A stretch of DNA of 47,351 nucleotides from Bacteroidales bacterium (GTDB lineage Bacteria; Bacteroidota; Bacteroidia; Bacteroidales; UBA932), in NCBI GenBank assembly GCA_017558775.1, contig JAFYTP010000065.1, positions 1-47,351 of the forward strand. Reading direction: 5' to 3'. Both the position numbers and the translations under genes were made by a program. Below, in pieces: positions 1 to 47,351 of the stretch. Within the stretch, counting starts at the first letter, position 1, and every line of letters starts with the position of its first letter. The notes under the pieces were generated by a model, which saw only the letters and a list, made by a program, of their open reading frames with translations, made no database searches and was not told the DNA's origin.

Positions 1-523
1 GCTTGAGGCCGATTTTGCGCAGTTCGGCTTCCACGTTGGTGGACACGTTGGCCAGGAATTTGTCGCGGTCGGCGTTGATATCCTCGATATCCATGGTGGC
101 GATGACCAGACGCAGCTGGCCGAAGAGGATATCGGTGGCGATGTTCTGGATGCTGTCGATGGAAAGGCCCAGCAAGCGCTCGGCCGCGTTGGTCATCACT
201 TCCGGCTCGGTGGAGATACCCACGGTGAATCGGCAGGGGACGTCGACGCGGATGTTCTGCTTGGACAGGGCGTTGGTGAGGTTGCATTCGATGGAGATGG
301 GCTTGAGGTCCAGGAAGGCATAGTCCTGGAAGACAGGCCAGATGAAGGCGGCGCCACCGTGGATACAGCGGGCGGAGGAGATGGATCCGGCCGCGTTCCT
401 GCCGGTCTTACCATAGATGACAAGGATCTTGTCGGAAGGGCAGCGACGATAGCGCTTCAGGATGGCGGCGAGCGTCACGAAGAGCACCGCCACAATGATG
501 AGAATAAGGTAAAGCTGTTCCAT
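1..523 (-). CDS. Flotillin-family SPFH protein (C-terminus outside window)
   Basis: The first about 174 residues are present; the gene runs off the left edge. The start ATG at 523-521 lies one base after the stop of the NfeD-like gene. Residues 3-22 form one hydrophobic membrane segment, followed by a short basic stretch (KRYRRC) and then an SPFH/band-7 domain that reads through conserved flotillin text such as GKTGR, FIWPVFQ and RVDVPCRFTVGI. Flotillins form large membrane-associated oligomers that organise membrane microdomains. Pairing with an NfeD-like protein is a known conserved arrangement in bacteria, so the two probably act as one complex. The alanine/glutamate-rich C-terminal coiled coil expected for the family is not in the window. 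Confidence 0.88.
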   Translation of the reverse strand, partial: MEQLYLILIIVAVLFVTLAAILKRYRRCPSDKILVIYGKTGRNAAGSISSARCIHGGAAFIWPVFQDYAFLDLKPISIECNLTNALSKQNIRVDVPCRFTVGISTEPEVMTNAAERLLGLSIDSIQNIATDILFGQLRLVIATMDIEDINADRDKFLANVSTNVEAELRKIGLK

Positions 524-524
524 A

Positions 525-1130
525 TCAGATAATGTAAGAGTTCAGTCCTTCGACCAGGAGGGTGTTGGCGTCGATGGCCTCGATGACCTTGACGGACGCT
601 CCGGTCTTGATTTCGTCCCCGTCGGTGACGGCGTTGTATTCGCGGACGGCGCCCTGGATGGTGATCTGCACCTTTCCTTCGCCGGAGCGTTCGGCCGGGA
701 TGCGGAGATAGCAGGTGCCCTGGCAGCCCACGGCGGCCTTGTACACATTGATGTTGCCGCTTTGCTGCATGGTACTCAGCCACTTGAAGAGGTACATGAC
801 CGCGACGACGAGGGCGATGCCCACGAGGACGGCGATCACCACGAGCAGGCCCGTGGACTTGACCGACGGCTGCAGGAGGATCGCGGTCCAGCCGAAGCCG
901 AGGAAGAAGTTCACGAAGTTGCGGAAGGTGTACAGGTTGGATCCGCCCTCGATGTTGGAGAGGTCGGTTCCGTCCATGGAGGTGTCCACATCCACGTCGA
1001 AGTTGCTGTCCGCGTCCGCGCCGAGGAATGTCATCACGGTCTGGATGATGAAGACGAGCGTGGCGGCGAGGGTGACGCCCCACAGAAGTTTCATAACCGG
1101 GCTCAGGTCGGCCCACCAGGTTGCTAACAT
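525..1130 (-). CDS. NfeD-like membrane protein, flotillin partner
   Basis: A 201-residue protein with hydrophobic segments near residues 12-36, 73-90 and 94-115, and a C-terminal soluble beta domain (about 130-201) typical of the OB-fold of NfeD/YuaF proteins. An acidic loop rich in Asp lies between the first two membrane segments. It is the first gene of a two-gene operon: its TGA is one base before the flotillin ATG, so translation is probably coupled. A TATATTTG -7 box is 27 bases upstream. NfeD proteins are regulatory or structural partners of flotillin/stomatin scaffolds; no protease domain is present here, so this is the short, non-proteolytic form. Confidence 0.75.
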   Translation of the reverse strand: MLATWWADLSPVMKLLWGVTLAATLVFIIQTVMTFLGADADSNFDVDVDTSMDGTDLSNIEGGSNLYTFRNFVNFFLGFGWTAILLQPSVKSTGLLVVIAVLVGIALVVAVMYLFKWLSTMQQSGNINVYKAAVGCQGTCYLRIPAERSGEGKVQITIQGAVREYNAVTDGDEIKTGASVKVIEAIDANTLLVEGLNSYII

Positions 1131-1156
1131 ATCAGGAAGAAATTAGGTTTCTGATG

Positions 1157-1164
1157 CAAATATA
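1157..1164 (-). promoter_or_regulatory. -7 box TATATTTG for the NfeD-flotillin operon
   Basis: Exact match to the Bacteroidota -7 consensus TAnnTTTG on the minus strand, 26 bases before the ATG at 1130. A clear -33 TTG was not assigned. Confidence 0.65.
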
Positions 1165-1255
1165 GAAAGAATTTATCGAAAAACAATATTTTTTCGGAAA
1201 ATATCAACAAAAATATTTTAATAATTCGGATGATACGCAATTGCTTGAAAATCCC

Positions 1256-1263
1256 TATATTTG
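1256..1263 (+). promoter_or_regulatory. -7 box TATATTTG for the AI-2E-family gene
   Basis: Exact TAnnTTTG match with only six bases between its last G and the ATG at 1270. Transcription should begin within a few bases of the start codon, implying a leaderless or near-leaderless mRNA. Confidence 0.65.
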
Positions 1264-1269
1264 TAATCT

Positions 1270-2415
1270 ATGGAACAGGAAAGAAGCATCGACCGGCTGG
1301 CCCGGTATCTGATCGGCGCAGGCACCCTCGCCATCCTGGCCTGGCTGTGCTGGTATTTCAAGAGCGTCCTCGTGTACATCATCGCGGCCTTCGTGGTGTC
1401 GCTGATCGGTCAGCCCGTCATGCGGCTGCTCCGGAAGATCACCATTAAAGGTAAATCCGCCCCGAACTGGCTGCTCGCCATCCTGACCATCCTCCTGATC
1501 CTGGGCGTCCTCATCCTCATCGTGACGCAGGCCATTCCGGTGGTGACGAACATCGTGCGGGACGCCGCCGTCCTGAACAGCAGCACGGCGACGGGGAATC
1601 CGTTGGATGGGATTAACGACTGGATCATTGGCCTGTTCCCGAGCCTGGGGCCGGATTTCGACCTCATCGCCATCCTGATGGACAAGCTCAAGGAGGTGAC
1701 CAGCGTCACCAACGTCACGGCGGTCATCAGTTCCGTCACCTCGTTCGTGACGAGCTTCGCCGTGGGCCTGTTCTCTATCGTCTTCATCTCCTTCTTCTTC
1801 GTCCGTGACGAAACCCTGTTCCGCAAGATCGTCAGCGCCCTCGTGCCGGACCGGATGGAAGGGAAGATCGCCAAGGCACTCGGGGACATCGAGTCGCTCC
1901 TGTCCCGTTATTTCGTGGGTCTGCTGATCGAGATGACCGGCGTCGCCCTCCTCGATTTCGTGGGTCTGTGGATCATCGCCCGGCTGGGCTTCTCGAACGC
2001 CCTGGGTATCGCCTTCATCGCCGGTATCCTGAACATCATCCCGTATGTGGGTCCGCTTATCGGCGAGGCCGTCGGCGTGGTACTCGCCGTCATTCTCAAG
2101 TACGGCACCGGCGTCGGCCTGGACGTGAACATCTGGGTGTTCGCCCTCATCGTCCTGGCCATCATGCTTACCACCCAGTTGGTCGATAACTTTGTTTATC
2201 AGCCTCTTATCTACTCCACCAGCATCAAGGCAAGCCCGCTGGAGATTTTCATTGTGATCCTGCTTGCCGGCCACATCGGCGGTATCGGTGGTATGCTGGT
2301 CGCCATCCCGGCGTACACGGTGATCCGCGTCATAGCCAGTAGGTTCTTCCCGGATGTGAAGGTGGTAAAAAGACTGATTCCGACTCCCGGGGGCGGGAAT
2401 CGGAATCAGAAATAG
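1270..2415 (+). CDS. AI-2E family transporter (PerM/YdiK-like permease)
   Basis: A 381-residue polytopic membrane protein of the AI-2E transporter family (PF01594). Hydrophobic pairs lie near residues 13-45, 65-90, 155-180 and 215-345, with the usual long soluble loop between about residues 90 and 150. Family text such as FFFVRDE and NIIPYVGP near the middle is recognisable. Members export small molecules or act as Na+/H+ antiporters; naming from AI-2 export is historical and the substrate here cannot be told. It is transcribed alone, divergent from the NfeD-flotillin operon. The last 13 codons contain a strong hairpin that also terminates the convergent hpt-adk operon. Confidence 0.85.
   Translation: MEQERSIDRLARYLIGAGTLAILAWLCWYFKSVLVYIIAAFVVSLIGQPVMRLLRKITIKGKSAPNWLLAILTILLILGVLILIVTQAIPVVTNIVRDAAVLNSSTATGNPLDGINDWIIGLFPSLGPDFDLIAILMDKLKEVTSVTNVTAVISSVTSFVTSFAVGLFSIVFISFFFVRDETLFRKIVSALVPDRMEGKIAKALGDIESLLSRYFVGLLIEMTGVALLDFVGLWIIARLGFSNALGIAFIAGILNIIPYVGPLIGEAVGVVLAVILKYGTGVGLDVNIWVFALIVLAIMLTTQLVDNFVYQPLIYSTSIKASPLEIFIVILLAGHIGGIGGMLVAIPAYTVIRVIASRFFPDVKVVKRLIPTPGGGNRNQK
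2374..2409. terminator. Bidirectional terminator hairpin inside the AI-2E gene 3' end
   Basis: CTGATTCCGACTCCCG (2374-2389), loop GGGG, then CGGGAATCGGAATCAG (2394-2409): a 16-bp stem with one mismatch. On the minus strand it is followed by TCTTTTTA, a good U-tract for ending hpt-adk. It lies entirely within the coding sequence of the convergent gene, whose stop is at 2413-2415. Confidence 0.75.
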
Positions 2416-2430
2416 TGTTTTCCTAAACTA

Positions 2431-3003
2431 TTAGAACTTGTCCATCAGGTCGAAGATCCTGGTGCGGACTTCGTCGATGGTGCCGACACCGTCGATCTCG
2501 TTGTAGCGGTCCGCTTTCTTGTAGAAGTCCACGAGGGGTTCCGTCTTGTCGTGATAGGTGCGGATGCGGTTCTCGACCACTTCGGGGCGGGCGTCGTCGG
2601 CGCGGCCTTCGATGGTGGCGCGGTGCGCGATGCGTTCGTGGATCATCTGGTCGGGGATCATGATGGAGACGACGGCCGTCACGGCCTCATCGGTCTTCGC
2701 GAGCATGGCGTCCAGGGCTTCGGCCTGGGCGATGGTGCGGGGAAAACCGTCCAGCAGGAAACCATCGACACCTTCGGTGCTCTGGAACTTGGCTTCGATC
2801 ATGCCTTCCACCACCTCGTCGGGGACGAGGGAACCGGCCTCGATGAGGGCCTTGGCCTGCAGGCCGAGGGGAGTGCCCGCGGCGATTTCGCTGCGGAGGA
2901 GTTCACCGGTGGAGAGGTGGCACAGGTTGTATTTCTGGACCATGGCGCTGGCCTGGGTCCCTTTGCCGGCCCCCGGAGGGCCGAAGAGGATGTAGTATTT
3001 CAT
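2431..3003 (-). CDS. adk: Adenylate kinase
   Basis: A 190-residue adenylate kinase that converts ATP plus AMP to two ADP. The P-loop GPPGAGKGTQ is at residues 8-17, the AMP-binding region (STGELLR, about 31-37) and the DGFPRT motif (about 84-89) are intact. The LID is the short form without zinc cysteines, which explains the length of 190 rather than about 215 residues; short-LID enzymes are common in this phylum. It follows hpt by nine bases, so the two purine genes form one operon. Confidence 0.96.
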   Translation of the reverse strand: MKYYILFGPPGAGKGTQASAMVQKYNLCHLSTGELLRSEIAAGTPLGLQAKALIEAGSLVPDEVVEGMIEAKFQSTEGVDGFLLDGFPRTIAQAEALDAMLAKTDEAVTAVVSIMIPDQMIHERIAHRATIEGRADDARPEVVENRIRTYHDKTEPLVDFYKKADRYNEIDGVGTIDEVRTRIFDLMDKF

Positions 3004-3012
3004 ATTTGTCAG

Positions 3013-3558
3013 TTATTCTGTATCAAGTACGTAGATGTCCCGGTAGTTGCGGCCGAGGCCGTCGTAATCCAGGCCGAATCCCACGATGAAGTCGTTCGGA
3101 ATCTCCATGGCGACATAGTCCAGCTGGAGGGCCTTATTGTACATGTCGGGCTTGAGGAGCATCGTGCAGACCTTCACCTTGGACGCCTTGCTGGCGTAGA
3201 GGATCTTGACGAGGGCGTCGATGGTGCGGCCCGTGTCCACGATGTCCTCCACGACGATGACTTCCTTGCCGGTGACATCGCCCGTGAGGCCGCTGTCCAT
3301 GTGCACCGTGCCGGTGGAGGAGGTGCCCTGGTAGGAGGAGAGTTTGATGGACATCAGGTCCACGTCGAAGGTCAGACGCTTCATCAGCTCTCCGGTGAAG
3401 AGGATGGAGCCGTTCAGGACACAAAGGAGGACGGGGACGATGCCGGTGCCTTCGTAGTCGGCGTTGATCTTGGCGGCGACGTCGTCGATGGCTTTTTCAA
3501 TGCGCTCCTCGGGAATGAAGCTCTTGAAAGTCTTGTCGTGAAGATGAATCTTGTTCAT
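3013..3558 (-). CDS. hpt: Hypoxanthine phosphoribosyltransferase
   Basis: The 181-residue enzyme salvages hypoxanthine (and often guanine) with PRPP to IMP or GMP. The PRPP-binding signature VVEDIVDTGRT is intact, and the substrate end has the expected DFIVGFGLDYDG text. The open frame extends 26 codons further upstream, but that extension is AT-rich and overlaps the -7 box TATTTTTG at 3578-3585; the ATG at 3558 (MNKIHLHD) is therefore chosen. First gene of hpt-adk. Confidence 0.93.
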   Translation of the reverse strand: MNKIHLHDKTFKSFIPEERIEKAIDDVAAKINADYEGTGIVPVLLCVLNGSILFTGELMKRLTFDVDLMSIKLSSYQGTSSTGTVHMDSGLTGDVTGKEVIVVEDIVDTGRTIDALVKILYASKASKVKVCTMLLKPDMYNKALQLDYVAMEIPNDFIVGFGLDYDGLGRNYRDIYVLDTE

Positions 3559-3577
3559 AGGGGACGGTTTTACCACA

Positions 3578-3585
3578 CAAAAATA
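3578..3585 (-). promoter_or_regulatory. -7 box TATTTTTG for hpt-adk
   Basis: Exact TAnnTTTG match on the minus strand, 19 bases before the chosen hpt start. It fixes the start choice, because the longer frame would begin upstream of the promoter. Confidence 0.65.
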
Positions 3586-3682
3586 ATAAGAAAAACACAA
3601 AAAATAATCGAAAAAATTTAAATTAAATTGAAACAACGCGCGCCCCGCTTCAACTTTCGCCGGAAAACCCTATTTTGGCCCT

Positions 3683-5275
3683 ATGAAGCGAAGATTTGTG
3701 CTGTTGTTGACGCTGTTGGCCGCCTTTCCGGCCGCCGCCCAGACCGACGAAGTCGTGCGGGCGGCCCAATATCTGACCGGGGCGGACAGCCCCGAAGAAC
3801 TGGACGACCGGCTCCTCGACGAGCTGGAATCCTACCGGAATCATCCCTTGCCCCTGAACCGCGCTTCTCGCGCCCGGCTGCTGGAAAGCGGGCTCCTGAC
3901 GCCTTACCAATGCGCGGCGCTGCAGGAGTACCGCAGCCTGTCCGGGGACGTCCTCTCGTTCGCCGAACTGGAAAGGGTGGACGGATTCGGGAAAGAGGCA
4001 GTGGCGGCGCTCCGACCCTTCCTTTCCCTGGAATCCTCCCGCCTTCCCGGCGAGGCCGTGCACGACACCCTGCGCCTGAAACACTCCGCCCTTTTGCGCG
4101 CTACATTAAAGGACGTCGGGGCGAAATATCGCCTCACGGCAGGTCGCGTGGAAGGCGCAGGGGCCTGGAGAAGCGGAAATGGCACATTTTACGGCCTTTA
4201 CCGTCTTCGGCAGGGGAAGATACTCATTGGGGATTACAACGTCCGCTACGGGCAGGGATTGGCCTTCTGGAGCGCCTTCCAGCTTTCCGGACGCACGACG
4301 CTGGAAGCTTTCTCCAAACGAGCGAACGGGATTACGCCCTCTTGGTCATTCAACGGGTCGGGAACCTACCGGGGCCTCTCGTGGGACTATACGGGCAGGC
4401 ATTTGCAACTTGCTTTGTTCGGCGCTTTGGACGGCACGGTGGGAACGCATCTGGGCTGGCTGGGGTATCACGGCCAGGCGGGATTGACAGTCACTCCCAA
4501 GCGCCTCTCATTGGACGGGAGGGCTGGGATTAGGGGTGTGGACCTGTTCGGAGAAGTCGCCTGGAATTGGAAGACATTCGCCGGGGTGGCGGGTACGCTT
4601 TTTCCGATGGGGGAGCACTGGAAGGGCGCCCTGCAGCTCCGGGCCATTCCCAGCGCCTATTCCGGCAAGAAGAACGGGGAATACGGGGCGGCGGCCGGAA
4701 TCGCCTTCCTCTCGGACGCCCGAACCTTTAAATCGTCCTTGACTGTGGATGCCTCCCTGCTCCCGAAACCGGCGACGGATACGGGCCGACGGCAGGTAGC
4801 ATCGACAGGACTCCTGTCATGGAATGCCGGGGCTCGCTGGCTCTTCGAGTCCCGCCTCGTATACCGCTACCGCAACTACGAAGACGACCGCGCAGATGTC
4901 CGTTTCGATGCTACCTGGACCCGGGAGGTATGGATCATAAAAGGGCGCCTGAACGGCGTCCACGACGGTGGTTTCGGGCTTCTGGGGTATCTGGAAGGGG
5001 GATGGAAACCGCCCGGGGGGACGGGCTGGATCCGGTTCACGGCCTTTTCCACCTCCGGCTGGCAGTCCCGCATCTACGCGTATGAACGGGACGCGCCCGG
5101 GAACTTCACCGTCCCGCCCTGCTACGGGACCGGCTGCTCGTTGATGGCTCTGGCGCAGTGGAAGCGGAGAATAAGAAGGACGAACATCAAGCTCTACCTC
5201 CGCGGCTCCTACCGTTGGCAAAAAGAAAAGCCCGGCGTGGCCGGGCTCAAACTTCAATTGACGGTGGACCGCTAG
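3683..5275 (+). CDS. Helix-hairpin-helix domain protein with outer-membrane beta-barrel
   Basis: A 530-residue protein with a cleavable signal peptide (residues 1-19, ending AAAQ). Residues about 52-115 form ComEA-like helix-hairpin-helix repeats: PLNRASRARLLESG and the LERVDGFGKEAVAALRP unit have the usual hairpin glycines. From about residue 135 to the end the protein alternates aromatic and polar residues in strand-length stretches and finishes with a C-terminal strand, consistent with an outer-membrane beta-barrel. The family is widespread in Bacteroidota and uncharacterised as far as I know. Periplasmic HhH plus a barrel suggests nucleic-acid contact at the outer membrane, but this is inference. 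Its stop TAG shares the sequence CTAG with the stop of the convergent transglycosylase gene. Confidence 0.72.
   Translation: MKRRFVLLLTLLAAFPAAAQTDEVVRAAQYLTGADSPEELDDRLLDELESYRNHPLPLNRASRARLLESGLLTPYQCAALQEYRSLSGDVLSFAELERVDGFGKEAVAALRPFLSLESSRLPGEAVHDTLRLKHSALLRATLKDVGAKYRLTAGRVEGAGAWRSGNGTFYGLYRLRQGKILIGDYNVRYGQGLAFWSAFQLSGRTTLEAFSKRANGITPSWSFNGSGTYRGLSWDYTGRHLQLALFGALDGTVGTHLGWLGYHGQAGLTVTPKRLSLDGRAGIRGVDLFGEVAWNWKTFAGVAGTLFPMGEHWKGALQLRAIPSAYSGKKNGEYGAAAGIAFLSDARTFKSSLTVDASLLPKPATDTGRRQVASTGLLSWNAGARWLFESRLVYRYRNYEDDRADVRFDATWTREVWIIKGRLNGVHDGGFGLLGYLEGGWKPPGGTGWIRFTAFSTSGWQSRIYAYERDAPGNFTVPPCYGTGCSLMALAQWKRRIRRTNIKLYLRGSYRWQKEKPGVAGLKLQLTVDR
5219..5247 (-). terminator. Rho-independent terminator of the parA-mltD operon, inside the opposing gene
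   Basis: AGCCCGGC (5229-5236), loop GTG, GCCGGGCT (5240-5247): a perfect 8-bp GC-rich stem. On the minus strand it is followed by CTTTTCTTTTTG. It sits in the last codons of the convergent HhH/barrel gene because the two genes overlap at their stops. Confidence 0.8.
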
Positions 5276-6768
5276 CGCTTGCCCACTTTCAGCCGTTGTC
5301 CTTCGCGGATCTTGTCGCTCTTGAGGCCGTTCCAGGACTTGATGTTCTTGACGGTGGTGTGGTGCCTCGCGGCGATCTTGCCGAGGTTGTCGCCGCGGCG
5401 GACCTTGTAATAGACCCAGCTGCCGCTGCCGGAACTGGCCTTGCGGGTGGACGTGGCCGGCTGAGGACGACCGACTTCCACGGAGCCGGAGAACATCTCC
5501 GCCGCCTTGTGCTTGTAGATGGTGTCCTGGCTGTCGATGAAAGCGTTGCTGTAGTTGAAGGGGAGGCGGAGGACCTGGTCACCCTGCGCACCCGGGACGA
5601 TGTCCTTGTAGTACTGCGGGTTGAGGTCGCGCAGGTCGTCGATCGGGATGCCGATCACCTCGCTCACCTGACGGAAATGGAGGTTCTTGTTCACCATGAA
5701 GGTGTCCACATGCTCCGGCATCTGCACGGGAGCGGGCTCCAGACCGTATTCCTTCGCGTAATTGATGGCGTACATCGCGCCCACCATCGCCGGCACATAA
5801 CCGCGGGTTTCCCTGGGAAGGTACGGGTAGATGGACCAGAAATCCCGCCGTCCGGCGCGCTTGATGGCCTTGTTGACATTGCCGGAACCGCAGTTGTAGG
5901 AGGAGATGGCCAGGCTCCAGTCGCCGAAGATGCGGTAGGCGTCGCGGAGGTAGCGCGCGGCGGCATCGACAGAAGCCACCGGGTCCATACGGTCGTCGAT
6001 GTAGGAGTCGATGCGGAGGCCGTAGTTACGGGCGGTGGAATGCATGAACTGCCACATGCCCGTCGCACCGACGCGGGAGACCGCCACCGGATTCAGGGCG
6101 GACTCGATGATAGCCATGTATTTGAGTTCCAGCGGAAGGCCGTACTTGCGGAAGGCCTCCTCGAAGATGGGCATGTAATACTGGGCGAGGCCGAGCATCT
6201 GGCTCATCCGGGTGGGCATCTTCTCGGAGTAGAGGACCATATAGTTCTTGACGGTCTCGTTGTACGGGAGACGGATGAAGGAATTCATCCGCTCCAGCCG
6301 CTCGATGAGCACCTGGTCGGGAACGCCGGAGGTGAAATGGACACTGTCCATGTTATAGTTCGCCTGCGGGTTCTCGCGGATCTGCCGGTGCAGGTACCAG
6401 ACGCTCAGGAGGCTGTCGGTGACGCTGTCCGTGTAGTCGAAGTCGCCGTCCTGCTGGAAATCGCCCTGCTGGTAGCCGTCCTGCTGGCCGCTCTCCTGGA
6501 AGTCACCCGGGCTGTCGAAGTAATCGGCGGCGCTTTCCTTCCGGTCCTCGCGGTACAGCAGTTCCATCTGCCGCTCGAGGCTGTCCCGTTCATTCTTGTC
6601 CTGCCGGAGCCAGTCCAGCTCCTGCTGGATGGATTCCAGACGCTGCCGTAGCTGGGAGTTTTCCTTTTCCAGCTGCCGGCGTGTTTTCCTGTCCGTTTGC
6701 GGGCCCGCTACGGCCTGGAGCGGGGAGGCGAGGAGGAGGGCCGTCAATATAATGGTAAACTTTTTCAT
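5272..6768 (-). CDS. mltD: LysM-containing lytic transglycosylase (MltD-like)
   Basis: A 498-residue periplasmic murein hydrolase that cleaves the MurNAc-GlcNAc bond with 1,6-anhydro product formation. Order: signal peptide (1-22, LQAVAG), a predicted coiled coil of about 50 residues (QLEKENSQLRQ onwards), a low-complexity Asp/Gln-rich stretch (about 75-110), an SLT domain (about 170-320) with the catalytic Glu in IIESALNP and the GATGMWQFM and YNCGSGNV motifs, and one C-terminal LysM domain (about 448-495, YKVRRGDNLGKIA). It is the last gene of parA-parB-DUF5683-mltD, six bases after the DUF5683 gene. The coiled coil and acidic linker are additions relative to E. coli MltD. Confidence 0.92.
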   Translation of the reverse strand: MKKFTIILTALLLASPLQAVAGPQTDRKTRRQLEKENSQLRQRLESIQQELDWLRQDKNERDSLERQMELLYREDRKESAADYFDSPGDFQESGQQDGYQQGDFQQDGDFDYTDSVTDSLLSVWYLHRQIRENPQANYNMDSVHFTSGVPDQVLIERLERMNSFIRLPYNETVKNYMVLYSEKMPTRMSQMLGLAQYYMPIFEEAFRKYGLPLELKYMAIIESALNPVAVSRVGATGMWQFMHSTARNYGLRIDSYIDDRMDPVASVDAAARYLRDAYRIFGDWSLAISSYNCGSGNVNKAIKRAGRRDFWSIYPYLPRETRGYVPAMVGAMYAINYAKEYGLEPAPVQMPEHVDTFMVNKNLHFRQVSEVIGIPIDDLRDLNPQYYKDIVPGAQGDQVLRLPFNYSNAFIDSQDTIYKHKAAEMFSGSVEVGRPQPATSTRKASSGSGSWVYYKVRRGDNLGKIAARHHTTVKNIKSWNGLKSDKIREGQRLKVGKR

Positions 6769-6774
6769 CCGTAG

Positions 6775-7686
6775 TTAAAATCTGAGGGTGAATCCGACCC
6801 CCACGGCGGGGGCGGCTGCGTAGTCCGGCGTGATGACCGTCGGCTCCATCCGGAAGGTGATGTCGTCGTCCATCTCGAAGTCCTGCATGTACGCGAAGAC
6901 GTTCGCGTCGACAATCTGGATCACGTAGGCCAGGGCGGTGCCCAAGATGGCATAATCCCGGTACCGGCGGTATAAGTTGCGGTAGTAGAGCGAATTTTCC
7001 TTCGTGATGCCTTCCGGCGGCCTTTCCACATCGGGATCCACAGTATCAAGGCTCAGTACCTCGTAGGCGGTTTTAAAGCGCTCGTAGTTTTTCCGGTTGT
7101 CCCTGTAAAAGTGAACGCCGGCGGCAATCGCGCCCCAATAAATGGGAACCTTCCAGTATTCTCCGTTATAGATCTGTCCGAGACCGGGAAGGAGGACGGA
7201 GTACAGGGTGGATTTGCCGGGATCCGGGCGGCTGTCGCTCTTAAAGCAGGTGGTCATGTCCATCAGGGAGCCCCACCAGACGAGGCCGGCCCCCACATAG
7301 GACAAGGTGCTGTAATTCTTGTACTTTGCGTCGCCGGTGGCCTTGTACTGGTTGTTGAAGTGAATGCCCATGCCGACGCCGGCGCCGATGCCGCCGTACA
7401 CCACGGGAAGCTTCCAGTACTGCCGATTGTAGATCTGACCGCCGCCCACGAAGACGGTGGAACCGATGAACAGGTTCTGCACGTTTCCGGGGCGCTTGTG
7501 CGCAAGACTGCCGAAGTATTGCTTGAAACTGAACAGCTGCGAGCTGTCCGTTTTCGCCTGCTTGGAGGTGTCCGCGTAGTTCTGGGAGAAGGCGTCCTTC
7601 TTGAACTGGTCGTCCCGCGCCTGTCCGTGAAGGACGGCGGGCGCGAGCAGCACAGCGGCCAGGAAGGAGATGATGCGTAACTTCAT
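6775..7686 (-). CDS. DUF5683 domain membrane-associated protein
   Basis: A 303-residue protein with a signal peptide (1-21, ending LHGQ). It contains two copies of a QIYN-x-(Q/E)YWK(L/V)P motif (about residues 81-93 and 171-183), each followed by a glycine-rich hydrophobic segment (VVYGGIGAGVGMG and IYWGAIAAGVHF), which is the signature of DUF5683. The function is unknown. The gene is regularly found between parB and an LysM transglycosylase in Bacteroidota, as here, so a role in cell-envelope growth or its coordination with chromosome segregation is possible but unproven. Spacing is six bases on each side, so it is co-transcribed. Confidence 0.8.
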   Translation of the reverse strand: MKLRIISFLAAVLLAPAVLHGQARDDQFKKDAFSQNYADTSKQAKTDSSQLFSFKQYFGSLAHKRPGNVQNLFIGSTVFVGGGQIYNRQYWKLPVVYGGIGAGVGMGIHFNNQYKATGDAKYKNYSTLSYVGAGLVWWGSLMDMTTCFKSDSRPDPGKSTLYSVLLPGLGQIYNGEYWKVPIYWGAIAAGVHFYRDNRKNYERFKTAYEVLSLDTVDPDVERPPEGITKENSLYYRNLYRRYRDYAILGTALAYVIQIVDANVFAYMQDFEMDDDITFRMEPTVITPDYAAAPAVGVGFTLRF

Positions 7687-7692
7687 GAAGGA

Positions 7693-8616
7693 CTATCCGC
7701 GATTAGGGTCCAGTGCCTGCAAGAAATGTTCCATCTGCTCGTCGGAATCGAACCGGATGGTGATGGAGCCCTTGCCGGCAGGGGAGCGACGCAGGGAGAT
7801 GTTCTCGCCGAAGAAGCGGCCCACGTTCTCGAGGAGACGGTAGTACATCTCCGGAAGTTCCTGAGGCTCTTTCTCTTCGGGAGCGCCCTTCTCCAGCGCC
7901 TTCACCTTTTCTTCCAGCTGGCGGACGGAAAGGCCGCGGCGGACGATCAGGTCGCAGAGCATTTCCTGCGCCTTGGGATCGTCCACACCGAGGAGGACCT
8001 TCGCGTGACCGACGCTCACCAGGCCCACCTTCAGGTCGTGCTGGACCTTGGCGGGGAGCTTGAGGAGCCGGAGCTGGTTCGCGACCGAGGCGCGCTTCTT
8101 GCCCACGCGGTCCGCCATCTGCTCCTGGGTGAGGCGGCATTCCTCCATCAGGCGCTGGTAGCTCATCGCCACCTCGATGGGGTCGAGGTTCTCGCGCTGG
8201 ATATTTTCGACGATCGCCATCTCCAGCATGCCCTGGTCGTTGGCGTCGCGGATGTAGGCGGGAATCATGTCCATGCCGGCCATCGTGCAGGCGCGGAAAC
8301 GGCGTTCACCGCTGATGATCTGATACTTGTTTCCCTTCTTGCGGACGGTCAGGGGCTGGATGAGCCCGAAGGTGCGGACGGAATCCGCCAGCTCCTGGAG
8401 GGCTTCCGGGTCGAAGCTCATCCGGGGCTGGAAAGGGTTCGGTTCGATGAGGTCCACCGGGATGCGGAGCACGTCGGCCGTGTCCTGCTTTTCCGTGGCT
8501 CCCACCACTTCCTTGTTGATGTAACCGACGGGTTTGCGGAATTCGCGGAGGTCGGTCGCCTCGTCGCCGAGCAGGGCGCTCAGGCCCCGGCCCAGACCGT
8601 GTTGTACTTTCGCCAT
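7693..8616 (-). CDS. parB: Chromosome-partitioning protein ParB
   Basis: A 307-residue ParB. The N-terminal GRGLSALLGDE box contacts ParA; the ParB/Srx CTP-binding domain (about 50-140) includes the GERRFRAC and ENIQRENLDPIE motifs; the helix-turn-helix (LTQEQMADRVGKKRASVANQ, about 167-186) binds parS. The C-terminal dimerisation domain is present. ParB loads at parS as a CTP-dependent sliding clamp. The start ATG overlaps the parA stop by one base (TGATG), indicating coupled translation. I did not find a convincing parS in the operon. Confidence 0.95.
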   Translation of the reverse strand: MAKVQHGLGRGLSALLGDEATDLREFRKPVGYINKEVVGATEKQDTADVLRIPVDLIEPNPFQPRMSFDPEALQELADSVRTFGLIQPLTVRKKGNKYQIISGERRFRACTMAGMDMIPAYIRDANDQGMLEMAIVENIQRENLDPIEVAMSYQRLMEECRLTQEQMADRVGKKRASVANQLRLLKLPAKVQHDLKVGLVSVGHAKVLLGVDDPKAQEMLCDLIVRRGLSVRQLEEKVKALEKGAPEEKEPQELPEMYYRLLENVGRFFGENISLRRSPAGKGSITIRFDSDEQMEHFLQALDPNRG

Positions 8617-9389
8617 CAGAGATCGTCGTTCTTGGTGAGCACTTCCTCCGCCAGGTGGAGATAGTTGGAAGTGCCGTTGTTGGTCACGTCGTACAGGACA
8701 ATGGGCTTGCCGTGCGAGGGGGCTTCGCTCAGGCGGATGGAGCGCTGGATGATCGTGTTGAACACCAGATCCTTGAAGTGCTCGCGCAGCTGCATCACCA
8801 CCTGGCTGTGCACCTTCGTGCGCCCGTCGAACATCGTCACGACGAAGCCTTCGATGGTGAGTCCGGGGTTGATGTTGTTCTGCACCAGACGGATGGTCTG
8901 GAGCAGTTTCGCGAGGCCTTCCAGGGCGAAGAACTCCGGCTGGACGGGGATCATCACGGAGTCCGCCGCCGTAAGGCAGTTGACGGTGATGAAGCCCAGG
9001 GAGGGGGAGCAGTCCATGATGATGTAGTCATAGCGGTCCTTGATGGGTTCGAGGGCCTTCTTGAGGAAGGACTCCCGGTCCGGCCACTTGACCATCTCGA
9101 TCTCCGAGCCCACGAGGTTGATGTGGGAGGGGATCATGTGGAGGTTCTGGAGCTCCGTCTGGATGAGGGCGTCCTCCGCGGGGATATCCCCCCGGATGAC
9201 CTCGTACAGGGTGCGCTTCTCGTCGTTGTCCGGGGAGAAGTTGAGTCCGGATGTGGTGTTGGCCTGCGGATCGGCGTCGATGATGAGCACCTTCTTCTCC
9301 AGGACGGCGAGCGATGCGGCCAGGTTGATGGCCGTCGTGGTCTTGCCCACGCCGCCCTTCTGGTTCGCTATGGCGATAATCTTTCCCAT
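8616..9389 (-). CDS. parA: Chromosome-partitioning ATPase ParA (Soj)
   Basis: A 257-residue ParA/MinD-type ATPase that drives segregation of ParB-parS complexes. The deviant Walker A KGGVGKT is at residues 11-17, DADPQANTT at about 39-47, and the Walker B segment IIMDCSPSLG near 123-132. The length is that of chromosomal Soj proteins without an N-terminal DNA-binding extension. It is the first gene of a four-gene operon and has two -7 boxes just upstream. Confidence 0.96.
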   Translation of the reverse strand: MGKIIAIANQKGGVGKTTTAINLAASLAVLEKKVLIIDADPQANTTSGLNFSPDNDEKRTLYEVIRGDIPAEDALIQTELQNLHMIPSHINLVGSEIEMVKWPDRESFLKKALEPIKDRYDYIIMDCSPSLGFITVNCLTAADSVMIPVQPEFFALEGLAKLLQTIRLVQNNINPGLTIEGFVVTMFDGRTKVHSQVVMQLREHFKDLVFNTIIQRSIRLSEAPSHGKPIVLYDVTNNGTSNYLHLAEEVLTKNDDL

Positions 9390-9407
9390 TTCTCTATGTT
9401 AAGACTA

Positions 9408-9423
9408 CAAATATACAAAAATA
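9408..9423 (-). promoter_or_regulatory. Two adjacent -7 boxes for parA
   Basis: TATATTTG at 9408-9415 and TATTTTTG at 9416-9423 are both exact TAnnTTTG matches on the minus strand and abut each other. The nearer one is 18 bases before the parA ATG. Either one or both could position RNA polymerase. Confidence 0.6.
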
Positions 9424-9464
9424 TCCCTGCGCCTGCAAGGATTGTTCCACAAAAAGTTCCACAC

Positions 9465-11567
9465 TTAGACAGGGTCTACGTCCAAGGTGATATGGGACGT
9501 ATATTTACGTTCTCTGCCGAAGTCGGAGACGGCCTCGGCGAGCGTTCGTTTCAGGGCGGTGAGGGCCTTGTTCCGGGGGAAACTCACCCGGATCTGGCGG
9601 ATGGATTCGCCCGCAATCCTGTCGATGGCAGGGGCATAGGGACCGACGACCGCCGGGGGCGTGTCTGCCTCGCCCAGCCGGGCAAGAAGGGTGTTCCGCA
9701 GCTCTTTGGACAGGTAGTCCAGGCGCTTCTCGTTGCTGTCTTTGAGGGTGACATGCACGAGGCGGGTGTAGGGGGGATAGCCGAACAGTTTCCGCTCGGC
9801 GAGAAGGTCCGTGTCGCCTTCGCCGCCGGAGAGGCGGGCGTAGACGGGATGCTCCGGCTCGCGGGTCTGGATGACGATCCGCCCGGGTGTACCCCGGCGT
9901 CCGGAACGGCCCCGGAACTGCTCCAGCAGCTGGAACGCGCGCTCATCGGCCCGGAAATCCTGCACGCCCACGAGGCTGTCGGCCTGAAGGACCGCGACGA
10001 GGCGGAGGCCGTCGAAGTCGAAGCCTTTGGTGATGATCTGGGTGCCGACGAGTATGTCGATGTCACCCTCGGCAAACTGCCGGATGAGGGCGGCTTCCTC
10101 GGTGTCCGGCGTGTCCCCGTCCAGCCGGGCGATGCGCCGGTCCGGGAACAGGGCTGTGAGTTCCTCTTCCACCTTCTGCGTGCCCGCCCCGAGGGGCTGC
10201 AATGCGCCTTTGCAGGAAGGGCATTGGCCCGTATAGGGTTCAGTGTGACCGCAATAATGGCACACCAGGCGGTCGGGCCCGCGGTGCAGGCTCATCGGCA
10301 CGTGGCAGTGCGGGCACTTGGGAATTTCGCCGCATTCCGTGCATTGGACGGACGGGGCGTAGGAACGCCGGGCGCGCAGCACAAGAACCTGCTCGCCGGC
10401 CTCCAGCGTCTCCCGGATTTCCTGGAGAAGCTTCCGGGAAAAACTGCCCGTCATCCCGCGTTTCCGCCGTTCCGCGACCGTGTCGATGATGCGGATTTCC
10501 GCCTCCTCGCCGGCATGGAACCTTTTCTTTAGATCGACCTTTACAAATCGCCCTGTTTCAGCGTTATACAAGGATTCCAAAGAAGGCGTCGCACTACCTA
10601 AAATGACATTCGCTTTCTGGATGACGCCAAGCATGATGGCGCTCTCGCGGGCGTTGTACCGCGGGGCGGGCGCATCCTGTTTATAAGAGGTATCGTGTTC
10701 TTCGTCGACGATGATCAACCCGAGGTTGTGGTGGGGGAGGAACAGGGCGGAACGGGTGCCAAGGACGATGCACGCATCGGTGTTGCGGACGTGGGCTGCC
10801 ACTTGCGCGCGCCGTGCCGCGGTCACGCCGGAATGGAACACTTGCACGTCCGGGAATACCGTGGCGATGCGGTCTTCCAGCTGGCGGGAAAGGGCGATTT
10901 CCGGGACGAGGAAAAGGACGCTGCGGCCTTTGGCCAGCGTCTCCCCGGCGAGTTGCAGATAGATCTCCGTCTTGCCGGATCCCGTGACGCCGTGCAAGAG
11001 AACCGTCTTGCCGTCGGCAAAGGCTTTCCGGGCTGTTTCGGCGGCCGTTTCCTGGGTAGGCGTGAGCGAGATGGACGCTGTGCTTGCCGCGGGCTTTTCT
11101 CCGCGTAGAAGCGCTTCAACAGCCTCGATTTCGGCCCTGTAGCGCTCCCGGGTATCGTCCCGGCGGGCTTTCTCTTCCTTCTCTTTAAGCCGCGCCAACC
11201 GCGCTTCCAGCCTTTCCTTGACGCGGGCTTCCACCTCTTCCTGGTCCAGTTTCAGGGCGGGGTAGGCGGCTTTGTATACTTCTCCGACGGAACAGAGGTA
11301 ATAGTCGCTGATGGCTTTCCAGAAGCGGATTTCCTCGGGAAGGACCTTGGGGAGGTTGTCCTCGACGCCCAGGATGGGCAGGATCCGACTTTCTTCCGTC
11401 TGCGGTTTGACATCGACAGCATTGACGGCTCCGACATATTCCTTCCGGGCGAACAGGACGCGGACGCGGTCGCCAACCTTCACCCGCACCCCTTCGGGAA
11501 GCGCGTAGTACGGCTCCCACTCCAGCCGGAGCGGCAGGATGACTTGTATGAAGGCCGGGGAGGGCAT
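9465..11567 (-). CDS. priA: Primosomal protein N' (replication restart helicase PriA)
   Basis: A 700-residue superfamily-2 helicase that reloads the replisome at stalled forks. It has the N-terminal 3'-binding domain (PYYALPEGVRVKVGDRVRV), Walker A GVTGSGKTEIY, the DEEH box (IIVDEEHDTSYKQ), eight cysteines in the zinc region (CTECGEIPKCPHC, CHYCG, CPSC) and helicase motifs V-VI (GTQIITKGFDF, QFRGRSGRRG). The start is placed at 11567 (MPSPAFIQ), where ATG shares one base with the TGA of the upstream symporter; the open frame extends 16 codons further but runs inside that gene. Confidence 0.95.
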   Translation of the reverse strand: MPSPAFIQVILPLRLEWEPYYALPEGVRVKVGDRVRVLFARKEYVGAVNAVDVKPQTEESRILPILGVEDNLPKVLPEEIRFWKAISDYYLCSVGEVYKAAYPALKLDQEEVEARVKERLEARLARLKEKEEKARRDDTRERYRAEIEAVEALLRGEKPAASTASISLTPTQETAAETARKAFADGKTVLLHGVTGSGKTEIYLQLAGETLAKGRSVLFLVPEIALSRQLEDRIATVFPDVQVFHSGVTAARRAQVAAHVRNTDACIVLGTRSALFLPHHNLGLIIVDEEHDTSYKQDAPAPRYNARESAIMLGVIQKANVILGSATPSLESLYNAETGRFVKVDLKKRFHAGEEAEIRIIDTVAERRKRGMTGSFSRKLLQEIRETLEAGEQVLVLRARRSYAPSVQCTECGEIPKCPHCHVPMSLHRGPDRLVCHYCGHTEPYTGQCPSCKGALQPLGAGTQKVEEELTALFPDRRIARLDGDTPDTEEAALIRQFAEGDIDILVGTQIITKGFDFDGLRLVAVLQADSLVGVQDFRADERAFQLLEQFRGRSGRRGTPGRIVIQTREPEHPVYARLSGGEGDTDLLAERKLFGYPPYTRLVHVTLKDSNEKRLDYLSKELRNTLLARLGEADTPPAVVGPYAPAIDRIAGESIRQIRVSFPRNKALTALKRTLAEAVSDFGRERKYTSHITLDVDPV

Positions 11568-12937
11568 CAGGCGACCTTTTCGAAATCCTTCAAGGCCTTG
11601 ATGGCCTTCGGACAAAGAATCAGGATGGAAATGACGGTGACCCAGGCCATGAGGCCCACGCCGATGTCGCCGAGTTGCCAGATGAGGTCCGCCTCGCGCA
11701 CCGCGCCGAACACCACCGCCCCGAGCATCAGCACTTGGAAGACGAGAATGGCGATACGCTCGCCCTTGCCTTCGTGGCCGCGGAACAGATAGATGATACT
11801 GGTCTCCGCATAGAAGTAATAGGCCATGATGGTGCTGAAGGTGAAGAAGACCATCGCGATGGACACGAACTGGCTGCCGAATCCCTTGAACACCGTATCC
11901 ACGGCACTCTGGGTGTAATTCACATAGTTATTGGCCAACTCCGGCGCACCCGCATAAAGCATTCCGCCATCGCTGCTCAGAATGTTGTAAGTCCCTGAGC
12001 AAAGGATCATAAGGGCCGTGGCGGTGCAGACGAGGAGGGTATCGACATACACCGAAAAAGCCTGTGCGAGACCCTGCTGCGCCGGATGCGGCACATCCGT
12101 AGCCGCCGACACGATAGCGCCCGTTCCCTGGCCTGCCTCATTGGAGAAAATGCCTCGTTTGACGCCCATGGCAATGGTCGATCCGATGATACCGCCGCAT
12201 ACGGGGTGGATGCCGAAAGCGTTCGTGAAGATGGACGCGAACACCGCCGGAACATCCTGGATATGGAAAGCGATGACCACGAGCGACATCAGGATATATC
12301 CGAGGGCCATGAACGGTGTGACGATGGACGCCACTTTTGCGATTCGTTTGACCCCGCCGAACACGACAAGAGCCAGGATGACCGCGAGTCCGATACCGGA
12401 GGCGAGGGGGGTGACAGGGAAAGCGTTCTTGATGGCCGATGACGCCCCATTCGCCTGCACCGTCGTCAGGCAGAAACCGCACGCTAACAGCGTGATAGCC
12501 GCGAACAAGATGCCAATCCACCGCTTCCCAAGCCCCTGCTCAATAAAGCTGAACGGACCGCCTCGGTATCCCGAATGATGCGGGAACTTATAGATCTGTG
12601 CCAATGTCGATTCCACGAAAGCCGTCGAAGCCCCGAAGAACGCCACGGCCCACATCCAGAATACTGCGCCAGGCCCGCCGAAAGCAATCGCCGTCGCCAC
12701 GCCCACGATGTTACCCGTGCCCACACGCCCAGACAGCGCGATGCAGAACGCCTCAAAAGACGAAATCCCCTGAGCCCCCTCTTTCTTGGAAAAAAGGGAC
12801 TTGAGCATCAGTTTGAACCGGCGTACCTGCACGAACCTTGTCCGGAAAGAGAAGTACAATCCGGCGGCGATAAGCAAAACCACGAGGGCGGGATTCCATA
12901 CGATCCCGTTGATTTGGGAAACGATCTTTTCCAGCAT
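11567..12937 (-). CDS. Sodium:alanine symporter family (AGCS) carrier
   Basis: A 456-residue Na+-coupled amino acid symporter of the AGCS family, with about 10-11 hydrophobic segments and the family signatures GRVGTGNIVGVATAI (near residue 75) and FSNEAGQGTGA. It imports alanine or glycine with sodium. The start ATG at 12937 is the only sensible one: the long upstream open frame lies beyond the TATATTTG box at 12943-12950. The mRNA would be leaderless or nearly so. It overlaps priA by one base, so the transporter promoter probably also drives priA. Confidence 0.9.
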   Translation of the reverse strand: MLEKIVSQINGIVWNPALVVLLIAAGLYFSFRTRFVQVRRFKLMLKSLFSKKEGAQGISSFEAFCIALSGRVGTGNIVGVATAIAFGGPGAVFWMWAVAFFGASTAFVESTLAQIYKFPHHSGYRGGPFSFIEQGLGKRWIGILFAAITLLACGFCLTTVQANGASSAIKNAFPVTPLASGIGLAVILALVVFGGVKRIAKVASIVTPFMALGYILMSLVVIAFHIQDVPAVFASIFTNAFGIHPVCGGIIGSTIAMGVKRGIFSNEAGQGTGAIVSAATDVPHPAQQGLAQAFSVYVDTLLVCTATALMILCSGTYNILSSDGGMLYAGAPELANNYVNYTQSAVDTVFKGFGSQFVSIAMVFFTFSTIMAYYFYAETSIIYLFRGHEGKGERIAILVFQVLMLGAVVFGAVREADLIWQLGDIGVGLMAWVTVISILILCPKAIKALKDFEKVA

Positions 12938-12942
12938 GGTTT

Positions 12943-12950
12943 CAAATATA
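12943..12950 (-). promoter_or_regulatory. -7 box TATATTTG for the AGCS-priA operon
   Basis: Exact TAnnTTTG match on the minus strand with five bases between the box and the ATG at 12937. Part of a divergent promoter pair with 12965-12972. Confidence 0.6.
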
Positions 12951-12964
12951 CGCAAAAAGTTTCG

Positions 12965-12972
12965 TATTTTTG
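12965..12972 (+). promoter_or_regulatory. -7 box TATTTTTG for the sugar-oxidation operon
   Basis: Exact TAnnTTTG match, 19 bases before the ATG at 12992 and only 14 bases from the oppositely oriented box of the AGCS gene. Confidence 0.6.
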
Positions 12973-12991
12973 TTGTTACATCCCTTGAACA

Positions 12992-14008
12992 ATGAAAGCG
13001 ATTCAGATTACCGAGCCGTTCTCCCTGGAGGTCATCGAAACGGAAATGCCCGTCTGCGGTGCGGGCGAAGTGCTCCTGAAAATCCGGTATGTCGGGTTCT
13101 GCGGGAGCGATTTGAACACCTGGCGTGGCGGGAACGCCCTGGCGAAAGCCGGCGTCATCCCGGGGCACGAGATTGGTGCCGAGATCGTCCAGACAGGTGC
13201 CGATGTGCCCGGCTCGCTCCGGCCTGGAATGACCGTCACCGTCGACCCTTACACGGCCTGTGGGCATTGTGCCGCCTGCCGCAACCAACGTTTCAATGCC
13301 TGCGAGCACAATGAGACGCTGGGCGTCCAGCGCGATGGCGCGATGCGGGAATACTTCGCCGTTCCGTGGCAGAAAGTCATTGAAGCCGATGGCATTACGG
13401 TCCGGGATTGCGCGCTGATCGAGCCGCTGAGTGTGGGATTCCACGCGGTGAACCGGGCTGGTGTCAAGGAGAATGATCTGGTGGCCGTATTCGGTTGCGG
13501 GATGATTGGCATCGGCGCCATCGTCGGCGCGGCGCTCCGCGGGGCGACAGTCGTCGCGATGGACATCGATGACGAAAAGTTGAAAGTGGCCAGGGCGGTC
13601 GGGGCGAAGTATACCGTCAATACCGCCTATGAGGATGTTCAGGAGGGGATTTCCGAGATGACCGGCGGCCTGCTGGCCGATGTCGTCATCGAGGCCGTGG
13701 GATCGCCCGTCACCCAGCGGCAGGCCATCGCCTGCGCCGGCTTCACGGGGCGGGTCGTCTTCATCGGCTATGCCAAGGACCAGACGACCTTCCGCACCGC
13801 CGATTTCGTCAAGAAGGAACTCAACATCTTCGGCTCACGCAATGCGCAGCCGGAGGATTTCCGGGCCGTCATCGACTATCTCCGTCGCGGCGACTGTCCC
13901 TATGACAGGCTCATCACGGCTGTCGTCAAGCCGGAGGAAGCTGCCGGGGCGATGCGGCATTGGCACGAGAATCCCGGAAAGGTTTTCCGTATCCTGGTGG
14001 AATTCTAA
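12992..14008 (+). CDS. Zinc-dependent alcohol dehydrogenase, probable L-galactonate 5-dehydrogenase
   Basis: A 338-residue medium-chain dehydrogenase. The catalytic zinc ligands are in GFCGSD (Cys near residue 36) and GHE (near residue 58); the structural zinc cysteines are in CGHCAACRNQRFNAC; the NAD(P) fold has the glycine motif AVFGCGMIGIG near residue 168. Length and motifs fit the sorbitol/threonine dehydrogenase group that includes E. coli LgoD, which oxidises L-galactonate to D-tagaturonate. That specific assignment rests on the two following genes, 12 and 4 bases apart, which would make L-galactonate from L-galactose. It could instead act on another sugar acid such as L-fuconate. Confidence 0.75.
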   Translation: MKAIQITEPFSLEVIETEMPVCGAGEVLLKIRYVGFCGSDLNTWRGGNALAKAGVIPGHEIGAEIVQTGADVPGSLRPGMTVTVDPYTACGHCAACRNQRFNACEHNETLGVQRDGAMREYFAVPWQKVIEADGITVRDCALIEPLSVGFHAVNRAGVKENDLVAVFGCGMIGIGAIVGAALRGATVVAMDIDDEKLKVARAVGAKYTVNTAYEDVQEGISEMTGGLLADVVIEAVGSPVTQRQAIACAGFTGRVVFIGYAKDQTTFRTADFVKKELNIFGSRNAQPEDFRAVIDYLRRGDCPYDRLITAVVKPEEAAGAMRHWHENPGKVFRILVEF

Positions 14009-14020
14009 CGATATAAGCAT

Positions 14021-14953
14021 ATGATTTATCGCGATTTGGGTAAGACCGGACTGCGGGTGTCCGCCCTTGGTTTCGGCGCGTCCTCCCTCGGGGGCGTGTT
14101 CCACGATTTCGAGGAAGCGAAGGGCATCGAGGCCGTATTCGCCGCCATCGACGCGGGTATAAACCTCGTCGACGTATCCCCGTACTACGGTTATTACAAG
14201 GCCGAAACCGTGCTCGGAAAGGCGCTGAAGGACATTCCGCGGGATAAGTTCATCTTGTCCACGAAAGTGGGACGCTACGGTGAGGACGGACACAACACCT
14301 GGGATTACTCCGCCGCCCGTGTCACGCGCAGCGTGTACGAGAGTATGGAAAGGTTACATATCGATTACATCGACCTGATCAACGTCCACGATATCGAGTT
14401 CTCGGACCTCCAACAGGTTGCGGATGAGACGCTTCCGGCGCTCGTGCGTTTGCGTGAAGAGGGTGTCGTGAAGCACGTCGGCATCACGGACCTGCAGCTG
14501 GAGAACCTGAAATGGATGGTGGAACACGTGCCCGCCGGAACGGTGGAGAGCGTGCTGAACTTCTGCCACTACTGCCTGAACGACGATAAACTGGTCGATT
14601 TCCTGGACTTCTTTGAGGAACGCGGTATCGGCGTCATCAATGCGTCACCGTTCTCGATGGGTCTCCTCACGCAGCGGGGTGTGCCGGCCTGGCATCCGGC
14701 TCCGACGCCCCTGGTAGAGGCTTGCAAGCGCGCCGCCGCACATTGCGCCGCCAAGGGTGTCGCCATCGAGAAACTGGCCATGCAGTATTCCCTCCGGAAT
14801 CCTCGCATCGCTTCCACGCTGTTCAGCACCACCAAGCCTGAAAATCTTCGGAATAACGTGGCCTATATGGACGAGCCGATGGACCCGCAACTGGTTCAAG
14901 AAGTGCGTGAAATCATCGGCGACCAGTTCCGCGTTTCCTGGTCAAATACTTGA
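14021..14953 (+). CDS. Aldo/keto reductase, probable L-galactose (L-fucose) 1-dehydrogenase
   Basis: A 310-residue aldo/keto reductase. The catalytic tetrad is visible: Asp in LVDVSPYYGYY (with the Tyr five residues later), Lys in LSTKVGRYG and His in INVHDIEF. Text such as NTWDYSAARV and ASPFSMGLLTQRG resembles the L-galactose dehydrogenase subfamily known from plants and gut Bacteroides, which oxidises L-galactose or L-fucose at C1 to the lactone. It is the middle gene of a three-gene operon; the lactonase-like gene starts four bases after its stop. Confidence 0.78.
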   Translation: MIYRDLGKTGLRVSALGFGASSLGGVFHDFEEAKGIEAVFAAIDAGINLVDVSPYYGYYKAETVLGKALKDIPRDKFILSTKVGRYGEDGHNTWDYSAARVTRSVYESMERLHIDYIDLINVHDIEFSDLQQVADETLPALVRLREEGVVKHVGITDLQLENLKWMVEHVPAGTVESVLNFCHYCLNDDKLVDFLDFFEERGIGVINASPFSMGLLTQRGVPAWHPAPTPLVEACKRAAAHCAAKGVAIEKLAMQYSLRNPRIASTLFSTTKPENLRNNVAYMDEPMDPQLVQEVREIIGDQFRVSWSNT

Positions 14954-14957
14954 TTGT

Positions 14958-15875
14958 ATGAAGATTATCGACGCTCACAGCCACCTCTGGCTTCAGCAGG
15001 AAACGGTCGTGGACGGGAAGGAGATCCGTCCTCTCCCAAACGGTCGGAGCATGTTCATGGGCCAGGAGGTGCAGATGCTTCCGCCCTTTATGATCGACGG
15101 TGTGAACAGCGCCGAGGTGTTCCTGTCGAACATGAACTACGCGCAGGTTTCCGCCGCCGTCGTCACCCAGGAGTTTATCGACGGATTCCAGAACGACTAT
15201 CTGGAGGATGTCGCCCGCCGCTATCCGGACCGGTTCTTCGTATTCGGGATGTGCGAGTTCCGGAAACCGGGTTTCCTGGAGGAGGCGCGGGCGCTTATCG
15301 ACAGGGGCTTCCGGGGTATCAAGATTCCGGCTGCGCGTTTGCTTCTGCGCGAAGGCCGTGTGAGGCTGGACAGTCCCGAGATGATGGCGATGTTCCACCT
15401 GATGGAGGAAAAAGGTGTCATCCTGCACGTGGAACTTGCCGATGGCAACCTGCAGGTGCCTGAGATGGAAACGGTTATCGCCGAGTGCCCCCGGCTCGTT
15501 GTGGTCATCGGGCACTTCGGGATGGTCACGCGTCCCGGCTGGATGGACCAGATCCGCCTGGCCCGTCACCCGAACGTGTATGTGGAATGCGGCGGCATCA
15601 CCTGGCTCTTCAACGACGAATTCTACCCCTTCCCCTCGGCGGTCCAGGCCATTCGCGAGGCGGCTGATGCCGTGGGCATCGACAAGCTGATGTGGGGCTC
15701 TGACTACCCCCGCACCATCACCGCCATCACTTACAAGATGTCCTACGATTTCGTGACGAAGAGTTCTCTCCTGAGCGAGGATGAGAAGGCGAAGTTCCTC
15801 TGCGATAATGCCCGCCGCGTCTTCGGATTCGGCGAACTGGTCGACCTGCCGTACGTGCGGAACATGTCGGAATAA
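14958..15875 (+). CDS. Amidohydrolase-superfamily protein, probable sugar lactonase
   Basis: A 305-residue amidohydrolase-superfamily enzyme. The metal-binding HxH is in DAHSHLW at residues 5-11, later metal or catalytic positions are in VIGHFGM and in the WGSDYPR motif near residue 255. This is the amidohydrolase_2 fold used by L-fuconolactonase and L-galactonolactonase. Given the adjacent aldose dehydrogenase and Zn-dehydrogenase, hydrolysis of an L-galactonolactone or L-fuconolactone is the most economical role. The long open frame begins earlier, but the ATG at 14958, four bases after the preceding stop, gives the normal N-terminus. Confidence 0.75.
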   Translation: MKIIDAHSHLWLQQETVVDGKEIRPLPNGRSMFMGQEVQMLPPFMIDGVNSAEVFLSNMNYAQVSAAVVTQEFIDGFQNDYLEDVARRYPDRFFVFGMCEFRKPGFLEEARALIDRGFRGIKIPAARLLLREGRVRLDSPEMMAMFHLMEEKGVILHVELADGNLQVPEMETVIAECPRLVVVIGHFGMVTRPGWMDQIRLARHPNVYVECGGITWLFNDEFYPFPSAVQAIREAADAVGIDKLMWGSDYPRTITAITYKMSYDFVTKSSLLSEDEKAKFLCDNARRVFGFGELVDLPYVRNMSE

Positions 15876-15930
15876 GCGGGGATTCCGCCAGAAAGTTCCG
15901 GGGGGTATTCCGGAAAAGCAATATTCTCCG

Positions 15931-15938
15931 TAAATTTG
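15931..15938 (+). promoter_or_regulatory. -7 box TAAATTTG for the Na/Pi symporter fusion gene
   Basis: Exact TAnnTTTG match 22 bases before the ATG at 15961. No Pho-box-like direct repeat was recognised next to it. Confidence 0.6.
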
Positions 15939-15960
15939 TAACGATCAATTCGACAGTGTT

Positions 15961-17928
15961 ATGCTGATAGTCCTGAAACTTCTCGGCTCGATCGCCCTCC
16001 TGATATACGGTATGAAGGTGATGAGCGAGGCTCTGCAGAAGATGGCGGGTCCGCAACTCCGCCACTTGCTGGGGGCGATGACCACCAACCGTTTTTCCGG
16101 CGTCGCCACCGGCGCCCTGGTCACCGTGGCCGTCCAGTCATCTGCCGCTACCACCGTTATGACGGTGTCCTTTGTGAACGCGGCGCTGTTGTCATTGGCA
16201 CAGGCTATCTCCGTCATTATGGGCGCGAACATCGGCACTACGATGAGCGCTTGGATCATGTCGGCGGGGTTCTCGTTCAATATCACGAATGTGGTGTGGC
16301 CGGCGTTCCTCATTGGCATTGTGTTGATCCAGCTGCGGAAGCACCGGTATGTGGGTGATTTCCTGTTCGGACTTTCGTTCCTGCTCTTTGCGCTGGGAAT
16401 GCTGAAGCAGGCGGGTATCGACATGGACCTGGCGAGCAAGCCGGCGGTCGTGGACTTTTTTGCCAGCTTCAAGACGAATTACGGTACGATCCTGCTGTTC
16501 TTGCTTATCGGCACGATCCTGACCGCTATCGTGCAGAGTTCCGCGGCCTTGATGGCCATTACGATGGTGCTTTGCTCTACCGGCGCCATCTCCATTTTCC
16601 AGGGTATTGCGCTGGTTATGGGCGAGAATATTGGTACTACTGTTACTGCGAATTTGGCCGCTCTCAACGCCAATACACAGGCACGGCGCACGGCTATGGC
16701 GCACTTGTTCTTCAATGTGTTCGGTGTGATCTGGGTGCTGATTACGTTCTTCCCGTTCGTCCGCTTCGTATGCGGCCTGGTGGGGATGGATCCTACTGCG
16801 GAGAGCCAGAATCCGACGCAACTGTCATTTGCCCTGGCCACCTTCCATACCTGCTTTAACCTCATCAACACCGCCGTCCTTATCTGGTTTATCCCTCAGA
16901 TTGAGAAGCTTGTGTGCGCCATCATCAAGCCGCGCAAGACCGAGGAGGACGACGAGTTCCGCCTCAAGTATATCCGTGGCGGTATCATGAAGACGCCGGA
17001 ACTTTCCGTGTTCCAGGCCCAGAAGGAGATTGTCATCTTTGGCGAGCGCATGCAGCGCATGTTCGGGATGGTGAGGGACCTCTATCATGCCGAGGACGAC
17101 CAGACGTTCGAGAAGATCTTCGAACGCATCGTCAAGTACGAGGACATCAGCGACCGCATGGAGAACGAGATCGGACGGTACCTGGGTCAGGTGGGCGACG
17201 CCCATCTGTCCGATGATACCAAGGAGAAGATCCGCGCCATGCTGCGTGAGATCGGTGAACTGGAGTCGGTGGGCGACAGCTTCTACAACCTGGCGCGCAT
17301 CCTCCGTCGTCGCCGCGAAAAGAAGATCGAATTCACGCCCGAACAGATCGAAGCCGGCCAGCAGATGGTCGGTCTCGTGGAAGAGGCTATGACGCGGATG
17401 AACACCGCCCTGGCCAACCGCCGGGAGGATGTCGATATCTCCGCTTCCATCGACATTGAACGGAAGATTAACGATCTCCGCAACACCCTGCGCCAGCGGA
17501 ATGTCACCGACGTGGACAATCACGTGTACACGTACGAGGCAGGCACCGTGTTCATGGACATGGTCACCGAATGCGAGAAGACCGGCGATTACGTGATGAA
17601 CGTGCTGGAAGCCCGTCTGGGCGTGGACCACAACGGCCTCCATTTCAAAGGAATCCTGATCGACACGGCCGCCAAGGTGGTTACCGTGGACCAGCAGCAA
17701 GTGTATTTCCCGCGGACGGAATATGCCCTGCTGAAGCTCTTCATGGAGCACCCGGGACGCGTTTTCTCCCGCGAAGCCCTGCTGGAATTCCCTTGGACGC
17801 CCGATGTCGATGTCACCGACCGCTCCCTGGACTATAACATCGCCCGCATCCGGAGAAAGATCGGCCCGTACGCCGAGTTCCTGCTCACAGGCCCGGGGTA
17901 TGGGCTGTTGGTCGAGGATAAGAAATAG
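15961..17928 (+). CDS. Na/Pi symporter - PhoU - winged-helix DNA-binding fusion protein
   Basis: One uninterrupted frame of 655 residues with three parts. Residues 1-about 315 are a Na+/phosphate symporter (NptA/PNaS family) with the two inverted QSSA repeats at Q59 (VQSSAATT) and Q192 (VQSSAALMA), each followed by a GANIGTT or GENIGTT loop. Residues about 345-545 are a PhoU-like helical domain (KYEDISDRMENEIG, ELESVGDSFYNLA, ECEKTGDYVMNV). Residues about 561-651 match an OmpR/PhoB winged helix: FPRTEYALLKLF, HPGRVFSREALL, VTDRSLDYNIARIRRKIG and a final TGPGYGLL wing. Symporter plus PhoU is normal for the family; the C-terminal DNA-binding domain is not. No receiver domain precedes it. Inferred role: phosphate import with direct transcriptional output from the membrane. 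The AlkD gene ends four bases downstream on the other strand. Confidence 0.88.
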   Translation: MLIVLKLLGSIALLIYGMKVMSEALQKMAGPQLRHLLGAMTTNRFSGVATGALVTVAVQSSAATTVMTVSFVNAALLSLAQAISVIMGANIGTTMSAWIMSAGFSFNITNVVWPAFLIGIVLIQLRKHRYVGDFLFGLSFLLFALGMLKQAGIDMDLASKPAVVDFFASFKTNYGTILLFLLIGTILTAIVQSSAALMAITMVLCSTGAISIFQGIALVMGENIGTTVTANLAALNANTQARRTAMAHLFFNVFGVIWVLITFFPFVRFVCGLVGMDPTAESQNPTQLSFALATFHTCFNLINTAVLIWFIPQIEKLVCAIIKPRKTEEDDEFRLKYIRGGIMKTPELSVFQAQKEIVIFGERMQRMFGMVRDLYHAEDDQTFEKIFERIVKYEDISDRMENEIGRYLGQVGDAHLSDDTKEKIRAMLREIGELESVGDSFYNLARILRRRREKKIEFTPEQIEAGQQMVGLVEEAMTRMNTALANRREDVDISASIDIERKINDLRNTLRQRNVTDVDNHVYTYEAGTVFMDMVTECEKTGDYVMNVLEARLGVDHNGLHFKGILIDTAAKVVTVDQQQVYFPRTEYALLKLFMEHPGRVFSREALLEFPWTPDVDVTDRSLDYNIARIRRKIGPYAEFLLTGPGYGLLVEDKK

Positions 17929-17932
17929 CCGA

Positions 17933-18661
17933 TTATCGCTGTAAATATTGCTGCCGCTCCGCTTCCGGGAACTTCTCGATGGCGTAGCGCAGCATTGTGC
18001 GTGGCATCTTCCGGTACCGGGGCTCCAGGTATTCTGTCAATGCTGCCATGTCTTTTTTCCCGGCTTCCCGGAGCAGCCAGCCTACGGCTTTGTGGATGAG
18101 GTCGTGTTGGTGGTGAAGGAGGATATCGGCAATAGCGAAGGTGTCCTCCAGCTGCCCGTGGCGGACGAACGTCATCGTGCTGACCATGCTGATGCGCTGC
18201 TCCCAGATGGTTTTCCCGTTCCGCGCCAGCTCATAGAGCAGCTCGCGGTCCTTGTCCAACAGCCAGACGCCCAGCAGGGGATAGCAGGACAGATCCACCA
18301 GATCCCAGTTATTGATATACTGTGTATGGTTGAGGTAGAAATCGACGCATTCCTGCTGGATGGCTTCCTTCGTCATTGCCGGCTTGACTGGCAATCTCCC
18401 CGCATGGGCGAAGATTTCCACCAACGTCAGCAGCGCCGCTAGCCTTAACTCATGATACTCACTGGTGATACATTCCTCAAGATCCTCGCGGGAGGTTTCC
18501 TTCCAGACTTGTTTCACCACATCCCGCGTCACGGGAACCTTGATACCCAGGAACTTGTCACCCTCTCCATACTGTCCCGGCCCTGTCTTGAAGAACCGCG
18601 CCAGCCCGGCCACCTGGGTCTCATCGGCCCGCGCCATCATTTCGTTAAGAAGCTTATTCAC
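17933..18661 (-). CDS. AlkD-like DNA alkylation repair protein
   Basis: A 242-residue all-helical HEAT-like repeat protein of the DNA alkylation repair (AlkD/AlkC) family, which excises bulky or cationic alkylpurines. The N-terminal family text FFKTGPGQYGEGDKFLGIKVP is present, as are the tryptophans of the later repeats (NNWDLVDL, RISMVSTMTFVRHG). The start codon is GTG at 18661; an ATG at 18640 is an alternative. It follows the phosphatase lipoprotein by 20 bases on the same strand and may be read from that promoter. Confidence 0.88.
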   Translation of the reverse strand: MNKLLNEMMARADETQVAGLARFFKTGPGQYGEGDKFLGIKVPVTRDVVKQVWKETSREDLEECITSEYHELRLAALLTLVEIFAHAGRLPVKPAMTKEAIQQECVDFYLNHTQYINNWDLVDLSCYPLLGVWLLDKDRELLYELARNGKTIWEQRISMVSTMTFVRHGQLEDTFAIADILLHHQHDLIHKAVGWLLREAGKKDMAALTEYLEPRYRKMPRTMLRYAIEKFPEAERQQYLQR

Positions 18662-18681
18662 AACCGGGCAGCCCTTTTGTG

Positions 18682-21414
18682 TTATTCGAGGATCAAGCTC
18701 TTGAACTCATTGATATCGGCCTGACTGATTCCGACAGTATTAACAAGATAGTTTTCGATCTTGTTCTGGAAAGTGTCGCCAGACTGGCCTCTCAGGAATG
18801 TGATGCCGTCGCGGAAATCGTAATCCGTAGGTTTACCGGTTCGATATCTCCCGCCCACTGAATCGCAGAAGGAGGTGAGCTCATAATCGATGGAACAGTC
18901 TTTTTCGGAAACACCGAGAAGACCTTCTATCAACATGGCGATGTAGCCGGTCCGGTCCGCACCGCTAAAGCAATGGAAATAGACGGATTTGCCCGATTTG
19001 ACCGTATTGAAGAAGGCCATGACGACTTCGTAGACTTTCTCGCGTGTTGTCAGGTCCGGGAAGTTATTACTGTCCATGAAGCCCGGTGCGGTATAATCAA
19101 TGCTTTGCGGCAGGGGGCGAAAACGGGTCTGGTTCCCGTCGTTACTGTAACCGCTTCCGCTGGCACTTCCGTTTCTTAGATCGATGTCCCTTCCGACATT
19201 CATGAAATCAAGCAAGATGGGCCATTCGGCAGCTTGTGTTGTTCTGTCCATGTTCGTGCCTCTGAACAGATAGCCGTATTTGATGGTTTTCTTCGCTCCC
19301 TTGTCCGTCACTTCAAGTCCGCCCAGGTCGCGGCAGTTATTGGCATAGCCTCTGCCCTTGTTCTCGCTGACCTTGATCATACGACGGCGACCGGTGGTGT
19401 TGAAATAACCTTTCTCCCAGATAGTGGTGCCCTCGGAAACCGTGTAATAGTAGGTGCGGCCCGGGATGAGGTTGTACACTTCTGCGGACTTGGCGGAAGC
19501 CGTGGCATTCTGCGACCAAGCCTGTTTGGTCAAGTTCTGGTCCTCGTAGATGGTGATGACGGTGGAATTAGAAGCGGCATTGGTCCAGGAAATGGTTACA
19601 GGGGCCGGACAATCCTTTCTTGTGACAGTGTTGTAGGCTGCACCGGTGTACTTCGACATAACGGTATTGGTGGCGTCATCGGTGTCCGTATAGGATTTGC
19701 TGGCATCATTCAGGTAATCGCACAGCGCTTTATTCTCCAGATTAAAGGACCCCATGTCCACCCACTCATCCGATGGCGCTTTGAGGATACGCAAGGTGTA
19801 GGAGGCTGATCCGGCGCTGTACTGAGCGTCTTCCGCAACCGTGGCCGTGATGGTCACGGAACCAATTGCGACAGGCGTTACATTACCGTTGAAATCGACC
19901 ATGGCGATTTTGTCGTTGCTGGAAGAGTAAGTCGCGGTCGTATAAGTTCCGGAAAGGACGGGTTTCTCGGGGTTTTCTCCCAGGGTGCAGGAGACATCCT
20001 GCGGATTGAAACGGAGGCCGCGGTCCTGCTTTCCGTCCTTCAAATAGAGGTGTACACCGATCGACCTTCCGCTGCCACCGATTTTGAAAACGCCGTCCGC
20101 CGCCTTGTAATACAGGACCTGGTTTGTTTCGGAGGGTTTGTTCACCTGAGTCGTACTGAAGAAGAATGCTCCGTTGTTACCGGTTGTCAGGGCATACGGA
20201 TAGGTCACATTCGACTGAGAGTCAACATAGGCGAGTCCCGCGGAAGTGTTGCCGTTATAGTTACAAATGAGGTATTTGCCGTCATTGAACTTCAGGTAGT
20301 AATTGTTCCCGTTGTTCTCGACGGTGAACTCGTACTTTGCCAGAGAGCCGTCTTTGTCGGTGATGATTGTGTTCTCGGGCGAGATGCTCTCGAAATTTCC
20401 CTCCTTAACTCCCGTGAACAACCTTGCATCGTCCGCATCGACAATCAGGTAGGAGCCTCCGACGGTAATCGTAGAAGCCTTGGCATACTTGACGGAGGAA
20501 CTTTCCATCACGCATTTGAATCCAACCCATGCGCCGGCCGCAAAGACTTTGGACGGCGTTTTCTCGCACTGGTAGGTGCTGCCGTCTTCGGAAAATACCA
20601 TTATGGTAATCTTATGTCCTCTCAAATCAACCGGAGCGGACGTCAGGTAAATCAATGCAGGGTTCTGTTCTGTCGATGCCTCAGTAAGCGTAAAATCCTT
20701 TAACGAAACTTCCAGCGCATTGGAATAGGTCTTTCCTTTGATAGACATTTCATCCAGTCCAAAAGTGCCTTTCTGGACGAACAAAGCATCATCGGTCTTG
20801 AGAGACAGCTTCGTATAGGTTCCCGCGGGAAGTCCGATGGCTTTGATGCGGATGATTGAATTCAGCATCTGGAAATGGAACTGGAGACTCCCGGTCGAAG
20901 ATGACGTCCCTTCAGAAGCGAGGCAAAAGCGAACGCCCTCGTAGTTCGATATACCTTTCTGCTCCTGATCGGCGAAAGAGACGGGGATCGAATTACGATC
21001 CAGTTTCATATCACAAACAAAAGGAAAGTAGCAAGAATATTTGGAATTTTCCCGCAGCGCCCAGCCGCCACCATCGAACTTGGCGACATTGGTTCCGGCA
21101 CCGTCGGACAAATCAAAGAATACTTGGGATCCCTTGTCGGGGTAGACGCCGACGGTGTCTGTGGCTTCCCATAAGAAATGGATCGCTCCATCTCCCTCTT
21201 GACTGAGCGAGGCCCTGGTTTCGCCATCTTCTCCCAAAGAATGGATAACCGGCGCTTCAAAGATGACCTGTTTTACAAGAGATCCGTCGTTAGAAACAGT
21301 CTTCTCCTGGAAATCCATCTCTTCTAAACCTGAACAAGCGGCAAGCATTCCTACGCTCGCCGCCATCATATAAAAGGCGTATTTCATCTGAGGATTCACG
21401 TGAATCTTTTTCAT
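18682..21414 (-). CDS. Surface lipoprotein: fimbrillin-like, Ig-like and tyrosine-phosphatase domains
   Basis: A 910-residue protein. The first 30 residues are a lipoprotein signal ending MLAACSG. Residues about 50-320 resemble the fimbrillin/Mfa-like fold seen in Bacteroidales adhesins (IHFLWEATDTVGVYP, NSIIRIKAIGL). Residues about 490-570 look like a bacterial Ig-like (Big-2) domain (SSSNDKIAMVDFNGNVTPVAIG). A fibronectin-like stretch follows, then from about 680 a tyrosine/lipid phosphatase domain (PF13350 type) with the NNCRDLGG motif and the catalytic loop HCFSGADRTGY, Cys815 and Arg821. The start is put at 21414 because the 18-codon extension begins at the promoter box 21474-21481. The phosphatase would act outside the cell; the substrate is unknown. 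Confidence 0.75.
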   Translation of the reverse strand: MKKIHVNPQMKYAFYMMAASVGMLAACSGLEEMDFQEKTVSNDGSLVKQVIFEAPVIHSLGEDGETRASLSQEGDGAIHFLWEATDTVGVYPDKGSQVFFDLSDGAGTNVAKFDGGGWALRENSKYSCYFPFVCDMKLDRNSIPVSFADQEQKGISNYEGVRFCLASEGTSSSTGSLQFHFQMLNSIIRIKAIGLPAGTYTKLSLKTDDALFVQKGTFGLDEMSIKGKTYSNALEVSLKDFTLTEASTEQNPALIYLTSAPVDLRGHKITIMVFSEDGSTYQCEKTPSKVFAAGAWVGFKCVMESSSVKYAKASTITVGGSYLIVDADDARLFTGVKEGNFESISPENTIITDKDGSLAKYEFTVENNGNNYYLKFNDGKYLICNYNGNTSAGLAYVDSQSNVTYPYALTTGNNGAFFFSTTQVNKPSETNQVLYYKAADGVFKIGGSGRSIGVHLYLKDGKQDRGLRFNPQDVSCTLGENPEKPVLSGTYTTATYSSSNDKIAMVDFNGNVTPVAIGSVTITATVAEDAQYSAGSASYTLRILKAPSDEWVDMGSFNLENKALCDYLNDASKSYTDTDDATNTVMSKYTGAAYNTVTRKDCPAPVTISWTNAASNSTVITIYEDQNLTKQAWSQNATASAKSAEVYNLIPGRTYYYTVSEGTTIWEKGYFNTTGRRRMIKVSENKGRGYANNCRDLGGLEVTDKGAKKTIKYGYLFRGTNMDRTTQAAEWPILLDFMNVGRDIDLRNGSASGSGYSNDGNQTRFRPLPQSIDYTAPGFMDSNNFPDLTTREKVYEVVMAFFNTVKSGKSVYFHCFSGADRTGYIAMLIEGLLGVSEKDCSIDYELTSFCDSVGGRYRTGKPTDYDFRDGITFLRGQSGDTFQNKIENYLVNTVGISQADINEFKSLILE

Positions 21415-21473
21415 AGTTTTAGTCTTTGCAAAAGTCTTGCCTAAGTAAATGTGGTAATTCTCGGGCAATTACG

Positions 21474-21481
21474 CAAATATA
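21474..21481 (-). promoter_or_regulatory. -7 box TATATTTG for the phosphatase lipoprotein
   Basis: Exact TAnnTTTG match on the minus strand, 59 bases before the chosen ATG, leaving a leader of about 55 bases. Confidence 0.6.
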
Positions 21482-21567
21482 GAAAATGTTTTTTAAATAG
21501 GTGTAATTCAGAAGGAAAACTTGAATATTTGCTTTTTTAGAGAATAAGCGATAGATTTACATAATTC

Positions 21568-21575
21568 GATTTTTG
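21568..21575 (+). promoter_or_regulatory. Near-consensus -7 box GATTTTTG for the VanW-family gene
   Basis: Matches TAnnTTTG at all fixed positions but the first T, with seven bases between it and the ATG at 21583. If used, the transcript is leaderless or nearly so. Confidence 0.4.
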
Positions 21576-21582
21576 ACGAACG

Positions 21583-22407
21583 ATGGCACGAAAACTTTTT
21601 TGCGAAATAGCCCCTTGGGCATACCGGTTGTCGGTGGAGAAAGGCATCATGCAGCGCAACATACAGGATATGGTGCGGAAGACCGATTTTGCTCGGGAGA
21701 GAGTGAAGGAGGAGCTTCCGGTGGTGGTTTATCGACATAACTCCCTGATCCGGCGGCGGCTGGGGAATGTCAATATGCAACTGCAAGAGAACAAGGCGCA
21801 GAATCTGGCCTTGGCGGTCGCGCGCATCGACGGTGTCCTGATCCGGCCCGGCGAGACTTTCTCCGTCTGGAAGATGATCGGACGGACGACCAAGCGGAAG
21901 GGGTACAAGGAGGGATTGACCATCGAGAAGGGAAAGCCTTCCCAGGGCATCGGGGGCGGGATGTGCCAGCTGTCGAACCTGATCCATTGGATGGTCCTGC
22001 ACAGCGATCTGACCATCACGGAGCACCACCATCACGACGGCCTGGACCTGTTCTCGGACTTCGGCCGGCAGATCCCCTTCGGCACCGGCACCAGTATCTC
22101 GTACAATTACATCGACTATCGCTTCCGGAACGACACCGACGCGACCTATCAACTGAAACTGTGGGTCGATGGAGAGTATCTCCGGGGTGAACTGCGCTCC
22201 AGCGCCGCCCAATCCCATACTTTCCACATCCACGCGGAGAATGAATTCTTCTCCCGCGAAAATGGCGTTGTCTATCGCAACGGGCAGGTTTTCCGGGATG
22301 TGCTCGATGTCACCACGGGCAACTGCATCGAAAGCAAACTCATCCGGACCAACCACGCCAAAGTCATGTACGACTGCCCGCCGGAGCTGATCCGGGAGGA
22401 ACAATAA
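21583..22407 (+). CDS. VanW family protein
   Basis: A 274-residue protein with the VanW signature: RPGETFSVWKMIG (about residues 86-98), the glycine-rich GIGGGMCQLSNLIHW (about 124-138) and a run of four histidines in TEHHHHDGLDLF. There is no signal peptide. VanW was named from the vancomycin-resistance vanB cluster, but its biochemical role is unknown, and most genomic copies, like this one, are not near resistance genes. It is a single-gene unit, divergent from the phosphatase lipoprotein and closed by the hairpin at 22411-22436. Confidence 0.88.
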   Translation: MARKLFCEIAPWAYRLSVEKGIMQRNIQDMVRKTDFARERVKEELPVVVYRHNSLIRRRLGNVNMQLQENKAQNLALAVARIDGVLIRPGETFSVWKMIGRTTKRKGYKEGLTIEKGKPSQGIGGGMCQLSNLIHWMVLHSDLTITEHHHHDGLDLFSDFGRQIPFGTGTSISYNYIDYRFRNDTDATYQLKLWVDGEYLRGELRSSAAQSHTFHIHAENEFFSRENGVVYRNGQVFRDVLDVTTGNCIESKLIRTNHAKVMYDCPPELIREEQ

Positions 22408-22440
22408 AAAAGTCGCTGACCGAAAAGCCAGCGACTAAAT
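22405..22440. terminator. Bidirectional terminator between the VanW and M49-like genes
   Basis: AGTCGCTG (22411-22418) and CAGCGACT (22429-22436) form an 8-bp stem flanked by TAAAAA on the left and AAATTTA on the right. The left A-run gives a U-tract for the minus strand; on the plus strand the T-run is weak. The same stem sequence recurs in the terminator at 40421-40445. Confidence 0.75.
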
Positions 22441-22458
22441 TTATGTCGTAAAGGTCGA

Positions 22459-24075
22459 TTATTTCTTGAAATCGAAGCGGATGTCCACGGGAACGTTCTC
22501 GAGTCCCAGGTTCATGACATCGGCGCTGTAATCGTCACAGAGCTTGGAGTACTGGCGCTCGAAAGCGGCGGCGAACGCGTAGTTGCCGGTGGCCTGGGTT
22601 TCCAGGACCAGTGCTGTCAGGTCTTCAAGCGCTTTTTCCATCTTCACATAGTCCAGGGTGTACTGTCCGGAGGGGTGGCGGCTGAAAGCGCTGGCCTCGC
22701 GCAGATAGTTGTAAATGATCGTGTTGGCCCGGCCGAGGGATTCTCCCTCACCAAAGCGCTCGGAGCGCACCAGCGAGGTGAAGAAGGTGGCCAGGGCGTC
22801 TTCCTTGGTGAACAGATGGTGGATGTCGAAATGGCTCTGGAGCTTGCACACCAGCAGGACGCCGGCGGCATTGGCCTTGATCTCCTCAAACGTGGACGCC
22901 GTGTTGCCCAGGGCCTGCTCCACGCTGCCTTTTCCATTGACAGTCTCCTTGACGCCAAGGCCGTGGGCGACCTCGCGGAAGACGATGTTCCAGTAGAAAG
23001 CGTCGGAGGAGAGGTGCGCGACCTCGTCGCTGGCTAACAGGATCTCGCCGGTAGGGGCGACGATGCTGTTGAACTTGGCGCGGATGACATTCTCCAACAG
23101 GATGGTCCGGGTTCCTTTGTCCCGCTGCACGTCCGTGTCGAAGGGCAGGTTTAGGGCAATAACCTTGATGCCCGCATTGGCCTTGCCGGCATAGTAGAGG
23201 GCGTCGCAGGAGAAGATGTTGGAACCGGTGCCAGGCTGGAAGGTCTTGTAGGCCGGATCGCCGGGCAGCTCCTGCTGGAACTCGCCGATCCGGGAGACGA
23301 AGCTGGTCAGTTCGTCGGTCCGGGCCTGGTTCTTCAGGAGGACGAACGCCTCGAAAGAGCGCTTGATGCCCAGCAGCTGGTCATCGGCATTCTCGTTGGG
23401 GCCGATGACAAGGTCCATCTTGCTGTCGTCCATTTCCAGCCATTTCAGGCTGCTCTCGTAGTAGTTGTCCGTCTGCAGGGCCTGGGCCTTGGCCAGCAGG
23501 TATTCTTTGACACTGGGCTTGATGGTGATGTCGGCGGCGGCCGTCAGGTAGTTGACGATCTTGCCGATGTGGTCCTTGTAGGCGTCGTGGTACCAGACCG
23601 CCTCCAGGGAACCGTCTTCCGCGCGGCGGATCAGCGTATAGGGGCTGAGCTTGTCGGGATTGTCCCAGGCGTCGAATTCCTCCTTGGTCATGTCGGCCGG
23701 ATAGAAACCCGCGCCGGGAAGCCGGTTGGCGTATCCTTCCACGAAGGATTCTCCATTGATGCGGTCCCAGGGGCCGTAGTTGATGCTGGCGTATTCTTTC
23801 TGCCTGGGATCCTGAATCCCTTCCAGAAGGGTATTCCGGTCGCCGAAATACTGCTCCCAATAGATGGCGTCCACCTCGTCAGCGGCGAAGCGGTACAGAT
23901 TCAGCACTTCCTTGCCATTATCGGTGATGCCGCTCAGGTCGGGCGCCGGAAGGGTGACCACCGAATAATCGGCCACCTTTCTGTCGAAAGGAGATTTCTC
24001 CGTATGGCTGCAGGACCAGGCGGCCACCGCAACGATTGGAATGAGTAAAATGTTCTGTTTCATATAGTTATTCAT
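22459..24075 (-). CDS. M49 (dipeptidyl-peptidase III)-like lipoprotein with altered zinc site
   Basis: Up to 538 residues; an ATG at 24063 (MKQNILLIPIVAV) gives a tighter signal peptide than the one at 24075. Cys near residue 22 (AAWSCS) suggests lipidation. The body matches bacterial M49-like Zn-peptidases, including the helix expected to carry HExxH followed by GLG and the later EExxAD segment. Here these read FREVAHGLG (Arg at residue 367 counted from 24075, codon CGC where His would be CAC) and TFEEIKANAAG (Asn where Asp/Glu is usual). Losing the first zinc His should abolish metal-dependent peptidase activity, so a binding or scaffold role is inferred. The DASS carrier ends eight bases upstream, so the two share an operon. 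Confidence 0.72.
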   Translation of the reverse strand: MNNYMKQNILLIPIVAVAAWSCSHTEKSPFDRKVADYSVVTLPAPDLSGITDNGKEVLNLYRFAADEVDAIYWEQYFGDRNTLLEGIQDPRQKEYASINYGPWDRINGESFVEGYANRLPGAGFYPADMTKEEFDAWDNPDKLSPYTLIRRAEDGSLEAVWYHDAYKDHIGKIVNYLTAAADITIKPSVKEYLLAKAQALQTDNYYESSLKWLEMDDSKMDLVIGPNENADDQLLGIKRSFEAFVLLKNQARTDELTSFVSRIGEFQQELPGDPAYKTFQPGTGSNIFSCDALYYAGKANAGIKVIALNLPFDTDVQRDKGTRTILLENVIRAKFNSIVAPTGEILLASDEVAHLSSDAFYWNIVFREVAHGLGVKETVNGKGSVEQALGNTASTFEEIKANAAGVLLVCKLQSHFDIHHLFTKEDALATFFTSLVRSERFGEGESLGRANTIIYNYLREASAFSRHPSGQYTLDYVKMEKALEDLTALVLETQATGNYAFAAAFERQYSKLCDDYSADVMNLGLENVPVDIRFDFKK

Positions 24076-24083
24076 AGCTGTTA

Positions 24084-25589
24084 TTACACAATGTTCAACG
24101 CTCTCGCGCCAATCAGGACCATATATCCGAGCACGATGCTGATGACACCCACGATGGCGCCCATCTTGGCCATGTCCTTCTGCTGCACGAGGTTGGTGGC
24201 ATAGGCCAATGCGTTCGGCGGCGTGGAAATGGGCAGGATCATGGCGCTGCTGGAAGCGATGGCGACCCCGATCAGGACGGTGGTGGAACCGCCGATGGCA
24301 GCGAGCTTGTCACCCATGGCCGTGCAGACAACCACCAGGATCGGCATCAGCAACGCCGCGGTGGCGGAGTGCGAAATCAGGTTGGACAGCGCGTAGCAGA
24401 TGAGTCCGGACAGGACGAGGATCAGGATAGGGGAGAAGTCGCCGAAGGGAATGGCCTTGATGAAGAGCGCGGCGAGTCCGGAACCGTTCATGGCGTAGCC
24501 CAGCGCGAAACCGCCCGCAACCATCCAGATGACGGACCAGTTGATCTCTTCCAGGTCGTATTTCGTGATGATGCCGGTCATGGCGAAAACCGCGAAAGGA
24601 ATCAGCGCGACCGTGTATGTGTTGATGCCGGTCAGGGTGTCGGTCATCCAGAGGAGGATGGTGATGATGATGGTCGCGATGACCAGGGTGGTCTGCCGGC
24701 CATGCTTCATCTCACCGTCAATCTTGAGCTCGATGGTCTTCTGGGAGAAAGGGAACACCCGCTTGATGATCGCCCAGGAAATCAGGATCATCACGATCAC
24801 CAGCGGCACCATGAACAGCATCCATTGACCGAAACCGATGCCCAGGTTCAGGCCCTCGGGATCGTTCAAGTACTTCAGGGCGATGGTGTTAGGAGGCGTG
24901 CCGATGGGGGTTCCGATGCCGCCCAGGTTCGCCGCGACGGGAATGCTGAGCGCCATGGCGATACGGCCCTTTCCGGCCTCCGGAAGCTGTTTAAACACCG
25001 GGGTTAGGAAAGTAAGCATCATGGCCGTGGTGGCCGTGTTGCTGATGAACATGGAGAAGAGGGCCGTCACTAGCATGAAACCGAGCAGGATGTTCTCACT
25101 CTTCTTGCCGAAGGGCGTGAGCAACACCCGCGCGAGGTGGACGTCCAGGCCGGTTTTCGTGGTGGCGATCGCCAGGACGAAACCGCCGATGAAGAGCATC
25201 ACCACGGGATCGGCAAAACTTGCCATCACCTGCTTGTAGCTGAGGAGCTGGCCCACGGAATCAGGGTTGCAGAGCCATTTTACGCCGGAATCGGAGGTGA
25301 ACAGCAGCAACAAGACCATGATCGAGACCGAGGTGGTCCAGGCCGGGACGATTTCCATCACCCACATCAGCGTGGCGTAGACGAAAATGGCGATGATCCT
25401 TTGCTGGACCTGGGTGAGTCCTTCCATGCCGAAGACCTCCGATGGCAGGCACCAGAGGACGATGAAAACCGCCGCCACAAACAGCAGGGCGAGGGTTTTC
25501 TTCTTCATTTTCAAAGGGTCGAATATTTTGTTGTGACGCAGCTTGTGCATCTCCTCCACCAAGTGGAAACCGATAAAATTCTTGAACAT
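24084..25589 (-). CDS. DASS/SLC13 family anion symporter
   Basis: A 501-residue carrier of the divalent anion:Na+ symporter family (dicarboxylates, citrate or sulfate). It has about 11-12 hydrophobic segments and both family SNT-type motifs: MFISNTATTAMM in the first half and NLISHSATAALL in the second (where His replaces the usual Asn-Thr), plus GGIGTPIGTPPN and SSSAMILPISTPPNA. The cytoplasmic N-terminus before the first membrane span is about 30 residues. A TACCTTTG -7 box is 22 bases before the ATG, supporting this start. A LysR regulator is divergently transcribed, and an M49-like lipoprotein follows, so peptide- or dicarboxylate-linked nutrition is a reasonable guess. Confidence 0.87.
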   Translation of the reverse strand: MFKNFIGFHLVEEMHKLRHNKIFDPLKMKKKTLALLFVAAVFIVLWCLPSEVFGMEGLTQVQQRIIAIFVYATLMWVMEIVPAWTTSVSIMVLLLLFTSDSGVKWLCNPDSVGQLLSYKQVMASFADPVVMLFIGGFVLAIATTKTGLDVHLARVLLTPFGKKSENILLGFMLVTALFSMFISNTATTAMMLTFLTPVFKQLPEAGKGRIAMALSIPVAANLGGIGTPIGTPPNTIALKYLNDPEGLNLGIGFGQWMLFMVPLVIVMILISWAIIKRVFPFSQKTIELKIDGEMKHGRQTTLVIATIIITILLWMTDTLTGINTYTVALIPFAVFAMTGIITKYDLEEINWSVIWMVAGGFALGYAMNGSGLAALFIKAIPFGDFSPILILVLSGLICYALSNLISHSATAALLMPILVVVCTAMGDKLAAIGGSTTVLIGVAIASSSAMILPISTPPNALAYATNLVQQKDMAKMGAIVGVISIVLGYMVLIGARALNIV

Positions 25590-25611
25590 GGTATAGGGAC
25601 GTATTTTGCCG

Positions 25612-25619
25612 CAAAGGTA
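25612..25619 (-). promoter_or_regulatory. -7 box TACCTTTG for the DASS operon
   Basis: Exact TAnnTTTG match on the minus strand, 22 bases before the ATG at 25589. Confidence 0.6.
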
Positions 25620-25638
25620 GGGGGAAAGAAGATGTCTT

Positions 25639-25691
25639 TTTATTGATGAATAATGTTTGTTTCGATAGAATTATTAGATTTTATCAATAAA
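25639..25691. promoter_or_regulatory. Candidate LysR operator (nested inverted repeat)
   Basis: TTTATTGAT (25639-25647) and ATCAATAAA (25683-25691) are perfect 9-base inverted arms; inside them AATAAT (25649-25654) and ATTATT (25670-25675) are also inverted. The element lies between the DASS -7 box (25612-25619, minus) and the LysR -7 box (25698-25705, plus), where a LysR-type regulator would be expected to bind. Confidence 0.5.
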
Positions 25692-25697
25692 TTAAGC

Positions 25698-25705
25698 TAT
25701 CTTTG
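25698..25705 (+). promoter_or_regulatory. -7 box TATCTTTG for the LysR gene
   Basis: Exact TAnnTTTG match 22 bases before the ATG at 25728. It excludes the 25-codon longer frame that begins at 25653. Confidence 0.6.
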
Positions 25706-25727
25706 TGCGGATCATTCAAAGAATGAT

Positions 25728-26621
25728 ATGGAACTTCGTCAGCTGAAATATTTCGTGGAAGTCGCGAAACTCGGGAGCTTCTCGCTCGCGTCAAAATCCC
25801 TGTACATCACCCAGAGCACCATTTCTCAGCAGATCGGAAAGCTGGAGGAAGAAATGGGTGTGCGGTTGCTTACACGCGACACGCGGCATGTGTCTTTAAG
25901 CGACTACGGAGAGCAGTTTCTCCCGCATGCGATGAAGGTCATCGAGGATGCGCAGATGTGCACGGATATCATCCACGATGTCAAGGATTTACACACGGGA
26001 ACATTGACCATCGGCTCCACCTATTCCTTCGGCCCGCTGCTGATGCAGTCCGTCCGGGATTTCCTCCGGCTGTATCCGCACGTGCGTCTCCAGATGATCA
26101 GTACCTCCTGGGCGGGATTGCAGCAAAAACTGCTGGACCGGGAGCTGGACATTGCCCTGGCGTACAAGTCTTCCATCGACGATGACCGCATCGACTCCCG
26201 CCTCCTTTTCGAGAACAGGCTTTGCCTGATCGGGCGTAAGGACGAGCTTGAGGGCTGTGAGAGTCCGGTTCCTGTCGATGCTTTAAGCCGATACCCGCTC
26301 GCGCTGCCCTTCAAGGGCTTGCAGGCCCGGGACATGCTGGAATCCGTCCTGTTCGGGCATGAGGTCGATCTGGACATCCGCACCGAGAACAACAGCATCC
26401 ACGCCATCCTGGACCTGGTGCGCTCCAGCCCGCTCCTCACCATCCTTTCTGGCGAAGCGGTCCAGCACATCCCGGAGCTGAAAGCCATCCCCATCGACCA
26501 TCCCGAAAGCGTGATGCACGGTTGCTATCACTTCCTGAAAGGCGTCTATCAGAAGAAATCCACCCGGACCTTCATCAACATCCTGACGGAGAACAACAAG
26601 TTCAAGGCTATTTTCGGCTAG
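25728..26621 (+). CDS. LysR-family transcriptional regulator
   Basis: A 297-residue LysR regulator. The winged helix-turn-helix occupies residues 1-60 (MELRQLKYFVEVAKLGSFS, TQSTISQQIGKLEEEMG), followed by the linker helix and a two-lobed effector-binding domain starting near residue 90 (LTIGSTYSFGPLLMQ). The start is MELRQLKYF, the standard N-terminus for the family. Being divergent from the DASS carrier with an inverted repeat between them, it most likely controls that operon. Its TAG stop is shared in CTAG with the stop of the convergent HTCS-like gene. Confidence 0.9.
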   Translation: MELRQLKYFVEVAKLGSFSLASKSLYITQSTISQQIGKLEEEMGVRLLTRDTRHVSLSDYGEQFLPHAMKVIEDAQMCTDIIHDVKDLHTGTLTIGSTYSFGPLLMQSVRDFLRLYPHVRLQMISTSWAGLQQKLLDRELDIALAYKSSIDDDRIDSRLLFENRLCLIGRKDELEGCESPVPVDALSRYPLALPFKGLQARDMLESVLFGHEVDLDIRTENNSIHAILDLVRSSPLLTILSGEAVQHIPELKAIPIDHPESVMHGCYHFLKGVYQKKSTRTFINILTENNKFKAIFG

Positions 26622-29600
26622 CTCAGGGACTTCAGGACATTATCCTTGATTCCATCCCGATACTCCTTGGGCGTCATCCCTTTGGCTTCCTTGAAATTCC
26701 GGTAGAAGGTGCTGCGGTTGTCGTATCCGACGCGGTACATGATCTCGTCGATGGTATGCTTGGATGAATATAACAGCTTGGTGGCCATCTCGATACGGGA
26801 TTCCTTGATCATCTGATGGAGGGTCTTGTCCGTTATCTCGGCGAGTCTCCTGTACAGGACGCGCGTGCCCAGGTCCAGTTTTTCGGCGATCATTGCCGCA
26901 CTCAGTTCGGGGTTGGTCAGGTTTTCGTCGATGATCTTGAAAATGCTGTTCATGAACTCCTTGTCGTCCCGGTGGAGGATCTTGCCTTCACTCATCACAT
27001 AGGTGCTGATTGGGGACTTGTAGTATTCCGCCATGCTTTCGCGCTTGTTCAGCATCTTCTCGAGCGCGGCGTGCAGGTAATCCATGTTGAACGGGAAAGT
27101 GATGCAAAGGTCGGCTCCCTGCTTCATGCATTCCTCTTTTTCCGTGATCTGAAGCGAAGAGGTGAGGGCGATGACCGGTATCTGTCCCGTCCTTTTGTTT
27201 TCCTTCATCTTTTCCATGAATCCGGCGAAACTGTTGATCATGGACGTCACGTCGTACATGATGGCGACGGGCATCTGGTTCAGGATGTCGGTCAGCGCCG
27301 CTTCGGTTCCGCTGTATTCCAGCACGTTGTACTTTTCCGACATGAAGTAGTTCAGGAACGAGGATATTTCCTTGTTCGAACTGATCAGGCAGATCTTCTC
27401 CAGATGACGGTCTGTCCGCATTTTCACGGGGAACTGGTTTTCCACCAGGGTGTTCAGCGTATTGATATTTTCGGAGATAGGGGAGTCCTCATAACGCAGG
27501 AGATTCTCTCCGACGTTCTGCTGGGGGATTTCGATATCCACGATCAGGCTCCCGTCCGCCTTGTCGTAGCGATGGGTGATGACTCCGTTCATTTCCCGGA
27601 CCAGTTTGCCGCACAGGATCAGCTCGAAGTTCCGGATGTTTTCGTCCTTGCTGTCCACGCCGATGAGGGCCTGGGATTCATATCTTTCGAACATGCTGAC
27701 GGTTTCGGCATACTGTGTTTCGTCCATGGTTACCGTCATGTGCATGTTGATTCCTCCCTTGTCACTTCTCCGGAGGCCGAGATAGACTTCCTTCTTCCCC
27801 GATGCGATGGATATAAACTTGTAAATCAACGTGTTGAACAGCGTAAGGAAGGCTTCCTTATTGACAGAAATGATAAGATCCTTCTCGATCTCATGGAGCA
27901 TGGTGACTTCCCGGGTCTTCGTGTTGGACTTCATGATGTCCAGCAATTCGTTGGCGATCTGGCTGACGTGGATGAGCGCCACTTCGCCCGGGGAAGATTC
28001 CGAGATTCCCTTGTAATCGTTCAGGATCTGCAGGATTTTATTGATTCTGGCGATGTTATATTCCACAAGGGTCACTTTTCCGGCGACGTTCGGGTTGTTG
28101 ATGGTCTGCTGCCGGATCTGCTGACAGAGTCCGAGCATGAAGGTGATCTGGACGGAGAGTTCCTCGGTGATAGTACCGGTCGTATCGGACTTCACTTTCC
28201 TGATTTCCTTTTCATACCTTTCCTCCAGCCTTTTCTTCATCGAAACATATTTGTCCTGGAGGTACCTGACTGTCTGATAGATCATGGCGGCGGCCAGCAG
28301 GAAATAGATCACAAAGGCCCACCAGCGCTTGTAGATCGGCGGAATGATATAGATGTCCAGGCTGTATTCTCCGCTTTCGTAGCGGGTCGCCTGGTTCAGG
28401 TACTTGATCTTGAGGGTGTAGTTTCCCGGATCCAGGGAAGGAAGATAGATGATGTCGCTGTTGTTGGCCGTCCAGTTTCCGTCATATCCTTCGATGTTGT
28501 AGAAGAACTGGTAATCCGGGTAATTCAGATTGTCCACCAGGGAGAATTCGATGGCGAAGATGGATTTTGAATAGGGGATTCTCAGCTTCCCGTTTTTCAT
28601 CTTCAGGCTGATGTGCGAATACTCGTTGTTCTGGATGAAGTTTGTGATGTGGATGTCGGGCGTATAGCTTGTCTTAGAATCGTCAAAGGAAGATTTCTCG
28701 TCGATGACCGTGAATCCGTTGATGCCGCCAAAGAACAGGGTGCCGCTCTTGGGGTCCCGGTAACAGGCGCCGTCGGAATATTCCAGTACGTCGATGCCGG
28801 AGAACCGGTTGAAGGACGAGCGGTAGAGGAAGTTTTCATCCAGGGAGATGATTCCCGAATTGGTTGTTATCCAGATATTTCCGTTCCCGTCAGGCAGGAT
28901 GGCGTGGATGGCTTTTTTCGGAACATATTCAGGAATCTTGATGGAATCCGATGCGGTCGAATACGCTACCACTCCGTTTCCGGTTGCAAACAGCATGTCG
29001 TTTGTCTTTGTCGCGTAGAATGTTTCGTTGATAGCCAGGCCGTTGTCTGTCGGGAATTGGACCACACGAGATTGACCGGTTTTTATGTTGTATGACAGCA
29101 CACCATTCCCTCGGCTGGCAAACCAGAGGGTGGAGTCATTCTCCTGGGCTATTGAGAACACCGAGGACCTGTGACTGAAGGGTTTGACAAAGACCAGCTC
29201 TTCGGTTTCCGTGATGACAGGGACGCCATTCTCGGTCCGGAATCGACATTTGTAGCAACCCCGTTCGTCCGTAGCCACCCATAATGTCGATCCGTCCGTT
29301 TCTAAAAGGTCGTGAACCCTTGAGAACCCTTCGCTTCCTTTGACGGGCTCGACACTGCCTGTCTGGTATGAATAACAATATAGACCGGCCCCTTCGCCGC
29401 CAATCCAAAGAAAGTCCTCTTTACTTTCTTTGATGGCGTACACGGCGTTATTCCTCATCGCGCTGTTATCGGTCGTGAATCGGTCTGTATTGTTCTGGTT
29501 AAAAGCTCCTTTCGGAGAGAAATCGCGAATCCTGTATAAGCCGTCACCTTTCGTTCCCATCCAAAGATTGCCTTTCCTGTCCAGACAAATGCTTCTGATC

Positions 29601-30607
29601 GGCATCTCGATGGAATAAGGCAGGTTGTCAAAGGTTATGCAGGAAATATCCGTCGCCTTGTCACTCCACCGGATCAATCCGTTACAGTCGGTTCCAATCC
29701 ACACGATCGGCTGGAGTTTGTCCGGGATCATGGAGAATACGCCGCAATGGATCTCCGTCTTTTCCAGGTTCTTCTTTCCGTATGTGTGGCGCATGACCCC
29801 ATTCTGCATAAAACTGATGAAGCAACCTTTTTCATCGGCAATGATTCCGGTGATCTGGTCCGTCCTGAGCAGGTCGGACTTGATTTCCGAAATCAGCTGC
29901 GTCTTTCCATTGCCGCCATCGACCTTGAACAGTTTGCCGTCTGCCGATATCACGAGATGGTGGTCATTATATCTGGCGGTTGCGAAGAGACATTCCAGGC
30001 CCGTATTCTCGACTTTTCGCAGGGTAGGGGTGCGCTCGTCGCCGAATGTGATGAGATAGGTGTCCTTGCGGGAAAAGATGCACAGTCTTCCGTCGTCCAG
30101 GATGGACATGCTCTTGATGGATTCTCCTTCGACGAACGCCATGTCCGGGAAGGTCGTCAGTTCTCCGGATGCCGTGTCCAGATACCGGAGCCTTTGGGTG
30201 TTGCTGATGGAGAAGATATTTCCTTCCTCAGTTACGGCTATGGCGGTGCTGAATGCGATCTCATCATAGAAATCCACCTCCCGGGTAATCATGTCAAGCC
30301 GCGCGGTTCCGTAGTTTGTCTGCACATACAGGTGCCCGTCCTTCCCGGGAATGATATGCATGATCTGATTTCCGGAGAAATAATTCTTCCCGTCCTTCGC
30401 GACAAAGGTTTTCAGGGTATTGCCGTCCCAAATGTTCAGGCCGTCCATCGTTCCGATATACAGATGCCCCAAGGCGTTCTGATGGATGGAACAGATGGCG
30501 TTGTTGGAGATACCCTCCTGGGAGGAAATCGTCTTGGTCCGAGTGCCGAATGCGCAGATTGACCATAACGCAAACCCCAATACCGCCGCAAATTTCGATG
30601 CTTTCAT
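26618..30607 (-). CDS. HTCS-like regulator with degenerate kinase and receiver domains
   Basis: A 1329-residue protein with the order of a Bacteroides hybrid two-component system: signal peptide (1-21), periplasmic two-component-regulator propeller repeats (about 25-690), a Y_Y_Y domain (about 690-755), one membrane span (about 761-782), HisKA/HATPase-like region (about 800-1040), receiver-like domain (about 1070-1185) and an AraC-type HTH domain (about 1225-1325, IAEKLDLGTRVLYRRL, DEIMYRVGYDNRSTFYRNFK). Key residues are lost: the kinase motif SHExRTP reads TEELSVQ (Glu815 for His), no N- or G-box is seen, the receiver acidic pair reads ISSNKE (1075-1080) and the conserved Lys is Phe1171, while Asp1119 and the ALTSS Thr/Ser remain. 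It faces the GH125-SusCD operon, which it probably regulates. Confidence 0.85.
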   Translation of the reverse strand: MKASKFAAVLGFALWSICAFGTRTKTISSQEGISNNAICSIHQNALGHLYIGTMDGLNIWDGNTLKTFVAKDGKNYFSGNQIMHIIPGKDGHLYVQTNYGTARLDMITREVDFYDEIAFSTAIAVTEEGNIFSISNTQRLRYLDTASGELTTFPDMAFVEGESIKSMSILDDGRLCIFSRKDTYLITFGDERTPTLRKVENTGLECLFATARYNDHHLVISADGKLFKVDGGNGKTQLISEIKSDLLRTDQITGIIADEKGCFISFMQNGVMRHTYGKKNLEKTEIHCGVFSMIPDKLQPIVWIGTDCNGLIRWSDKATDISCITFDNLPYSIEMPIRSICLDRKGNLWMGTKGDGLYRIRDFSPKGAFNQNNTDRFTTDNSAMRNNAVYAIKESKEDFLWIGGEGAGLYCYSYQTGSVEPVKGSEGFSRVHDLLETDGSTLWVATDERGCYKCRFRTENGVPVITETEELVFVKPFSHRSSVFSIAQENDSTLWFASRGNGVLSYNIKTGQSRVVQFPTDNGLAINETFYATKTNDMLFATGNGVVAYSTASDSIKIPEYVPKKAIHAILPDGNGNIWITTNSGIISLDENFLYRSSFNRFSGIDVLEYSDGACYRDPKSGTLFFGGINGFTVIDEKSSFDDSKTSYTPDIHITNFIQNNEYSHISLKMKNGKLRIPYSKSIFAIEFSLVDNLNYPDYQFFYNIEGYDGNWTANNSDIIYLPSLDPGNYTLKIKYLNQATRYESGEYSLDIYIIPPIYKRWWAFVIYFLLAAAMIYQTVRYLQDKYVSMKKRLEERYEKEIRKVKSDTTGTITEELSVQITFMLGLCQQIRQQTINNPNVAGKVTLVEYNIARINKILQILNDYKGISESSPGEVALIHVSQIANELLDIMKSNTKTREVTMLHEIEKDLIISVNKEAFLTLFNTLIYKFISIASGKKEVYLGLRRSDKGGINMHMTVTMDETQYAETVSMFERYESQALIGVDSKDENIRNFELILCGKLVREMNGVITHRYDKADGSLIVDIEIPQQNVGENLLRYEDSPISENINTLNTLVENQFPVKMRTDRHLEKICLISSNKEISSFLNYFMSEKYNVLEYSGTEAALTDILNQMPVAIMYDVTSMINSFAGFMEKMKENKRTGQIPVIALTSSLQITEKEECMKQGADLCITFPFNMDYLHAALEKMLNKRESMAEYYKSPISTYVMSEGKILHRDDKEFMNSIFKIIDENLTNPELSAAMIAEKLDLGTRVLYRRLAEITDKTLHQMIKESRIEMATKLLYSSKHTIDEIMYRVGYDNRSTFYRNFKEAKGMTPKEYRDGIKDNVLKSLS

Positions 30608-30643
30608 TCTCTGATCGGAAACTGTTTAAAAACTTATTGGACG

Positions 30644-30651
30644 CAAAGATA
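30644..30651 (-). promoter_or_regulatory. -7 box TATCTTTG for the HTCS-like gene
   Basis: Exact TAnnTTTG match on the minus strand, 36 bases before the ATG at 30607. Confidence 0.55.
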
Positions 30652-30672
30652 GCGATTGCTTTTGTATTATCA

Positions 30673-30774
30673 TTTTGTGACAAGGGTATTTTTGTCGCAA
30701 AATGGTGCTAATTATGCCTTTAATAGGGGCCTAAAGCCTTAATCTATCCCGATTAGTGCATTTTTGTCACAAAA
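30673..30774. promoter_or_regulatory. Three copies of a TTTTGTSRCAAAA element between regulator and PUL operon
   Basis: TTTTGTGACAA (30673-30683), TTTTGTCGCAAAA (30690-30702) and TTTTGTCACAAAA (30762-30774). The third is a 13-bp palindrome around a central C. The second overlaps an exact plus-strand -7 box TATTTTTG (30687-30694), and the third overlaps a one-mismatch version. Centres are about 18 and 72 bases apart. They are candidate operators or promoters for the divergent units; the remaining part of the 226-base intergenic region shows a weak TATAATTG box at 30804-30811. Confidence 0.5.
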
Positions 30775-30833
30775 TGAAACAGTCGTAAGGGGCCAAAATG
30801 ACTATAATTGCGACAGAGAATTTTAACACTGAC

Positions 30834-32240
30834 ATGAAAAGACCGATTTCTCTTTTGCTATTTTTCTGTATTGCTTCCGTCGTCCTCTGCGATGCGAAAA
30901 AGTATGAGTCGCGACGCCCTGCGGAGAATGAAAGACTCTTTGTCTCCTCCGCCGTCGAGTCCAAGATCCAGGAGGTCGTGAAGCTTCTTGAAAACAAAAG
31001 GCTGGCTTGGATGTTCGCCAACTGTTTTCCCAATACGCTGGATACGACGGTCCATCCGGTCGGAGAATATGATACCTTCGTTTATACCGGTGACATCCAC
31101 GCGATGTGGCTCCGTGATTCCGGCGCCCAGGTCTGGCCCTATCTGCCGTTGATTAACGAGGATCCCGAGCTGAAAAAGCTCCTCGCGGGCGTGATCCTGC
31201 GCCAGTTCAAGTGCATCTGCATCGACCCGTATGCGAACGCCTTTTATAAGGAAGAAGACAAGCGGGGAGAATGGACCAGCGACATGACCGACATGAAACC
31301 GGGTGTCCACGAGCGGAAATGGGAGATCGATTCCCATTGCTATCCGATCCGCCTCGCGTACGAATATTGGAAGGTGTCCGGCGACGCTTCCATCTTCTCG
31401 GATCTCTGGATCGAGACGATGGAGAACGTCCTCAAGACTTTCCGTGAGCAGCAGCGGAAGGAGGGCGTCGGCCCCTATACATTTATGCGTAAGACCAGCC
31501 GGTCTTTCGACTCGCTGAGCAACAACGGGAAAGGGACCCCGGTTAAGCCCGTTGGTCTCATCGTTTCTTCTTTCCGTCCGTCTGACGATGCGACCACCCT
31601 TCAGTTCCTGGTTCCTTCCAACTTCTTCGCCGTCACTTCGCTCAGAAAGGCCGCGGAGATTCTTGTCGAGGTGAACAAGCGTGATGACCTGGCGGCCCAG
31701 TGCAACGAACTGGCCGATGAGGTGGAGCTCGCGCTCAAGAAATATGCGACGTACAACCACCCGGAATTCGGTACGATTTACGCCTTCGAGGTGGACGGTT
31801 TCGGCAACCATCTGATGATGGACGATGCGAACGTCCCCAGCCTCCTGGCTATGCCTTATCTTGGCAGTGTCGATGTCAATGACCCTATCTATCAGAATAC
31901 CAGACGTTTTGTCTGGAGCGAGAGCAATCCCTACTTTTTCAAGGGCAAGGCGGCCGAGGGCATCGGCGGCCCGCATGTGGGTTATGACATGGCTTGGCCA
32001 ATGTCCATCATGATGAAGGCTTTCACCAGCCAGGACGACGAAGAGATCAAATGGTGTATTGAAACGCTGATGCGGACGGATGCCGGAACGGGTTTCATGC
32101 ATGAATCCTTCCACGTGGACGATCCCAACAATTACACGCGTTCCTGGTTTGCCTGGCAGAACGGCCTTTTTGGCGAACTGATCCTGAAACTGATCGGTGA
32201 CGGCAAACTGGACCTCCTTAACAGCATTACTATTAACTAA
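30834..32240 (+). CDS. GH125 exo-alpha-1,6-mannosidase
   Basis: A 468-residue glycoside hydrolase of family 125 (formerly DUF1237), which removes terminal alpha-1,6-linked mannose with inversion. It has a signal peptide (1-21, ending VVLCDA) and family text DIHAMWLRDSGAQVWPY (about 82-98), EWTSDMTDMKPG, WEIDSHCYPIRLA, LMMDDANVPSLLA and FMHESFHVDDP. The start at 30834 (MKRPISLLL) is preferred over the one 12 codons upstream because it opens a normal signal peptide. First gene of the PUL; likely periplasmic. Substrates could be N-glycan cores or alpha-mannan side chains. Confidence 0.92.
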   Translation: MKRPISLLLFFCIASVVLCDAKKYESRRPAENERLFVSSAVESKIQEVVKLLENKRLAWMFANCFPNTLDTTVHPVGEYDTFVYTGDIHAMWLRDSGAQVWPYLPLINEDPELKKLLAGVILRQFKCICIDPYANAFYKEEDKRGEWTSDMTDMKPGVHERKWEIDSHCYPIRLAYEYWKVSGDASIFSDLWIETMENVLKTFREQQRKEGVGPYTFMRKTSRSFDSLSNNGKGTPVKPVGLIVSSFRPSDDATTLQFLVPSNFFAVTSLRKAAEILVEVNKRDDLAAQCNELADEVELALKKYATYNHPEFGTIYAFEVDGFGNHLMMDDANVPSLLAMPYLGSVDVNDPIYQNTRRFVWSESNPYFFKGKAAEGIGGPHVGYDMAWPMSIMMKAFTSQDDEEIKWCIETLMRTDAGTGFMHESFHVDDPNNYTRSWFAWQNGLFGELILKLIGDGKLDLLNSITIN

Positions 32241-32266
32241 TCATAAACCAACAAAATTATTAATCA

Positions 32267-35200
32267 ATGATGAGTGCAAACCAAGGATCTAAACATGGGC
32301 TGCTATCCGCTTTTCTATGTTTAGTGTGCTGCTTCGGATTCGCCTCCGGAGCGGCAGCTCAAAGCAAGTCATCCCAGACAGTGCAGGGCGTTGTCACGGA
32401 TGCTGCTACGAATGAACCGGTTGCAGGTGCTCAGGTATGGATCAAGGATTCGTCCTATGGTACCATATCTGATTCCCAAGGCCGTTATTCAATCAAGTAT
32501 GAAGGCAAGTACGCCACCCTGTGTGTCTCTTTCTTCGGCTATGAGGATGCCTTCGTGGAACTGACAGGAATGGATCAGACGGCCAATATAGCCATCAAGA
32601 CCGGCAACCTCGCGATCGAGGAGACCGTCGTCGTCGGATACGGCACTCAAAAGAAGGCCAGCGTCGTGGGCGCGATTTCCACGATCGCTCCTGACCAGCT
32701 CAAGGCTCCGGTGGCGAAGATTTCCACGTTGCTCGGCGGTCAGGTGGCCGGTATCATCTCTTACCAGAACAACGGCGAGCCGGGTGCCGGTTCCACCTTC
32801 TGGATCCGTGGTGTCTCCTCATTCTCCGGTGGCAACACGCCGCTCTGTCTTGTCGATGGTGTCGAGCGTTCCATTGACCTGGTGGACCCTAACGACATCA
32901 AGGAATTCTCCGTCCTCAAGGACGCATCGGCAACTGCGATCTACGGTGTCCGGGGCGCGAACGGCGTGATCCTCATCACGACCCATACCGGCACGGAGTC
33001 CAAGGCCCAGGTGTCCGCCAAATATGAAGTGGGCGCCGTCTCCGCCACCAAGATTCCCGAAGTCTGCAACGCGCAGCAGTATATGCAGATGATGAATGAT
33101 GCAGCGGGGTATGAGTACTATCCGCTCGAGGTCATGCAGAAGCATCTCAGCGGGGTGGATCCGGATCTTTATCCGAACGTGAACTGGATGGACAAGATTT
33201 TCAAGCCGATGTCCACGAGCCACCGCGCCAACGTGCAGATTACGGGCGGTAACAGCACCGTAAAGTACTATGTCGGTGGCGGTTACTATACTGAAGGCGG
33301 TCTTTATAAAGAGGATTCGACCGTGAAATACGGCACCGAGATGAGATACTCGAAGTATAATTTCCGGGCCAATATCGATATCCAGGTGGAGAAGAACACG
33401 ACCTTGAATCTCAACCTCGCCACCATCTTCGAGCAGCGCAACAAGCCGGGCACCGAGTCCAACCAGATTTTCCAGTATTCCCTGCTGGTGCCGGGCGTTC
33501 TCTTCCCCGAGAAGTATTCCACGGGCGAAACCGCCGGTATGGCTGTGAACCCTTACGCTATGGTCACCGAGACCGGTTATCGCCAGTCTTTCGACAACAA
33601 CGCCCAGGCGCTTGTCGGTCTGACCCATGACCTCGGATGGCTCACCCAGGGCCTGAAGGCCAATGCCAAGGTCTCCTTCGACGCTTACAATGCCCATTGG
33701 TTCGACCACACCCGCGCATACGACTGTTTCTATGCAACCGGCCGTGACGAGGAAGGCAACCTCATCCTCGAACAGTCCAAGACCGGCAGCCAGACCCTGG
33801 ATTACAGGAAGGGCGGTTCCGGTAACCGCCGGCTTTATATCGAGGCTTCCCTCAACTATGCCCGTTCGTTCGGCCTGCATAACGTGACTGGTCTTTTCCT
33901 CTTCCAGCAGTCAAGCCGCAGCCTTCTCGGCGACAGCGCCGGCTCTTCGCAGTACTCCCTTCCGTACAGAAACCAGGGTGTCGCGGGACGTCTGACCTAT
34001 AATTATGGCAACCGCTACTTCTTCGAGTTCAACGCCGGTTACAACGGTTCCGAGAACTTCTCTCCGGGCAAGCGCTTCGGTTTCTTCCCGTCCGTCGCCT
34101 TGGGTTACCTCATCTCCGAGGAGCCTTGGTGGGGGAGCATGAAGAACGTCGTGGATATGTTCAAGGTGCGCGGATCCTGGGGTCTGGTCGGTAATGACCA
34201 AATCGGCGGTAACCGTCGTTTCATCTATCTCGGAACGATCGCCGGTTCCGGCTCCGGTTACTTCGGAACGGGTGTCCAGGAACACAAAGGTATCAAGGAA
34301 GGAGACATCTCCAACCCGAACGTCAGTTGGGAAGTGGCCGAGAAGGCCGACATCGGTGTCGACCTCTCCCTCTTCGGCAAGCTCAAGGTCCAGGCCGATG
34401 TTTTCAAGGAGCACCGCTCTGGCATCTTCCTGAGCCGCAAGTCGCTCCCTTATTTCTCCGGCATTTCCGTCACTCCCTATGTGAACATGGGTGAAATGGA
34501 CAACTCCGGCTTCGACCTCGCCGCCGATTATCACCACAAAATCGGTGAGGTGATGGTGACGGCCAAGGGAACCTATACTTTTGCGAGAAACGTCCTCGTG
34601 AACTGCGATGAGGCCGCTTACGAATATCCGTACCTCAACAGCACGGGTCAGGCCTACTGGCAGCCTTTCGGCTACGTCTCTGACGGTCTCTTCCAGAATC
34701 AGGCTGAAATCGACGCGCACGCCGACCAGTCCCTCTTCAACCCGCAGCCGGGTGACATCCGCTACGTGGACCTCAACGGTGACGGCGTGATCAACACGAA
34801 CGACCGCAAGGCCATCGGTTACCGGGATATCCCTGAAATCTACTATGGCTTCGGCGCATCCGTGGAGTGGAGAGGCATCGACTTCGCCGTCTTCTTCAAA
34901 GGTGTCGACCATGTCTCTCTGAACATGATGTCCCAGGCCAAGCTCCTCGTAACCGGTATCACATCGACGGACGGCCGTCCCGAGACGTCGAATATGATCT
35001 CGGACCTCTACGGCAACTATTGGACTCCTGAGCGTCCGGATGCGAAGTATCCCCGTCTGACCTATCTGAACGAGTCGACCAACAATACCCAGGTGTCCGA
35101 TTTCTGGACCCGGGATGCCAGCTACATCAGCCTTCAGAATGTCGAGCTCGGCTGGACCCTTCCCGCCAAGTGGACGTCCAGGATGCGCATGAGCGCGTTC

Positions 35201-35344
35201 CGTGTCTATCTCCAGGGCCAGAACCTTCTTCGGTTCAGCAAGTTCGATCTTTGGGACCCGAATCTCACCGGCTCCGGTGGCGCGACGGTCTATTCCTATC
35301 CCACCACCCGTGTAGTCAGCTTCGGTGTCAGCGCCAGCTTCTAA
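32267..35344 (+). CDS. SusC-like TonB-dependent outer-membrane transporter
   Basis: A 1025-residue SusC/RagA-type protein: signal peptide (about 1-31, ending GAAAQS), a carboxypeptidase-like regulatory domain (about 37-115, VQGVVTDAATNEPVAGAQVW), a TonB-box-like VVVGYGTQKK segment, the plug (about 125-235, LKDASATAIYGVRGANGVILI) and the beta-barrel with the C-terminal strand ending SFGVSASF. It imports oligosaccharides across the outer membrane, powered by TonB, with the SusD lipoprotein as lid. It is 26 bases after the GH125 gene and 13 before SusD. Confidence 0.96.
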   Translation: MMSANQGSKHGLLSAFLCLVCCFGFASGAAAQSKSSQTVQGVVTDAATNEPVAGAQVWIKDSSYGTISDSQGRYSIKYEGKYATLCVSFFGYEDAFVELTGMDQTANIAIKTGNLAIEETVVVGYGTQKKASVVGAISTIAPDQLKAPVAKISTLLGGQVAGIISYQNNGEPGAGSTFWIRGVSSFSGGNTPLCLVDGVERSIDLVDPNDIKEFSVLKDASATAIYGVRGANGVILITTHTGTESKAQVSAKYEVGAVSATKIPEVCNAQQYMQMMNDAAGYEYYPLEVMQKHLSGVDPDLYPNVNWMDKIFKPMSTSHRANVQITGGNSTVKYYVGGGYYTEGGLYKEDSTVKYGTEMRYSKYNFRANIDIQVEKNTTLNLNLATIFEQRNKPGTESNQIFQYSLLVPGVLFPEKYSTGETAGMAVNPYAMVTETGYRQSFDNNAQALVGLTHDLGWLTQGLKANAKVSFDAYNAHWFDHTRAYDCFYATGRDEEGNLILEQSKTGSQTLDYRKGGSGNRRLYIEASLNYARSFGLHNVTGLFLFQQSSRSLLGDSAGSSQYSLPYRNQGVAGRLTYNYGNRYFFEFNAGYNGSENFSPGKRFGFFPSVALGYLISEEPWWGSMKNVVDMFKVRGSWGLVGNDQIGGNRRFIYLGTIAGSGSGYFGTGVQEHKGIKEGDISNPNVSWEVAEKADIGVDLSLFGKLKVQADVFKEHRSGIFLSRKSLPYFSGISVTPYVNMGEMDNSGFDLAADYHHKIGEVMVTAKGTYTFARNVLVNCDEAAYEYPYLNSTGQAYWQPFGYVSDGLFQNQAEIDAHADQSLFNPQPGDIRYVDLNGDGVINTNDRKAIGYRDIPEIYYGFGASVEWRGIDFAVFFKGVDHVSLNMMSQAKLLVTGITSTDGRPETSNMISDLYGNYWTPERPDAKYPRLTYLNESTNNTQVSDFWTRDASYISLQNVELGWTLPAKWTSRMRMSAFRVYLQGQNLLRFSKFDLWDPNLTGSGGATVYSYPTTRVVSFGVSASF

Positions 35345-35357
35345 AATATCACGCGTT

Positions 35358-37331
35358 ATGAAAAGATTATTTATCCTTTTATCGATAGCCTCTTTCACCC
35401 TGGCCGCTTGCGACAGCTATCTGGACCGTCAGCCGGATGACGCCCTGACGTCGGATACCATTTGGGAGAAGAGAAACACCACGATGCAGTATCTGTGGAA
35501 CGTCTACAGCTGGATTCCCAACGACGCCGATCCCGCCAGCAATAACGATGCGTTCGACGCCTGCGTTTCCGACGAGACTTCCGGATCCTTCCCGAATTCC
35601 CGTTTCGGAAGATACATGTTCGAGACCCAGACCCCGGACGACACCTTCACATCGACCAAGTACCGGAACATGTACTACGGTATCCGCGAGGCCGGTATCT
35701 TTATGGAGAACGTGGACCGTTGCCCGGAACTAACCGACGAGCAGAAAAGCGAGTACAAGGCCGAGGCGCGTTTCCTCCGCGCGTATTACTACTTCTACAT
35801 CATGAAGAACTACGGCCCGACCTTCTTCAACGGCGAAACCTCTTACGAAAGCCTCGATGCGGATGTCAACAAAGTGGACCGTACCGCCTGGCAGCCGTTG
35901 GTGGATTGGGTGTGCGGCCAGCTGGACCAGGCGGCCGCCGATCTCCCCGATGCCCGGGATGCGAGTTCCGAGCTTGGCCGTGCAACGAAGGGTGCCGCCC
36001 TCGCCATCAAGGCCCGTCTCCTGCTCTATAGCGCCCGTCCGCTGTTCAACGGTCAGGTCTATATCGGCGAAGACGGTACGATCACGCCGTCCCACATGTA
36101 TGACGGTGTCAAGGACCGCGAAGGCAACCAACTCTTCAATACCACCTATGACGAGAAGCGCTGGGAAGTGGCTGCGAAGGCTGCCAAGGCCGTGATCGAC
36201 CTTCCCACCTATGCCCTTGTCAATAATTCCACCAAGACCAACGACCTCGAGCGTGGCCTGGAGAACCTGACGAACCTCTTTGTCGAAGACCTTGACAATA
36301 AGGAGATTATCTTCCCGTTCATGCGCGGTGGCGCGACCTGGCGTAACCGGGCGTTCCCGCAGTGGATGATCGATGGTGTCGATGGTTGGGCTTCAATCTG
36401 CCCGACCCAGAAGCTGGTCGATGCGTTCGCCATGGCGGACGGTGTCTATCCCGTCAAGACCGAATACTGGGATACGGAAGCATACGCCCAGGGAAAGAAT
36501 GTCGATCTGGAGGATCCCGCTCAGGTCGATCCCAAGGCTGGTTACGCAGAGTCGGGTTCCGTGAACATGAAGAACCCGCTCCTTGCCCTTACCGTTCCTG
36601 AAAAGGCGGCAGACAGGGCCACACCTACCCAGTTCGCCAACCGTGAGGCTCGTTTCTATCGTAACGTTGGCTGGAGCGGCATGCAGTGGGTCGCCGGCAA
36701 TGCCAATGTCAAGACCGACCTCGAGTACTATACCAACGGTCAGAACGCCTGGCCTTCCGCGAACAATGTCCCTCCGACGGGTTATCTCGCCCTCAAATGG
36801 TATGCGCCTACGATCAGCCCGCTGCAGGGCTGGGGCACCATCACCTGGCCGATTGTCCGCCTGGGTAACGTCTACCTCGACTACATCGAGGCGCTCAATG
36901 AATATGATCCTACCAACGCTGACATCGAGAAGTACTGGAACATGATCCGCAACCGTGCGGGTGTCCCTGACATCTTCACCGTCTATCCTGAGATCAAAGG
37001 GGACAAGAACCTCCAAAGAAAGTACATCCGTCGTGAAAGGATGGTCGAGCTCTGCTATGAGTGCATGCGTTATGCCGATATCCGTACGTGGATGGTTGCC
37101 GAGAAGGCCAGGAGCGGATACACCATCGGATGTAACGTGAAGGTCAAGAATGACAACATCGACGGTGACTTCTGGCAGCGCCGGGAAATCGGCATGGAAC
37201 AGTACGGTTATGGCGAGACCTACCGGTTCGGCCCGCGCAAGTTCACCAAGAAGTCCTATCTCGAACCGTTCGAAACGGCCGAGGTGAACCGTGTCCCCGC
37301 GCTCCGCAGCGAACAGAACCTGGGCTGGTAA
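35358..37331 (+). CDS. SusD-like glycan-binding lipoprotein
   Basis: A 657-residue SusD/RagB lipoprotein. The signal ends LAAC with Cys at residue 18, followed by the usual DSYLDRQPDD start of the mature protein. The helical TPR-like core has typical text (AEARFLRAYYYF, AALAIKARLLLYSA, RRERMVELCYECMRYADIRTW). It caps the SusC channel and binds glycan at the surface. The open frame overlaps the SusC end, but the ATG at 35358 after a 13-base gap gives the lipoprotein signal. Confidence 0.95.
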   Translation: MKRLFILLSIASFTLAACDSYLDRQPDDALTSDTIWEKRNTTMQYLWNVYSWIPNDADPASNNDAFDACVSDETSGSFPNSRFGRYMFETQTPDDTFTSTKYRNMYYGIREAGIFMENVDRCPELTDEQKSEYKAEARFLRAYYYFYIMKNYGPTFFNGETSYESLDADVNKVDRTAWQPLVDWVCGQLDQAAADLPDARDASSELGRATKGAALAIKARLLLYSARPLFNGQVYIGEDGTITPSHMYDGVKDREGNQLFNTTYDEKRWEVAAKAAKAVIDLPTYALVNNSTKTNDLERGLENLTNLFVEDLDNKEIIFPFMRGGATWRNRAFPQWMIDGVDGWASICPTQKLVDAFAMADGVYPVKTEYWDTEAYAQGKNVDLEDPAQVDPKAGYAESGSVNMKNPLLALTVPEKAADRATPTQFANREARFYRNVGWSGMQWVAGNANVKTDLEYYTNGQNAWPSANNVPPTGYLALKWYAPTISPLQGWGTITWPIVRLGNVYLDYIEALNEYDPTNADIEKYWNMIRNRAGVPDIFTVYPEIKGDKNLQRKYIRRERMVELCYECMRYADIRTWMVAEKARSGYTIGCNVKVKNDNIDGDFWQRREIGMEQYGYGETYRFGPRKFTKKSYLEPFETAEVNRVPALRSEQNLGW

Positions 37332-37344
37332 TTATTTAAATCGA

Positions 37345-38877
37345 ATGAAAATGAAAAACAGCATTATAGTTTCCTCATTTATGGCACTGGCCGTGGTCTG
37401 CAGCTGCGTGCCTGACCACAGAGACTTCAACATGCCTGATTCTTCCGTCTATTTCACGGACAATACCGCCAACAAGGGGGTCCAGCATGTCCTGATTTAC
37501 GACGTGCAGTCTGAGGTGGAGACGCCTGTGTATGTCTATTGCGCCGGTTTCAATGCCGGAACGGCCCATGTGAAAGCCCGTGTTGCGGAGGACTACATCG
37601 AACACTACAACAAGGTCAATTACACGGCGTTCAAGGCGCTTCCCGAGAACTGCTACACCTTGACCAAGAGTGCCGATGAGCTCTCCGGCAGAAACGCTTC
37701 CTTCTCCGTCAGCTTCAATGTCCCGAACATTATCGCCTTCTCCAAGGAAGACGGCGTGGACATCAACGACTATGTCCTGGCTCTCGGCCTCGACTCGGAC
37801 AATGTTCCGATCGCGACGGTCAAGGATACCACCTCCCTGGGCTACTATATGGTCAGCCCGATCCTCCGGAACGCCACGCTCCAGATCAAATCGACCGGAC
37901 TCACGCCCGATGGCAACATGACCATCACGGCGGAACTTCCTTTCGAGAACGCCTGGGATCTCACCTATGACGTCGAGTTCGCGACGACGGATGTCAATGA
38001 GCTTTATACGACCAAGGGAAACAAGATTCCCGCTAAGTATGTCTTTGCCAACCAGTTCCCCGAAGGCACCGTCATCGGGAACAAGGATGTGAAGTCGATG
38101 TCGGCTGGAACGAACAAGGTCGAGTATGCCATCACTATCCCCGCGGAAGGTCTTAAATGGGCCCCCGGCAAGGCATTCAACTATGCGGTCCGCTTCAGCA
38201 ACGCCACCCTCAACGGAAAGGAGATTCCGATTGAGAATCCGCTGCTGACGGCTTCTGTCGATGCTGGTGTCGATGTCAAGGGCTCTAACGGCAGCACGCA
38301 GCTCGGAACGCGTCTGGCGGAATATGGCCTTACCCCGCTCGACGACAAGCAGGGTGGCGGCCGCGCCGGAGACTTCCTCGAGAACATCGTGCCCGGCGGT
38401 GGCTTCATCTTCCACCCGCAGACGGCCCAGGACAAGCGGCCCATGGCTGACTATTCCGTCTCTGGCGCCTTTGATGACCGCGTCTCCAATACGGCGCATT
38501 CCTGGATGCAGAACTGGGGCTGGAACGGCGACAACGGCTATGGCGCCACTTCCTTCTCCACGCCTTACTGGCTCCTTGTGGACATGCAGGAAGAGTTCAA
38601 CATGGGCGGTATCGAGTACTGGACCCGTTCCGACGGCCGCTACAATATGAAGGCCGTGGAGGTCTATGCCCTTGATGACTGCACATATACCCTGAATCAG
38701 AGCGTCCTGAACTATAAGGCCGAAGACGTCACTTATCTTGGACGGCTGAAATTCACCACCGGTGCCCAGAACGTAAGTATTTCTCTCGATCCGGTCCGGA
38801 CCCGTTACATCATGATGCTCATCACGGAGGCGAGCGGCGGCCTTGACTGCCAGGAACTTGTCCTCTGGGGATATTGA
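37345..38877 (+). CDS. Surface glycan-binding protein with DUF1735 and F5/8C-like domains
   Basis: A 510-residue lipoprotein; the signal ends VVCSC (Cys near residue 21) and the mature part starts with VPDHRDFN. Residues about 30-170 fit DUF1735 (SSVYFTDNTANKGVQHVLIYDVQ), a middle beta domain repeats the same kind of fold, and residues about 370-510 resemble a discoidin/F5-8C sugar-binding domain (YWLLVDMQEEFNMGGIEYW, ending LVLWGY). In the SusE/SusF position after SusD, such proteins bind the target glycan outside the cell. A second ATG two codons later is an alternative start. Confidence 0.85.
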   Translation: MKMKNSIIVSSFMALAVVCSCVPDHRDFNMPDSSVYFTDNTANKGVQHVLIYDVQSEVETPVYVYCAGFNAGTAHVKARVAEDYIEHYNKVNYTAFKALPENCYTLTKSADELSGRNASFSVSFNVPNIIAFSKEDGVDINDYVLALGLDSDNVPIATVKDTTSLGYYMVSPILRNATLQIKSTGLTPDGNMTITAELPFENAWDLTYDVEFATTDVNELYTTKGNKIPAKYVFANQFPEGTVIGNKDVKSMSAGTNKVEYAITIPAEGLKWAPGKAFNYAVRFSNATLNGKEIPIENPLLTASVDAGVDVKGSNGSTQLGTRLAEYGLTPLDDKQGGGRAGDFLENIVPGGGFIFHPQTAQDKRPMADYSVSGAFDDRVSNTAHSWMQNWGWNGDNGYGATSFSTPYWLLVDMQEEFNMGGIEYWTRSDGRYNMKAVEVYALDDCTYTLNQSVLNYKAEDVTYLGRLKFTTGAQNVSISLDPVRTRYIMMLITEASGGLDCQELVLWGY

Positions 38878-38897
38878 TAGGTTTAAGTAAATAGCAG

Positions 38898-38937
38898 CAA
38901 TAGGCTGGCTGAAATCCTCTTTTCAGTCAGCCTATTG
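38898..38937 (+). terminator. Long hairpin at the end of the SusCD operon
   Basis: CAATAGGCTGGCTGAAA (38898-38914), loop TCCTCT, TTTCAGTCAGCCTATTG (38921-38937): a 17-bp stem with one G-U pair. No clear T-run follows, so it may be a terminator, an mRNA-stabilising 3' end, or both. Confidence 0.65.
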
Positions 38938-38962
38938 TCAATAATGGAAGCGTCAGATTTTA

Positions 38963-38970
38963 TATATTTG
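38963..38970 (+). promoter_or_regulatory. -7 box TATATTTG for the GH20 gene
   Basis: Exact TAnnTTTG match 20 bases before the ATG at 38991, after the hairpin that closes the SusCD operon; GH20 is probably a separate transcription unit. Confidence 0.6.
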
Positions 38971-38990
38971 CAGTAGATAAGCGATTTGTC

Positions 38991-40400
38991 ATGAGATTAA
39001 AGTTGATTTCATATACCGCAGCCCTTGTTCTTACCTTCTTTGCGAACATCTCTCTTTTCGCAGGCGTTCCGGTCATTCCCGCCCCGAACGCCGCGGAAAT
39101 GACAGAAAAGACGTTCAACAAGAAGAACTTGGACCGGATCAAGTATGTCAATGCAAAGAATCTTCCTGCGGAGGCTTATGAGCTCCAGATCAGGAAAAAC
39201 AGGATTGTCGTCCGTGCTTCTGACGATGCGGGGAAATTCTACGCGTTTCAGACGCTGAAGCAGCTCGCCGAGGCCGATGTGATGCACTGCGGCGTCATCA
39301 AGGATGCGCCGCGCTATGCGTGGAGGGGATTCATGCTGGATGAAGCCCGTCATTTCTTCGGCAAGGAGCAGGTGAAGGGAATCCTGGACCTGATGGCGCG
39401 TTTCAAGCTGAACCGATTCCATTGGCATCTTTCGGACGATCAGGGCTGGCGGGTCGAGATCAAGGCCTATCCTGAACTCTGTTCGGTCGGCGGCGTCGGA
39501 TGCCATTCCGATCCGGACGCTCCGGCCCGGTTCTATACCCAGGATGAAATCCGTGAAATCGTCGCTTATGCCGCTGAAAGGCATATTGAAGTGATTCCGG
39601 AAATCGACATGCCCGGACATGCCACGGCGTTCACGAAGACTTTTCCCGAACTGAACGCCGGACAGCGGACGGTCAATCCCGCTGACGAGAATCTTTATGT
39701 CGTCCTGGAGACGATTATCCGGGAACTGGCAGACCTCTTCCCGGGTCGATACATCCATATCGGCGGTGATGAAGTTTCAACGCGGGGCTGGCGGGAATTG
39801 CCTGAAATGAAGGCCTTTATGGAGAAGAACGGAATTGCGTCCTACGACGACATCCAGAAGTATTTCGAGCGCCGTCTTTCCGCCATCGTTACCGCGGCGG
39901 GAAAAGTGGCCATCACCTGGGACGACGCCATTGACAGCGGACTTGACCGGAACCAGACCCTCATCCATTGGTGGCGTGCCGATCATCCCGAGTCCTTGAA
40001 AAAGTCGTTGGAGTCGGGATACGGGACCATCATCTCTCCCTGGGACCCGTTCTACCTGGATTATGTCCAGGATTTAAAGTGCAAGGAGGGACACCTTATC
40101 TGGGAGCAGCAGGCCAATTGCCTGGACGAGATTTATGCGTATAACCTCGACGAGGATCAGTCTGTACTGGGCATTCAGGCCAATCTCTGGACAGAAAGGG
40201 TCCAGACCAGTGAGAGAATCGATTACATGGTCTTTCCGAGACTCATTGCCATCGCCGAAAGGGCATGGACACGGCAGGGGAATCTGGACTATGATGACTT
40301 CCTGAAGAGATTGGAGAACGAATACAGATACCTGGATTCGATAGGCGTCTATTACTACGACTTCCGGGACTTCGACCGTCACCCCGAACCCTTGAAGTAA
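38991..40400 (+). CDS. GH20 beta-N-acetylhexosaminidase
   Basis: A 469-residue family 20 enzyme that releases terminal GlcNAc or GalNAc by substrate-assisted catalysis. It has a signal peptide (1-25), a small N-terminal alpha/beta domain (about 30-100) and the TIM barrel with FMLDEARHFFGKEQVK, FHWHLSDDQGWRVEI, IDMPGHA and the catalytic Asp260-Glu261 pair in HIGGDEVS, plus WEQQANCLDE and IQANLWTE. It is shorter than many GH20 proteins because no C-terminal accessory module is present. With GH125 and SusCD upstream it suggests an N-glycan-like substrate. Confidence 0.94.
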   Translation: MRLKLISYTAALVLTFFANISLFAGVPVIPAPNAAEMTEKTFNKKNLDRIKYVNAKNLPAEAYELQIRKNRIVVRASDDAGKFYAFQTLKQLAEADVMHCGVIKDAPRYAWRGFMLDEARHFFGKEQVKGILDLMARFKLNRFHWHLSDDQGWRVEIKAYPELCSVGGVGCHSDPDAPARFYTQDEIREIVAYAAERHIEVIPEIDMPGHATAFTKTFPELNAGQRTVNPADENLYVVLETIIRELADLFPGRYIHIGGDEVSTRGWRELPEMKAFMEKNGIASYDDIQKYFERRLSAIVTAAGKVAITWDDAIDSGLDRNQTLIHWWRADHPESLKKSLESGYGTIISPWDPFYLDYVQDLKCKEGHLIWEQQANCLDEIYAYNLDEDQSVLGIQANLWTERVQTSERIDYMVFPRLIAIAERAWTRQGNLDYDDFLKRLENEYRYLDSIGVYYYDFRDFDRHPEPLK

Positions 40401-40420
40401 ATAACGGGGTAAAAAACAAA

Positions 40421-40450
40421 CAAGTCGCTGAATTTCAGCGACTTGTTTTG
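40421..40450 (+). terminator. Rho-independent terminator after GH20
   Basis: CAAGTCGCTG (40421-40430), loop AATTT, CAGCGACTTG (40436-40445), then TTTTG; A-rich bases on the left can extend the pairing. It also lies just downstream of the convergent tRNA-Phe, so it may act on both strands. Confidence 0.85.
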
Positions 40451-40453
40451 TTG

Positions 40454-40526
40454 TGGTGCTGGGAAGAATCGAACTGCCGACACATGGATTTTCAGTCCAT
40501 TGCTCTACCATCTGAGCTACAGCACC
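40454..40526 (-). tRNA. tRNA-Phe (GAA)
   Basis: The minus strand folds as a 73-base tRNA: acceptor GGTGCTG/CAGCACC with discriminator A, D-arm GCTC/GAGC, anticodon stem ATGGA/TCCAT with loop CTGAAAA (anticodon GAA) and T-arm GGCAG TTCGATT CTTCC. CCA is not encoded. The third pair of the T-stem is a C-T mismatch. Confidence 0.95.
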
Positions 40527-40540
40527 ATCGTTTGGGATTG

Positions 40541-40548
40541 CAAAGATA
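40541..40548 (-). promoter_or_regulatory. -7 box TATCTTTG for tRNA-Phe
   Basis: Exact TAnnTTTG match on the minus strand, 14 bases before the mature tRNA 5' end. Confidence 0.6.
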
Positions 40549-40590
40549 GGTATTTTTCCTGAGTTTGCAAAATTTTTTAATGTTTTTTAG

Positions 40591-40612
40591 ATGCCCGGTC
40601 GTAGCCGGGCAT
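40591..40612 (-). terminator. Hairpin after the threonine aldolase-family gene
   Basis: ATGCCCGG (40591-40598), loop TCGTAG, CCGGGCAT (40605-40612), a perfect 8-bp stem six bases after the stop. The following minus-strand bases are A-rich rather than U-rich, so intrinsic termination is uncertain. Confidence 0.45.
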
Positions 40613-40617
40613 GACGG

Positions 40618-41640
40618 CTAGAGGAGTTCCCGCAACTGTTCGATCATTTCCGGGGTGGTGGCCCAGGAGGTGGCGAAGCGGACGACGGTGTGGGTGGCGT
40701 CGTAGGGCTGCCAGATGTCGAAACCGACTTCCTGCGCGAGGCGGTCCATATACCCGTTCTCCAAGATCACAAACTGCTGGTTGGTAGGGGATTCCAGGAA
40801 GAAGGGGATGCCTTTGGACTTCAGGACCGCAATCATTTCCTGCGCACGTTCAATCGCATTCGCCGCGATGCGGCCGTAGAGGTTGTCCGTGAAGAGGGTG
40901 TCGAACTGGATGCCGAGCAGACGGCCCTTCGCCAGGAGGGCGCCGTGCTGCTTGATGGTCGTGAAAAAATGCTTCGGAGCTCCGTGCGGGAAAACAACGG
41001 CCTCGCCGCACAGGGCGCCGACTTTGGTACCGCCGATGTAAAACACGTCGCAGAGGTCCTTGAGGTCCGCCAGCGTGTAGTCGCACGCCGGGCTGGCCAG
41101 GGCATATCCCAGCCGGGCACCGTCGATGAAAAGCGGAATTCCGTACTTATGGGCAGTTGCCTGAATCTCGGCCAGTTCGGCGCGAGAGTAGATAGTTCCA
41201 TACTCCGTGGAAAGGGAGATATACACCAGCCCAGGCCAGACCATGTGATCCTTGTTCACGTCGGCGTCCATGGCGGCGAGATAGGCCTCCAGCTCGCCTG
41301 CGTTCATCTTTCCCAGATGCTGCGGAAGCGTCAGAACCTTGTGCCCCGTGTACTCCACGGCACCGGCCTCATGAACGCCAATGTGGCCGGTTTCCACCGC
41401 CACGGCGCCTTCATAGTCGCGAAGCAGGGCGGCGATGACCGTCGCGTTGGTCTGCGTGCCGCCCACGAGGAAGTGGACCTCTCCTTCCGGGCAGGCGCAG
41501 GCCGCAAGAATCTTCCGCTTGGCGCTTTCGCAATACGGATCGCAGCCGTAGCCGTCCAATTGCTCGAAGTTGGTCTCGGTGAGGCGCCGGAGGATTTCCG
41601 GGTGCGCGCCTTCCGCGTAGTCGCATCTGAAAAGGATCAT
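40618..41640 (-). CDS. Threonine aldolase family PLP enzyme
   Basis: A 340-residue fold-type I PLP enzyme of the beta-eliminating lyase/threonine aldolase family, which splits L-threonine or L-allo-threonine to glycine and acetaldehyde. The N-terminal GYGCDPYCESAK, the FLVGGTQTNATV region that holds the cofactor, the Asp of IDGARLGYA and the PLP lysine in IGGTKVGALCGE are present. It starts two bases after the hisIE stop, so it is the last gene of the histidine operon transcript. Why a glycine-producing aldolase sits there is unclear; close relatives with other beta-hydroxy amino acid substrates cannot be excluded. Confidence 0.85.
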   Translation of the reverse strand: MILFRCDYAEGAHPEILRRLTETNFEQLDGYGCDPYCESAKRKILAACACPEGEVHFLVGGTQTNATVIAALLRDYEGAVAVETGHIGVHEAGAVEYTGHKVLTLPQHLGKMNAGELEAYLAAMDADVNKDHMVWPGLVYISLSTEYGTIYSRAELAEIQATAHKYGIPLFIDGARLGYALASPACDYTLADLKDLCDVFYIGGTKVGALCGEAVVFPHGAPKHFFTTIKQHGALLAKGRLLGIQFDTLFTDNLYGRIAANAIERAQEMIAVLKSKGIPFFLESPTNQQFVILENGYMDRLAQEVGFDIWQPYDATHTVVRFATSWATTPEMIEQLRELL

Positions 41641-41642
41641 AA

Positions 41643-42242
41643 CTATCTGTGTCTGAGTGCTAATTCGTGCTCGATGTCTTCCACCGTGCAGCCCATGGAT
41701 TCCATAAGGACGAGGAGGTGGTAGACCAGGTCGGAGGTCTCATAGACAAAGCGGCTCTTGTTGCCGTCCACGGCCTCGATGATGGCTTCCGTGGCCTCTT
41801 CGCCCACCTTCTTGGAGATGGCCTTGGGGCCTTTGATGAAGAGCTTCGTCGTGTACGACCCGTCCGGCATCTGCTCGTGCCGGCCCTTGATAAGTTTCGA
41901 GAGCGAGCGCACGAAACCTTCGTCATTGTCCGTGTCGAAGCAGGCGGTGGTGCCGCGGTGGCAGGTGGGACCGACCGGATCGGCCTGGATGAGGAGGGTG
42001 TCCCCGTCACAGTCGATGAACATCTTCTTGACGTTCAGGAAGTTGCCACTGGTTTCGCCTTTGGTCCACAGCCGCTGCTTGGAGCGGGAGAAGAAGGTCA
42101 CACGCCCCTCGACGACCGTCTTGTCGAAGGCGGCCCGGTCCATGTAGCCGAGCATCAGGACCTTCAGCGTCGTCGCGTCCTGGATGATGACGGGCAGGAG
42201 CCCGTCCGCATTCTTGCTTAAATTGAAATCGTCAAAAGTCAT
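41643..42242 (-). CDS. hisIE: Bifunctional phosphoribosyl-AMP cyclohydrolase / phosphoribosyl-ATP pyrophosphatase
   Basis: A 199-residue fusion for steps 2 and 3 of histidine synthesis. The HisI part (about 1-110) has GYMDRAAF, RSKQRLWTKGETSGN, DCDGDTLL and the zinc cysteine in GPTCHRGTTACF; the HisE part (about 112-199) has KKVGEEATEAIIEA and DLVYHLLVLM. It is 13 bases after hisF. Confidence 0.96.
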   Translation of the reverse strand: MTFDDFNLSKNADGLLPVIIQDATTLKVLMLGYMDRAAFDKTVVEGRVTFFSRSKQRLWTKGETSGNFLNVKKMFIDCDGDTLLIQADPVGPTCHRGTTACFDTDNDEGFVRSLSKLIKGRHEQMPDGSYTTKLFIKGPKAISKKVGEEATEAIIEAVDGNKSRFVYETSDLVYHLLVLMESMGCTVEDIEHELALRHR

Positions 42243-42255
42243 AGCTTTCCATTCT

Positions 42256-43014
42256 TTATAATCTTACTGGAATGCCCATTCCCGACAGCTGCCGCTTGAC
42301 TTCTCCCACCGTGTACTGTCCATAGTGGAAGATGCTGGCGGCGAGGGCGGCATCGGCCTTTCCCTGGGTAAGGACCTCGGCGATGTCCTGCACGCTACCG
42401 GCGCCGCCGGAGGCGATGACAGGAATGCCCAGGGCATCGGACAGGGCGGCGTACACCGGGCAGGGATAGCCGTTGCGGGTGCCGTCGTGGTCCATCGACG
42501 TAAACAGGATTTCACCGGCGCCGCGCTCCTCGGCCTCCTTGGCCCAGGAGAACAGTTCCTTGTCCGAGGGACGGCTTCCACCGTGGGTGGTGGCCATCCA
42601 ACGGCCGTCGGGGCAGGATTTCGCGTCGATGGCGACGACCACGAATTGGCGTCCGTACTTGGACGCGATTTCGCTGATAAGCTCCGGCCGGGCGATGGCG
42701 GCGCTGTTCACGGTGATTTTATCGGCCCCGGCGTCCAGCAGGCGCGAGGCGTCATCCAGGCTGCTGATGCCGCCGCCCACGGTGAAGGGGATGTTGACGG
42801 CCCCGGCGACGCGGGAAACCAGTTCCGCGAAGGTGTTCCGCCCTTCCAGGGTGGCGCTGATGTCCAGGTAGACCAGTTCGTCGGCCCCTTCCTGGGCGTA
42901 GCGGCGGCCGAGTTCGACGGCGTCGCCCACTTCCTGCAGGCCCACGAAGTGAATGCCTTTCACCACGCGGCCGTCCTTGACGTCTAAGCAGGGAATGATC
43001 CGTTTTGCAAGCAT
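42256..43014 (-). CDS. hisF: Imidazole glycerol phosphate synthase cyclase subunit
   Basis: A 252-residue (beta-alpha)8 barrel that, with HisH, forms imidazole glycerol phosphate and AICAR. It begins MLAKRIIPCLDVKDGRVVKG with the catalytic Asp11; the second catalytic Asp is in VVVAIDAKS near residue 130, and phosphate-binding loops (VGGGIS, ASGGAGS) are intact. The start lies inside hisA: the two frames overlap by 31 bases, but the N-terminus is too conserved for a later start. Confidence 0.97.
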   Translation of the reverse strand: MLAKRIIPCLDVKDGRVVKGIHFVGLQEVGDAVELGRRYAQEGADELVYLDISATLEGRNTFAELVSRVAGAVNIPFTVGGGISSLDDASRLLDAGADKITVNSAAIARPELISEIASKYGRQFVVVAIDAKSCPDGRWMATTHGGSRPSDKELFSWAKEAEERGAGEILFTSMDHDGTRNGYPCPVYAALSDALGIPVIASGGAGSVQDIAEVLTQGKADAALAASIFHYGQYTVGEVKRQLSGMGIPVRL

Positions 43015-43721
43015 ATTGCTAACTCGTTGAGGGTGATACGGTTCTCATAGATGGCCTTGCCCACGATGATGCCGGGGAGGCCCAGTTCGTCCGCGCGGCG
43101 GACGTCGTCCAGGGAGGAAACCCCGCCGCTGACGATGGTCTTGAGGGCGGGGAACTGCTCCTGCAGTCCCTGGTATAAGTCAAAGGACGGCCCCTGCAGC
43201 ATGCCGTCGCGGGAAATGTCCGTGACGATGGCCTGCTCCAGACCGGCCGGGAGGAACTCCTGGATCAGGTCGCCCAGGTCGATGCCACTGTCCTCGAGCC
43301 AACCGCTGACGGCGACTTTCCCGTCGCGGACATCGGCCCCGAGAATGATGCGGCTGCCGTAGGCCTTCAGCCATCCCAGCATCCGCTGCGGTTCCTTCGC
43401 CGCGATGCTGCCGATGATGGCCCAGTCGGCGCCGGCGTTCCAGATGGAGGCCAGGGCGTCATCGTCCTTGATGCCGCCGCCCCATTCGACCTTCAGGAGG
43501 CCCAGGGAGGCGATTTCTTCCAATGTGCGGAGGTTTTTCGGCGCAGCTTCCTTGGCCCCTTCCAGGTCCACGAGATGCAGTCTCCGGACGCCGCAATCGG
43601 CATAGGCGCGGGCCCATTCGGCCGGGTCGCCGCCGTAGTTCTTCTGCGTCGCGTAGTCTCCTTGGGAGAGCCGCGTGCACTTTCCGCCGATGATGTCAAT
43701 GGCAGGGATGATCTCAATCAT
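42984..43721 (-). CDS. hisA: ProFAR isomerase
   Basis: A 245-residue (beta-alpha)8 barrel that isomerises ProFAR to PRFAR. It starts [23 protein letters not shown] with the catalytic Asp8 or 9 region, has the VEWGGGIKDD and GADVRDGKVAVSGW loops, the TDISRDGMLQGP segment with the second acid, and VSGGVSSLDD. It overlaps hisH by four bases (ATGA) and hisF by 31. Confidence 0.97.
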   Translation of the reverse strand: MIEIIPAIDIIGGKCTRLSQGDYATQKNYGGDPAEWARAYADCGVRRLHLVDLEGAKEAAPKNLRTLEEIASLGLLKVEWGGGIKDDDALASIWNAGADWAIIGSIAAKEPQRMLGWLKAYGSRIILGADVRDGKVAVSGWLEDSGIDLGDLIQEFLPAGLEQAIVTDISRDGMLQGPSFDLYQGLQEQFPALKTIVSGGVSSLDDVRRADELGLPGIIVGKAIYENRITLNELAICLQNGSFPA

Positions 43722-44308
43722 AGGGCCAGGAAGTTTTGAAGGATCTTTTCGCCGACGGAACCGCTCTTTTCGGGATGGAACTGCGTCCCGTAGAAGTTCT
43801 CGTACCGCAGTGCGGCACTGAACATCACATTGGCGTAACGGCAGGTCGCGACCGTGTCAGGGCACAGGCCTGCGTAATAAGAGTGGACGAAATAGACGTA
43901 AGGATTCTTGTCCAGATCCTTGAGCAGTTTGCCTTCCATGTTCCCCAGGTCGTTCCAGCCCATGTGCGGGACCTTGCAGCCCGGAGCGGGGGAGAACAGC
44001 CGTACGTGGGCGTCAAAAACGCCCAGGCAGGGCTTTCCAGGGGCTTCTTCGCTGTCCCGGCACAGCACCTGCATGCCCACGCAGATGCCCAGCACGGGTT
44101 GGCGCAGGGAGGGGATGAGTTCGGTCAGGCCGCGCTGCACGAGGTTGTCCATCGCGAGCCCGGCGTGTCCGACGCCCGGGAGGATGACCTTGTCGGCGGC
44201 GCGGATGACAGCCGGGTCGTCCGTCACGCAGTAGGTGGCGCCGAGGCGGTCCAGGGCGTTCTCCAGCGACCGGAGGTTGCCCATATCATAGTCGATGATG
44301 GCGATCAT
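43718..44308 (-). CDS. hisH: Imidazole glycerol phosphate synthase glutaminase subunit
   Basis: A 196-residue class I glutamine amidotransferase supplying ammonia to HisF. It begins [14 protein letters not shown], and has the nucleophile Cys in [10 protein letters not shown] and the His and Glu in [10 protein letters not shown]. Four-base ATGA overlaps join it to hisB and hisA. Confidence 0.97.
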
Positions 44309-45372
44309 AGCGTTCCTTTTGATGAGGGGAGGGCGCCGTCAAACACATTCCGCCGGACGGCCTGGCGCAAGGCCCGCGCGAAGGCCTTGAAAATGGATTC
44401 GACGAGGTGGTGGTTGTTCTCGCCTTCGGCCTCGATGCGGAGGTTGCAGCGCGCGGCCGTGCACAGGGATTTGAAGAAGTGCGGGAACATTTCAGTAGGA
44501 GTATCGCCCACGTACTCGCGGGTGAAATCGACCTTCCACACGAAATCAGCCCTTCCTCCGAAGTCAATCAGTACCATTGCCTTACACTCGTCCATCGGAA
44601 GTACGAATCCATATCGGTCGATACCCCGCTTGTCACCGAGGGCCTGATAGATGGCCTCGCCCAGGACGATGCCGACATCCTCCATCGTGTGGTGTTCGTC
44701 GACCTCCAAGTCACCCTTGCAGGTGAGGGCCAGGCTCACCCCGCCGTGATGCGGGATCTGCTCCAGCATGTGGTCGAAAAAGTGCAGGCCGGTGTCGATG
44801 CCGGAAGGACCCTTCCCGTCCAGGTCCAACGTCAGGGAGATGTCCGTTTCCTTCGTTTTTCGGTCGATGGTCACTTGCCGGGAACTGCTCCGGATGGTCT
44901 CGGCGATTTCCGCCCAGGTCATCGGCCCGACCAGCAAGGCCTTGACACCGAGGTTCTTGGCAAGCTGCGCGTCCGTCTCCCGGTCACCGATGACATAGCT
45001 GGCGGCGAGGTCGTAGGAACCGTCCATATAGGCGCCCAGCATCCCCGTTCCGGGCTTCCGGGTGGGAGCGTTCTCATGCGGGAAGGTCTTGTCGATCAGT
45101 ATGTTGTCAAAGACGATGCCTTCTCCCTTCAGGGTGTTCAGCATCAAGTTCTGACAGGGCCAGAAGGTGTCCTCCGGGAAAGAGGAAGTGCCCAGCCCGT
45201 CCTGATTGGAGACGAGGACAAGCTCGTATCCGAGGCCGGCGAGGGTCTTCAGGCCGGAGATGACCCCGGGCACGAAGGCGAACTTCTCGAGGGCGTCGAT
45301 CTGCTCGTCCGCGGGTTCGACGAGGATGGTGCCGTCCCGGTCGATGAAAAGGGCTTTTTTCAAGGTGCTCAT
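44305..45372 (-). CDS. hisB: Bifunctional histidinol-phosphatase / imidazoleglycerol-phosphate dehydratase
   Basis: A 355-residue fusion for steps 6 and 8. The N-terminal HAD phosphatase (about 1-160) has LFIDRDGT and VSNQDGLG, and [12 protein letters not shown]; the expected zinc-loop cysteines of E. coli HisB are not obvious in the [14 protein letters not shown] segment, which may mean a zinc-free loop. The C-terminal dehydratase (about 165-355) has the metal-binding [15 protein letters not shown] and [11 protein letters not shown] motifs and the final [15 protein letters not shown]. Four-base overlaps on both sides. Confidence 0.95.
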
Positions 45373-46403
45373 ACGGTGGTATATTGTTCAAGCGCGTTCA
45401 GCAAAGCGTCGTTTTCGGCCGGCAGGCCGACGGTCAGGCGGAGGCAGTTCTTGCAGCCGGGAACCTTGTTCCGGTTCCGGACGATGATGCCTTTCTCCAG
45501 CAGATAATTATAGAGGTCGTCCGCATCGTCCACGCGCGCGAGCAGGAAGTTCGCGTCGCTCGGGAACACCTTCTTCACGAAGGGGAAACGGGGGAGGACC
45601 GCATTTAATCTATCTCTTTCATTGACGATTGTACTCACCTCTTCGTCAATCTTTTGGTCCAGCAGAGAAAGCGCTTTCTCCATGGCGGGACGGCTGAGAT
45701 TGTAGGGGTATTTGACATTCGACATATAGTGGATGATTTCCCGGTTGGAGATGGCCAGTCCGATGCGGAGTCCGGCCATCGCGCGGGCCTTGGAAAGCGT
45801 CTGGAGGACGACGAGGTTTTCCCTTTCCCGCGCCTCGACCGCCATCGTTCCTTTCGTGGAGAAATCGATATAAGCCTCGTCGATGACAACGATACCGGCG
45901 AAGCGGTCGCAGATCTCCTGCAGCTGCTTCTTCGGGAAGGCGTTGCCGGAGGGGTTGTTCGGGGAGCAAAGGTAGATGACCTTCGTGTGTTCGTCGCAGG
46001 CGCCGAGGAGCGCTTCCGTGTCCAGGGAGAAATTCTCATCCAACTGCACACTGTGGACGGCGACATCATTGATGGCAGCCGCCACACCGTACATGCCGTA
46101 GCTGGGGGCCATGATGACGGCGTTGTCCTTCCCTGGCTCGCAGAAGATTCTGAAAATCAGGTCGATGGCTTCGTCGCTGCCGTTCCCGAGGAAGAGGTTT
46201 TCCACGGGGATGCCCTTGACGGCGCCGATCTTGGCCTTCAGGACGGCCTGGTGCGGGTCAGGATAGCGGTTGTAGCCGTTCTGGTAAGGACTTTCGTTGG
46301 CATCCAGGAAGATGCCGATGGGGCCGTCGTATTCGTCCCGGGCGGTCGAATACGGGGCAAGGGCCGCGATGTTGGGCCTGACTAGGGGAGTGATCCGGCT
46401 CAT
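45369..46403 (-). CDS. hisC: Histidinol-phosphate aminotransferase
   Basis: A 344-residue fold-type I aminotransferase. [39 protein letters not shown], the Asp-Ala-Tyr of VIDEAYIDF and the PLP lysine in [14 protein letters not shown] are all present. It overlaps hisD and hisB by four bases each. Confidence 0.96.
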
Positions 46404-47351
46404 TTTCCTTCGATTCTGACGGTGACGGCGCGGGCGTGGGCGTCCAGCCCTTCGGCGCGCGCCATATTGACGATGGTGGGGGCGAGGGAGGCGAGGCCTT
46501 CCCGCGTAAGTTCCTGGAGGGTCATCTTCCGCATGAAGCTGTCCATGTTGACGCCGCTGCAGGAACGGGCCCAGCCGCTGGTGGGGAGGGTGTGGTTCGT
46601 TCCGGAGGCGTAGTCGCCGGCGCTCTCGGGGCTCCAGGCTCCGACGAAGACACTGCCGGCCGCCGTGATTTCAGCGGCGACCTCCGAGGCGTTCTCCAGG
46701 GCGATAATCAGGTGCTCCGGAGCGTACTCTTCGGCAAAGTCGATGACCTCCCGCAGGGACGGGAAAACGACGGCGAAACTGTGCGCCAGCGAGCCATCGA
46801 CCTGTGCATCCCTCGGAAGCGCTTTCTTTTGATTGTCAACTTCTTGCAGTACCTTATCGGCATAATCCCTTTCGGCGCAGACGAGGACGGCGGTGCTGTC
46901 CTTTCCGTGCTCCGCCTGGGAGAGGAGGTCGGCCGCGGCGAAGGCGGCGGGGGTGCTGCTGTCGGCCAGGACCATCACTTCCGAAGGTCCGGCGGGCATG
47001 TCGATGGAGGTGTTCCGGCCGCTCACCAGCTGCTTGGCGAGGGTGACGTACGGATTGCCCGGGCCGAAGATCTTGTCCACCTTGGGGACGCTCTCCGTGC
47101 CGAAGGCCATCGCGGCGACGGCCTGGGCCCCGCCGATGCGGAAAATCCGCGTGATTCCGCATTCCCGGGCCGCCAGGAGCACTTCCGGGGCGACGGAACC
47201 GTCTTTCCGGCAGGGGGTGCAGAGGATGCGCTCGCGGCAGCCGGCCAGGGCGGCCGGGACGGCGAGCATCAGCACGGTGGAGAACAGGGGAGCGCTGCCG
47301 CCGGGGATGTATAGGCCCACGCGGCGGATCGGGACCGGCCGCTGGATGCAC
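46400..47351 (-). CDS. hisD: Histidinol dehydrogenase (N-terminus outside window)
   Basis: About 317 C-terminal residues of an enzyme normally near 430; the gene runs off the right edge. The GLYIPGGSAPLFSTVLM motif, the GPGNPYVTLAKQ segment, DMPAGPSEVMVLAD, LLSQAEHGKDS, the EYAPEHLI catalytic Glu-His and the zinc-ligand region SAGDYASGTNHTLPT are intact. HisD oxidises histidinol to histidine with two NAD+. The upstream neighbour, probably hisG, is not visible. Confidence 0.97.
   Translation of the reverse strand, partial: CIQRPVPIRRVGLYIPGGSAPLFSTVLMLAVPAALAGCRERILCTPCRKDGSVAPEVLLAARECGITRIFRIGGAQAVAAMAFGTESVPKVDKIFGPGNPYVTLAKQLVSGRNTSIDMPAGPSEVMVLADSSTPAAFAAADLLSQAEHGKDSTAVLVCAERDYADKVLQEVDNQKKALPRDAQVDGSLAHSFAVVFPSLREVIDFAEEYAPEHLIIALENASEVAAEITAAGSVFVGAWSPESAGDYASGTNHTLPTSGWARSCSGVNMDSFMRKMTLQELTREGLASLAPTIVNMARAEGLDAHARAVTVRIEGK

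Follow-up and report, generated by a model that had tools for sequence, protein, structure and literature searches.

A Na/Pi symporter-PhoU protein joined to a PhoB-type output domain in uncultured gut bacteria, a candidate regulator of its own gene

The window, the whole 47,351-nucleotide stretch of DNA that was analysed, contains a gene in which a Na/Pi symporter, a PhoU-like part and a PhoB-type winged helix are encoded in one unbroken frame from ATG to stop codon (Table 1). An earlier note, made from the letters alone, had described this 655-residue frame, and the description was confirmed by the frame itself, by Pfam and by a structural model. The symporter family PF02690 matched in two stretches (E 6.4e-55; 185.4 bits, cut-off 29.1), and the NCBIfam model TIGR00704 matched residues 1-325 with 218.1 bits (cut-off 210.1). 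PhoU (PF01895) was also found in two stretches, the best at residues 361-447 (E 2.8e-9; 37.7 bits, cut-off 23.5), and PF00486 covered residues 579-644 (E 1.8e-15; 57.2 bits, cut-off 26.2). As for the QSSA repeats that had been placed at residues 59 and 192, QSS at 59-61 and QSSA at 192-195 were invariant across 35 aligned sequences, but the A at position 62 varied. The top NCBIfam model for the C-terminal domain was the Bacteroidetes PhoB NF053854, aligned through its output half (positions 130-223 of 225; 83.2 bits); the receiver half is absent from the window protein, which misses the whole-protein cut-off of 270. PhoB models aligned by their second half only, and no receiver-domain family appeared among the Pfam matches of the protein up to E 1. 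The closest sequences with solved structures were those of E. coli PhoB (1qqi, 3t72 and 1gxp; E about 3.5e-12). The winged helix lies at the C-terminus, behind symporter and PhoU, and by its architecture the protein fits a membrane-bound one-component regulator in the wide sense. Upstream of the gene, we take TAAATTTG to be a -7 element of the Bacteroidetes type TAnnTTTG.

Table 1. Features of the fused gene and its promoter region in the window.
Feature	Position	Strand	Residues	Basis or remark
Fused gene, Na/Pi symporter + PhoU + PhoB-type winged helix	15961..17928	+	655 aa	ATG at 15961, stop at 17928
Membrane symporter part	15961..16935	+	1-325	PF02690 twice, TIGR00704
PhoU-like helical part	16993..17616	+	about 345-552	PF01895 in two stretches; model helices 346-553
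Short linker from last PhoU helix to first output-domain strand	17617..17634	+	553-558	Model
OmpR/PhoB-type winged-helix output domain, complete	17635..17913	+	559-651	Pfam, NCBIfam, model
Recognition helix	17818..17859	+	620-633	RSLDYNIARIRRKI here, RTVDVNITRIRKKI in box-carrying relatives
Wing hairpin	17881..17913	+	641-651	TGPGYGL; relatives' arginine/lysine and GY lost
Putative -7 promoter element, TAAATTTG	15931..15938	+		30 bp before ATG
Site matching the relatives' box position relative to -7	15878..15893	+		Box absent here

An AlphaFold2 model was built from an alignment of 35 sequences (mean pLDDT 78.6, pTM 0.45); because of this pTM, the placement of the domains relative to each other in the model is unreliable. 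The output domain was predicted to be complete, with four strands (within residues 559-581), three helices (585-596, 604-608 and the recognition helix at 620-633) and a two-stranded wing (641-644 and 648-651), and block pLDDT was 61-86 over residues 551-655. Its first strand starts about five residues past the last PhoU helix. Both recognition helix and wing are thus present in the prediction, in agreement with the earlier claim of a complete winged helix.

Conservation in sister genomes had been left for checking by the earlier note. The fused gene was found in at least 24 of the 151 sampled genomes of the genus, in one of the 24 as a contig-end piece, and in two further genera. Among the genus matches listed, G201, G253, G260, G280 and G339 have two fused copies each, and in G301 and G327 a piece of a fused gene lies at a contig end (L136 and L146). 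A scan of an 84,980-species collection gave at least 80 loci. Of the 80 listed, 34 have the fused tail in full-length open frames, 45 end at about residue 555-590, and one, L072, is arranged as an operon. Six of 119 family genomes are fused genomes of the two other genera (G014, G033, G051 and G091 in g15; G052 and G067 in g16). Among the matches listed from 393 genomes of the order, one fused genome, G722, belongs to another family. L078, one of the 80 listed loci and titled Prevotellaceae, is also fused. The genome and locus sets overlap, some assemblies being shared; the genes of G033, G067 and G014 are identical to L005, L019 and L016. The window genome also has a paralogue without winged helix at C123, 41% identical. 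Fusion-carrying genomes with known titles are metagenome assemblies, which could speak for an assembly or gene-call artefact, and the earlier note had pointed to positions of about 17620-17650 as the place for such an error. However, the junction is identical in many separate assemblies, on which ground an artefact was rejected and is given next to no probability. We conclude that the fusion, carried by a group of uncultured gut bacteria, is a real, recurrent and lineage-bound arrangement derived from a Pho operon.

The unfused arrangement is preserved among relatives. In L072, a transporter-PhoU gene is directly followed by a full PhoB gene (receiver and output domain) and then by a gene for a PhoR-like kinase, and the same operon persists inside the window's own genus in G214, G256 and G261. 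The G214 transporter has 553 aa, PhoB (225 aa) follows after 18 nt, and PhoR has 308 aa; order and 18-nt gap are the same in G256. In G261 there is no gap but a 4-nt overlap of phoB with the end of the transporter gene, and a PhoR match of 49% lies behind. In the fused genes, the tail begins within the linker, immediately ahead of strand one of the PhoB output domain. The simplest history that these sequences suggest is that a transporter-PhoU gene joined the output domain of the adjacent downstream phoB, with removal of the receiver. A winged helix encoded by a separate gene in relatives, which the earlier note had held against the fusion, is therefore real in these four operons; since the fused state recurs in many genomes, the operons show the origin of the fusion and leave it standing.

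On a tree of the transporter core (100 sequences: 43 fused, 53 unfused and 4 operon), the fused label needed 13 changes, at least 10 of them forced by well-supported branches. This interleaving of fused and unfused genes indicates that the winged-helix domain is dispensable. On a tree of 65 winged-helix domains, the fused ones formed three groups separated by PhoB rows, which suggests up to three separate fusions. One origin is also compatible with the data, as the AU test rejected a single clade neither for all fused domains (p 0.218) nor for groups A and B together (p 0.268). Repeated loss of the winged-helix domain is likely. A profile search for relics of the domain behind unfused genes (frames of at least 40 aa, E 1e-3) yielded none once matches to operon genes, to other regulators and to fused genes cut off at contig ends were set aside.

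The presence of PhoR and PhoB in the fused genomes was also to be checked according to the earlier note. PF00486 was searched for in 57 genus genomes, 24 fused and 33 others. In 18 of the 24, all matches were fused genes (G000, G129, G201, G212, G215, G218, G225, G226, G240, G248, G268, G278, G280, G287, G315, G323, G337 and G340), and one further match each was present in G236, G253, G260, G263, G291 and G339. The transporter was present and a PF00486 match absent in 21 of the 33 non-fused genomes. When 31 genomes were searched with the PhoR of L072, matches of at least 40% identity were obtained only in G214, G256, G261, G289, G236 and G263. The last two are the only ones among the 24 fused genomes, with 40-45%; in the other 22, matches were weaker and mostly lay in long hybrid frames, and G218 had no match. 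In the window genome, which is 88% complete, the best of five matches had 23% identity and lay in a 1301-aa frame. Most genus genomes are incomplete drafts. The six fused genomes of other genera, with completeness of 100% (G014), 99% (G051), 98% (G067), 96% (G033), 95% (G052) and 92% (G091), had exactly one PF00486 match each. PstB (TIGR00972) was above cut-off in 0 of 36 genomes, compared to 13 of 14 controls. Of the strongest candidates below the cut-off (235-241 bits), the three tested scored higher with amino-acid ATPase models than with PstB. As a separate observation, a 921-aa frame in L246 (742-3507) combines a permease of the polar amino-acid type, a substrate-binding domain and a GlnQ/HisP-like ATPase, the domains other than the ATPase being recognised by eye.

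Many fused genes are preceded by TTAAAATTCTGTTACAA or a near form of it, a PhoB-like box that forms an 11-bp direct repeat. Repeats resembling TTACAATNNNGTTACAA occupy the equivalent position at the phoB operons of G214 and G256; the G261 operon has no box. In L072, four TTGTAAC-like half-sites occur every 11 bp upstream of 4053, before the transporter-phoB-phoR operon, and they are the other-strand version (the reverse complement of GTTACAA) in opposite orientation. Of the 42 distinct fused genes, 18 had a perfect TTAMRNNNNNKTTACAA at -78 to -83, a pattern that was defined after inspection of the promoters; among 58 unfused genes two had it, both of them phoB operons, and the rate in shuffled fused promoters was 0.1%. 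Of 21 distinct arrangements, 19 have 36 bp from box to -7 element and the remaining two 35 and 37 bp; these 21 include the two operons and the group B genes L227 (G268) and L067. When box and spacing were required together, 19 of 53 distinct fused genes had both; among 58 unfused genes the same two phoB operons did (0 of the 56 others), and among 25400 shuffles none. The other 34 distinct fused genes are without box plus spacing, and L016 has the box and lacks the strict form of the -7 element. In ten representative promoters, the spacer was 39% and the preceding 30 bp 28% identical, so the box promoters are not recent copies of one another; these ten were chosen with the box and -7 patterns, so their high identity in both elements arises by construction. 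Among genes that were added after the pattern had been defined, fused L237, with the canonical helix, has a box at 36 bp, and fused L241, with a changed helix, has none. L239, which is nearly the same as L022 from the first set, has an imperfect box, and no box was found at unfused L243, L244 and L245. In group B, several fused genes with a changed helix (L226, L063, L069, L073 and L225) have a GTTGATAA motif upstream in common, and L227 and L067, whose helix is PhoB-like, have TTAARN(5)GTTAAA at the usual spacing.

The exact sequence TTAMRNNNNNGTTACAA occurred 23 times in 29 genomes, compared to 15 times for the reversed control. Eight of these matches were at fused-gene promoters, two at phoB operons and 13 elsewhere. 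A wide regulon was rejected because these 13 are no more than the control, and the predicted regulon is, on the same ground, self-regulation. The idea that the whole Pho circuit is kept in one polypeptide is for this reason left unsupported. By eye, no phosphate gene was seen near six of the matches elsewhere (the upstream copy on G226 C55, G201 C28, G253 C2, G226 C38, G291 C2 and G129 C15). In L186 (G226), a second perfect box is located near 5621, 2.8 kb farther upstream than the fused gene's box and right after a short frame that looks metal-binding; a clearly controlled gene was not seen there.

The box was compared with the recognition helix in 42 fused genes. Helix TVDVNIT and box were both present in 17 genes and both absent in 20; L005 has only the box, and L004, L012, L022 and L095 have only the helix, L012 and L022 with imperfect boxes at the usual place. 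The Fisher value of 7e-7 for this association ignores kinship, and the tree provides 4 independent pairs, too few for significance. The dN/dS of the output domain was 0.04-0.12 in 8 box-carrying pairs and 0.09-0.48 in 6 box-less pairs. G339 has one fused copy (L093/L156) with box and PhoB-like helix and another (L155) with neither, whose helix reads RVVETYI. As the box keeps a fixed spacing and occurs mainly together with a PhoB-like recognition helix, self-regulation is probable for many of the fused proteins. For the box-carrying relatives, a single-chain circuit in the form of self-regulation is well supported by these sequence patterns.

The box could instead be controlled by a leftover or other kinase-regulator pair, with the fused domain merely competing for it. 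Such a pair might be sought in the 6 of 24 fused genomes with one further PF00486 match, or in the 2 of 24 with a PhoR match of 40-45%. However, G225, G226 and G323 have the box and no other PF00486 match in genomes that are 78-87% complete, and G014, listed as 100% complete, has one PF00486 match, and its fused gene carries the box. We consider the need for such a partner quite improbable.

The window's own copy differs from these relatives. Its helix has RSLDYNIARIRRK in place of RTVDVNITRIRKK, and its wing has TGPGYGL where most relatives have arginine/lysine and GY. Its promoter carries no box, and the exact pattern has 0 matches in the 88% complete window genome. The nearest relatives of the gene by transporter, L010, L061, L031 and L043, are all without winged helix, and the terminal branch of the window copy is 0.83 long on the winged-helix tree versus 0.14 on the transporter tree. 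Compared with L003, L013, L011, L099 and L005, the dN/dS of its output domain was 0.31, 0.28, 0.47, 0.39 and 0.15, that of its PhoU part 0.30, 0.18, 0.21, 0.11 and 0.16, and that of its membrane part 0.04-0.06, with synonymous sites near saturation in several of these comparisons. The output domain had the higher value than PhoU with four partners and a slightly lower one with the fifth. These values indicate that the domain is still constrained, mostly less than PhoU. The intact domain appears to have left PhoB specificity, so that it may now read a different site or be losing its role; the copy seems to have drifted from the self-regulating job. Three TTCCG repeats, 12-13 bp apart, are located at 15883-15912, after the upstream stop codon and before the -7 element. 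They lie at the place of the relatives' box and are possibly a new site, possibly chance.

These features raise the possibility that the output domain is a relic that stayed behind when PhoR and the receiver were lost, and that it is decaying and being lost repeatedly next to a transporter that works alone. The changed helix and wing, the missing exact box, the long terminal branch, neighbours without the domain and a dN/dS mostly above that of its own PhoU part all agree with this explanation, as do the 21 of 57 genus genomes with a transporter and no PF00486 match, and it is the most plausible one for the window's own copy. For the fusion as a whole we hold it to be a rather unlikely account, since the eight box-carrying pairs are under the strong constraint given above, the box keeps its fixed spacing in 19 of 53 fused genes, the frames are full-length in 34 of the 80 listed loci, and even the model of the window copy retains all secondary structure.

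We judge it fairly likely that the window protein is one of a family of self-contained phosphate receptors that arose by fusion of a transporter-PhoU protein with a phoB output domain. With somewhat less assurance, though still on the favourable side of even, we propose that the transporter would serve as its own transcription factor: the PhoB output domain would replace the PhoR-PhoB phosphorelay and act on the old box at its own promoter, with later retuning or loss on repeated occasions, and the window copy would be one retuned or fading form. The PhoU domain would read transport or cytoplasmic phosphate. At high phosphate it would hold the winged helix in a non-binding arrangement, and at low phosphate it would free it; paired membrane proteins could then occupy the 11-bp direct repeat immediately ahead of the promoter and switch on the gene that encodes them. 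The location of the box just upstream of the promoter, as in the two phoB operons, fits such self-activation at low phosphate. If the ancestral operon worked alike, PhoU of the transporter would act on PhoR and in this way on PhoB, and the fusion would short-circuit the relay. A simpler form of feedback, in which any fused protein that is produced binds at its own promoter, independently of phosphate, and PhoU gates transport only, would agree with the finding that the box matches above control are those at the protein's own fused-gene promoter and at phoB operons. However, PhoU domains are known signal relays, PhoB is an activator, and the box is placed as in phoB operons; we consider this phosphate-independent feedback unlikely. 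Returning to the transporter as its own phosphate-responsive transcription factor, a bearing on the PhoU step comes from S. aureus, where loss of the NptA PhoU domain raised nptA expression at intermediate phosphate, with PitR as the main regulator, and changed growth, suggesting control of import (PMC13170248).

The earlier note had proposed that sensing and DNA binding are combined in one chain. The architecture, the mostly missing PhoR and further PF00486 domains, and the lack of PstB matches above cut-off support this proposal, and the boxes support DNA binding, but the window copy is a poor example of it. The note had also known of no description of this architecture, and in searches of open PubMed Central papers we likewise found no description of a symporter-PhoU-winged-helix protein.

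The Pho field has long asked how PhoU and a phosphate transporter signal to gene expression. As the fusion is a one-chain protein without kinase or receiver, any signal must pass through that chain, and a transporter with PhoU and a PhoB output would make the signalling step directly testable. The genus offers a series of operon, fusion, fusion with altered helix, and transporter without the domain, in which one can trace, residue by residue and alongside its DNA site, how a two-component system collapsed into one membrane protein. NptA of S. aureus shares with the fusion the order of symporter and then PhoU, and its PhoU influences the phosphate two-component system; it differs in that the available part of the paper mentions no DNA-binding domain and has NptA work through a separate PhoPR (PMC13170248). 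The likeness to Bacteroides fragilis PhoB, BF1576, is that the best NCBIfam match of the fused domain is the Bacteroidetes PhoB, and BF1576 is described as a response regulator that works with PhoR BF1575 and controls a pst operon (PMC3547664). Unlike in BF1576, the receiver is gone in the fusion, PhoR is mostly not found, and PstB is above cut-off in none of the 36 genomes. ToxR and CadC are membrane one-component regulators (PMC5430869). Their winged helix sits at the N-terminus, and they have a periplasmic sensor and a single membrane helix. They resemble the fusion in having a membrane-bound winged helix of the OmpR type, with sensing and DNA binding in one chain. Unlike in ToxR and CadC, the winged helix of the fusion is C-terminal, behind a whole transporter and PhoU.
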